Shown here: positions 1 through 37,310 of the stretch, in pieces
How the letters are laid out: each line of letters starts with the position of its first letter
Position numbering within the stretch: the first letter of the stretch is position 1
Source: a virus
Strand: one strand, 5' to 3'
Length of the DNA stretch: 37,310 bases
IMG/VR virus record: IMGVR_UViG_3300025127_000005
Coordinates: 1 to 37,310 of that record
Translations under genes and position numbers: made by a program
Notes under the pieces: model-generated
What the model was told of the DNA's origin: nothing
The model's database searches: none
Seen by the model: the letters and a program-made list of their open reading frames with translations, nothing else

Positions 1-127
1 AGAGAATAGCATCACAACTAAGACGCTGTGGTATAAAGTATACATACGAATCTTTAGTCATTGAGTACGAGCGACTTAGCACTTATACTCCTGACTTCAT
101 TCTTCCCAATGGAATTATTATTGAAAC
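1..127. repeat. Left copy of 127-bp terminal identity
   Basis: These bases recur exactly at 37184-37310. The repeat lies inside the endonuclease I reading frame, which continues unbroken across the join. A length of exactly 127 is the k-mer overlap left by common de Bruijn assemblers on circular contigs. It is therefore best read as an assembly signature of a closed graph, not as the biological terminal repeat of the phage. Confidence 0.9.
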
Positions 128-443
128 TAAGGGAAGGTGGGTCACGGAGGATAGGTCTAAGCATCTGTTAATTAAAGAACAACATCCTGATTTAGACATT
201 AGGCTGCTATTTGAAAACGCTTACAACAAGATTCGTAAAGGCAGCAAAACCACTTATGCAAGTTGGTGTGAAAAGAAAGGAATATTATATGCACATAAAC
301 AAGTACCGAAGTCATGGCTTTTACTAGAACGCATCAGCAGTGTGCAAAGTGTGGATCGAGTGACGCTCTCTCAGTCAACGCAGATGGAAGCACAATGTGT
401 TTCAGCTGTAATACATACAGTCGAGGCAGACAACAAACTATGA
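1..443 (+). CDS. gp3: Endonuclease I (T7 gp3-like Holliday junction resolvase), 3' part
   Basis: This is the C-terminal part of a junction-resolving endonuclease whose start is at 37123 across the circular join; the joined protein is 167 residues (T7 enzyme 149). Reading frame 3 gives TYTPDFILPNG followed by IIIETKGRW, matching the T7 active-site segment. With the joined numbering the catalytic set is E20, D52, E62 and K64, against E20, D55, E65 and K67 in T7. The segments KHLLIKEQHPDLDIR and CEKKGI also match T7 endonuclease I. The family resolves branched DNA and degrades host DNA. The last about 43 residues do not resemble T7 and overlap the primase gene by 130 bp. The stop TGA (441-443) overlaps an in-frame primase ATG (440-442). 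Confidence 0.93.
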   Translation, partial: RIASQLRRCGIKYTYESLVIEYERLSTYTPDFILPNGIIIETKGRWVTEDRSKHLLIKEQHPDLDIRLLFENAYNKIRKGSKTTYASWCEKKGILYAHKQVPKSWLLLERISSVQSVDRVTLSQSTQMEAQCVSAVIHTVEADNKL

Positions 444-1912
444 CTATACCAACAACCAACGATACCGCATTTATACAAGGCAAACCACAAGAAGTAGCTA
501 GAAGGAGTTTAACTAAAGAGACTTGTCAGAAGTGGGGGTATCACATTGGAACTCACAACGGAGAACCAGTACACATCGCTAACTATAAGAGTAGGAACGG
601 AGCACTTGTCGCACAGAAACTACGATTCGCTAACAAAACTTTTTCTATCAAAGGAGAGCTGTATGGCTTATACGGACAGCACCTTTGGAGTAGTGGTGGA
701 AGAAGAGTAGTAGTGTGTGAAGGAGAGATTGATGCGTTAAGTGTCAGTCAAGCCTTCGGAAACAAGTGGGCTGTGGTTAGTGTGCCTAACGGAGCAGGAG
801 GAGCAAAGAAATATGTCAGTCAAGCGATTGATTGGTTGGAATCTTTTGAAAAGGTAATCTTCTGTTTTGATAACGATGATCCAGGAAGAGATGGAGCTGC
901 AAAATGTGCAGCACTCTTGACTCCTGGTAAAGCATACATAGCTGAACTGCCACTTAAAGATGCTAATGATATGTTAGTGGCAAAGCGTAGCGAGGAGTTG
1001 GTGAATTGCTTATGGCAAGCGAGGGAATACAGACCTGATGGCATAGTAGGAGGAGAAGATATATGGCAAGCTGTGATAAAGGAGGATACTTCTGAGTCAC
1101 AACCTTATCCGTATGTTTCTTTGAATGATATGACACACGGTATAAGACGAGGAGAGTTGGTGACACTTTGTGCTGGTTCAGGGATTGGGAAGTCCTTGTT
1201 CTGTCGTGAAGTTTGTCACCATCTCCTTGGACTTGGCGAGACTGTAGGTTATATAGCACTGGAAGAATCAGTAAGAAGAACTGCACTTGGTATCATGGGC
1301 ATTCATCTTAACAAACCTTTGCACCTAGAGAATGATTTAAACGAGCAGGATTTACGCAAAGCATTCGATGAGACGATGGGTAATAAGAACTTTTATACCT
1401 ATGACCATTTTGGCAGTACAGAATCTGATAATCTATTATCAAAGATACGCTACCTTTGCAAAGGATTAGGTTGTAAGTGGATATTCCTTGACCATTTATC
1501 TATTGTGGTTAGTGGTATCCAAGGTGACGATGAAAGACGGTTAATCGATAATACAATGACACAACTTAGAAGCTTAGTAGAAGAGACTGGATGTGGAATG
1601 GTGTTAGTATCACACCTTAGAAGACCACCGAATGGTGGAGGACATGAAGAGGGTGGGGTAACTAGGTTATCAGACCTTAGAGGTAGTCATTCGATACCAC
1701 AACTTAGTGATATGGTAATAGGACTAGAGAGAAATCAACAAAAAGAAAACAATAACGAAACAAAAGTAAGAGTCTTAAAGAATAGATTCTCAGGTGAGAC
1801 TGGGCTGGCATCTACATTATTTTATAATCAAGACAGCGGTAGGTACACAGAGTGTGAAGATGTCTTCAAAGACAAAACAATAACAACCAACAACGGATCG
1901 AGTCCGTTTTAA
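314..1912 (+). CDS. gp4: DNA primase-helicase (T7 gp4-like)
   Basis: This is the bifunctional replication protein that makes RNA primers and unwinds the fork. The N-terminus has a zinc-binding primase domain with C10, C13, C29 and C32. A Toprim domain follows, with VVVCEGEIDAL (about residue 135) and FCFDNDDPGRDG (about 183). The helicase half has Walker A GSGIGKS (about 290), Walker B WIFLDHLS (about 395), and the HLRRPPNGG and DLRGS motifs seen in T7. The C-terminus ends in Phe like T7 gp4, which contacts the polymerase, though it lacks a strong acidic tail. The 532-residue length is close to T7 (566). The whole zinc domain is encoded inside the endonuclease I 3' end. An internal ATG at 440 (Met43) lies just after that domain and could give a T7 4B-like helicase-only form. 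No clear Shine-Dalgarno precedes 314. Confidence 0.95.
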   Translation: MAFTRTHQQCAKCGSSDALSVNADGSTMCFSCNTYSRGRQQTMTIPTTNDTAFIQGKPQEVARRSLTKETCQKWGYHIGTHNGEPVHIANYKSRNGALVAQKLRFANKTFSIKGELYGLYGQHLWSSGGRRVVVCEGEIDALSVSQAFGNKWAVVSVPNGAGGAKKYVSQAIDWLESFEKVIFCFDNDDPGRDGAAKCAALLTPGKAYIAELPLKDANDMLVAKRSEELVNCLWQAREYRPDGIVGGEDIWQAVIKEDTSESQPYPYVSLNDMTHGIRRGELVTLCAGSGIGKSLFCREVCHHLLGLGETVGYIALEESVRRTALGIMGIHLNKPLHLENDLNEQDLRKAFDETMGNKNFYTYDHFGSTESDNLLSKIRYLCKGLGCKWIFLDHLSIVVSGIQGDDERRLIDNTMTQLRSLVEETGCGMVLVSHLRRPPNGGGHEEGGVTRLSDLRGSHSIPQLSDMVIGLERNQQKENNNETKVRVLKNRFSGETGLASTLFYNQDSGRYTECEDVFKDKTITTNNGSSPF

Positions 1913-1920
1913 TAATATGA

Positions 1921-3819
1921 ATGAACAATAATACAACAAGCATAATGAAAATACTATTTTTTGATATAGAAACAAATCCAATCGAGGACTTCACTAATCT
2001 GAGTGACCTCAAGGTATGTCATTGCATATCCATCTATGATCCTATTGCCAGTAAGATGATTACATTTCAAGGGGAAGGTATAAAGGAAGGATTAAAGATG
2101 TTAAGCAAAGCAGACAAGATTGTAGGACATAATGTGATAAGGTTTGATCTACCTGCGTTAGCTAAGTTGTATAACTTCCATCCACCCTTGGTCCAAGTAC
2201 AAGACTCTCTCGTTATGAGTAGATGTTTACATCCTGACTTGAGAGAAGATGACTTCAAGCGTAAGGACTTTGACCCTGCTATGGTAGGTAGTCACAGCTT
2301 GAAAGCTTGGGGGCATAGGATGGGTAAGATGTTAAAGCTTACTTACGGAGAGAATGAAGATGCGTTCGATCAATACAACGAAGAGATGAAGAAGTATTGT
2401 GAACGAGATGTAATGGTAACTATGACCTTGTATGAATACCTAGCAAAACTAGGACCTAGCAAGAAGATGTTAGCTGTCGAACATTGGTTCGCTTACATCA
2501 TCAGGTTACAAGAGAGTCAAGGGTTTGCGTTTGATGTAGATAAAGCTGAACAACTAGAGCAGAAGTTAAACGCAGTGCGAGCCAAGCTACAAGATAAGTT
2601 ACAAGAAATGTTTGAACCTACTGTTAACAAGATGAAGACTCCGAAGGGTTATTCATTGGAGATTAAACATATGGACGGAGTGGAAGTTATCAACGCACCT
2701 ACTAAAGTAGAACTTAAAAATATACTGAAGAGTAGAGGGATGGTACAGAACTTAGTTAACAAAGCTGTACCATTAGATGTAAAGGAGGAGATCATACCTT
2801 TTAATCCTGGTAGTCGTAAGCAAATCAAAGAAAGACTAGAAGCTTTAGGTTTTGAAATACCTCTATCGAATGATGGCATGACTGTTAAGATTGATGAGTC
2901 TACTTTGAAAGCAATTAATCATCCATCAGCGAAGCTTTTGCTGGAGTACTTGTTAGTGGTCAAGCGACTAGGACAACTGGCTGAAGGTAAGAATGGATGG
3001 CTTAGACTAGTTAAAGAGGGCAGAATCCACGGACGAGTCAACACTAACGGAGCAGTCACAGGCAGATGTACTCATAGCCTACCTAACCTTGCTCAAGTAC
3101 CAGCTACTAGAGCAGAGTATGGCGAGGAGTGTCGTTCTTTATTTACAACTCAAAAAGGTTATAAGTTAGTAGGTTGTGATGCGAGTGGCTTAGAGTTGAG
3201 AATGCTTGCACACTACCTGTCTAGGTGGGATGGAGGAGAGTACACCAAAGCTATACTTGAAGGAGATATACACTCAGTCAATCAAAAGGCAGCAGGGTTA
3301 AAGACAAGAGATCAAGCTAAGACTTTCATCTACGGCTTCCTTTACGGAGCAGGTGATGCAAAGATAGGAGAGATTGTAGAGGGAACAGCAGAAGATGGCA
3401 GTAGATTAAAGAAGAAGTTTTTGTCTAATTTACCTGCGTTACAAATACTAAAACAGTTGATCAAAGAAAAAGCAGAACAGAACGGATGTTTAATAGGACT
3501 GGACGGTAGGATTCTACCCATCAGAAGTGAACACGCTGCACTTAATATGTTACTTCAATCCGCTGGTGCTGTGTTAATGAAGGTAGCTTTAATTAAACTA
3601 CACACCAAGCTTACAAGTATTGGATGGCAACACGGAAGAGAGTATGCATTCGTTGGTAACATACACGATGAGTTTCAAGCTGAAGTTAAACCTGAGCTTG
3701 TAGATATATATGGAGAATTAGCAATCAAAGCAATTCAATCAGCAGGTAGAGAGTTAAAAATGAAGTGTCCAATGGACGGTGAATATAAAGTAGGAGAGTC
3801 ATGGGCAGAGACACATTAG
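1921..3819 (+). CDS. gp5: DNA polymerase, family A (T7 gp5-like)
   Basis: This is the replicative polymerase with proofreading. The N-terminal 3'-5' exonuclease shows Exo I FFDIETNP, an Exo II-like segment NVIRFDLPAL and Exo III YCERDV. The polymerase half shows GAVTGRCTHSLPNLAQVP, motif A DASGLELRMLAHY, motif B RDQAKTFIYGFLYGAGD (with the Tyr equivalent to T7 Y526) and motif C GNIHDEFQ. The order and spacing follow T7 gp5; the length is 632 against 704 in T7. A region of about 70 residues before FNPGSRKQI occupies the place of the T7 thioredoxin-binding insert, but its sequence is not similar, so the processivity factor is unknown. An in-frame ATG at 1945 directly before KILFFDIETNP is an alternative start. 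The 3' end overlaps the next gene by 19 bp. Confidence 0.96.
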   Translation: MNNNTTSIMKILFFDIETNPIEDFTNLSDLKVCHCISIYDPIASKMITFQGEGIKEGLKMLSKADKIVGHNVIRFDLPALAKLYNFHPPLVQVQDSLVMSRCLHPDLREDDFKRKDFDPAMVGSHSLKAWGHRMGKMLKLTYGENEDAFDQYNEEMKKYCERDVMVTMTLYEYLAKLGPSKKMLAVEHWFAYIIRLQESQGFAFDVDKAEQLEQKLNAVRAKLQDKLQEMFEPTVNKMKTPKGYSLEIKHMDGVEVINAPTKVELKNILKSRGMVQNLVNKAVPLDVKEEIIPFNPGSRKQIKERLEALGFEIPLSNDGMTVKIDESTLKAINHPSAKLLLEYLLVVKRLGQLAEGKNGWLRLVKEGRIHGRVNTNGAVTGRCTHSLPNLAQVPATRAEYGEECRSLFTTQKGYKLVGCDASGLELRMLAHYLSRWDGGEYTKAILEGDIHSVNQKAAGLKTRDQAKTFIYGFLYGAGDAKIGEIVEGTAEDGSRLKKKFLSNLPALQILKQLIKEKAEQNGCLIGLDGRILPIRSEHAALNMLLQSAGAVLMKVALIKLHTKLTSIGWQHGREYAFVGNIHDEFQAEVKPELVDIYGELAIKAIQSAGRELKMKCPMDGEYKVGESWAETH

Positions 3820-4268
3820 ATTATGATTACTACTTGAAGGTTGCAGAAATGTACGATACAGTTGATCTAACATATACTATGCCATCTTCAAAAAGTCATC
3901 GGATAGGAGCGATAGCTGAGTCTAGGTTTGTAACTAAATGTTTAGAAAGAGATTTTGAACCTCACCTTCCTACTACACCCATGCCTTGGGACTTCCTTGT
4001 TACTTGCCCAGCTGGTGTTTTAAAAGTACAAATTAAATCAACAACTCATAAAAACAGTGCTAATACTTATGTTGTTAACTGTCGTTCAAATAAAAATCTT
4101 ATGTGCGATACAATAGATGTAGTGGGATGTTATTTAATACCTGAAGATACTTGGTGGATGATACCAAGAAAAGAAATAAAAGGATTAACCTTAAAGTTAA
4201 ATATCCTACCTAACAGTAAATCAAAACATAAAAAATACCAAGAGAACTGGAGCATATTCTATGAGTAA
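3801..4268 (+). CDS. Putative PD-(D/E)XK-fold nuclease
   Basis: This 155-residue protein lies between DNA polymerase and exonuclease. It fits a PD-(D/E)XK endonuclease core: a helix with E40 (GAIAESRFV), then a strand with D64 (MPWDFLV), then Q77-I-K79 (LKVQIKST). The pattern resembles the group-I-intron-endonuclease-like PD-(D/E)XK family; the assignment is by pattern recognition. A structure-specific or host-DNA-degrading nuclease would fit the neighbours, but the target is unknown. It begins within the last 19 bases of the polymerase gene behind an AGGAG, and overlaps the exonuclease start by 8 bp, so it is embedded in the replication operon. Confidence 0.65.
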   Translation: MGRDTLDYDYYLKVAEMYDTVDLTYTMPSSKSHRIGAIAESRFVTKCLERDFEPHLPTTPMPWDFLVTCPAGVLKVQIKSTTHKNSANTYVVNCRSNKNLMCDTIDVVGCYLIPEDTWWMIPRKEIKGLTLKLNILPNSKSKHKKYQENWSIFYE

Positions 4269-5181
4269 AACAACCATACTAATTGACGGAGATATATTAG
4301 CGTTTGAATCATCAATCGTAGCACAAGAAAATATACAATGGGAAGAGGAGCTTTGGACTGTACACGCAGATATGGCAGTAGCCAAGAATCGGGTCATTGC
4401 AAGGATAGAACAATTCAAAGATTTACTCAAAGCAGATGAAGTCGTGTTAGCACTTAGTGATCGAGCAAACTTCCGTAGGAAACTATTCCCTGACTACAAA
4501 TCGAATAGAAGAAAGTCTGTATTACCTATTATCTTGCAGCCTATGAGGGAATGGATGATCAATGAACTAAATGCACAACTATGGGCTAACATAGAAGCTG
4601 ATGATATATTAAGTATCTTAGCTACTGAGTATCCTAATTGGAAAGACAAGCGTATTATAGTGTCTATAGACAAGGACTTCAAAGGAGTACCAGGAATCTT
4701 CTATGATTATAACAGAGATGAATATCATGAACCAACAGAAGAGGAAGCAGATAACTTTCATTTGATACAGACATTGATGGGAGATTTTACAGATGGATTT
4801 AGTGGAGTCAAAGGTATTGGTCCTGTTGCAGCTAAAAGTTGGTTGGATAAATATGGATACACTTGGGAATCTGTTGTAGCAATGTACGAGAAGAAAGGAC
4901 AGACAGAACAGGAAGCTTTAATTAATGCGTGGATGGCAAGACTACTAAGAAAGAAAGAGTACAATAAAAAACAAAAACAAATAACAAGATTATGGACACC
5001 GAAGAACTACCAAACAGCGGACAAAAGGAAAATTACATCACTGGTGCACAGCGTGACAGGGCTACTGGACGAGGACGATTCAGCCTTATTCCTCCAATCG
5101 CCCTTCGATCCCTTGCCAAACGATTTGAAGAAGGAGGAAAACTCTACGGAGATAACAACTGGCAAAACGGATTCCCACTAA
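4261..5181 (+). CDS. gp6: 5'-3' exonuclease (T7 gp6-like)
   Basis: The protein has the FEN/5'-3' exonuclease layout. It opens with ILIDGDILAF (acidic D9, D11), then NFRRKLFPDYKSNR, NIEADDILSIL (metal-binding acidic cluster), SIDKDFKGVPG, and a helix-three-turn-helix GDFTDGFSGVKGIGPVAA. It removes RNA primers and degrades host DNA in T7. The length of 306 residues matches T7 gp6 (300). The start is an ATG overlapping the end of the preceding nuclease gene. The last 63 codons (from 4992) are also read in another frame as the start of the DUF5664-type gene, a 190-bp overlap. Confidence 0.93.
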   Translation: MSKTTILIDGDILAFESSIVAQENIQWEEELWTVHADMAVAKNRVIARIEQFKDLLKADEVVLALSDRANFRRKLFPDYKSNRRKSVLPIILQPMREWMINELNAQLWANIEADDILSILATEYPNWKDKRIIVSIDKDFKGVPGIFYDYNRDEYHEPTEEEADNFHLIQTLMGDFTDGFSGVKGIGPVAAKSWLDKYGYTWESVVAMYEKKGQTEQEALINAWMARLLRKKEYNKKQKQITRLWTPKNYQTADKRKITSLVHSVTGLLDEDDSALFLQSPFDPLPNDLKKEENSTEITTGKTDSH

Positions 5182-5354
5182 GTAGATTAATAGACAGCAT
5201 GAGTAGACATCTGATAGCATTAAGTGAAGGAGATAATAGAGAAGATCACGCAGGTGCTATACTGTGGAATGCGAGTGCTTTCCTGTGGACCGAGGATAGG
5301 ATAAGAAAGGGAAGATTACCACAAGAACTAGATGATAGGAGTTATAATAAATGA
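4992..5354 (+). CDS. DUF5664-type protein, putative dATP/dGTP diphosphohydrolase domain
   Basis: This 120-residue protein matches from memory the family annotated as dATP/dGTP diphosphohydrolase N-terminal domain (DUF5664). Hallmarks are GRGRFSLIPPIALRSLA, FEEGGKLYGDNNWQNG, LSRLIDSMSRHL and a late EDHAGAILWNASAFLW with the paired acidic/His residues of an all-alpha nucleotide pyrophosphohydrolase fold. A role in adjusting nucleotide pools during replication is inference. The conserved domain starts at about residue 17, so the overlap with the exonuclease 3' end (4992-5181) cannot be avoided by choosing a later start. It ends in an ATGA junction with the next gene. Confidence 0.75.
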   Translation: MDTEELPNSGQKENYITGAQRDRATGRGRFSLIPPIALRSLAKRFEEGGKLYGDNNWQNGFPLSRLIDSMSRHLIALSEGDNREDHAGAILWNASAFLWTEDRIRKGRLPQELDDRSYNK

Positions 5355-5593
5355 TAGCAAGAGCACAAGAAAACGAACCGTTAAAAGCTGATGGCTTTGA
5401 TGAAGCTATTATAGGCACTGATTATAAAGAAGGAAAAATAGTATATTCTATAGAACTTATGTTAGAGAAAATGATGCAAGAACCTACTAACATGACAATG
5501 GAGGAAGCAATAGAATACTTTGACTTTAACATCGGATGTGCTTATGTAGGAGAAATGACACCAATATATATATGGACTGGAGACACGCAATAA
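5351..5593 (+). CDS. Conserved phage protein of unknown function
   Basis: An 80-residue acidic protein. The C-terminal half MTMEEAIEYFDFNIGCAYVG followed by EMTPIYIW resembles a small protein with the pattern EEA-EFFEFN-GA-VGE-TP that recurs in many phages; no function is assigned. It is coupled upstream by ATGA (5351-5354) and downstream by TAATG (5591-5595), so it sits in the replication operon. An AGGAG lies 11 bp upstream of the ATG. Confidence 0.8.
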   Translation: MIARAQENEPLKADGFDEAIIGTDYKEGKIVYSIELMLEKMMQEPTNMTMEEAIEYFDFNIGCAYVGEMTPIYIWTGDTQ

Positions 5594-5787
5594 TGGAAGA
5601 TGAATTAATGCCAGCTATAAGCGAGGCTTTGGTTAAACGATTAGAACAATTATATCCTGACAAATGTCCTGACTTGACGAACACAGAAAAAGATGTTTGG
5701 TTTAAGATTGGTCAAGTATCTGTAATTAGATTCCTTAGACAAACTTATAACGATCAACTACAACAAAACATTTTAACAAAAGACTAG
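5593..5787 (+). CDS. Small hypothetical protein
   Basis: A 64-residue protein with an amphipathic helical look (MPAISEALVKRLEQLYPDKC, then KIGQVSVIRFLRQTY). The ATG at 5593 is preferred because it overlaps the upstream stop as TAATG and has a GGAG about ten bases upstream. An in-frame ATG at 5536 would run 58 bp into the upstream gene. The pattern resembles small phage proteins of about 60 residues near portal genes; no function is assigned. Confidence 0.7.
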   Translation: MEDELMPAISEALVKRLEQLYPDKCPDLTNTEKDVWFKIGQVSVIRFLRQTYNDQLQQNILTKD

Positions 5788-5789
5788 CT

Positions 5790-5993
5790 ATGTGTATGTC
5801 AGCACCAGATATTCCACCTCCTCCACCACCTCCAGCACCACCGCCACCTCCACCACCTGTTGCTGAAGCTTCTAAGACTGTTCGTCAGACACAACCTAAG
5901 AAGAGGAAGATGGGAGCACAAGCACAGCTCAAGCGTTCAAGACCTACATTAGGTGGATCAGCTGGTGGCACTGGTGTTTATATGTCATCTTAA
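5790..5993 (+). CDS. Proline-rich small protein, possible gp7.3-like virion protein
   Basis: A 67-residue protein with MCMSAPDIPPPP at the start, two runs of seven prolines (separated by one Ala), a basic centre (QPKKRKMG) and a Gly/Ser-rich end (GGSAGGTGVYMSS). Proline-rich proteins of this shape occur before the portal gene of many T7-like marine phages. The basic-then-GG ending recalls T7 gp7.3, an ejected virion protein. The gp7.3 link is inference from position and composition. It begins two bases after the previous stop; an alternative ATG is at 5796. Confidence 0.75.
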   Translation: MCMSAPDIPPPPPPPAPPPPPPPVAEASKTVRQTQPKKRKMGAQAQLKRSRPTLGGSAGGTGVYMSS

Positions 5994-6016
5994 TAACAAC
6001 ATAACAAAATAATATC

Positions 6017-6334
6017 ATGCTTCGCACACTCTTAAAAAAGACTTTGCTATCATCTGTTACAACAACAGGAGCTGGCAGTTCATTCTTAGTAGAGCGTTCT
6101 AAGGGTTGGACCTTTGTAATCGCTTCTTCATCAGTAACCACAGGAGGTACGGTAGATATAGAAGCGTACATCGGTGGTGCTTGGTATGTCATTCACTCTC
6201 AAGCTGTTACAGCTAACGGTGCTGTAGTAGTTAGAGATGATCACGGACACTACGAACAGATCAGGGGAAATGTATCAGCTAGAACAGACGGTACTTATAG
6301 CGTCTTTGCAACTGGTTCTACTGATTCTCTGTAA
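6017..6334 (+). CDS. Small beta-rich protein, likely structural
   Basis: A 105-residue protein with alternating beta-type segments rich in Thr, Ser, Val and Gly (GWTFVIASSSVTTGGTVDIE, then AYIGGAWYVIHSQAV) and no signal peptide. Small beta-sandwich proteins of this kind often decorate phage heads or tails, but no family is recognised. It is coupled to the LamG gene by TAATG at 6332-6336, so the two probably form a unit. Confidence 0.7.
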   Translation: MLRTLLKKTLLSSVTTTGAGSSFLVERSKGWTFVIASSSVTTGGTVDIEAYIGGAWYVIHSQAVTANGAVVVRDDHGHYEQIRGNVSARTDGTYSVFATGSTDSL

Positions 6335-7161
6335 TGTCTATCACCTTTGCAGATCAGCTAGGTAAACCTAGCGAGATAACAGCAATGCCCAATCAGTTGG
6401 TCAGACCTGCCTTTGGTACTTTGTATGGATTTGATGTACCTGTAGACGGAACACCAGCATTTTCAAACGGATTCAGCGTAACCCTAGATGGAACAAATGA
6501 ATATATTGACTATGGAAGTCCTGGCATATTTAATTTTGGAACTAGTAATTTAACTTTATCGACTTGGTTTAAGCCTACTGCTTATGCAGGTTCTTTTGTC
6601 ATGTTATTAAGTTCTCACACCACAGGAGCGGAATGGGGACTATTTATTGACAGTAGTAATAACTATAAATTTTATGCAGGTGGTGGATTTTATACAGGAT
6701 CGGGCATAAATTTAAATGCTTGGAACCATGGGGTTGTTGTCCGCGATTCTACTAATATAAACATATATTTAAATGGTGTTAAAAAATCGGTAGGATCAAT
6801 TGGATCGGGTACAAGTATCACTATGGGTGGTTCGGGAGTAGGCACAGGTTCAAAACCTGGTCTCGCTAATGACAGATACGAGGGATTTGTGGATGAATTT
6901 GCTTTATGGCAGTCCGCACTTTCAGACGGTGGTGTAAGTGCAGGGTCAACCGCTGGCGGTGACATAGCCACAATTTACAACAGTGGTATTCCCCACGACC
7001 TTGACACTTTGAGTACTAAACCTACTGCTTGGTGGCGAATGGGTGACTCAGACTCAGGAGCGGGTACAACTGTAACGGATGTTGGGCAAGGAGTTGGCGG
7101 GACTAAACAAAACGCAACTTTAAATAATGGTGCAGCTTTTACAAGTGATGTTCCAAGCTAA
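6334..7161 (+). CDS. LamG / concanavalin A-like lectin domain protein
   Basis: A 275-residue protein with a LamG-type jelly roll from about residue 45 to 210. Characteristic segments are FSVTLDGTNEYIDYGSPGIF, LTLSTWFKPTAYAGSF, AWNHGVVVRDSTNINIYLNG and VDEFALWQSAL. A second short repeat-like segment, PTAWWRMGD, follows. LamG_3 domains bind carbohydrate or protein, and phages use them as virion adhesins. There is no signal peptide, which suits a virion component rather than a secreted protein. The position before the portal gene, away from the tail fibre, is unusual for T7-like phages, so this may be an acquired host-binding or decoration module. Confidence 0.85.
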   Translation: MSITFADQLGKPSEITAMPNQLVRPAFGTLYGFDVPVDGTPAFSNGFSVTLDGTNEYIDYGSPGIFNFGTSNLTLSTWFKPTAYAGSFVMLLSSHTTGAEWGLFIDSSNNYKFYAGGGFYTGSGINLNAWNHGVVVRDSTNINIYLNGVKKSVGSIGSGTSITMGGSGVGTGSKPGLANDRYEGFVDEFALWQSALSDGGVSAGSTAGGDIATIYNSGIPHDLDTLSTKPTAWWRMGDSDSGAGTTVTDVGQGVGGTKQNATLNNGAAFTSDVPS

Positions 7162-7175
7162 TTTGAATAATTATT

Positions 7176-7406
7176 ATGAGCAGAAAATATGTAATAATCA
7201 ATGCGGACGAAGTAGACTCTGTTGATTTTAGCAAGGTCGAGGAAACAAGCGAAAGTACCCTTAAATTTTCAATTGATGGTAGTCAAACTTTTGTTAAGTA
7301 TGAAGGTGCGAAACCTCGTTTTCTTTACGGTAAACATACTTATACACATTCAGAGATACTCGCAGTTTTAAGTGGTGACGAGTGGACTTCTGAAAAACCT
7401 CTTTAA
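7176..7406 (+). CDS. Small conserved hypothetical protein
   Basis: A 76-residue protein (MSRKYVIINADEVDSVDF, later YTHSEILAVLSGDEW). Similar-looking small proteins accompany virion genes in marine phages, but no function is known. It starts 15 bp after the LamG gene with an A/T-rich leader and no Shine-Dalgarno, and ends four bases before the portal gene. Its place between the adhesin-like gene and portal suggests a virion or assembly role. Confidence 0.7.
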   Translation: MSRKYVIINADEVDSVDFSKVEETSESTLKFSIDGSQTFVKYEGAKPRFLYGKHTYTHSEILAVLSGDEWTSEKPL

Positions 7407-7409
7407 CTC

Positions 7410-8966
7410 ATGCATGAAACAGCTCAAGGTCTATACCACTCTTTAGAGAACCAAAGGTGGTCTTTCTTGGATAGAGGTCGTACCTCATCTGAGTTAACCA
7501 TTCCTTACATAATGCCACCTGATGGGCATAGTTATTCTACTAAGTATTACACACCATATCAAGGAGTAGGAGCTAGAGGAGTTAACAATCTAGCATCTAA
7601 GCTTTTGTTAGCATTGTTACCACCTAACGCACCGTTCTTTCGTCTTGTTATAGACAGGTATGAATTAGATAAAGCAAAACAGGAATTAGGACCAGAGGGA
7701 GGAGAGCAACTACGATCTGACTTAGAGAAAGCTTTAGCAGATGTAGAGCGAAGTGTATCTCAAGAAGTAGAAGTTGAAGCATTTAGAGTAGGAGTATTTG
7801 AAGCGTTAAAGAATCTATTAGTCACAGGTAATACTTTATTATACTTACCAGATGACGGTGGGATGAGAGTATTTAGGCTTGATAGGTACTGTGTTAAAAG
7901 AGACCCAATGGGTAATGTAACACACATAGCCATCAAAGAGACCGTTGCTCCGATGATGCTACCTGAGTCTGTAAGAGAAGAGGTATATCGTCAAGAAAAA
8001 GAAAATAGTTGTGATCTATATACCTCTGTAGTTAGGGAAGGAAATGAATTTGTAGTGCAACAAGATGTAAAAGGGATTGTTATAGAAGAGTCAAAGGGTA
8101 GGTATCCTGTTGAAAAGACTCCCTTCTTACCTCTTAGATATACCAGGATAGATGGCGAAGACTATGGTCGTGGGTTTGTAGAAGAGTATATAGGTGATCT
8201 TAAATCTCTAGAAGCTTTGACTAAAGCTATCGTAGAAGGAAGTGCAGCAGCAGCTAAGGTCTTGTTTATGGTTAATCCTAACGGTACAACCAGAGCTAAG
8301 ACTTTATCTGAATCTCCTAATGGTGCAATTGTACAAGGGTCTGATGGGGATGTATCTGTGTTACAACTTAACAAGTTCAATGACTTTCGTACAGCACAAG
8401 GAGTAATGAATGGGATAAGTGATAGACTATCTCAAGCTTTCCTGCTTAACAGTGGTGTAGTCAGAGATGCAGAACGAGTAACAGCAGAGGAGATAAGAAT
8501 GTTATCTCAGGAGTTGGAAGCTGCACTTGGTGGTCTTTATTCTTTGTTATCACAAGAGTTTCAAATGCCTGTTGTTACTAGGTTAATGGCAAGGATGGGT
8601 AAAGAAGGAAGACTTCCTAAGCTACCTAAAGACATTGTTAAACCTACTATTGTTACTGGTGTTGAAGCACTAGGACGAGGTAATGATTTACAGAAGCTTG
8701 ATCTATTCCTAGCAGGGGCTAATCAAATCGTTGGTCCTCAAGCAGTTGCACAGTATGTTAATGTATCTGACTACTTCAAAAGAAGAGCCACAGCGTTAGG
8801 CATCGAGACTGAAGGATTAATTAAGTCAAACGAAGAAATTCAACAAGCTATGCAGCAAGCCCAACAACAAGAGATGATGATGAAGTTGGGTGGACCTGCT
8901 GTAGCACCTGCTATCAATGCTGCACAGGAGCAGTACATGGCTTCACAAAAACCACAAGAAGAATAG
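7410..8966 (+). CDS. gp8: Portal / head-tail connector protein (T7 gp8-like)
   Basis: This 518-residue protein corresponds to the T7 connector (536). Typical family segments are YTPYQGVGARGVNNLASKLL, LALLPPNAPFFRL, LKNLLVTGNTLLYLPDDGGM, TPFLPLRYTRIDGEDYGRGF and AERVTAEEIRMLSQELE. The C-terminal end is Gln-rich. A dodecamer of this protein forms the DNA entry channel, initiates head assembly with scaffold and docks terminase and tail. It starts an ordered block portal-scaffold-capsid-tail. No Shine-Dalgarno is seen upstream. Confidence 0.95.
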   Translation: MHETAQGLYHSLENQRWSFLDRGRTSSELTIPYIMPPDGHSYSTKYYTPYQGVGARGVNNLASKLLLALLPPNAPFFRLVIDRYELDKAKQELGPEGGEQLRSDLEKALADVERSVSQEVEVEAFRVGVFEALKNLLVTGNTLLYLPDDGGMRVFRLDRYCVKRDPMGNVTHIAIKETVAPMMLPESVREEVYRQEKENSCDLYTSVVREGNEFVVQQDVKGIVIEESKGRYPVEKTPFLPLRYTRIDGEDYGRGFVEEYIGDLKSLEALTKAIVEGSAAAAKVLFMVNPNGTTRAKTLSESPNGAIVQGSDGDVSVLQLNKFNDFRTAQGVMNGISDRLSQAFLLNSGVVRDAERVTAEEIRMLSQELEAALGGLYSLLSQEFQMPVVTRLMARMGKEGRLPKLPKDIVKPTIVTGVEALGRGNDLQKLDLFLAGANQIVGPQAVAQYVNVSDYFKRRATALGIETEGLIKSNEEIQQAMQQAQQQEMMMKLGGPAVAPAINAAQEQYMASQKPQEE

Positions 8967-8972
8967 AGAGAT

Positions 8973-9761
8973 ATGGCTGAGTTACACCGAGTAGAGATAA
9001 ATGAGAAAGCACCACAGGAGATTGACCCTGAGTCGGAAGAAGCTGTTGAGGCAGTACCTGAAGAGCAAGCACAAGAAACGCAAGAGGATAGACCTGATTG
9101 GTTACCTGAAAAATTTAAAAGTGCTGAGGACATGGCTAATGCCTATAGCGAACTTGAAAAGAAAATGGGAGCAGGGGCTAATAATGAACAAGAACAGGAA
9201 CAAGAAGGAGAAACAACCAATGAAGAAGAACAACCAGATGACACCACTACGGAAGATACGAATACTAATGATGTTATTGTGGAAGCTAGTAAAGAGTTCT
9301 TTGAGAATGACGGTGTTATATCTGAAGAGACCTATAAGAATCTTGCTGAAGTTGGGTTACCGAAAGAGTTAGTAGATAGCTACGCTGCTGGTCAACAAGC
9401 ACTTCAACAAAGTGAAGAAGGTGTTATTAAGTCTGTTGCTGAAGGTAATTGGGATCAAATGGCAGAGTGGGCTGCTGATAATTTATCTCCTGAAGAGATA
9501 GATACTTTTGATGAAATCGTACAAAACGGTTCAGTTGAACAAGCTAAACTTGCTTCTAAAGGATTATACGCACAATTTAAAGCAGAAAATGGAGTTAGTC
9601 CTAAACTTGTACAAGGTGCTGTAAATGGTTCATCTACAATGCCTTTTAAATCTAATCAGGAACTTGCTCGTGCAATGTCTGATCCTCGATACAAAAGTGG
9701 TGACAAAAGTTATCACGAAGAGATTGACAGACGCATTGCAGTAAGTCAGAATTATCTATAA
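8973..9761 (+). CDS. gp9: Capsid assembly scaffolding protein (T7 gp9-like)
   Basis: A 262-residue, strongly acidic protein between portal and capsid, as in T7 (gp9, 307 residues). The N-terminal half is Glu/Gln-rich and low complexity, with the segment PDWLPEKFKSAEDMANAYSE that recurs in scaffolds of this group. The C-terminal part is helical and ends MSDPRYKSGDKSYHEEIDRR, a common scaffold ending. It templates prohead assembly and leaves before DNA packaging. The start follows GAGAG six bases after the portal stop. Confidence 0.9.
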   Translation: MAELHRVEINEKAPQEIDPESEEAVEAVPEEQAQETQEDRPDWLPEKFKSAEDMANAYSELEKKMGAGANNEQEQEQEGETTNEEEQPDDTTTEDTNTNDVIVEASKEFFENDGVISEETYKNLAEVGLPKELVDSYAAGQQALQQSEEGVIKSVAEGNWDQMAEWAADNLSPEEIDTFDEIVQNGSVEQAKLASKGLYAQFKAENGVSPKLVQGAVNGSSTMPFKSNQELARAMSDPRYKSGDKSYHEEIDRRIAVSQNYL

Positions 9762-9780
9762 TTTTATTGGGTAGGTTCAT

Positions 9781-10200
9781 GTGATGAAGCCTTGGACTCC
9801 TCCTTTTTTCTTGCCAGTGTTGGTTCTGGTTCTTTTTGGGGGATGTTCCAAGGCTTCTTTTTATCCGTTAGCAGGGAGTGTAGGTGGAGCAACTGTTGGT
9901 AGTCTTGGTGGTCCTGGTGCTGCTGCTGGTGGTGCTGCCCTTGGATGGGGAGTAGGAGAAGGTGCTAAGTTGATGGAAGAAAACAGGGGATTAGCCAACA
10001 AAGTAAAAGCTATATCTGAAGGAGATGTGCAAAAACTTGTACAACAACAATTAGATGAAAAGATGGATGACGGATTCTTTGACTCTATGTTAGATGAAGT
10101 ATATGGTTTCTTGAAACTATGTCTTGTAGGTGTTATTCTTTGGAATGTAGTTCCTTTAATTTACACTCGTTATGTTCACAATAAATCACAACAGAAATGA
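9781..10200 (+). CDS. Membrane protein with N-terminal signal and glycine zipper
   Basis: A 139-residue protein. The N-terminus looks like a signal or anchor (FFLPVLVLVLFGGCSK) with an imperfect lipobox ending at Cys. A glycine-zipper stretch follows (GSVGGATVGSLGGPGAAAGG), then a charged helical middle, then a second hydrophobic helix near the C-terminus (LKLCLVGVILWNVVPLIYT). The start is GTG at 9781 or the adjacent ATG at 9784. Its place between scaffold and capsid is not a T7 gene position. Lysis, superinfection or genome-entry roles are possible; nothing decides between them. Confidence 0.7.
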   Translation: MMKPWTPPFFLPVLVLVLFGGCSKASFYPLAGSVGGATVGSLGGPGAAAGGAALGWGVGEGAKLMEENRGLANKVKAISEGDVQKLVQQQLDEKMDDGFFDSMLDEVYGFLKLCLVGVILWNVVPLIYTRYVHNKSQQK

Positions 10201-10301
10201 ATAAACTAATAAAATTATATAACTCACTGACAAAAAAGGAAAAGGCTATTGTCTTGACTGTTCTGTGTTTAAGTGGAATTATAATACTTAATTTACTTTA
10301 A
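10197..10301 (+). CDS. Short single-TM membrane peptide
   Basis: A 34-residue reading frame, MNKLIKLYNSLTKKEKAIVL then a hydrophobic tail ending in LNLL. It overlaps the preceding stop as ATGA, so translation is probably coupled. It has a basic N-terminus and one hydrophobic helix at the C-terminal end, a layout found in small holin-like or accessory peptides. No family is recognised; the call rests on the coupling and membrane character. Confidence 0.5.
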   Translation: MNKLIKLYNSLTKKEKAIVLTVLCLSGIIILNLL

Positions 10302-10422
10302 ACGACAATTAGTACGACTAATGTCAAGACCCACTGCGGTGGACAATCTCGATCAAAAGTTATAACGAAAGTCACAACAAATACATACACAATTATAAAC
10401 TTAAAATAGGAGATCATATATT
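10302..10422 (+). promoter_or_regulatory. Capsid gene leader with dyads, candidate phage promoter
   Basis: This 121-bp gap precedes the capsid gene. It holds a perfect 6-3-6 dyad ATTAGTACGACTAAT (10308-10322), whose TAGTACGACT differs by one base from the left part of the T7 promoter (TAATACGACT); the right part is not similar. A second hairpin CCACTGCGGTGG is at 10331-10342. A Shine-Dalgarno AGGAG (10408-10412) lies 10 bases before the capsid ATG. T7 also has a strong promoter and an RNase III hairpin here. Promoter function is inference. Confidence 0.4.
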
Positions 10423-11487
10423 ATGGCAGGAGAAGGTATAACAGACCCCAGTCGTGTAGGTCAGGTTAATTCCGCAGGAGATGTGGATGCGTTGTTTCTT
10501 AAAAAGTTCAGTGGAGAAATTCTACAAACCTTTGAGGAGTCCAATGTTTTTAAACCCTTACACACTATTCGTACAATTGAGAACGGTAAATCCGCTCAGT
10601 TCCCAGTAACAGGTATTGCAACAGCTAACTACCACACACCAGGCGAGAACATCGCTGAAGAAGGTGGTTCTAGTAGCACATACCTCAGCGACATTAAGAA
10701 AGCTGAACAGACAATAACTATCGATAAGATGCTTGTTGCTTCTACTTTCTTAGCTAACATTGATGATGTAAAGAATCACTACGATATTCGTTCAGTTTAC
10801 GCTAACGAGTTAGGTAAGGCTCTTGCACTTCGTTTTGATACCGCTATCGCCAAAACATTCATTGCTGCTGCTCGTAGCTCTGCTGTTATCACTGGTGGTA
10901 AGACAGGTGGACAACTTGATGTAGCTAATAATGACTTCAGTGCAGGAAATACTCCTGGTACTCCAGCTGCTACTACTGGTGCAGAGTTAATTACTGCCTT
11001 GTTCACAGCTGCTCAAAAGCTTGACGAGAACGATATTCCTGGTGACGGACGCTTTGCTGTCCTTCGTCCCAGTGAATACTACAAACTTATTACAGGAGGT
11101 AGTGGTGCAGTTGCTATCAATACTTCTGCTGCTAATAAAGATGTAGGAGGTTCAGGAAGTCTTGCTTCAGGTAGTATCGCACAAGTTGCTGGTATCACAA
11201 TCTATAAGTCAACTCACATTCCATCAACTGACTTGTCAGCTGTTTCTACTGGAGACGGTGCTTCTAATAATGACTTGTTTGGTGGCAGTGGAGTAGGATA
11301 CAACGGTGACTTCCGTAATAGCTTAGGTATAGTAGGACATTCCGCAGCTGTTGGAACGGTTAAGTTACTTGATCTTGCTACTGAGTCTGAGTATCAGATT
11401 GAGCGTCAAGGTACATTGTTCGTTGCTAAGTATGCTATGGGACACGGAATCCTCCGTCCTGAGTGTGCTATCGAACTTGTTTCCTAA
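10423..11487 (+). CDS. gp10: Major capsid protein (T7 gp10-like)
   Basis: A 354-residue HK97-fold type capsid protein, near T7 gp10A (345). Recognisable segments are DALFLKKFSGEILQTFEESN, SAQFPVTGIATANYHTPGE, ITIDKMLVASTFLANIDDVK and GDGRFAVLRPSEYYKLI. It forms the icosahedral shell. It is the only structural gene with its own long leader and a clear AGGAG, and it is followed by a terminator-like hairpin, both consistent with high independent expression. No gp10B-type frameshift extension is obvious. Confidence 0.95.
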   Translation: MAGEGITDPSRVGQVNSAGDVDALFLKKFSGEILQTFEESNVFKPLHTIRTIENGKSAQFPVTGIATANYHTPGENIAEEGGSSSTYLSDIKKAEQTITIDKMLVASTFLANIDDVKNHYDIRSVYANELGKALALRFDTAIAKTFIAAARSSAVITGGKTGGQLDVANNDFSAGNTPGTPAATTGAELITALFTAAQKLDENDIPGDGRFAVLRPSEYYKLITGGSGAVAINTSAANKDVGGSGSLASGSIAQVAGITIYKSTHIPSTDLSAVSTGDGASNNDLFGGSGVGYNGDFRNSLGIVGHSAAVGTVKLLDLATESEYQIERQGTLFVAKYAMGHGILRPECAIELVS

Positions 11488-11510
11488 CTTAGGATTCTCT
11501 CTTCGGTGTT

Positions 11511-11553
11511 GGGGAGGTTTGGATTTGTTCCGCTCCCCTTCACTGATATTTTT
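11511..11553 (+). terminator. Candidate terminator after capsid gene
   Basis: A hairpin with arms GGGGAG (11511-11516) and CTCCCC (11533-11538) lies 23 bp after the capsid stop, with a small inner GGA/TCC pairing. A T-run (11549-11553) within an A/T-rich tail follows after ten bases. This is the site of T-phi in T7, which lowers expression of genes downstream of capsid. The stem is short and the T-run is offset, so efficiency is uncertain. Confidence 0.5.
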
Positions 11554-11565
11554 ATTTATTAAGCT

Positions 11566-12144
11566 ATGGCACTGACAACTAAACTGGAAGCGGTAAACAT
11601 AATGATCTCTGTAATAGGAGAATCACCTGTTAATACTTTAAGCGGAACTAGTGTTCCTGTAACCGTTACACAAGCAGCTCATGTGTTAGACGAAACCAGT
11701 AAAGCTGTCCAATCAGAAGGTTGGCATTATAACACAGAGTATGATTACCCACTTGTTCCTGATTCGGTTACAAGTAAGATTACTCTTCCTGTTAACACTT
11801 TAAAAGTAGACTTAGACCCTGAGATATACACGGACTCTGATCCTGTACAAAGAGGTCTTAAACTATACGACAGGAAAAACCACAGGGATACTTGGACCAA
11901 GGATTTAAAAGCTATTATTACTTTTGAGTTAGAGTTTGAAGAACTCCCTGAACAATTTAGACATTACATAGCTGTTAAATCAGCTCGAATTTTTGCTGCT
12001 AGATTCTTAGGTAGTAGAGAGATAGAAGGGTTTGCTTTGAGAGACGAAATAGAAGCTAAAGCTAGAGCTATTGAAAGCGACTCTGAGAATGCAGACAGAA
12101 CTATCTTTGATAACTATAGCGTACTAAGAGTAGTTGACAGGTAA
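11566..12144 (+). CDS. gp11: Tail tubular protein A (T7 gp11-like)
   Basis: A 192-residue protein, nearly the T7 gp11 length (196). Family segments are EAVNIMISVIGESPVNTLSG near the N-terminus, VQSEGWHYNTEYDYPLVPD, the RGLKLYDRKNHRDTW strand, and LPEQFRHYIAVKSARIFAAR. It forms the gatekeeper ring joining portal to the nozzle. It is coupled to the next gene by TAATG at 12142-12146. Confidence 0.95.
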   Translation: MALTTKLEAVNIMISVIGESPVNTLSGTSVPVTVTQAAHVLDETSKAVQSEGWHYNTEYDYPLVPDSVTSKITLPVNTLKVDLDPEIYTDSDPVQRGLKLYDRKNHRDTWTKDLKAIITFELEFEELPEQFRHYIAVKSARIFAARFLGSREIEGFALRDEIEAKARAIESDSENADRTIFDNYSVLRVVDR

Positions 12145-15100
12145 TGCCTTTGCTTAACACCAGTATTCCCAATCTTGCCCAAGGTGTATCACAACAACCT
12201 GACAATTTAAGATACCCTGGACAATGTGATGAACAAGTTAATGCTTGGTCTACTGTAGTAGAGGGATTAGTAAAAAGACCTAATAGTAGGTTTTTATATG
12301 ATACTGCATTAGGTGCTAATGTTAGCTCTGATTTATTCACACACTTTGTAGATAGGGATGAACAGAATAAATATGTTATTACTTATGACTCTGTTAATGG
12401 ATTAAAAGCAAAAGACTTAACTGTTAATAACAGTAGTGCTGGTGATTTGACTATTACTGTTGAAGACGCTACCGCTGGTACTTATGTCTCTGTTTCTAAT
12501 CCTCTTACGGACCTTACAGCTTTAACTATAGCAGACTCTACCTTTATTGTTAACAAAACTAAGACGGTAGAAGCAAAATCAATATTACAAAACCCTTTAG
12601 AGAAGGAAGCTTTAATTTTTGTTAAACAAGGAGATTATGCAAAGGGTTACAGTATTTTTATAGACGGAGCATTAGTTCCTGTCGGAGGTTCATATCAAGG
12701 AGTAACTTTACAGAACAGTAACCATGACTGGGATCACATAAGTCCTAAACAAACTGAATCAACCTATATTAGTGGTCCTAGTAGTGCAGCTTTAAATGCT
12801 GATACCACTTATATAGCAGGTGGATTAACTGCTTGTTTAAACACGAGATTTCCTGCAAGCACTGTTAATGTGATGAATACAGTTTCAATCAGCTCCCCTA
12901 ACGGAGGAGCAGGTTATCTTAAACCTATTAATAGCGAGGTAACTGATTACAAAGTAGAAGTAACTATAAATCAATCTTCAGGGTTGTCGGGACCAGCAGA
13001 GACTGCAAAAGGAGAAGCTGTCATAGACTCTAGCGGTACGATAACTGGAGTTAATTTGACACACATAGGAGCTAACTTTGCATCTACAGGTCTTATACCA
13101 ACTGCTGATTTACAGATTACTGTAGTTGAACTGATGTACAGTGATAAGTTTTATGTATCAGGCAGTAAGTGGCTTGATGTCTCATTATACTCTGATTATG
13201 TATCTAGGGTAACATCAACGGCTAACACAGCTAATTGGGCATTTTCAACAGTTGCTGGAACTCCTTTTACCGTTGATCATAAAGGAAGTGTAATTAAAAT
13301 AACTAATTCTTTAAACAAAGATTTTCAAGTAAGAGTTACTGATGGACTAGCGAATCAAGGACTAGGTGTTATTTATAAAGAAGTATCTAGTATTACAGAC
13401 CTACCAACTAATTGTTATAATGGTTTTAGAATTAAGATAATAGGAGATGCAGAGTTAGAGCAAGATGATTACTATGTCAGGTTTAAAACTAAAGATAATG
13501 AAGATTTTGGAGAAGGTAGTTGGGTAGAAACAGTAGGGTGGACTCAAGACGGTTCTGCTACTGGCGATAGTCAATTTATTGATAATGCTTTAGACGAAGA
13601 TACCATGCCAGTTAGACTAGTGCCTACACCATCTACAGGTAAAATTACAGGGTTTACTTTAAAGGTTGTTGATTGGGTAAATAGAAATTCAGGAGATGAC
13701 AACAGTAACCCTCTTCCTTCCTTTAAAGGTAAGAAAATTAATGACATCTTCTTCTTTAAAAACAGACTAGGATTTCTTGCTGATGACTCAGTAGTGTTCT
13801 CAGAAGCAGATGAATATTTTAATTTCTTCAGGACCACAACACAATCGTTACTTGACTCTGCTCCTATAGATGTAGGAATATCACACACTAAGATAAGCTT
13901 ACTTAAATACGCACAAGCTTTTCAAGAGAAGCTAATGTTATTTTCTTCAAAGACACAGTTTGTATTAAGAGGTGCAGATTTGTTAACACCTAAGACTGTT
14001 ACTATCTCTCCAGTTACTGAGTACGATGTATCAGAAAGTATAAGACCGTTGGCATTAAGTAGTTACATATACTTTAACTTTAAAAGGAATAACTTTGAAG
14101 GATTACTAGAGTACACTGTGGACAACAACACAGAGACTTACGGAGCTGCCGAGATAACAGAACAAGTTAATAAATACATCCCTTCTAACATCGTAAGGAT
14201 GGAAGGAAGTGCAGCTGAGAATATGATAGTTGTACAATCAAACTCTAACTATAATAAATTGTTTTTGTATAAATACTTTTGGCAAGGCAGAGAAAAGATA
14301 CAGAGTTCCTGGATGTCTTTTACTTTTACCAGGAAGGTCATAAGTTTTAAATTTATTGAGTCTACCTTGTATGTAATTACCACAGATAGTGACGGTACTT
14401 ACTTAGAGGAGATACCGATGGAGAATGGATTAACAGACACAGGCAAGGACTACTCTTTATTATTAGATGGTAGAGTAGATGGTAATTCTTCTTATGTAGG
14501 ATTAGGTGGTTGGTATCCAACAGGAACTACTTTAAGTATCAACGGTACTACTGTTAGTAATGTCAGTTTGATTGTAGGTGCTAATGGTTTTAAGTTTCAA
14601 AGTGGTATGTCTTTCTATACAAAAAACGGTAATAAAAGAACTTTGACTATAGATAATGCAGACCCTACTAGAGCAGCTGTAAGTGGTCTCATTGCAAGTT
14701 TTGTTTCCTACGAAGGTGGATTGTACCTCTGTACGGTAGGACATACTTCATCGTCCTCCATCTTACCTACTAATACTGCCTACTGGAACAATGCTGCTGG
14801 ACTTATAGATTCTGCTCCTGCTTGGAGTCCTGATGGATATGAATACATTAGTCAATATGACTTCTTTGTGGGTTTTGAATACGATATGTTATACAGGTTC
14901 TCTAAGCAGAACTTAAAACAACCTACAGAAAGAGGTGGTCGATCTGCATCTGATTATACCTATCAAACTATTCGTAACGGTAGTATTGAATATGCAGACA
15001 CAGGACACTTTAATGTAGAAGTTACACCTAAATTTAGAGACACTTACACTTACACTTATAACCCAGCTTTGTTAGCTTCTGTCAGTACTCTTAATAAATT

Positions 15101-15254
15101 CACACCTGAGACTGGATTTTTTAAGTTTGCTGTTCAAGCTCAACCCAATGATGCCACTATCGAAATTAAATCTTCTAGTGCTTTACCAGTGAAACTGTTA
15201 GCAGCAGAGTTTGAATCAACAATTATATCAAGGAGTAAACGCTATGGAGGTTAG
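12144..15254 (+). CDS. gp12: Tail tubular protein B / nozzle (T7 gp12-like), enlarged
   Basis: This is the nozzle protein closing the tail tube. The N-terminus SIPNLAQGVSQQPDNLRYPG and VVEGLVKRPNSRFLYD are classic. Later conserved segments are LTIADSTFIVNKTKTVEAKS, NRLGFLADDSVVFSEADEYF and NFEGLLEYTVDNNTETYGAA. At 1036 residues it is about 240 longer than T7 gp12 (794). The extra length seems to fall between about residues 200 and 420 (Gly/Ser/Thr-rich) and around 800-930, where beta-rich segments such as VSYEGGLYLCTVGHTSS resemble a small carbohydrate-binding module. These extra domains may contact the host surface. Its end overlaps the gp13-like gene by 11 bp. Confidence 0.94.
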   Translation: MPLLNTSIPNLAQGVSQQPDNLRYPGQCDEQVNAWSTVVEGLVKRPNSRFLYDTALGANVSSDLFTHFVDRDEQNKYVITYDSVNGLKAKDLTVNNSSAGDLTITVEDATAGTYVSVSNPLTDLTALTIADSTFIVNKTKTVEAKSILQNPLEKEALIFVKQGDYAKGYSIFIDGALVPVGGSYQGVTLQNSNHDWDHISPKQTESTYISGPSSAALNADTTYIAGGLTACLNTRFPASTVNVMNTVSISSPNGGAGYLKPINSEVTDYKVEVTINQSSGLSGPAETAKGEAVIDSSGTITGVNLTHIGANFASTGLIPTADLQITVVELMYSDKFYVSGSKWLDVSLYSDYVSRVTSTANTANWAFSTVAGTPFTVDHKGSVIKITNSLNKDFQVRVTDGLANQGLGVIYKEVSSITDLPTNCYNGFRIKIIGDAELEQDDYYVRFKTKDNEDFGEGSWVETVGWTQDGSATGDSQFIDNALDEDTMPVRLVPTPSTGKITGFTLKVVDWVNRNSGDDNSNPLPSFKGKKINDIFFFKNRLGFLADDSVVFSEADEYFNFFRTTTQSLLDSAPIDVGISHTKISLLKYAQAFQEKLMLFSSKTQFVLRGADLLTPKTVTISPVTEYDVSESIRPLALSSYIYFNFKRNNFEGLLEYTVDNNTETYGAAEITEQVNKYIPSNIVRMEGSAAENMIVVQSNSNYNKLFLYKYFWQGREKIQSSWMSFTFTRKVISFKFIESTLYVITTDSDGTYLEEIPMENGLTDTGKDYSLLLDGRVDGNSSYVGLGGWYPTGTTLSINGTTVSNVSLIVGANGFKFQSGMSFYTKNGNKRTLTIDNADPTRAAVSGLIASFVSYEGGLYLCTVGHTSSSSILPTNTAYWNNAAGLIDSAPAWSPDGYEYISQYDFFVGFEYDMLYRFSKQNLKQPTERGGRSASDYTYQTIRNGSIEYADTGHFNVEVTPKFRDTYTYTYNPALLASVSTLNKFTPETGFFKFAVQAQPNDATIEIKSSSALPVKLLAAEFESTIISRSKRYGG

Positions 15255-15684
15255 AATAGAACCTAGTATGGCAGACCTTGATGCTCCTATGTTATATGAG
15301 GATTTACGAGAAGAAGATATAATGGAATGTATAGGTTTAATGCACCACCCTAGAGATGCTGTGTACGGATCATTTGAATCAAGTAGTAAATGCTATAGCG
15401 TCAAGACGGATCAAGACGGATTGTTAGCTTGCTTTGGAGTGAGTCCCAGAGGAAATGTAGGCGTTGCTTGGTTGTTAGGCACTAGGAAATTTTATACGAT
15501 AAAGAAGAAATTTGTTAAGGAATCACAAGAGTGGGTAGATGATTTGATGGAGGGATTTGACTGCTTAACAAACTATGTCATGGAAGCTAATACACTCAGT
15601 GTCAGGTGGTTAACTTGGTTGGGTGCTAGTTTTCAGGATTGCAATTATCCTGGTTATAAGTCATTTAAGATAGAGAGGAAGTAA
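15244..15684 (+). CDS. gp13: Internal virion protein A-like (T7 gp13-like, GNAT-like fold)
   Basis: A 146-residue protein in the gp13 position (T7 138 residues). The ATG at 15244 is chosen because AGGAG (15231-15235) lies nine bases upstream and the protein begins MEVRIEPSMADLDA as in gp13 relatives; an earlier in-frame start at 15211 would run further into gp12. GLLACFGVSPRGNVGVAWLL and MEANTLSVRWLTWLGASF resemble acetyltransferase-like proteins (DUF2833 type) at this locus. T7 gp13 is needed for morphogenesis; enzyme activity here is not shown. Confidence 0.8.
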   Translation: MEVRIEPSMADLDAPMLYEDLREEDIMECIGLMHHPRDAVYGSFESSSKCYSVKTDQDGLLACFGVSPRGNVGVAWLLGTRKFYTIKKKFVKESQEWVDDLMEGFDCLTNYVMEANTLSVRWLTWLGASFQDCNYPGYKSFKIERK

Positions 15685-15690
15685 TTTATT

Positions 15691-16308
15691 ATGTGTTTTT
15701 TTGCAGCATTAGGTGGAGCACTTGGAGCGTCAGCAGCTTCTGCTACGGCTACAGGTATTGCAGCAACAAGTGCAGCGATAGGTGCTGCTTCTTCGGGTTT
15801 ACAGTATGCTGGGCAAAGGCAACAAGCTAAACAACAAGCAGCTTTTCAAGCACAGTCAGCAGCAGCGGAAAGACAAAGAGCGTTACAGGAACAGTCCTCT
15901 ATCCGTATGCGTCAAGCACAAGAGCAAGAAGCTACTGCAAGGGAGCTTGAACAAGTTAGCAGAAAGTCAAGAGAAGCGTTAGCTAGAGCAAGAGTTTCAG
16001 CAGGGGAAGCAGGAGTTGCTGGTGCTAGTGTACAGGCTTTGATGGATGACTATACTAGACAGGAAGCAGGGTATAGAGCAGCTGTTACTAGACAACAGGA
16101 GTTAAGTGGATTAGGCACACAATTAGGATTAGAACAGGCAGGACTAGCTTCCCAACAAAGACTTATAAGTATTCAACAACCTATAGATAGACCTAGCTTT
16201 CTTACAGCAGGATTAGGTGCTATTAGTGGTGGACTTAGTGGATACAGGACAGGACTTGATATTGGTAGTAGGATACCTACGAAAGAACCTAAAACAGAAG
16301 TAAGATAA
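15691..16308 (+). CDS. gp14: Internal virion protein B (T7 gp14-like)
   Basis: A 205-residue Ala/Gln-rich protein in the gp14 position (T7 196). The N-terminus (MCFFAALGGALGASAASATA) is a hydrophobic Gly/Ala segment fit for membrane insertion. A long Gln/Arg/Glu coiled-coil follows, with the conserved ARARVSAGEAGVAGASVQAL typical of gp14. In T7 it is ejected into the outer membrane to form part of the DNA channel. It ends in an ATG overlap (TAATG) with gp15. Confidence 0.92.
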   Translation: MCFFAALGGALGASAASATATGIAATSAAIGAASSGLQYAGQRQQAKQQAAFQAQSAAAERQRALQEQSSIRMRQAQEQEATARELEQVSRKSREALARARVSAGEAGVAGASVQALMDDYTRQEAGYRAAVTRQQELSGLGTQLGLEQAGLASQQRLISIQQPIDRPSFLTAGLGAISGGLSGYRTGLDIGSRIPTKEPKTEVR

Positions 16309-18524
16309 TGGACGAACGAGTACAAGTAAGAGGGTTAGGTGATGCAGTTCCAGGTTTACAACCTACTATTCAAAGGGCAGGTCAATACAGTGTAGGTCAG
16401 CGTAGAGCTGGTAGGAATAAGTTGATGGACCTTGCTGACTCGTTATCACAGGTTAATCCTGTATTGCAGAAGTACACACAGGTAGCTGACATAGAAGCAG
16501 AACAATTTGAAGATGAGTTATCAAGGAAGAGTCCTGAAGAGATTCAAGCAATGCTTCAAAAGACAGAAGGAGAGTTTGATAAGCTAACTAGAAAAGGGGC
16601 AATGAGTTGGCTTACTTCTCCTATTAATCAGAAGAGGAAGATAGAAGCGATAGGTAAGTTAGCTAGTAGAGATTTATTATCTGAAGTAGAAAACCGTTTA
16701 ATAAATCCACAACAAAACGATCCAGAAGATTTAGTAGAAAGAGCTAGCCTAGTAAGGCAAGAGTTCATAGATAAAACACCAGCTTTACAATCTTCTTTTA
16801 TAGCCCAACAAGGTTTAGATTTTTCAACTCAAAATAGAATAAGAGAAACAGTAGCTAACTACGAAAGACAGGAATCAGTACAAGCGAGACAGGAAAACAT
16901 ATATAATACTGGATCAAGTATGTATGACAAAGTTTTTAACTTACTAGATACAGATAACGAGCAGATAAGAGAGAAGTTAATTAGAGGTGATTTTAATTTT
17001 GAAGTAGATAGAGATGCTTCAGGTAATATAATAACTCTAGGTGATTCTTTAATGGGGGATTGGGGAGGTACAAACGCTCACACTCCAAAAGAACAAAGAG
17101 ATTTATTAGCCAGCGTATTGAACAGAATGGCTGCTACAGATGAAATGGAAGATCAAGCTGACGGTTTATTATTATGGGCTAAAGGAAACTTAAAATTCGG
17201 CACAGCTAAAATGTCTGAAATGGAGTACAATAGACTACAAGACATTATAGATAAAGGAGCTGAATTAGCTGATGATAGAAGAGAAGAAGATAAACAAGAT
17301 TACATTCAAAACTTTTCAGGTAGTTTTAAAACAAACTTAACTAAATTAAAACTTGATAAACAAACAACTATTGAAGACCAAACTTTTGATAATAAAGGTG
17401 ATTTAGCTGAGTATTACAGAAGAGAGATTATAAACAATACGGATTTAACTGAAGCTGAAAAAGGTGATCTACTTTCTGAAATAGATAGAATACAAACTGA
17501 TGATTTAAGAGATGCTGATACTTATACTAAAACTTTAATAACAAACGCAGCTACAATAGCTCACCCTAGATCAGTTAACTCTAATCTTCAAAACTTATTT
17601 AAAGCAGTAAGTATTGAGTATCCTGATTTATTAAATAAACCTGAAATAATTGAGTACCAAAATAGAAAAGCAGCAGAAATTAATCTTTTAGTAGCTAACA
17701 AAAGAGATGAACTGTTAGGACTTCCTACAGAAGAAGCAGCTCAACAGTTAGACGCTTTTGCTACGACTTTATTAACAGAAAATGCACCAAAAATAAACGC
17801 AGAATTAAAAACTATTTTTACAGATTTAGAAGATAACCAACCTAAGACTGTGGTTACAGCTGAAAAACCTGAAGTACTACAACCTGTTGACATTGAAGGA
17901 GAACCTGAAGAATTGTTAAGAATGGCAGTTGATCCTGGTGGTTGGTATTCAATGGTAAGTTCTGATCCTAAAGATGAAAACTCTAACAAAGCTAAACAGT
18001 ACATTAAAAAATATATACCTGATTTAGCGAATGAATTTGCCAGACTTTCATATGATACTAACAGATATGTAGGTATAGGAGCAATGACACACGATGAAGC
18101 AAGACAAAGGCATATTGATTCGATTAGATTAATGGACGGTGTCTTTACCTTAGATGTTCTTGAAAACTTAGATGAAGATGGTTTTGCTCGTACTTATGCA
18201 GGGATTCCCTTTAAACCTCGTGAGTTAATAGGTGATCCTAACAGAGATAAATTTGTATTATTAACTCAAGAACAGATTGACAACGCTGAAACAGAACAAG
18301 GAAAACAAATAATTCAAAGAGTTAAAGAAGCGACAGGAATAAAAACAGAATTTTTTGAGTTTATTAGATTGCAAAAATTAGTTAGAAAAAGAGGAATCAT
18401 ACCTTATAAACCTTTTCCTGATTCGTACAGACCTTTAACTAATGAAGAGAAATTACAAGAATTAATAGATTCAGAAGGCATGAGCGAGTTTGATCCTCTA
18501 CCTGATTTTTTACTAATTGATTAA
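16308..18524 (+). CDS. gp15: Internal virion protein C (T7 gp15-like)
   Basis: A 738-residue protein, matching T7 gp15 (747), between gp14 and gp16. It is largely charged and helical with no membrane segments, as expected for the periplasmic tube protein of the ejectosome. The start DERVQVRGLGDAVPGLQPTI resembles related marine phages. Sequence similarity to T7 itself is low, so the call rests mainly on length, composition and position. A 2-bp gap separates it from gp16. Confidence 0.88.
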   Translation: MDERVQVRGLGDAVPGLQPTIQRAGQYSVGQRRAGRNKLMDLADSLSQVNPVLQKYTQVADIEAEQFEDELSRKSPEEIQAMLQKTEGEFDKLTRKGAMSWLTSPINQKRKIEAIGKLASRDLLSEVENRLINPQQNDPEDLVERASLVRQEFIDKTPALQSSFIAQQGLDFSTQNRIRETVANYERQESVQARQENIYNTGSSMYDKVFNLLDTDNEQIREKLIRGDFNFEVDRDASGNIITLGDSLMGDWGGTNAHTPKEQRDLLASVLNRMAATDEMEDQADGLLLWAKGNLKFGTAKMSEMEYNRLQDIIDKGAELADDRREEDKQDYIQNFSGSFKTNLTKLKLDKQTTIEDQTFDNKGDLAEYYRREIINNTDLTEAEKGDLLSEIDRIQTDDLRDADTYTKTLITNAATIAHPRSVNSNLQNLFKAVSIEYPDLLNKPEIIEYQNRKAAEINLLVANKRDELLGLPTEEAAQQLDAFATTLLTENAPKINAELKTIFTDLEDNQPKTVVTAEKPEVLQPVDIEGEPEELLRMAVDPGGWYSMVSSDPKDENSNKAKQYIKKYIPDLANEFARLSYDTNRYVGIGAMTHDEARQRHIDSIRLMDGVFTLDVLENLDEDGFARTYAGIPFKPRELIGDPNRDKFVLLTQEQIDNAETEQGKQIIQRVKEATGIKTEFFEFIRLQKLVRKRGIIPYKPFPDSYRPLTNEEKLQELIDSEGMSEFDPLPDFLLID

Positions 18525-18526
18525 TT

Positions 18527-21500
18527 ATGGCACTACCAGAAGAAAACACACAGGAAGATGATAACGATTTTTTTGATTATGCAGGTGATATACTTGCTGC
18601 TCCTTTTCGTGGGATGGAGGGTGCTGTTCAAGGAGCGTATAACCTAGCTGATTACTTGGCTTTTGATATACTACCTGATTATGATACTAGATTCCTTGGT
18701 ACTTCTAAAACTATGGCAGGTGGTGCAGTAGAAGGTATATCACAATTTGCTACAGGTTTCATTCCTTTGTTTGGTCTTGCAGGTAGAGCAGGTGCGTTAG
18801 CTAAAGCAGGTACTGTTACTAAGGGTGTTGTTGCTGGTGCTGCCACTGATTTTACTTTCTTTAACGGACAAGAAGCTAGACTGTCTAATCTTATACAACA
18901 AGTACCTGAGTTACAGAATCCTGTTACTGAGTTCTTAGCTTATGATGGAGATGAAGGAGAACTAGAAGGACGCATGAAGAATGTGTTGGAAGGTCTCGGT
19001 CTTGAAGCTGTAGCAGGTACTTTTATATCAGGACTGAAAGCTATAAAGAAAGGCAGAAAAGTAAAAGAAGAAGGAGGCACTGCTGAACAACAAGCACAGG
19101 TAGTTAATGATACTCTTGAAGGTGGTAAAGCTTTTGATGATATGCCTCAGTTCAAGGAAGATACATCCCTAATCCAAAAAGAACTAGACCAAGATAAAAC
19201 TAGGCTTGATGAACTGTTGAAGAAGAAAGAAGAAGGTAAAGCAACTGGTGTTGATGAGACTAGAATATCTATGCTTAAAAACCGTATAGAAGGTAAAGAA
19301 GCTGATCTTCGTGTGTTAGGTGATGTTAGGACTGCTGATGTAAAGGATAGGGTAAGAGTAGCAGAAGAAAGAGAACTACAGGAAAGAGCAGAAGAACTTG
19401 ACGAAACTTTAGAAGACTTTGACGCTACTGTAGAAAGAGTTCCTCGTCCATTTAAGACCTATGAAGAAGAAGGGATGATGGATATTATTCCTAAAGGTGC
19501 TGACACTCTAAAGAATAGGTTAATGAAGAAGTTCCCTATAAAGGGAGCAGACCCACAAGATGTAGCTGATGTTGAAAAGTTCATTGATGTGATGGGTAAG
19601 CGTCTGTTTGGTGATGTATCGTTATCCGTCACTAACAAGATACCATCTGCTGGTCGTTATAACTTTGGTAATAACCTACTACAAATAAGGCAGTCTGTTA
19701 TAGACGAGGGTGGTATTAAGCGTACTATGGTCCACGAGCTTTGGCATGGACTTAGTCGTTATCTTCCTAAAACAGATGTTACTTCTTTAACTAAACAGTT
19801 CGATAAAGCTAGAAGAGATTACATTAAAAGCTTTGGTGTTGATTTAGATGACACTGTTGATCCTTCTTCCTTACTTAAAAAAACAATACCTAAAGAACTA
19901 GAAAGATTTCTTAAAGGTAAACACACATCTGAGAACTATAGGTTTAAAGATGTAGACGAATACTTTGCAGAGGAGATGACCGATGCTTTCTTAAAGAAGT
20001 TAGACGAGAAAGATTTAGCTCCTTCAGGTACACTTAAAAGAATAGCACAAGAAGTAGCGATCATGTTCAAGGATATGTTTGCTTCTTTAAAATCTAAGTT
20101 AGGTATAGACCAAAGGCAGAAGATATTTAACGACTTCCTTAAACAGCGTAATGTAACTAAGAGAGCAGAAGCACCTTTAGATATGAGAGGTAGATTATTT
20201 GCTGATCTTCCTGATTTTAAGAAAGGTAAAGAGGATGAGTTCCTCAGTGCTATACCTGATAAGTTTAGAGGGTATGCTGAAGCACTTATGGTAGGTGAAG
20301 TAAAGCCTAGACTACCACAGTTTGCACTAGAGACTGACGGTGATGTTGTTGTACTGAAAGATTTACTAGAGAAATACTACGAAGCTAATCCTGATAAAGT
20401 AACCGTAGAGGGTGCTATTACTGAGATTGACGCTGAGATTGAACAAGGACTAATGTTACAAGAAGGTAAGGACGCTGCCACTAAAGTATCTGAAGCTAGA
20501 ATTGTTCAACAAAGTTTAAGAGACCAAGCTAATGGTGTTATTGAAAATCTTAAAAACGCTGTTAATGAGTATGAAGGAGCTGGAGGAGGCACGGCTGCTG
20601 TTGCTAAATTAAAAAATAATTTTCAACAATTATTAAGTGTAGCTGATGTTTACAGAAGGTTAGGAAGAGAAGGTAGTTTATTGCTAGGATCAAGAAGAGA
20701 AAACTACGGAAAAAGAAAGATAGGTCTCAGCGAATCTGATTTACAAATTGAAGGAATTAGAAATGCTTTTATAAACGCTTCAGGAGGTATGCACCCTGAC
20801 AAACTTGTTAAATTAATACAAGAAACAATAGACGAAGGAAACTCTGACTCAATGCTTGCTTCTATGTTTAAGATAGCTAAGAAAGCACAAGGTAAACACT
20901 TCTTGGATATGCCTACTGAATACTGGATGAATGCGATTCTTAGTGGTCCTAGAACACAGATGGTTAATATCATAGGTAATGGACTTACGCAAGTAATGTC
21001 TACATTAGAAGCTGTTGTAGGAGGAGTAGCGAGTGGTAATTTATCTGTGGTTAAAGCTGTTCTTGCTTCTTGGTCTAACGGTCAGATGTGGGGGGAAGCT
21101 GCTAAATTTGCTAAAAAAGCTTTTAAACAGAATGACAACTTATTAGACCCTCAAAACAGAGCTTTTTCAGACAGGAAGCAAGGGGCGATTACAGGCGAGA
21201 GGATTGCAGAAAGCAAGCTAGGTGGTATGGTAGTCGAAAAGGGACTTACAAGTAAGAAGTCTTTAGATGCTTTTGGTAACTTTATTCGTCTGCCTAGTAG
21301 GTTATTGTTAACTACTGATGAGTTTTTTAAACAACTGTCTTATCGCAGGGCTGCTCGATTAAAAGCTGCGATGTCTGGTATACAACAAGGAATAAAAGAC
21401 CCTAAAAAACTGGCTGAACACATACACAATACTTTAGAAGGTGTTGTTACTGAAGGAGGTCGGATTGCTTCTGAAGAAGGTTTATACAGAGAGGGTGTCG

Positions 21501-22897
21501 AGGCTGCCAATAAAAAGGGGTTGAAAGGATCAGACCGTGATGAGTTTGCTATTAAATATTCAAAAGATAACTTTGATAAAACAAATTCAGCTTTAATGCA
21601 GTATGCTTTAGACGAAGCTCAATACTTAACTTTTACTAGAAATTTACAAGACGGTACATTAGGTAAAGTATTACAAGATGCTACCAGTAAGTTACCTATG
21701 TTAAGATTAGTATTACCTTTTGTTCGTACTCCTACTAATATTTTAAAATACGCTTTTGAAAGAACTCCTGGTGTATTTGTTTTAAAAGAAGAAAGAGGAA
21801 GATTAATCAGTGATCTTAAAAGTGGTGACCCTGTAAGACGCTCACAAGCTGTGGGAAAAATGATGACATCAGTAACAGTTGCTGGTGTGTTTATAGATAC
21901 AGTTTTCAACAACAGAGAATATATAACAGGAGGTGGACCTAGAGACCCCAAACAAAAGAAAGCCTTGGAGGCTACTGGATGGAGACCTTACAGTATTAAA
22001 ATTGGAGATACTTATTATAGCTACCAAAGATTAGACCCTTTAGCTACATTGATAGGAGTAGGAGCTGATCTTGTAGAAGCAGGAGTAAGAGACCCTAAAG
22101 GTTTTGATCAATCAGGTTTAGAAAGATTGTTTTTAGCTTTAACTTTAAGTTTTACTAGGAATGCTACTAATAAATCTTATTTAGCTGGTATTCAAAGTGC
22201 AACTGATGCTTTGAGTGATCCTGATAGATATATGGCTAGATTTGGCAGGAACTTCGCTTCATCTTTTGTTCCTAATATTATATCTCAAATGGCAGACTAT
22301 GATACTCAATCTCTAAAAGAGGTCAGATCAATGGGAGATGCTTTTGCTAAAAAGTTAGGAGCAAGAGGTGGTTTAGATAAGAAAAGAAATCTATTAGGAG
22401 AAGAATATATAGCAGAGCAGTGGATGGGTACAGGTTTTATAAATCCTATTATTATGTCTTCTGTTAAAGATGATCCTGTGTTAACTGAAATGGCAAACTT
22501 AAACCATGCTTTTAGACCTTCCTCTCCTAATTTAGGAGGTCAAATAAACTTAATAGACCATGAAAATGCTTCAGGACAAACAGCTTACGATAGGCAAGCG
22601 GAACTGTTAAAAGATGTAAAAATAGGAGGCAGAACTTTACGCACTTCTTTACAAAAACTTATAAAAAGCAGACCTTATCAAAAATTAGAACAAACATCTG
22701 AACCTGGTTTTCCTAGCCCACGAATAGAAGAAATAAATAAAGTATTAAGAAGGTATAAAAAGGAAGCTAAAAAACAAATGTTAACCGAGTTTCCTGAGTT
22801 AGCTTCTCAGTATAATAAAGCCTTAAAAGCTAGAGCAGGTTTAAGAGGTGGGATGCAACGAGAAGATGTGCTTGAACTTTTACAACAAATAAACTAA
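18527..22897 (+). CDS. gp16: Internal virion protein D (T7 gp16-like) with HExxH zinc-protease motif
   Basis: At 1456 residues (T7 1318) this is the largest gene and occupies the gp16 position. The N-terminus has hydrophobic segments (about 55-115) and no visible lysozyme-like SLT motif. A charged coiled-coil follows (about 205-320). Residues about 340-540 look like a zincin: VHELWHGLSRYL gives H403-E404-x-x-H407, and DEYFAEEMTDAF about 75 residues later offers the third ligand (E478, E482 or E483). The C-terminal half, with EYWMNAILSGPRTQMVNI, RLVLPFVRTPTNILKYAFER and YSYQRLDPLATLIGVGADL, resembles the ejection proteins of this group. T7 gp16 opens peptidoglycan and leads DNA entry; here a peptidase may do this. 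Confidence 0.9.
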   Translation: MALPEENTQEDDNDFFDYAGDILAAPFRGMEGAVQGAYNLADYLAFDILPDYDTRFLGTSKTMAGGAVEGISQFATGFIPLFGLAGRAGALAKAGTVTKGVVAGAATDFTFFNGQEARLSNLIQQVPELQNPVTEFLAYDGDEGELEGRMKNVLEGLGLEAVAGTFISGLKAIKKGRKVKEEGGTAEQQAQVVNDTLEGGKAFDDMPQFKEDTSLIQKELDQDKTRLDELLKKKEEGKATGVDETRISMLKNRIEGKEADLRVLGDVRTADVKDRVRVAEERELQERAEELDETLEDFDATVERVPRPFKTYEEEGMMDIIPKGADTLKNRLMKKFPIKGADPQDVADVEKFIDVMGKRLFGDVSLSVTNKIPSAGRYNFGNNLLQIRQSVIDEGGIKRTMVHELWHGLSRYLPKTDVTSLTKQFDKARRDYIKSFGVDLDDTVDPSSLLKKTIPKELERFLKGKHTSENYRFKDVDEYFAEEMTDAFLKKLDEKDLAPSGTLKRIAQEVAIMFKDMFASLKSKLGIDQRQKIFNDFLKQRNVTKRAEAPLDMRGRLFADLPDFKKGKEDEFLSAIPDKFRGYAEALMVGEVKPRLPQFALETDGDVVVLKDLLEKYYEANPDKVTVEGAITEIDAEIEQGLMLQEGKDAATKVSEARIVQQSLRDQANGVIENLKNAVNEYEGAGGGTAAVAKLKNNFQQLLSVADVYRRLGREGSLLLGSRRENYGKRKIGLSESDLQIEGIRNAFINASGGMHPDKLVKLIQETIDEGNSDSMLASMFKIAKKAQGKHFLDMPTEYWMNAILSGPRTQMVNIIGNGLTQVMSTLEAVVGGVASGNLSVVKAVLASWSNGQMWGEAAKFAKKAFKQNDNLLDPQNRAFSDRKQGAITGERIAESKLGGMVVEKGLTSKKSLDAFGNFIRLPSRLLLTTDEFFKQLSYRRAARLKAAMSGIQQGIKDPKKLAEHIHNTLEGVVTEGGRIASEEGLYREGVEAANKKGLKGSDRDEFAIKYSKDNFDKTNSALMQYALDEAQYLTFTRNLQDGTLGKVLQDATSKLPMLRLVLPFVRTPTNILKYAFERTPGVFVLKEERGRLISDLKSGDPVRRSQAVGKMMTSVTVAGVFIDTVFNNREYITGGGPRDPKQKKALEATGWRPYSIKIGDTYYSYQRLDPLATLIGVGADLVEAGVRDPKGFDQSGLERLFLALTLSFTRNATNKSYLAGIQSATDALSDPDRYMARFGRNFASSFVPNIISQMADYDTQSLKEVRSMGDAFAKKLGARGGLDKKRNLLGEEYIAEQWMGTGFINPIIMSSVKDDPVLTEMANLNHAFRPSSPNLGGQINLIDHENASGQTAYDRQAELLKDVKIGGRTLRTSLQKLIKSRPYQKLEQTSEPGFPSPRIEEINKVLRRYKKEAKKQMLTEFPELASQYNKALKARAGLRGGMQREDVLELLQQIN

Positions 22898-22909
22898 TAA
22901 TAGATTATC

Positions 22910-24625
22910 ATGGCTAATACATATGTAGACTACACAGTTTCAGCAAGTCAGACAGACTTTGCCTTCTCTTTCCCTTATCTTGATGACACTCATGTGGTTG
23001 TACAGCTAGACGATTCAACAGGCAGTTCACCAGGAGGTAAGTTTTACACTGTTTCCACAGGAGATTACACTATTATAACATCTCCCTCTACTCTTATCAG
23101 ATTTACTACTGCTCCTGAAACTGGTGCTAGAATAAGAATTAAAAGAGATAGTGCTTCTAATATTGCTCTTGTAGACTTTGAGAATGGTAGTGTACTCACT
23201 GAAGTAGAACTAGACCGTGCTTACTTGCACAACTTATATCTGAACGAAGAGATAGAAGAAGGCAGCGGTAAGAACACAATGACTAAGAACAGCAGTGGTA
23301 ACTTTGAAGCTGACTTAGCTAAGATTGTAGATGTAGCTGATCCTACCTCAGCACAAGACGCTGCCACTAAGAACTATGTAGACACTGAGATTACAACTGA
23401 AAGAACAGCTAGAATTGCTGATGTAGACACTGAAGAAACCGCTAGGATTGCTGCTGACGCTTTGAAAGTAGATAAGGCAGGAGATACGATGACTGGTGCT
23501 TTGACACTTCCATCCTCTGATCCTACTAATGGCAGCCACGCTACTAACAAGACTTATGTAGATGCTCAGATAGCTACTACTTTAGCTACAGGTACAGCAG
23601 GTGGTCCAATAGATACTGCTAATATTGCTGATGATGCAGTTACTGCTGATAAACTAGCTCACACTGCTGTTACTCCTGCTGCTTATACTAACGCTAATAT
23701 AACAGTAGACCAACAAGGAAGAATTACAGCTGCTGCTAACGGTAGTGCTTCTCCTACAGCCTCTGAAATACTTACTTCTTTAAAAACTGTTGACGGTACA
23801 GGTAGTGGATTGGATGCTGACTTGTTAGACGGTCAAGAGGCTACTGCTTTTGCTGCTGCTTCACATACTCACACAGCTTCTAACATTACAGACTTTGATA
23901 CTGAAGTGGCTAATAACTCTGCTGTAACAGCAAATACTGCAAAGGTTACTAATGCCACACACACAGGAGATGTTACAGGTGATACTGCTCTTACGATAGC
24001 TGATAACGCTGTAACGGCAGCTAAAATAAGCGATACGGACTCAGTATTTAGTGTTAATGATAGCACCAATGTAATTGGAGTAGGTGGCACTGTTTCTATT
24101 TCTAAAAATGCGAGTGGTGTAATTGATTCTATAACTATATCTAACACTACAGCAGCAGGTGCTAATCAAATAAAATTTAGTTCTCCCAGTAATAGTGTTG
24201 ACGAAGGTTTTCTTCAATTTCAACCAGCATCTAATCAAATGGGTTTTACTATTAGTGACGGTTCGAGTGGTTTTAAATCTATGGCTTTTAATTCTTCTGG
24301 TAACCTTTCAGTTCCTGGCACTGTTTCTGCTAACGGTGTAGTTTTAACTTCAGATCAGACTCTTAAACAAGATATTAATACTTTAAACGAAGCTGAAAGA
24401 AGGGTTGCTGTAAGATTAAAAAGTTTAATTAGAAAGTTTAAGTTTATCGAAGAAGTACAAAACAACATTTCTAAAATTCATGTAGGTGTCAACGCACAAG
24501 AAGTACAAACAGCTTTTACCGAGGAAGGTTTAGATTGTAATGATTATGCTGTTATTGAAACATCTGGTCCTAAGTTAGGAGTTAGATACAACGAGTTATT
24601 CGCCTTTATAATTTCAGCTTTATAA
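22910..24625 (+). CDS. gp17: Tail fibre with T7 N-terminal domain and S74 chaperone
   Basis: A 571-residue fibre. Residues 1-120 are the T7 tail-fibre attachment domain (QTDFAFSFPYLDDTHVVVQL, ELDRAYLHNLYLNEEI). The middle contains repeated ATKNYVDTE / ATNKTYVDAQ and MTGALTLPSSDP segments common in fibre shafts, then a beta-rich Asn/Thr/Ser region. The last 91 residues are a peptidase S74 intramolecular chaperone: S481-D-x-x-x-K486 (SDQTLKQDI), the GVNAQEVQTAF motif and the terminal GVRYNELFAFIISAL. In the family the Ser-Lys dyad cuts off the chaperone after trimerisation, so the mature fibre should end near residue 480. Confidence 0.94.
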   Translation: MANTYVDYTVSASQTDFAFSFPYLDDTHVVVQLDDSTGSSPGGKFYTVSTGDYTIITSPSTLIRFTTAPETGARIRIKRDSASNIALVDFENGSVLTEVELDRAYLHNLYLNEEIEEGSGKNTMTKNSSGNFEADLAKIVDVADPTSAQDAATKNYVDTEITTERTARIADVDTEETARIAADALKVDKAGDTMTGALTLPSSDPTNGSHATNKTYVDAQIATTLATGTAGGPIDTANIADDAVTADKLAHTAVTPAAYTNANITVDQQGRITAAANGSASPTASEILTSLKTVDGTGSGLDADLLDGQEATAFAAASHTHTASNITDFDTEVANNSAVTANTAKVTNATHTGDVTGDTALTIADNAVTAAKISDTDSVFSVNDSTNVIGVGGTVSISKNASGVIDSITISNTTAAGANQIKFSSPSNSVDEGFLQFQPASNQMGFTISDGSSGFKSMAFNSSGNLSVPGTVSANGVVLTSDQTLKQDINTLNEAERRVAVRLKSLIRKFKFIEEVQNNISKIHVGVNAQEVQTAFTEEGLDCNDYAVIETSGPKLGVRYNELFAFIISAL

Positions 24626-24631
24626 CATACA

Positions 24632-24883
24632 ATGCCAGAACAATTATCACACTTTCTTGATACTGCTCTAGCTGTTATACTAGGAGTAATTGGTTGGATG
24701 ATTAAAAAGCTTACAGATCGACTGGAAAAAGATGAAGAACGATTGACAAGAATTGAAGTGGAACTCGCTAGTCAACGAGAACGAGACACTGCGGTGGAAA
24801 ATCGTATGAGTGGTCTTGAAACCACTGTTAAAGAAATTAACGGTAAACTGGATAGAATGATGGAAATATTAATGAAACGATGA
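24632..24883 (+). CDS. Membrane-anchored coiled-coil protein, candidate holin or i-spanin
   Basis: An 83-residue protein with one N-terminal hydrophobic helix (ALAVILGVIGWMI) followed by a heptad-rich coiled coil to the end (DRLEKDEERLTRIEVELASQ onward, ending MMEILMKR). It directly follows the tail fibre, the place of holin gp17.5 in T7. The N-terminal anchor plus long coil also fits an inner-membrane spanin, and a lipoprotein is encoded at 26085. Holin or spanin cannot be decided from sequence. It ends as ATGA with the next gene. Confidence 0.65.
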   Translation: MPEQLSHFLDTALAVILGVIGWMIKKLTDRLEKDEERLTRIEVELASQRERDTAVENRMSGLETTVKEINGKLDRMMEILMKR

Positions 24884-25035
24884 GTAAGATATGTCCAAAA
24901 GGAATAGCTTGGGCTAAACGCACATTTGATAAGTATCCTTCTGCTTACGCTAACATGGCTGCTTCTAAATATTGCAAAGACCCTAAGTACGGTAAGGGTA
25001 AGAAGCGTAAACTATCTATCAAAAAGAAGAAGTAG
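24880..25035 (+). CDS. Small basic protein (CPKG...YPSAYAN type)
   Basis: A 51-residue protein, MSKICPKGIAWAKRTFDKYP then SAYANMAASKYCKDPKYGKG and a Lys-rich tail ending KKKK. The pattern C-P-x-G...K-F/Y-x-Y-P-S-A-Y-A-N-x-x-A-S-x-x-C is one I recognise from small basic proteins of marine phages, with no known function. It is coupled to the upstream gene by ATGA and is followed after 2 bp by the next basic protein. Nucleic-acid binding or packaging with DNA is possible from the charge only. Confidence 0.75.
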   Translation: MSKICPKGIAWAKRTFDKYPSAYANMAASKYCKDPKYGKGKKRKLSIKKKK

Positions 25036-25037
25036 TT

Positions 25038-25292
25038 ATGGGTGAGTTAGCTAAATGGAGAGCACAGAACTGGAGAAGAGTTAAAGCTGATGGTAGTGAT
25101 GGCGGTCCTTGTGGTACTTCTAAGAACAAAAAGAATCCTGATAGGTGTTTACCTAAAAGCAAGATGAATTCTTTAAGCAAATCACAACGAGCAGCTACAG
25201 CAAAAAAGAAAAAGAAAGCAGGTGCTAAAGGTAAACAATTTGTTAGTAACACACCAGCAGCAAGAGTTTCACTTAAAATAAAGAAAGGTTAA
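25038..25292 (+). CDS. Small basic protein, Cys- and Lys-rich
   Basis: An 84-residue highly basic protein. The segments GGPCGTSKNKKNPDRCLPKS and MNSLSKSQRAATAKKKKKAG resemble a recurring marine-phage family (DUF5872-like by memory; uncertain). Two Cys flank a basic loop. It is the second of five tandem basic genes between the putative holin and terminase small subunit. No catalytic motif is visible. The overlapping minus-strand frame is a shadow. Confidence 0.75.
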   Translation: MGELAKWRAQNWRRVKADGSDGGPCGTSKNKKNPDRCLPKSKMNSLSKSQRAATAKKKKKAGAKGKQFVSNTPAARVSLKIKKG

Positions 25293-25296
25293 TATT

Positions 25297-25407
25297 ATGC
25301 CATACGGAAAAGGAACATACGGATCAAAAGTAGGAAGACCTCCTATGAAAAAACGAAAGAACTTAACAATTAAAAAGAAGAAGGATAAAAAGAAAAATGC
25401 CATATAG
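25297..25407 (+). CDS. 36-residue basic protein (PYGKGTYG type)
   Basis: A short reading frame, MPYGKGTYGSKVGRPPMKKR followed by a Lys-rich tail. The start MPYGKGTYG...GRP is a pattern I know from tiny proteins encoded near virion genes of marine phages. The ATG follows an A/T-rich leader five bases after the previous stop. Its end overlaps the start of the next basic gene (25397) by 11 bp, supporting translation of both. Confidence 0.6.
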   Translation: MPYGKGTYGSKVGRPPMKKRKNLTIKKKKDKKKNAI

Positions 25408-25528
25408 TAAATATACACCTAAACAAAAGAAACTTGCAGCAGTTGCAGGAGATAAAAAAAAGATTACACAAGCTGATATCATAACGCTAAAGCGTAGAGG
25501 TATGTCGATTAAGAAGAAAAAGAAATAA
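25397..25528 (+). CDS. 43-residue basic protein
   Basis: MPYSKYTPKQKKLAAVAGDK then a helical segment and a tail KKKKK. The first residues MPYS/MPYG repeat the start of the preceding protein, and the fragment PKQKKLAAVAG...KIT-AD recurs in small phage proteins I recognise without function. It overlaps the previous gene by 11 bp and the next by TAATG (25526-25530). All features point to a translated mini-gene in a tightly packed series. Confidence 0.6.
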   Translation: MPYSKYTPKQKKLAAVAGDKKKITQADIITLKRRGMSIKKKKK

Positions 25529-25773
25529 TGAAGCGTAAGGGAGTGTCACTGTCTCTGGGTAGAGGTGAGAAAAGCCGTAAAGGAGGTCTCACTGCAAAAG
25601 GCAGGGCTAAGTATAACAGAGCTACTGGTTCTAACTTAAAAGCTCCTCAACCTGGTGGTGGTCCTAGAAAGCGTTCCTTCTGTGCTAGAATGTCAGGAGT
25701 AAAAGGACCAATGAAAGATTCTAAAGGTAGACCTACAAGAAAAGCTTTAGCTCTCAGAAGGTGGAAGTGTTAA
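25528..25773 (+). CDS. Small basic protein (DUF6321-like)
   Basis: An 81-residue basic protein with GEKSRKGGLTAKGRAKYNRA, TGSNLKAPQPGGGPRKRSFC and MKDSKGRPTRKALALRRWKC. This pattern (LTAKGR-KYNRATGSNLKAP...SFCARM-GVKGPMKD) is a small phage family I associate with DUF6321, function unknown. Two Cys and many Arg/Lys suggest nucleic-acid contact. It closes the run of five basic genes and lies 6 bp before the putative small terminase. Confidence 0.8.
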   Translation: MKRKGVSLSLGRGEKSRKGGLTAKGRAKYNRATGSNLKAPQPGGGPRKRSFCARMSGVKGPMKDSKGRPTRKALALRRWKC

Positions 25774-25779
25774 CAATTT

Positions 25780-26019
25780 ATGAAAACAAGAGAAGAATTA
25801 GGTAACTTACACATCCTTTTAACAGATACTTTAAGTAAAGGTATTCAATTAATGAATGCAACTGAAGAGTATAATCCTGCTTTACTTAACTGTGCCAGAC
25901 AACATTTAAAAGATAACGATGTAGTTCTTATGAGTGGTAAAGATACTCCACTTAATGATCTACTAGGAGAAGTCTTACCTTTTGAAGAAAGTCCTGAAGA
26001 AAAAGTAATTACAAAGTAA
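25780..26019 (+). CDS. gp18: Terminase small subunit / DNA maturase A (T7 gp18-like)
   Basis: A 79-residue protein with the layout of T7-type small terminases: an N-terminal helix (LGNLHILLTDTLSKGIQLM), then NPALLNCARQHLKDNDVV, a phrase close to the A-R-x-x-L-K-D-N element of gp18 relatives, and an acidic end (LPFEESPEEK). T7 gp18 has 89 residues. It recognises concatemer DNA for packaging. The position before the large terminase supports the call, though a lipoprotein gene sits between, as the spanin genes do in T7. Confidence 0.8.
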   Translation: MKTREELGNLHILLTDTLSKGIQLMNATEEYNPALLNCARQHLKDNDVVLMSGKDTPLNDLLGEVLPFEESPEEKVITK

Positions 26020-26084
26020 CAACAACACCGAAAGAGAGAGTTGGTTCATGATATACAGTACATTAAAACGATGGAAATGTTGAT

Positions 26085-26369
26085 GTGAAATGGTTAATCC
26101 TGTCGTTATTATTTGCTGGTTGCACTTCTAAAGATGAATTTCAGATATGGCAGGACAAAAGTAATATAAAACTTTTAGCTGAAGATAGAAAAAATAAAGA
26201 ACTTGAATTACTTTATCTTCACGAAATCAGAGAGGCAATGAAGAATAATGATGAAGATGCGTTTAAGTTTTATTTCAATGAATACATTAGCATTCCCCGA
26301 ATAGATGTTCCTGAAAAACTAAAAAGCCATCCTAATTATTTTATCGGTGGAGAAAAAGTAAAATACTAA
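26085..26369 (+). CDS. Lipoprotein, candidate o-spanin
   Basis: A 94-residue protein starting at GTG: MKWLILSLLFAGCTSKDEF. The short basic-hydrophobic start and LFAGC fit a lipobox, predicting a lipid-anchored protein with Cys13 as first residue; Asp at +4 does not argue against outer-membrane sorting. The rest is charged and helical, ending FIGGEKVKY, with no C-terminal membrane segment, so it is not a unimolecular spanin. It occupies the T7 18.5/18.7 spanin site between the terminase genes. A Rz1-like role is inference from position and anchor. Confidence 0.65.
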   Translation: MKWLILSLLFAGCTSKDEFQIWQDKSNIKLLAEDRKNKELELLYLHEIREAMKNNDEDAFKFYFNEYISIPRIDVPEKLKSHPNYFIGGEKVKY

Positions 26370-26383
26370 TAACAAATAAGTTT

Positions 26384-28066
26384 ATGAGTATTGAAAAGCT
26401 TAAACAACTCAAGGACTTCCGTAACTTCTTATATGTAGTTTGGAAACATTTGAACCTACCTGATCCTACAGCTTTACAATACGACATAGCTGACTTTATG
26501 CAACACGGTCCTAAAAGATCGTTAATCATGGCTTTTAGAGGTGTGGGTAAGTCCTGGATATGTTCAGCTTATGCTGTTCATCAACTCCTACTAGACCCTA
26601 CTAAGAATATACTCGTTGTATCTGCTTCTAAAAACAGAGCGGATGACTTCTCTACTTTTACCTTAAAAATCATACACGACATTCCTGTTCTTCAAGGACT
26701 CATACCAAAAGGTGATCAAAGGTTCTCTAAGATAGCTTTTGATGTAGGACCTGCTCCAGCTGCTCACGCTCCTTCTGTTAAGTCACTAGGTATATCCTCT
26801 CAGTTAACAGGTTCTCGTGCAGATATAATCATTGCTGATGATATAGAAGTACCCAACAACTCTGCTACTCAAGGCATGAGAGATAAGCTTGATGAACAAG
26901 TAAAAGAGTTTGAAGCCATTATAAAACCCTTAGACACCTCTAGGATTCTATTTCTAGGTACACCTCAGTGCGAAGACAGTATTTATAACAAACTCCGTGA
27001 GAGAGGCTATGACGCTCGTATATGGACCTCTGAGTATCCACAAGAAGACTTAGTGTTAAAGAACTATGATAATGACATAGCCCCTTTTATTACTGAACAG
27101 ATAACAGAAGAGACAGTAGGACACACTACAGAACCTCTTAGGTTCTCTGATATGGACTTAGAAGAGCGTAAGCTGTCTTATGGTCGTACTGGGTATGCTT
27201 TACAGTTCATGCTTAATCCCAGGCTATCTGACGCTGATAGATACCCACTAAAGATAAACGATCTGATTATAACAGATATTGATAACGACTTAGCCCCTGA
27301 GAAGATTATATGGTCCAGTGATCCTGATAACGAAAATAAAGACCTTCCTAATGTAGGACTAGGTGGGGATCGATATCACAGACCTTCTAAGACTATTGGT
27401 GATATGGTTCAGTATACTGGGTCTGTTCTTTCTATTGACCCTAGTGGTAGAGGAAAGGATGAAACAGGCTTTGCTGTGGTTAAAATGCTTAACGGTCAAC
27501 TCTTTGTTCCTGAAGCTGGTGGTCTAAAAGGTGGTTATGATGATCAAACACTTAAACAACTAGTACACATAGCCAAGTCTAACAAGGTTAACAAAATTAT
27601 CATAGAGTCTAACTTTGGTGATGGTATGTTCATGGAACTCCTTAAACCTTTACTTATGACTTCCTATCCCTGTTCTGTTGAAGAAGTAAGACACTCTAAA
27701 CAAAAAGAACTTAGAATCATTGATGTCCTTGAACCTGTTCTTAATCAACATAAACTTATTATTGATCCTTCTGTTGTTCAACATGACTATAAGAGTGCTC
27801 AAGGATATTCTATAGAACATCAAGCTAAGTATATGTTGTTCTATCAACTTAGTCGTATAACAAAAGATAAAGGTAGTCTTAACCATGATGATAGATTAGA
27901 TGCTCTTTCTATTGCTGTTAACTATTGGGTAGAACAAATGAACCAAGATGTTGATAATAACATTAACCTTAGAAAACAAGAACTAATTGATAAAGAATTA
28001 ACATCCTTTACTGATAGCTTTCATAAGAGAAGTCTTAAAGGTCCTAAAGTCATGCTTTGGTCGTAG
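26384..28066 (+). CDS. gp19: Terminase large subunit / DNA maturase B (T7 gp19-like)
   Basis: A 560-residue packaging motor (T7 586). ATPase: Walker A MAFRGVGKSW (K56), ILVVSASKNRAD, Walker B DIIIADDIEVP, and the coupling segment RILFLGTPQCEDS. Nuclease: SIDPSGRGKDETGFAVV, IIIESNFGDGMF and HDDRLDALSIAVNYW, carrying the metal-binding Asp residues of the RNase H-like fold. It cuts concatemers and pumps DNA through the portal. It is the last late gene before the long non-coding region, as in T7. Confidence 0.96.
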   Translation: MSIEKLKQLKDFRNFLYVVWKHLNLPDPTALQYDIADFMQHGPKRSLIMAFRGVGKSWICSAYAVHQLLLDPTKNILVVSASKNRADDFSTFTLKIIHDIPVLQGLIPKGDQRFSKIAFDVGPAPAAHAPSVKSLGISSQLTGSRADIIIADDIEVPNNSATQGMRDKLDEQVKEFEAIIKPLDTSRILFLGTPQCEDSIYNKLRERGYDARIWTSEYPQEDLVLKNYDNDIAPFITEQITEETVGHTTEPLRFSDMDLEERKLSYGRTGYALQFMLNPRLSDADRYPLKINDLIITDIDNDLAPEKIIWSSDPDNENKDLPNVGLGGDRYHRPSKTIGDMVQYTGSVLSIDPSGRGKDETGFAVVKMLNGQLFVPEAGGLKGGYDDQTLKQLVHIAKSNKVNKIIIESNFGDGMFMELLKPLLMTSYPCSVEEVRHSKQKELRIIDVLEPVLNQHKLIIDPSVVQHDYKSAQGYSIEHQAKYMLFYQLSRITKDKGSLNHDDRLDALSIAVNYWVEQMNQDVDNNINLRKQELIDKELTSFTDSFHKRSLKGPKVMLWS

Positions 28067-28405
28067 CTACGCTACTCCTTATTAACAAATCTTTGTGATT
28101 AATATAGGTGCTCCGATAGTTAGTTTAAATACATAAATACTATATAACCCTGACCCTGACAATTAATATGTTTTGGTCTTTAGACACATCTATCCTTAAA
28201 AGTTTTTATTATTAAAAAGGTGTTTAAAGGACAGGGTCTTCTTGTTATTACAAGATAAGAAGGAGAAGAACGAAGTATCGACTTCTTTATTTTAAGTCGC
28301 TATTATTCTTGTAAGACCTTATTGTTTTAAGGAATATACTTTGAGGTTTCCCTTGATAAACATTATAAACGATTTTCAGATTTGTAAAGCCTAAAATTTA
28401 ACATT
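28067..28405 (+). other. Non-coding region after terminase, possible structured RNA or terminator
   Basis: No credible gene is visible in these 339 bp. There is a tandem CCCTGA at 28148-28159. Its GACCCTG (28152-28158) is complementary to CAGGGTC (28232-28238), which would close a loop of about 73 bases containing an A/T hairpin TTTTTATTATTAAAAA. Just after it is a hairpin CTTGTTATTACAAG (28241-28254) flanked by TCTT and AAGA. These could end late transcription, but there is no clean T-run. Confidence 0.45.
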
Positions 28406-28606
28406 ATGGACATAGATACTCAGACAGACTTATTAACCAACGACTTGTGTAACTTAATAAACCGCTATAAAAGGGAGTTTGAATTGAATGACCAAACAAT
28501 CATAGGAGTTTTGGAGTTCGTTAAATACGACTTATTAGCCACCAGTGTTATAGAGTTTGATCCAGACTTTGACTTAGAAGAAGATAACGAAGATGATGAA
28601 CAGTAG
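28406..28606 (+). CDS. Small acidic hypothetical protein
   Basis: A 66-residue acidic protein: an N-terminal helical part (DLLTNDLCNLINRYKREFEL), a hydrophobic middle (IIGVLEFVKYDLLATSVIEF) and a strongly acidic tail (DPDFDLEEDNEDDEQ). It stands alone between two non-coding stretches after an A/T-rich leader without Shine-Dalgarno. The acidic tail could mimic nucleic acid as in some early phage inhibitors, but there is no sequence evidence for this. Its timing, early or late, is not clear. Confidence 0.7.
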   Translation: MDIDTQTDLLTNDLCNLINRYKREFELNDQTIIGVLEFVKYDLLATSVIEFDPDFDLEEDNEDDEQ

Positions 28607-28683
28607 TTTGAGGCTATTAGATTTTAATTTTAGTTGAAAAAATTTGAGGGGGTTACGCTATATACAACACCGTAAAATACCCC

Positions 28684-28719
28684 TATGCCACCCTATAAAA
28701 ATAAGTATATGGCGGCATA
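28684..28719 (+). other. GC-rich hairpin in A/T-rich background
   Basis: TATGCC at 28684-28689 pairs with GGCATA at 28714-28719. Next to it CC pairs with GG across one mismatch, around an A/T loop of 18 bases. It stands out from the surrounding A/T-rich sequence. No T-run follows directly, so it may be a regulatory or processing element rather than a simple terminator. Confidence 0.4.
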
Positions 28720-28879
28720 TTGTAAAATATTGTTAAAATGTATTTTCATAAATCTCTGGTAATCAATGTACTTATAAAAATAATTCGTACAATACTGATT
28801 ATGTCTAATTACTGATCATCAACGACTTAGGTAATAATCTATCGTTATTGCAAGTAGTTTGCATTAAGATAATGTTATT

Positions 28880-28917
28880 GATGTAATGACATCTTGAAAG
28901 CATGACGTCATGATGTC
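28880..28917. repeat. Palindrome cluster
   Basis: Two adjacent dyads: GATGTAATGACATC (28880-28893, five-base arms) and the perfect 12-bp palindrome CATGACGTCATG (28901-28912). The second runs into GATGTC (28912-28917), the complement of GACATC in the first. The nested arrangement looks like a protein-binding or cruciform site in the presumed control region. Confidence 0.55.
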
Positions 28918-28957
28918 TTTACTTCACTTGTAAATTTGTATTTCTTTTTTCGTTTAT

Positions 28958-29043
28958 TTTGATTAATCAAAGTTTGTAACAAGTACTAGTCAAAGTCTTT
29001 ATTCACTATCAATCAAGTTCTCTACTTTGATTAGTCAAAGTCT
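28958..29043. repeat. Repeated TTGATTARTCAA dyads, possible operator or iteron array
   Basis: TTTGATTAATCAAA (28958-28971) is a perfect palindrome. ACTTTGATTAGTCAAAGT (29024-29041) is a 7-4-7 dyad of the same family. TAGTCAAAGTCT occurs twice exactly (28987-28998 and 29032-29043), and AATCAAGTT near 29011 is a further half-like site. The spacing suggests binding of a dimeric regulator or an origin-like array just upstream of the early genes. Confidence 0.55.
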
Positions 29044-29189
29044 ATTGAACACCGCTTAAACACTACAAATCATCCTTTAATCTTTTCATAAAGTATTACC
29101 AAGCATAACTTTACAACAAATGTTTTCGCTTTAACTTTAAAAAAACTATATCTTTAAAACTTTTTTTATATTTTTTATCTTATTGATTA

Positions 29190-29217
29190 TTAACACTTTA
29201 TCTACTGATTTTATAAA
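29190..29217 (+). promoter_or_regulatory. Candidate host sigma70-type early promoter
   Basis: TTAACA (29190-29195) and TATAAA (29212-29217) are separated by 16 bp, about 80 bp before the first early gene. The match to TTGACA/TATAAT is moderate, and the region is so A/T-rich that chance matches are likely. If the host is a Bacteroidota member this consensus would not apply. Confidence 0.35.
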
Positions 29218-29298
29218 TAGGGCTATTGACAGTGATGATATAGTTGAAATCAAACCAAGTTTATTAATTACAACCAATAATAAAATGATAGAAAACAC

Positions 29299-29697
29299 AT
29301 GAAAATAATTACCAAAGTAAAACCCTTCAGAGATTCATTCTCTAAAGTAGATCAAATTTTAGAAGTAACAAGAAATGATGACGGAAGTTCAACTTATATC
29401 ATTACAAGAATGACCCTAAACAATCAGATCGATTTTAAAAGTGAAGTGAAATTAATTGATAATACAGACTTAAGAAATCCTTATGATGGTTTTGTATGGC
29501 GTGGTTCTAATCAAAATGTTTATGAACTAAACCAAAGCAAAAAAGGTTACTCTACGCTTAAATTTTATCCTACAAAAGCAAAAGCAATCGGATCGATAAA
29601 GAAGTTAATGCAAAGTTTAAACTATAGAGATTATAAAATGACAATTAAATTAGCAAAAGAAGATCGTGGCTTTTTCTTTGTAGGATTTGAACTATAA
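29299..29697 (+). CDS. Early hypothetical protein
   Basis: A 132-residue soluble protein, first of the early block (MKIITKVKPFRDSFSKVDQI; later YDGFVWRGSNQNVYELNQSK). It has alternating beta-type segments and a helical, basic stretch (KAKAIGSIKKLMQSLN). No family is recognised. By position it would be expressed first after infection, when T7-like phages make host-takeover proteins. No Shine-Dalgarno is present; the leader is A-rich. Confidence 0.75.
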   Translation: MKIITKVKPFRDSFSKVDQILEVTRNDDGSSTYIITRMTLNNQIDFKSEVKLIDNTDLRNPYDGFVWRGSNQNVYELNQSKKGYSTLKFYPTKAKAIGSIKKLMQSLNYRDYKMTIKLAKEDRGFFFVGFEL

Positions 29698-29709
29698 AAT
29701 AAAAAAACT

Positions 29710-29970
29710 ATGAGCAAAGAACTTCAACAAGGATACATTAAAAGGATACATGTTAATCAGCATGTCATCAAAGCCAATAAAAAGACTGGAGCTAATGACT
29801 CAGTGCTGACGATCAAAACAACTAAAGACAATGTCAAAGCTAATCATATCATGATCGGAGACAATGTCAGACTTTGTTATGCTCCCGATTCTCCTTTAGC
29901 TTGTGGGGCTACGATTTGGATAGAAACCACAGAGAAAATCAGTATACAAACAAGCAATATGGAATCTTAA
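29710..29970 (+). CDS. Conserved phage protein (VNQHVIK type)
   Basis: An 86-residue protein with GYIKRIHVNQHVIKANKKTG, a short beta-rich centre with CYAPDSPLACGATIWIET. The pairing of V-N-Q-H-x-I-x-x-N with a C-terminal P-L-x-C-G-A-x-x-W-I-E-T is one I recognise from small proteins in varied phages and prophages, without assigned function. The leader is A-rich (AAAAAACTATG), lacking a Shine-Dalgarno. Confidence 0.8.
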   Translation: MSKELQQGYIKRIHVNQHVIKANKKTGANDSVLTIKTTKDNVKANHIMIGDNVRLCYAPDSPLACGATIWIETTEKISIQTSNMES

Positions 29971-30003
29971 CCAAACAACCATCAAATAGAAAATAAAAAC
30001 ATT

Positions 30004-30192
30004 ATGAAAAACATAATTTCCATTCAATGCCCATTCAATGCTTCAAAAATGGTGCAATTCAAACAATCAACTTGTTATCACTTTTACCAACGACAACTAA
30101 TTGATGGCTATGCTGTGACAAACTGGCAAAGACAGCCTAAGAAATTTATTCTTGCAACAATGCAAAGATTCAATAAAACCAATTTACTTTAA
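30004..30192 (+). CDS. Small early hypothetical protein
   Basis: A 62-residue protein (MKNIISIQCPFNASKMVQFK; later NWQRQPKKFILATMQRFNKT). It is slightly basic, with two Cys and no membrane segment. No family is recognised. It sits between two genes that are recognisably phage-conserved, with a leader ending AAAACATTATG, and is followed after 5 bp by the DUF7227-like gene. Confidence 0.65.
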   Translation: MKNIISIQCPFNASKMVQFKQSTCYHFYQRQLIDGYAVTNWQRQPKKFILATMQRFNKTNLL

Positions 30193-30197
30193 CCAAT

Positions 30198-30905
30198 ATG
30201 AAACCAAACGGCTTTTTAATATATGAGGGGACAAAGAACGGCTCTAAATATGCCGTAATAGCTACCCTTAAAACATCCAATCGCAAGACAGGTAATATGA
30301 TTCAATTGTGGATTTTATTGGCTGATCATAGCCCAGTTGACGGCGTTAAAAGTGGTTTAGATGCTAGTACTATTTGCACGGGTTGCAAGTTTGCTAGTGG
30401 GAATGGTTGCTATGTTAATGTTGGACAAGCACCAAACTCGATATGGAAAGCATATAAAGCAAATAAATATCCTAAACTTGATCCTTTTCTTTATGATAGC
30501 GTATTTAATGGACGCAAAGTTCGATTTGGAGCTTATGGTAATCCGTCTTTGATACCTTTATCTATTGTTAAGATGATTACAGAATCATGTGACGGATGGA
30601 CTGGATATTTTCACGATTGGAAAGAGATGTCTAAACAAAAAGCACAAGCTTATGGGAATTATTTCATGGCATCGACTGAGACTAACGATAGTGTAAGGAG
30701 AGCAAAGGAAAAGAATTTAAGATATTTTCATGTAAGCCCGACTCAACCCAAAAATACGATAGAATGTCTTGCCGATAGTCGGGGCTTATCTTGCGAGCAG
30801 TGTCAGCTTTGCAAAGGTAATCGTATTGGTGCAAAATCGATTTGGATTAATCCTCATGGAAGTAAAAAGAAAAGGGCAATTGAGCAAGCAATAAGTAACC
30901 AATAA
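30198..30905 (+). CDS. DUF7227-like Cys-rich phage protein
   Basis: A 235-residue protein with NGFLIYEGTKNGSKYAVIAT, NRKTGNMIQLWILLADHSPV, a first Cys cluster CTGCKFASGNGCYVNVGQAP, KVRFGAYGNPSLIP, GWTGYFHDW, and a second cluster LSCEQCQLCKG. The paired Cys sets suggest bound metal, zinc or an iron-sulphur centre. I recognise this layout from a family spread across phages and plasmids (DUF7227, number from memory) with no established role. It is the largest early gene before the polymerase and follows the short leader ACCAATATG. Confidence 0.8.
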   Translation: MKPNGFLIYEGTKNGSKYAVIATLKTSNRKTGNMIQLWILLADHSPVDGVKSGLDASTICTGCKFASGNGCYVNVGQAPNSIWKAYKANKYPKLDPFLYDSVFNGRKVRFGAYGNPSLIPLSIVKMITESCDGWTGYFHDWKEMSKQKAQAYGNYFMASTETNDSVRRAKEKNLRYFHVSPTQPKNTIECLADSRGLSCEQCQLCKGNRIGAKSIWINPHGSKKKRAIEQAISNQ

Positions 30906-30926
30906 CCAATAATAATATATATAGAT

Positions 30927-31154
30927 ATGAATAAAGATAAAACTACAGAGACACATAACTGGATGAAGAGCCTCGATGATGATAATAAAATGAGGTTTGC
31001 GATTAACTGGTGTAGAATTCCGCACACATTATTTAATGTGGCTTGTGGCATTAAAGGAGGACATAAAGAACTACAAAATGTCGACTGGTATAAAATCCAC
31101 AAGTCCAGAGATTTAGGAACTTGGTCACATGGTGGAAAGGTGTTTGTAAGATGA
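30927..31154 (+). CDS. Small early hypothetical protein
   Basis: A 75-residue protein (NWMKSLDDDNKMRFAINWCR, later GIKGGHKELQNVDWYKIHKS). It is rich in Trp, His and Lys, with no signal or membrane segment and no family recognised. The leader contains the repeated ACCAATAACCAATAA element seen before other early genes. It ends as ATGA with the next small gene, so the two are probably coupled. Confidence 0.65.
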   Translation: MNKDKTTETHNWMKSLDDDNKMRFAINWCRIPHTLFNVACGIKGGHKELQNVDWYKIHKSRDLGTWSHGGKVFVR

Positions 31155-31294
31155 GAGAATCAACATTTATCCTACTTTGTAACAGCTTACTTATTCATCC
31201 TGATATAGCCTTAGAAAACGAGGAAATAAGGCAAGCTTTAAGAGACCGACAAACCACTGAGCAAATAAAACAATTATTAATAAATAACTTTTAA
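31151..31294 (+). CDS. 47-residue early protein
   Basis: MRESTFILLCNSLLIHPDIA then a charged helix (LENEEIRQALRDRQTTEQIK). It overlaps the upstream gene by ATGA and is followed after 5 bp by the next start. The composition is ordinary for an amphipathic helical protein. The call rests on coupling and the absence of any other reading of this 140-bp stretch; function unknown. Confidence 0.6.
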   Translation: MRESTFILLCNSLLIHPDIALENEEIRQALRDRQTTEQIKQLLINNF

Positions 31295-31299
31295 ACACT

Positions 31300-31494
31300 A
31301 TGAAAAAACCAAGCAATCATTCCGACATAGAAAATGCAACAAAGGAGACCGATAGATATTCTTTGCTATTAGAGCAGTGCAAACTCTTTGAGAAATTGCT
31401 TACTGTAATGATCATGGAGGGCGATAGTTGTGCGGATCTCGAAAGAGATAACTTGCGTGCAATCTTGGACAGAGTGGAAGGAGAAACAGAATGA
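31300..31494 (+). CDS. Small early hypothetical protein
   Basis: A 64-residue helical protein (MKKPSNHSDIENATKETDRY; LLLEQCKLFEKLLTVMIMEG; later LRAILDRVEGETE). Its first about 33 nucleotides are strikingly like those of the gene at 31964 (MKKPINQTDIDE), suggesting a duplicated 5' module. The leader is AAACACTATG, one of several similar SD-less leaders. It ends as ATGA with the next mini-gene. Minus-strand frames here are shadows. Confidence 0.65.
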   Translation: MKKPSNHSDIENATKETDRYSLLLEQCKLFEKLLTVMIMEGDSCADLERDNLRAILDRVEGETE

Positions 31495-31556
31495 GCGATT
31501 TTTTAATAAATGGTATTCCTTTCGAGGAAAGTGAAGAGAAAGGTGGCATAATATGA
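31491..31556 (+). CDS. 21-residue mini-gene
   Basis: MSDFLINGIPFEESEEKGGI then one Ile. It starts in an ATGA with the previous gene and ends in an ATGA with the next, preceded by GGAG twelve bases upstream of the ATG. The double coupling is the only support. It may instead be a translational bridge that carries ribosomes to 31553. Confidence 0.4.
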   Translation: MSDFLINGIPFEESEEKGGII

Positions 31557-31648
31557 AGAATAAATACACTTACCACAAAAATTTTAAGTATAAAGGGCAA
31601 TCAATCAATATTTTAGTTTGGAATAAAGGTTTTAAATGGAAAAGTTAA
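31553..31648 (+). CDS. 31-residue basic mini-gene
   Basis: MKNKYTYHKNFKYKGQSINI then LVWNKGFKWKS. It is basic and aromatic-rich. It is coupled to the preceding mini-gene by ATGA and overlaps the next gene by 13 bp. There is no known family. Confidence rests on the chain of overlaps, typical of compact phage early operons. Confidence 0.45.
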   Translation: MKNKYTYHKNFKYKGQSINILVWNKGFKWKS

Positions 31649-31932
31649 AAGACAAACATAATAGAATATATGCAGATGTTCGAGTTCATATGGTAGATAT
31701 AATTATTGAATCTTACTTAGGGCATAACTTCAAGGAAGCAGAACAAAGAAAAAAACTTACTTTTAATTCTGGCAAAATCAGGTCATATAAAGGTGAGTTT
31801 GAGAGTTCTGCTTTCAACTTCATGTATAATAAAATTCATGACCCTAAATGGGGATTCGCAACATATTCATGGGAGCACTTAAAAAGAGTGTATAGACATA
31901 TTAGGAGGGGCGTAAAACCGTGGGAAATTTAA
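31636..31932 (+). CDS. Early hypothetical protein
   Basis: A 98-residue basic protein (MEKLKDKHNRIYADVRVHMV, FKEAEQRKKLTFNSGKIRSY, then SWEHLKRVYRHIRRGVKPWE). It is His- and Arg-rich towards the C-terminus and probably helical, so nucleic-acid contact is conceivable. No family is recognised. The start overlaps the preceding mini-gene. Confidence 0.65.
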   Translation: MEKLKDKHNRIYADVRVHMVDIIIESYLGHNFKEAEQRKKLTFNSGKIRSYKGEFESSAFNFMYNKIHDPKWGFATYSWEHLKRVYRHIRRGVKPWEI

Positions 31933-31963
31933 TTTTAACCAATAACCAATAAATTCAACCGAC

Positions 31964-32110
31964 ATGAAAAAACCAATCAATCAAACCGATATAGACGAGC
32001 TATTCACATCACTAAAACCAAGCAAAAAGGAACAGATAACTATATGGATTATATCACCAGTAATTGTTCTTGCAACATGGGCTATTTTAATATTTATGTG
32101 TAGCCTATAA
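31964..32110 (+). CDS. 48-residue single-TM early protein
   Basis: MKKPINQTDIDELFTSLKPS, a short basic linker, then one hydrophobic helix (WIISPVIVLATWAILIFM) ending at Cys-Ser-Leu. It is predicted to insert in the inner membrane. The 5' end resembles that of the gene at 31300 at both DNA and protein level. The leader has the repeated ACCAATAACCAATAAATTC element and no Shine-Dalgarno. Early membrane peptides of phages sometimes block superinfection or disturb host membranes; this is only a possibility. Confidence 0.6.
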   Translation: MKKPINQTDIDELFTSLKPSKKEQITIWIISPVIVLATWAILIFMCSL

Positions 32111-32141
32111 CCAAACTAATAGAAAGAAAAAGATTAACACT

Positions 32142-32369
32142 ATGAAAATATACATAACACTAGAAGATGGAAGAAAACACTATTACGCAAACAAGCTTGA
32201 AGCGAAAAGAAAAGCTAAAAAGGCGTTAAAGTTTTACGAAGAAAATGCAGGAGATAGTGGGCTGGCATGCGATGAAGTAGAAACTGAATATATACCGACA
32301 ACTAAAAAAGAACTGATAAAGTGGCTTAATAACAATGCGTATTACACAGGTTGGACAACTGGCGATTAA
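32142..32369 (+). CDS. Small early hypothetical protein
   Basis: A 75-residue protein (MKIYITLEDGRKHYYANKLE, AKRKAKKALKFYEENAGDSG, later KKELIKWLNNNAYYTGWTTG). It looks like a small beta-hairpin followed by helices; no family is recognised. The leader TTAACACTATGAAAATA matches the recurring early start module. Confidence 0.65.
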   Translation: MKIYITLEDGRKHYYANKLEAKRKAKKALKFYEENAGDSGLACDEVETEYIPTTKKELIKWLNNNAYYTGWTTGD

Positions 32370-32395
32370 AAACATAGAAAGAAAATAAAATAACT

Positions 32396-32557
32396 ATGAA
32401 AATAAAAGAAAATGATATCGTTATCTTTAAAGATAATAATGGGGACAAGTTAAAAGGAAAAGTTGTGCTTGTCTTTACAAGCTTGCAAGGTAACCAATGT
32501 GTTCATATTAACAACTTTGCAACAACTCGATTAATAAAAGATATAACCAAAGCATAA
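32396..32557 (+). CDS. 53-residue early protein
   Basis: MKIKENDIVIFKDNNGDKLK then GKVVLVFTSLQGNQCVHINN and a basic end. The alternating hydrophobic pattern suggests a small beta-barrel, SH3- or KOW-like (the phrase NDIVIFKDNNGDKLKGKVV is typical of such folds), but this is only a visual impression. The leader AATAACTATGAAAATA matches the recurring module. The next gene follows after 7 bp. Confidence 0.6.
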   Translation: MKIKENDIVIFKDNNGDKLKGKVVLVFTSLQGNQCVHINNFATTRLIKDITKA

Positions 32558-32564
32558 AAACACT

Positions 32565-32951
32565 ATGAAACTCGAAAGATGGAAAGCTCCCAAAGAAGTT
32601 GCGGTAGCAATTATTGATTTAGCCTTAGAGCATATTAAAAAAGTTGAATCCAACCCCGAAGTTAAAACTGAAGGAGATAACTTTGACTATTGGAATAGTT
32701 ATGATTTAGGAGATGATAATTATATAGATTATAATATTTATTGTGGAGACGAGTGGTGCATATATAAACAAGATGGTTCGGGAGAGTATGAATATACTGA
32801 TCCTAGCACATGGTCTTGGGATGTTGCTTGCTATGCAGTTGATCCACCTACTAAAGACTTTCAGTATCATTCAATAGACACAGGCAGAGAACAATATTTA
32901 TTTAGTTATAATAAAAATGGAAATAAAGAAGAGAGAGAATATATTAAATGA
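32565..32951 (+). CDS. Early hypothetical acidic protein
   Basis: A 128-residue acidic protein rich in Asp, Tyr and Trp (FDYWNSYDLGDDNYIDYNIY; GDEWCIYKQDGSGEYEYTDP; STWSWDVACYAVDPPTKDFQ). The N-terminal helix is followed by beta-type segments. The high acidic and aromatic content recalls inhibitors that mimic DNA, but no family supports that. It has leader AAAACACTATG and ends as ATGA with the next gene. Confidence 0.7.
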   Translation: MKLERWKAPKEVAVAIIDLALEHIKKVESNPEVKTEGDNFDYWNSYDLGDDNYIDYNIYCGDEWCIYKQDGSGEYEYTDPSTWSWDVACYAVDPPTKDFQYHSIDTGREQYLFSYNKNGNKEEREYIK

Positions 32952-33148
32952 GTGTAACCGAATACATAGATAATACTGCTTTCGTTTACAAAATTGTTAG
33001 CGATTACAAAGAGGTATACATACAATGGCATATGAAAGATTTACCGCACCTGTTTACTGGGCGAGCGAGTAGCCATGAGGAAAAGATTGAGCAATATAAA
33101 TCAGTATTGAAGGAACTAAAGAAATTAAATAATAAAACCAAACTATGA
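32948..33148 (+). CDS. Small early hypothetical protein
   Basis: A 66-residue protein (MSVTEYIDNTAFVYKIVSDY, then EVYIQWHMKDLPHLFTGRAS and a basic helix). No family is recognised. It is coupled to both neighbours by ATGA overlaps (32948-32951 and 33145-33148), so it belongs to an early operon segment of four coupled genes up to 33419. Confidence 0.65.
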   Translation: MSVTEYIDNTAFVYKIVSDYKEVYIQWHMKDLPHLFTGRASSHEEKIEQYKSVLKELKKLNNKTKL

Positions 33149-33345
33149 AAATAAGAAAGAAACACAGAAAGCCATTAAAGAACTACCAACTATTTGCAGA
33201 TCATACCTTACCGAGTGGCATTGTTAAACAACGAGCGATAAGCGAGGTAGAAGCACGAAGTGCAGAAGAGGCTAGTAAAACTGGGTTTACCTTGGCAAAG
33301 ATGTTAGGCATGAAATTTACACACGCAAAGGAGGCAACAAAATGA
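33145..33345 (+). CDS. Small basic early hypothetical protein
   Basis: A 66-residue basic protein (MKIRKKHRKPLKNYQLFADH; later EVEARSAEEASKTGFTLAKM). The central ISEVEARSAEEASKTG resembles the ends of small phage proteins with an EARS-x-EEA pattern, without known function. It is coupled upstream and downstream by ATGA overlaps. Confidence 0.65.
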   Translation: MKIRKKHRKPLKNYQLFADHTLPSGIVKQRAISEVEARSAEEASKTGFTLAKMLGMKFTHAKEATK

Positions 33346-33419
33346 GCCTAGAAATGCTTTTAATGTTCGCCCTTATTGTCTTGATCTCACTTGGCTTTCT
33401 ATATAATGAACCAAAATAA
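33342..33419 (+). CDS. 25-residue membrane peptide
   Basis: MSLEMLLMFALIVLISLGFL followed by YNEPK. It is a single hydrophobic helix with a short hydrophilic tail. A strong Shine-Dalgarno GGAGG lies nine bases before the ATG and the start overlaps the previous stop as ATGA, which together support translation of this very short gene. Function unknown; a membrane-active early peptide is possible. Confidence 0.6.
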   Translation: MSLEMLLMFALIVLISLGFLYNEPK

Positions 33420-33438
33420 ACCAACCAATAACCGAATT

Positions 33439-33678
33439 ATGACAACACATTTTAAAGAGTTCCCTTTTGAGGAGATTAAAAAACCGAATGGCGATTACTT
33501 TGACAGTTGGCAAGACGCTAAAGATCACGGTTTTGACGATGATCAGATATGGTCTGTCATTCATGGTGATGAAGATACTTTTTGTTATTGTCCACCGCAT
33601 CATTTTGTTAATCACATTGGACACATAGCGACACATGAAAGACACGATGGTAAAACTTATTACGAGGAAGAATTATGA
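33439..33678 (+). CDS. Early hypothetical protein, His/Asp-rich
   Basis: A 79-residue acidic protein (MTTHFKEFPFEEIKKPNGDY; HGFDDDQIWSVIHGDEDTFC; YCPPHHFVNHIGHIATHERH). The Cys-x-Cys-x-x-His-His-rich stretch could bind metal. The ATG at 33439 is preferred because the ACCAATAACCGAATT leader directly precedes it; an in-frame ATG at 33406 would add eleven polar residues. It ends as ATGA with the next gene. Confidence 0.65.
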   Translation: MTTHFKEFPFEEIKKPNGDYFDSWQDAKDHGFDDDQIWSVIHGDEDTFCYCPPHHFVNHIGHIATHERHDGKTYYEEEL

Positions 33679-33803
33679 TAGAAGAAACCATGCACTACAT
33701 AATGACCGAGCACTTTAAAGGTGTGCTTGATCCCAACCATAAATACTTTGACCTTTACCTGTCCTTACAAAAGTTACTGGAGGAGTATAACAATGGAGAA
33801 TAA
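33675..33803 (+). CDS. 42-residue early protein
   Basis: MIEETMHYIMTEHFKGVLDP then NHKYFDLYLSLQKLLEEYNN. It is helical and soluble. It is coupled upstream by ATGA with GAGGA just before, and overlaps the next gene by 11 bp. No family is recognised; support comes from coupling and a good ribosome-binding sequence. Confidence 0.6.
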   Translation: MIEETMHYIMTEHFKGVLDPNHKYFDLYLSLQKLLEEYNNGE

Positions 33804-33930
33804 ATACTGGCACGATGCACCTGAGATTGAAGAATGCGATGACGAACTTGAACCCGATCCTATGACCCTAGCTAAAGCCAAAAGAGAACAAGATATTTTA
33901 GATAGCTTAGAAGAAAAAGATGATGAGTAG
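33793..33930 (+). CDS. 45-residue acidic early protein
   Basis: MENKYWHDAPEIEECDDELE then PDPMTLAKAKREQDILDSLE and an acidic end. The ATG at 33793 is chosen because GGAGGAG lies nine bases upstream; an upstream in-frame start at 33721 would add a stretch with no protein-like character that is antisense to nothing useful and already coded by the 33675 gene. It overlaps both neighbours. Confidence 0.6.
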   Translation: MENKYWHDAPEIEECDDELEPDPMTLAKAKREQDILDSLEEKDDE

Positions 33931-34156
33931 CCTAGAAGATTACGATTGCAACGAGGTTATTAGTCAATCACTTGCCTTTGAAGTAGCTGAAGCATATGAA
34001 AAATTTTGGAGTAACACTAAGTTAGGTTATGATAAATACGGAAATATTATTCGAACAAAAGAATTGCGTGTCCGTCCTCAAACTTTTCGTGAATTTTATT
34101 TTGGAAATAAGGAAGCGATTGAAAAGATAAATTTATACAACGAAAAGAAACAATGA
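33920..34156 (+). CDS. Small early protein upstream of RNA polymerase
   Basis: A 78-residue protein (EDYDCNEVISQSLAFEVAEA; YEKFWSNTKLGYDKYGNIIR; TFREFYFGNKEAIEKINLYN). It overlaps the previous gene by 11 bp and the RNA polymerase gene by ATGA (34153-34156), so polymerase translation is probably coupled to it. No family is recognised. Confidence 0.7.
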   Translation: MMSSLEDYDCNEVISQSLAFEVAEAYEKFWSNTKLGYDKYGNIIRTKELRVRPQTFREFYFGNKEAIEKINLYNEKKQ

Positions 34157-36513
34157 TATCTTTAATGATTCAATGGGGAAAAGCTCGATATAGAAAAGCC
34201 CAAGAAATATATAAGAAACAAGGATATAACTCAGAATTACCTGCTTATAAAAAATTAGGAAGGGAAGTACATATTCCTATTGAACAAGCGATACATAAAT
34301 TTTTTGAAGATAACCTTAGACCTAACGCACCTGTACCTGTTTGGTTGCCTTTTATATGGGACTTGGAACCTGATGTGGTAGCGTTTTTGGGTGTGAAAGT
34401 ATTGTTTGATATTTTACCCAAAGAACCTTACATATCCGAAGCTTCTTTTCATGTGGCTAAAGCTTTGGAAGATGAAGTAAGAGTCCGCTATTTTAAAGAA
34501 TATGTAACTCAGAGTGACTGGTTATTATTAAAGCACGATCAAAAGGATGTTCTTACAAGAAATAGATTTGTGAATAAATTCTGGGACAAAGAAAGGAAAT
34601 ACCACAAACAGGGAAGGTATCAGAGATTTGAACTATGGAGTAAGCGTAACAAGATCATGCTGGGTTCTTGGCTTATTGAACTGATAAGGATGCAAACTAA
34701 TTTATTTCATGTTAAAGTTAAGACTTCGATGGGCAGCACGAAACGCAAAGCTATAGTACCCAACAAAGATCTGTACGCATGGGTTAATAAATACGATAAG
34801 AATTGTGAAGTTATCCGTCCGTTCTATTTAGCTACACCTGAGCCTCCTATTGACTGGGTATCTAACTATGGAGGAGGATATAATAGTGAGGGACTTCCTA
34901 CCTTGCCTATCATGAAGATAAAGAATAACGATGGCATAAAACATCGTGACTTGTCCGTAGCTTATGAGCCTCTCAACCGATTGCAACGAGTAGCTTGGAA
35001 GATCAATCCTAAGATGTTAAACCTTATGAACTGGGCGTGGTCCAGGGACTTAAGTATAGGAGGGATGGAGAAGAGCGAATTGTTAGAACCTCTTGATGTT
35101 ATACCTGACTTAGCAGACAGAGACCCAGAAGGATTCACTGAATGGAAGCGTAAGCAAAGAGCAATCTATGAGTTCAATTTACGGAGTAACGGACAACGAA
35201 TGCGTTGTTTAAAGATACTTAACATAGCAAAACGCTACGCTGATATGGATAAGTTCTACTTTCCTTATCAAATGGATTACAGAGGAAGAGTGTATTCAAT
35301 ACCTAGCTATGTAAACCCACAATCATGTGATTTTGGAAGGAGTGCTTTACAATTTTCTGAAGGAGTGCCTATCAACAACGATGAAGACAGTAGATGGTTA
35401 AGGATTCACGGAGCTAATGTGTTTGGAATGAAGGGCAGCTACGAGAAAAGATTAGCTTGGATAGAACAAAAGGAAAAGTTGATCCTTGAATGTGCTGATG
35501 ATCCTTGTGAGAATAACTGGTGGCAATCAGCGAGTGATCCTTGGGCTTTTATACACTTTTGTTTTGAATATGGAGCTTTTAAGAAGCACGGATGGGGTTT
35601 TGAAACTAGGTTACCTTGCCATATGGATGCGAGTTGTAATGGAATACAGATTTTATCTTTGCTTACAAGAGATATGGAATCAGGAAAATATGTTAATCTT
35701 TTACCTGACCAGAAACCACAAGATATATACCAAAAAGTAGCAGATCAAGTGCACGATAAACTGATGAAAGATAAGAGTAAGAACAGTTTAGCTGGCGACT
35801 GGTTAAAGTTTGGAATAGACCGCAGCTTCACCAAGAAGATAGTAATGTGTAAACCGTTTGGTATGAATGGGTATACAAGTAAAGATGCACTTGAAGAAGC
35901 TGTTTCTAAAAGATTGAAAGAGGGACTAGGCAGTCCATTTAGTAAGCAGGATTTTAACAACGCTATGATTTACCTTGCTTCTTTAATTAACGACAAAGCG
36001 AACAAGCTTATAGAACCACACATTGAATTGATGAAGTGGTTTAAAAGAGTAGCAAGGACAGATAAAGCTTTGTCTTGGACTACTCCTTTTGGACTGGAAA
36101 TTGTACAGGCTTTGTACGATCAAACACTAGTCAAAGTAAATAGCATTCTTAATATGCAAAACACTATTCTTACTTTTAATAACAAACAAACAGGTGTTAG
36201 CAGTAAGAGAATGGCAAGAGCTATTGTACCTAACTTTATTCATAGTATTGACGCAAGTGTGATGATGGAATTAGCTTGCAAAAGTAATTATTCTATTGCA
36301 AGTATACATGATAGCTTTGCAACGCAAAGTCCGAACGCACCGAAGATGCACCAACAATTAAGAGAGATTTATGAAGTACATTTTAGCACTGACCTCATTA
36401 AAAAGTTCAAGGATGAGGTAGAGGCACAACGAGATTGTACACTGGAAGACAGCCCAGAACTTGGCACATTAGATGTGTCGGCACTCAACGACTGCCAGTA
36501 TATATTCTCATAA
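34153..36513 (+). CDS. gp1: Single-subunit RNA polymerase (T7 gp1-like) with Phe at the Tyr639 site
   Basis: A 786-residue polymerase (T7 883; the N-terminal part is shorter). MDYRGRVYSIPSYVNPQS matches T7 MDWRGRVY. Motif A is MDASCNGIQILS with catalytic D492. The O helix reads R557-S-F-T-K561-K-I-V-M-C-K-P-F569-G, aligning without gaps to T7 R627...K631...Y639-G, so Tyr639 is Phe here. H697 (NFIHSIDAS, T7 H784) and H719-D720 (SIHDSF, T7 H811-D812) are present. It should transcribe the replication and late genes from phage promoters. Expression is probably by host polymerase with the early genes. The terminus is IFS rather than FA-F/A. Confidence 0.96.
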   Translation: MISLMIQWGKARYRKAQEIYKKQGYNSELPAYKKLGREVHIPIEQAIHKFFEDNLRPNAPVPVWLPFIWDLEPDVVAFLGVKVLFDILPKEPYISEASFHVAKALEDEVRVRYFKEYVTQSDWLLLKHDQKDVLTRNRFVNKFWDKERKYHKQGRYQRFELWSKRNKIMLGSWLIELIRMQTNLFHVKVKTSMGSTKRKAIVPNKDLYAWVNKYDKNCEVIRPFYLATPEPPIDWVSNYGGGYNSEGLPTLPIMKIKNNDGIKHRDLSVAYEPLNRLQRVAWKINPKMLNLMNWAWSRDLSIGGMEKSELLEPLDVIPDLADRDPEGFTEWKRKQRAIYEFNLRSNGQRMRCLKILNIAKRYADMDKFYFPYQMDYRGRVYSIPSYVNPQSCDFGRSALQFSEGVPINNDEDSRWLRIHGANVFGMKGSYEKRLAWIEQKEKLILECADDPCENNWWQSASDPWAFIHFCFEYGAFKKHGWGFETRLPCHMDASCNGIQILSLLTRDMESGKYVNLLPDQKPQDIYQKVADQVHDKLMKDKSKNSLAGDWLKFGIDRSFTKKIVMCKPFGMNGYTSKDALEEAVSKRLKEGLGSPFSKQDFNNAMIYLASLINDKANKLIEPHIELMKWFKRVARTDKALSWTTPFGLEIVQALYDQTLVKVNSILNMQNTILTFNNKQTGVSSKRMARAIVPNFIHSIDASVMMELACKSNYSIASIHDSFATQSPNAPKMHQQLREIYEVHFSTDLIKKFKDEVEAQRDCTLEDSPELGTLDVSALNDCQYIFS

Positions 36514-36533
36514 ATATAAAACATAAAAAAACA

Positions 36534-37169
36534 ATGGCAATAAAATCGAGAAAGAGAGAAGAATCAATAACAACAGATATAGGTATTGCTCAATATCCTT
36601 GGGTTAACAATCCAAGTACAAAGTGGGGAGAAGGAGGTGAGTATAGCTGTAATATTATATTAACAAAAGAACAAGGAAAGGCTATCATCAAAAAGCTAGA
36701 ACCTATTCTAAAAAATAAACAAAAGGAACAAGCGGAGGAGTCTGGTAAGAAAGTAAAGACTTATGAATTACCTATAGAATTAGAGGGAGATACTTATGTA
36801 TTGAAAGCTAAGTTGAAACCAGTCAATGGTAAGCGTAAGGACGGTGTTGAGTACACAAAATCACTGGGTCTTTTTGATTCTAAAGGAAATCCTTGGGACA
36901 GGTCAGTAATTATTAGAGGCGGGTCGAAGATACGCTTAAATGTAAGACCTAAAACTTGGTTCTCTCCGTTGTTGGGAGTAGGTGTTTCACTAGAGTTATT
37001 GGCTGTTCAAGTAATTGAGTTGGCAGATGGAGAACTATCCAGTCAAGCAGCAGAATCTTTTGGCTTCACTGAAGTTGAAGGAGGATATGTTAACGGAGGT
37101 GAAACCCTTGACCAAGCTTTTGATGCGGAAGAAGAAGAAGAACAAGACATTATCAAAGCAGACTTTTAG
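36534..37169 (+). CDS. gp2.5: Single-stranded DNA-binding protein (T7 gp2.5-like)
   Basis: A 211-residue OB-fold SSB (T7 232) directly after the RNA polymerase. YPWVNNPSTKWGEGGEYSCN, LKAKLKPVNGKRKDGVEYTK and SVIIRGGSKIRLNVRPKTWF match the gp2.5 pattern, and LGVGVSLELLAVQVIEL follows. The C-terminus is the diagnostic acidic tail EEEEEQDIIKADF, ending in Phe as T7 does, which binds polymerase and helicase. The ATG at 36534 after an A-rich leader is used; an upstream extension into the polymerase gene is not protein-like. The acidic-tail codons overlap the start of endonuclease I. Confidence 0.92.
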   Translation: MAIKSRKREESITTDIGIAQYPWVNNPSTKWGEGGEYSCNIILTKEQGKAIIKKLEPILKNKQKEQAEESGKKVKTYELPIELEGDTYVLKAKLKPVNGKRKDGVEYTKSLGLFDSKGNPWDRSVIIRGGSKIRLNVRPKTWFSPLLGVGVSLELLAVQVIELADGELSSQAAESFGFTEVEGGYVNGGETLDQAFDAEEEEEQDIIKADF

Positions 37170-37310
37170 GTCTGGATTTGAACAGAGAATAGCATCACAA
37201 CTAAGACGCTGTGGTATAAAGTATACATACGAATCTTTAGTCATTGAGTACGAGCGACTTAGCACTTATACTCCTGACTTCATTCTTCCCAATGGAATTA
37301 TTATTGAAAC
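37123..37310 (+). CDS. gp3: Endonuclease I (T7 gp3-like), 5' part
   Basis: This is the start of the endonuclease continued at position 1. From ATG 37123 the protein reads MRKKKKNKTLSKQTFRSGFE then QRIASQLRRCGIKYTYES. T7 endonuclease I has FRSGLEDKVSKQLESKGIKF at the same place, and catalytic E20 keeps its exact number. The start lies 47 bp inside the SSB gene, so the same GAAGAAG tract encodes the acidic SSB tail in one frame and a Lys run in the other. The window ends at codon 63; the last 127 bases repeat positions 1-127. Confidence 0.9.
   Translation, partial: MRKKKKNKTLSKQTFRSGFEQRIASQLRRCGIKYTYESLVIEYERLSTYTPDFILPNGIIIE
37184..37310. repeat. Right copy of 127-bp terminal identity
   Basis: Identical to positions 1-127. 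Joining the contig by removing one copy restores a continuous endonuclease I gene and gives a closed molecule of 37,183 bp. This supports completeness of the genome but not the location of its packaged ends. Confidence 0.9.

Follow-up and report, generated by a model that had tools for sequence, protein, structure and literature searches.

A candidate zincin metallopeptidase as probable exchangeable cargo in the gp16-type ejection protein of a marine T7-like phage

The window analysed here, that is, the whole stretch of DNA of 37,310 bases, is a single virus record (IMGVR_UViG_3300025127_000005) with a T7-type gene content. It encodes a primase-helicase, a DNA polymerase, portal, capsid, nozzle and internal virion proteins, and in addition a T7-type tail fibre, a terminase and a single-subunit RNA polymerase. 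Genes at the gp13, gp14 and gp15 positions are followed by an open reading frame (ORF) at 18527-22897 and then by the T7-type tail fibre gene, and because of this place the ORF is considered to encode the gp16-type ejection protein. The features of this region are the following:

15691 to 16308, plus strand: gp14-type internal virion protein (PF24072 T7_gp14, E 4e-25)
16308 to 18524, plus strand: gp15-position ejection protein of 738 amino acids, assigned by position only
18527 to 22897, plus strand: gp16-type ejection protein (internal virion protein D homologue) of 1456 amino acids, assigned by homology and gene order
18527 to 19141, plus strand: N-terminal chassis segment (residues 1-205) with no SLT domain, kept in complete relatives whatever their slot content
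19133 to 19153, plus strand: border motif F203-D-D-M-P-Q-F209, of the form F-x-[DE]-[LMI]-P-x-F, based on its recurrence at module borders
19142 to 20206, plus strand: exchangeable slot (residues ~206-560), whose content differs among relatives that share the chassis
19442 to 20161, plus strand: predicted zincin-like metallopeptidase domain (residues ~306-545), based on conservation in 67 homologues, AlphaFold2 topology, fold matches and a profile link to the HEI/MLH class
19733 to 19747, plus strand: H403-E404-L-W-H407, predicted two zinc ligands and general base, invariant in three classes
19958 to 19960, plus strand: E478, predicted third zinc ligand on the second active-site helix, based on invariance in three classes and on model helix 178-195
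20198 to 20218, plus strand: border motif F558-A-D-L-P-D-F564 directly after the zincin, again based on recurrence at module borders
20207 to 22897, plus strand: C-terminal chassis segment (residues 561-1456), containing the phrog_6651 stretch and kept in all relatives

The protein matches phrog_6651, an internal virion protein family of PHROGs (E 6e-57), with the best stretch at residues 985-1444, and tblastn retrieved proteins named 'internal virion protein D' from Pelagibacter and Roseobacter phages, which belong to the marine Autographiviridae. The latter matches form two blocks and leave the middle of the window protein unmatched. The internal virion protein D of HTVC119P, HTVC011P and CRP-114 shares the N and C chassis of the window protein with 26-39% identity per piece, but its slot contains no HExxH motif and no zincin. 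The order gp13-gp14-gp15-gp16-tail fibre is the same as in T7, which suggests a shared role with T7 gp16, and by position and family the C-terminal segment can be equated with T7 gp16-C. Thus, the gene order and the internal virion protein homology of the T7 gp16 family are present, but in contrast to T7 gp16 the window protein lacks the N-terminal SLT transglycosylase domain and contains a swappable slot that bears the zincin. The window gp16 contains no cysteine in its 1456 amino acids, and the gp16 of most checked phages is likewise cysteine-free (ProddE: 3). In three contigs (L010, L056 and L061), the gp16 frame is split into two ORFs, which reflects either an assembly error or a real arrangement.

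For the neighbouring gp15-position protein no matches were obtained in Pfam, in PHROGs or in 50,697 phage records; its C-terminus, D-P-L-P-D-F-L-L-I-D, is close to the border motif of gp16. A Laminin_G_3 (concanavalin A-like lectin) protein of 275 amino acids is encoded directly upstream of the portal gene at 6334-7161.

Among the IMG/VR relatives, three HExxH classes are found in the same slot: HELWH, to which the window protein belongs, HE[I/L/M/V][LV]H-like (HEI/MLH) and HE[A/G/S]TH (HExTH). Relatives may also contain ART-PolyVal, LPD37, GYF_2 or HTH repeats in the slot, or have no zincin. The N and C segments co-vary (r 0.89, 54 proteins), while the tie between zincin and C segment is weaker (r 0.59). 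A zincin with 95% identity to that of the window is found in L078 on a C chassis of 35% identity, and zincins with 98-99% identity are found in L090 and L024 on C chassis of 47% identity. L021, L022 and L023, in turn, have C segments that are 94-95% identical to that of the window, yet they carry the HExTH class. As judged from these sequence comparisons, the zincin is a swappable cassette between conserved N and C parts of the chassis.

The other slot contents were identified by Pfam as ART-PolyVal in L004 (E 6e-10), where it is encoded at 3448-4485 between the N segment and a HELWH zincin, as LPD37 in L067 and L073 (E about 1e-18), as GYF_2 in L021 and L022 and as HTH_40 in L012 (E 5e-8). 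A scan with the C segment detected a zincin in 39 of 44 complete proteins (20 HELWH, 12 HEI/MLH and 7 HExTH) and none in the remaining five; these proportions are those of a sample that is biased to close relatives and includes some near-duplicate records. No sizeable module separates the zincin from the N segment in 41 of 57 HELWH proteins. An ART-PolyVal insert as in L004 is also present in L016 and L018, judged by equal insert length and sequence, and about three HTH-like units of ~60 amino acids each occur as slot cargo in L012, L015 and L078/L079. Two gp16 chains (L217, ORF 1889-8542; L229, ORF 2900-8320) contain two different zincins each. By eye, the region that follows the zincin in L044, L053 and L059 had seemed to contain a methyltransferase-like segment, and L034 and L047 had seemed to contain ART-like segments, but Pfam supported none of these.

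When all 37.3 kb of the window are translated in six frames, HELWH is the sole HExxH, and by composition alone only 0.004 such motifs would be expected in the window protein. Downstream of HELWH, D477-E-Y-F-A-E-E483 is encoded at 19955-19975. In 67 distinct domains of the HELWH class, H403, E404, H407, D477, E478, Y479, F480 and E482 are invariant. The window domain shares 13-21% identity with the other two classes, and a combined alignment of 57 domains from all three classes is invariant only at H403, E404, H407, Y471, E478 and G526; three alignment settings placed HExxH and the downstream Glu in the same register. Because E478 is the only other invariant acidic residue in this alignment, it is likely the third zinc ligand.

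A first AlphaFold2 model, based on 44 close homologues, was of poor quality (pLDDT 60) and consisted of helices only, as would be expected if the HExxH were a coincidence in a helical ejection protein. The deeper three-class alignment, in contrast, produced a model with zincin topology (pTM 0.71), which was the only one used for fold searches. It comprises a helix (45-63), three strands (67-71, 78-81 and 86-90), the HExxH helix (99-112) and the Glu helix (178-195), which corresponds to the order of the zincin core; beyond residue ~195 the model is of low confidence. Comparison with the PDB gave 23 zincins among the best 24 rows, with row 2 being unclassified, and included BlaR1, selecase, LTA4 hydrolase, lethal factor, MATCAP, ArdC and minigluzincins, entries that we take to be zincins from general knowledge. 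None of these matches reaches E 1e-3 singly and all have E>0.1, so that their weight lies in their consistency. The best local matches are the minigluzincins (abylysin and jannalysin) and selecase, which are HExxH zincins of ~105 amino acids (Foldseek probability up to 0.89; E-values 0.25-2), but different from the window domain they are stand-alone archaeal proteins, and they show no sequence match to it. Viral fold matches comprise 'Internal protein D', 'internal core protein', ART-PolyVal-like and MuF proteins. The zincin topology, the fold matches, the low chance expectation and the conservation in 67 and 57 domains already contradict a coincidental motif, which we consider extremely improbable.

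Profile comparisons link HELWH with HEI/MLH (85%, E 6e-6) and HEI/MLH with HExTH (98%), and HELWH and HExTH could not be aligned directly. The virion RNA polymerase family phrog_2206 was matched by 26 of the 57 aligned members. In single-domain scans, all six HEI/MLH or HExTH domains, but neither of two HELWH domains, matched it at positions 2023-2249, which in profile numbering (not N4 numbering) lie near the C1 domain of the N4 virion RNA polymerase (vRNAP). The HELWH class is thus connected to the MPTase segments of N4-type vRNAP and DarB-like proteins only via the HEI/MLH profile. The window domain alone retrieved nothing from Pfam (E<=1), PHROGs or PDB sequences, and MPTase-PolyVal (PF18818) did not match it at E<=10. 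HELWH and HExTH domains gave no matches in the 50,697 phage records, L212 likewise gave none, and 86 pattern matches in GTDB genomes included no relative.

Twelve clades of polyvalent-protein MPTases in a wide sense have been defined (Iyer et al. 2017, PMC5512222), and their core has been described as a helix, three strands, the HExxH helix and the Glu helix (PMC5512222). The window domain resembles these enzymes, including C1 of N4 vRNAP, in the HExxH helix, the three-stranded sheet, the Glu on a second helix and a variable insert between the two helices. Like them, window-type zincins belong to a large protein that is delivered from the virion, and have ART and LPD modules as neighbours. Differences are the chassis, which is of the T7 gp16 type, and the absence of a direct PF18818 or PHROG match for HELWH. 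With the conserved HExxH, the Glu on a later helix and, as far as the model goes, the zincin fold order, the domain has the hallmarks of the zincin superfamily, and its setting, a large virion protein of several domains that holds further effector modules in relatives, is typical of the polyvalent type. Residues ~306-545 are therefore classified as a probable zincin of the MPTase kind known from polyvalent proteins, its fold and zinc chemistry being predicted from families.

A sequence-only reading of this DNA had proposed such a domain at 19500-20160, similar to the zinc metallopeptidases of phage polyvalent proteins. The span closely matches the zincin core, H403-E-x-x-H407 and D-E-Y-F-A-E-E are present where they had been placed, and the resemblance is supported by the three-class conservation, the AlphaFold2 topology, the matches to zincin folds and the matches of the related classes to the vRNAP profile. 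The acidic group 478-483 stood only in part: E478 is invariant in three classes, but E483 varies within its own class and E482 across classes.

One could argue that the HExxH domain is a structural relic, in which the zincin fold serves as a spacer and catalysis is lost or irrelevant. It sits within a structural protein, and the C1 domain of N4 vRNAP is reported to hold an HExxH motif without reported proteolysis (PMC12633501). Nevertheless, the ligands and the base are all invariant at 13-21% identity between classes, and a relic appears improbable.

The usual view of T7 gp16 is that of a DNA-entry channel component that carries a domain for cutting the cell wall. The sequence-only reading had noted that this transglycosylase domain is missing here and had suggested the zincin as its replacement, that is, as a different chemistry for crossing the cell wall. 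The first point agrees with our searches: Pfam detected nothing at E<=1, SLT included, anywhere in the window protein, and PF01464, PF01510 and PF00959 were all absent from the record in profile searches. Across positions 1-37310, no SLT, amidase, lysozyme, endolysin or other wall hydrolase was recognised, although a diverged enzyme may escape such searches. This leaves a little room for a virion peptidoglycan hydrolase, i.e. an endopeptidase that stands in for the T7 transglycosylase.

The replacement does not hold when the gp16 family is compared more widely. Neither SLT nor HExxH is present in gp16 of the isolates HTVC119P, HTVC011P, CRP-114, CRP-118, S-TIP28 and ProddE or in the gp16 homologue of fosmid clone S28-C10, and the existence of such marine homologues without both domains indicates that the loss of SLT did not need a zincin. 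A diverged SLT in the ~25-120 extra upstream residues of isolated marine gp16s was also considered, but Pfam gave no support. Conversely, gp16 of Xanthomonas phage f30-Xaj (NC_030937; L154:3216-8126) has an SLT domain at residues 14-126 and a HEMLH zincin at 675 in one chain. Since there are gp16 proteins with neither domain and with both, and since five of the 44 complete relatives have no zincin, SLT and zincin vary independently. The window domain furthermore matches none of the known wall-hydrolase families, its fold neighbours are protein and peptide proteases, and peptidoglycan endopeptidases are known mostly from other folds (M15, M23, NlpC/P60). Taken together, a wall-cutting function seems quite improbable. 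The alternatives in the sequence-only reading, cleavage of a host protein or processing of virion proteins, fit the data better.

The f30-Xaj protein, like the window protein, is an Autographiviridae ejection protein with a zincin, but its N-terminal SLT sets it apart, and its chassis has no BLAST match to the window protein. The tblastn matches of its zincin include the vRNAP of a Vibrio phage and a DarB-like protein. Close relatives of this zincin, some annotated as transglycosylase, are present in about two dozen records of phages of Xanthomonas and Stenotrophomonas. As an isolated Pradovirus, f30-Xaj offers a culturable model for the question of SLT and zincin.

Our preferred explanation, which we consider fairly probable, is that the domain is a zincin metallopeptidase that is carried by gp16 as exchangeable cargo and acts as a protease at entry. 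H403, H407 and E478 are predicted to hold the zinc ion and E404 to serve as general base. By analogy with T7 gp16 and N4 vRNAP, we infer that the zincin is co-ejected; it would leave the head inside gp16 as the DNA is ejected and would act during entry, most likely in the host and on proteins rather than on peptidoglycan. In T7, gp16-N is located in the periplasm and gp16-C is reported to reach the cytoplasm (PMC8954989). Because the domain sits between the equivalents of gp16-N and gp16-C, the zincin may end up in either compartment. A protein-cutting effector is favoured because the slot swaps with ART and polyvalent modules and because often no sizeable module other than the zincin precedes the C segment. 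If this explanation is correct, the target may well be a host protein, a call that we regard as evenly balanced; gp16 itself, by self-processing, is a possible but less probable target, and other virion proteins are improbable ones.

Self-processing deserves attention on account of the border motif. F-x-[DE]-[LMI]-P-x-F was found 72 times in 57 HELWH proteins, each time at a module border (72/72), and in none of 30 same-chassis proteins with another or no zincin; the motif had been spotted by eye before counting and the 57 proteins are related, so that these numbers provide a lead and not a statistic. Its carriers include the gp16 ORFs of L012, L013, L015 and L078. Some of its occurrences separate the zincin from HTH or other cargo, and the codons of the motif differ while the peptide stays the same. 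It may represent a cut site, a docking motif, or a recombination seam or cassette end. According to the first possibility, the zincin would process gp16 at these seams and release the N part, the cargo and itself from gp16-C, and this cleavage would occur in the head or after entry; we hold this to be rather unlikely. The restriction of the motif to borders of HELWH proteins and the conserved seam peptide would suit self-processing, and this is also the role chiefly put forward for MPTases of polyvalent proteins (PMC5512222). On the other hand, 16 of the 57 proteins contain only variants of the motif, nothing sizeable would be freed upstream in 41 of 57, and the motif could be the mere end of a mobile cassette. 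Moreover, delivery without processing has been reported for N4 vRNAP and for conjugative MPTase proteins (PMC5512222).

Zincins in virion-delivered polyvalent proteins are already known. In the searchable literature, which provides partial coverage, we found no description of zincins or metallopeptidases among the internal virion proteins of phages like T7, nor of a gp16-type chassis with an exchange slot, of the HELWH class or of the seam motif. The terms 'ejection', 'internal virion', 'cyanophage' and 'Pelagi' are absent from the main text of Iyer et al. 2017 (PMC5512222).

With one slot, three zincin classes, natural variants without zincin and a candidate cut site, gp16 of these viruses provides a small and defined system, which is relevant for the question of what the zincin domains of virion-delivered proteins cut. 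As a more speculative and rather doubtful proposal, gp16 of marine T7-like phages might be an interchangeable delivery chassis, whose slot would acquire different enzymes by recombination and in which the HELWH zincin cuts its own seams and frees the payload after delivery into the host; if this is true, a structural DNA-entry protein doubles as an injector of early effectors. The gp16-type protein described here resembles a vehicle with a slot in which protein-modifying enzymes are exchanged, and the polyvalent-effector idea would extend from N4 vRNAP and P1 DdrB to marine T7-like phages.

Follow-up and report, generated by a model that had tools for sequence, protein, structure and literature searches.

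The RNA polymerase encoded in the window (the whole 37,310-nucleotide stretch of viral DNA that was analysed) naturally carries a phenylalanine, F569, at the position of T7 Tyr639; alignment confirms this substitution, which is rare and fixed in its clade. The change from Tyr to Phe at this column arose several times in nature. Since the same change weakens ribose discrimination in the T7, Syn5 and KP34 polymerases, altered sugar selection by the window polymerase may reasonably be inferred. We are thus dealing with a real case of a fixed and recurrent natural variant of a known enzyme, found in a co-varying background that can be tested, the consequence for substrate use being predicted.

The polymerase gene and its O-helix

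The window polymerase gives a near full-length match to T7 RNA polymerase (phmmer E 2.3e-85, to 1aro) and belongs to the Pfam family RNA_pol PF00940 (269 bits for a cut-off of 22) as well as to PHROG 414 (E 2e-181). The core residues D537, Y571, R627, K631, H811 and D812 (T7 numbering) are all kept. The Tyr at column 639, which is typical of the family, is absent and F569 stands in its place; because mutants of the Y639F type are active RNA polymerases, the window polymerase is regarded as a variant within the T7-type family rather than excluded from it. The features considered are the following.

34153..36513, + strand: T7-type single-subunit RNA polymerase, an ORF of 786 aa (homology and family profiles)
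35419..35442, + strand: shortened loop VFGMKGSY, T7 D471 missing, K427 (T7 K472) kept (alignment)
35626..35628, + strand: D492, equivalent to T7 D537, catalytic Asp (alignment)
35821..35874, + strand: O-helix and following turn, R557 to Y574, equivalent to T7 R627 to F644 (gapless alignment)
35836..35838, + strand: K562, equivalent to T7 R632, a ribose contact at pre-insertion in T7 (alignment)
35857..35859, + strand: F569, codon TTT, equivalent to T7 Y639 (alignment; fixed in the clade)
36241..36243, + strand: H697, equivalent to T7 H784, second ribose contact, conserved (alignment)
36310..36312, + strand: D720, equivalent to T7 D812, catalytic Asp (alignment)
36534..37169, + strand: gp2.5-like single-stranded DNA-binding protein, directly downstream of the polymerase (PHROG 112)

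The O-helix of the window polymerase, RSFTKKIVMCKPFGMNGYTS, aligns with that of T7, RSVTKRSVMTLAYGSKEFGF, with no gaps from R627 to G640, and F569 falls on Y639. This placement of column 639 is anchored on R627, K631, M635 and G640, which vary little or not at all across the sampled family. The alignment bears out the initial annotation, which had proposed F569 for Y639 in a gapless O-helix and had listed R557, K561, H697 and D720 as conserved; these four align to R627, K631, H784 and D812. Y574 had been put forward as the residue that might be the true equivalent of Y639, which would have undone the proposal; this candidate was rejected, as the gapless alignment puts Y574 on T7 F644. That column is occupied by Tyr in 54 of 121 Y639-type enzymes, and a refutation built on Y574 fails on sequence because Y574 lies in a column that is often Tyr in Y types.

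The replacement of the preceding T-L-A by C-K-P, also pointed out at that stage, is correct with respect to T7 but uninformative, since it is not specific to polymerases with Phe. P638 is the most frequent residue in Y-type enzymes (82/121), C636 and K637 are found in 9/121 and 4/121 of them respectively, Y-type relatives with VKPYGG exist, and K637-P638 stands alongside Tyr in L323 and L324. C-K-P was also considered as a compensating change and rejected, as it occurs with Tyr and is absent from the other F lineages. Elsewhere in the active site, at the column of T7 G542, an Ala replaces the otherwise invariant Gly in 3 of 21 F-clade enzymes, including L019, in which the motif DASCNGIQ reads DASCNAIQ.

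Distribution and separate origins of Phe at column 639

A census of column 639, the check that the initial annotation had proposed, gave Phe in 50 of 50 close IMG/VR relatives covering the column and Tyr in all 121 non-redundant polymerases outside the F lineages. Phe is fixed in every clade relative found, at 52-95% identity. For the window and L001, its nearest relative, dN is 0.028 and dS 0.47, a dN/dS of about 0.06 that corresponds to strong purifying selection, and Phe persists between relatives at dS of 1 or more. In 55 distinct contexts the Phe codon is TTT 47 times and TTC 8 times. A sequencing or alignment artefact is extremely improbable given the dozens of separate contigs, the two synonymous codons and the gapless anchored alignment, and nothing was found in its favour.

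A first IMG/VR scan, restricted to the pattern R..TK..VM, suggested that Phe was unique to one clade, and this was overturned by a less restricted scan with the pattern W, G, R, K, M, F, G at fixed spacing. The wider pattern yielded 32 newly retrieved polymerase loci with Phe, including three lineages outside the window clade, namely ten loci of type RSWVKAAVMHTPFGSTSRTV and the single contigs L419 and L431. With Tyr in the same pattern, Tyr was found in 95 of 95 newly retrieved loci among the matches listed, and since Phe was searched for, the F and Y locus counts are not natural frequencies. The four F lineages considered are the window clade, the L415 lineage, L419 and L431, the last two being represented by one contig each on long branches.

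With the O-helix columns left out of the tree, the window clade forms one supported branch in which Phe was gained once. The trees require four changes at column 639, and constraining all F rows together was rejected with an AU p of 1.4e-20. Three gains are obtained by midpoint-rooted reconstruction; a reversion may account for one of the four changes.

The co-varying background and the proposed mechanism

At pre-insertion in T7 RNA polymerase, R632 and a bridge formed by metal C and Y639 read the ribose, and D471, K472, R627 and K631 read the triphosphate with metal B (PMC9836923). The flexible loop of residues 469-475 carries K472, which assists pyrophosphate exit (PMC4658072). The window clade has one residue fewer in this loop, with D471 missing and K472 kept. 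None of the 180 readable F loci has D471, compared to 265 of 289 Y loci that have it; of 55 columns conserved in Y enzymes, only this one and 639 itself differ in every one of the four F lineages. Within the Y background, 14% of the branch length is D471-less, and the chance of finding all four F lineages without D471 is about 4e-4 by a rough branch-length calculation. An independent-pairs test of Phe against D471 loss had four pairs only, too few to reach significance. D471 has also been lost without Phe in about 10% of Y-type rows, and the Y639-type polymerases L340, L382, L469, L444 and L459, which are without it, provide natural controls for the epistasis idea.

At the R632 column the window F clade has K, R and Q in 14, 6 and 1 enzymes respectively, compared to R in 113 of 121 Y-type enzymes; the L415 lineage has A or S, L419 has P and L431 has K. 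R632 is missing in most F polymerases and retained in part of the window clade. Furthermore, the Y-type enzymes that are sister to the window clade (L469, L444, L459) and to the L415 lineage (L203, L463 and the cultured cyanophage S-SRP02) are already without D471 and R632, which argues that in these two lineages the loss of D471 and R632 came before the change from Tyr to Phe. His is present at H784 in every F locus covering that column, and the catalytic residues are kept in F polymerases. The F lineages have lost 2-9 conserved residues compared to a median of 2 in Y rows, so that general divergence plays some part. The suggestion of the initial annotation that there could be compensation elsewhere holds as far as a background without D471 and mostly without R632 is concerned; H784, the other ribose contact, is retained.

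From these alignments and the behaviour of engineered enzymes, we consider it probable that the window encodes a functional T7-type polymerase in which the ribose-gate Tyr has been permanently replaced by Phe within a remodelled pre-insertion site, and which has weak ribose discrimination. The check on the 2'-OH by the Y639 hydroxyl and metal C would be absent and, with this check gone, pre-insertion discrimination against dNTPs and against 2'-F and 2'-NH2 NTPs would be weak, as in engineered Y639F enzymes. H784, at insertion, and the cellular excess of rNTP over dNTP would provide the residual discrimination. Prior loss of D471 and R632 may have rendered the Tyr hydroxyl less useful, and the change to Phe tolerable or favoured. 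In T7, Y639F reduces the discrimination of rATP over dATP from about 120-140 fold to 5-7 fold while activity is only modestly lowered (PMC9836923). KP34 Y603F has lowered ribose discrimination with NMP incorporation at the wild-type level (PMC6834552), and the Tyr to Phe change in the Syn5 polymerase lowers discrimination against 2'-F-dNTPs (PMC4538805).

These same activities could be read as a sign that Phe is near-neutral and drifted in without effect on phage biology: mutants of the Y639F type transcribe well, KP34 Y603F does so at the wild-type incorporation level and T7 Y639F with a modest drop, and cellular rNTPs are far above dNTPs. Such drift appears rather unlikely, given that Tyr in 121/121 other polymerases indicates selection against Phe in the usual background, that Phe is fixed at dS of 1 or more and that it is confined to D471-less enzymes. 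Another residue of the F clade, for example K567, M571, N572 or Y574, could also restore discrimination and make substrate selection equal to that of T7. The residues K637, M641 and N642 (T7 numbering) do not vary within the F clade and are seldom or never found outside it, and H784 is retained; however, K637-P638 is found with Tyr in L323/L324, column 644 often holds Tyr in Y types, the other three F lineages lack these residues in common with the F clade and no shared replacement hydroxyl was seen, so that we regard such a restoration as unlikely.

Extending the reading of weakened ribose discrimination to the family, we suggest tentatively, at somewhat less than even confidence, that the pre-insertion checkpoint is an evolvable module: in several lineages D471 and R632 would have been lost, then Tyr replaced by Phe, giving broad sugar tolerance with reliance on H784 and on nucleotide pools. 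The association of Phe with D471 loss suggests that the phosphate/metal B side of the pre-insertion site and its ribose side interact epistatically. Y639F is the usual engineered change for producing 2'-modified RNA. Enzymes with a native Phe and a co-varying background provide natural tests of the mechanism and evolution of ribose selection, and the native-Phe polymerases are candidate ready-made catalysts for modified RNA.

Genome context and comparison with known systems

The window is a complete T7-like phage genome, with a perfect 127-bp direct repeat (1-127 and 37184-37310) and an endonuclease I gene split across its ends, features which indicate a complete genome, either circularly permuted or terminally repeated. 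Its core genes encode endonuclease I, primase-helicase, PolA, exonuclease, connector, scaffold, capsid, tail tubes, internal virion protein, T7-type tail fibre and terminase. The phage falls within the Autographiviridae on the basis of its RNAP, SSB, endonuclease I, primase-helicase, PolA, connector, T7-type tail-fibre N-terminus and terminase.

The initial annotation had also raised the use of unusual nucleotides, for which no supporting gene was found. An adaptation of the polymerase to unusual nucleotides, or to synthesis of mixed RNA/DNA, would agree only with the chemistry of Y639F mutants and with a small protein encoded at 4992-5354, which matches the dATP/dGTP diphosphohydrolase N-terminal domain PF18909. 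Against it, no PurZ, ribonucleotide reductase or modification gene is present among the assigned ORFs, and no large unassigned ORF is left in the window to encode PurZ or ribonucleotide reductase; the DNA polymerase motif B, KTFIYGFLYG, is ordinary; and the Y-type Roseobacter CRP phages also have a MazG-like gene, at a place similar to that of 4992-5354. We therefore hold this adaptation to be very unlikely. The CRP phages carry a ribonucleotide reductase and a thymidylate synthase, neither of which was found in the window.

Other observations concern the genome as a whole. A protein with a concanavalin A-like lectin domain (Laminin_G_3) is encoded at 6334-7161, between the replication genes and the connector. 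Although the genome is dense elsewhere, the long stretch 28067-29298 holds a single small ORF (28406-28606); no tRNA was found. Shine-Dalgarno-like 4-mers precede only 4 of 37 gene starts (about 6 expected by chance), and the regions upstream of gene starts are A-rich, as is known for Bacteroidota; together, the weak Shine-Dalgarno signal and the A-rich upstream regions are a possible hint toward a host in this group. A search for a phage promoter in the intergenic regions of the window gave nothing above shuffles.

The closest named genomes are Ayaqvirus MedDCM-OCT-S45-C18 and the Roseobacter CRP phages, which share the RNAP-SSB-endonuclease I order of the window and show 59-65% identity to it in terminase, 45-60% in capsid and 44-51% in DNA polymerase. 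Their RNA polymerases are 28-31% identical to that of the window and have Tyr at column 639. The idea that this divergence came from a replaced RNAP gene found no support, as RNAP is the most divergent core protein, or among the most divergent, in other compared phage pairs too.

In the literature, Tyr at column 639 is described as highly conserved and its change to Phe as an engineered one; in a metagenomic mining study (2026), enzyme No. 1575 has Tyr and His at the 639 and 784 places (PMC13029058). No report of a natural Phe at this column was found in the literature searched, most subscription papers lying outside it. There was no cultured phage among the F-type polymerases found, and a scan of genome contigs matched only distant Y-type polymerases.

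The closest parallel is found at phage PolA position 526, in its recurrent Y/F/L variation (T7 DNA polymerase numbering; 762 in E. coli PolA), which alters sugar selection (PMC13228545) and is likewise a natural Tyr/Phe switch in the O-helix of a phage polymerase, in another enzyme and at another position. The window PolA has Tyr at position 526. Engineered T7 Y639F presents the same change at the same O-helix position, with H784 and the catalytic residues kept in both enzymes. In contrast, the Phe of the window polymerase is natural and fixed, in an enzyme of about 28% identity to T7 which adds the loss of D471 and the changes R632K, L637K, S641M and K642N. Similarly, Syn5 Y564F and KP34 Y603F are engineered Tyr to Phe changes at the homologous column in enzymes whose wild types have Tyr, whereas in the window polymerase Phe is the wild-type residue.
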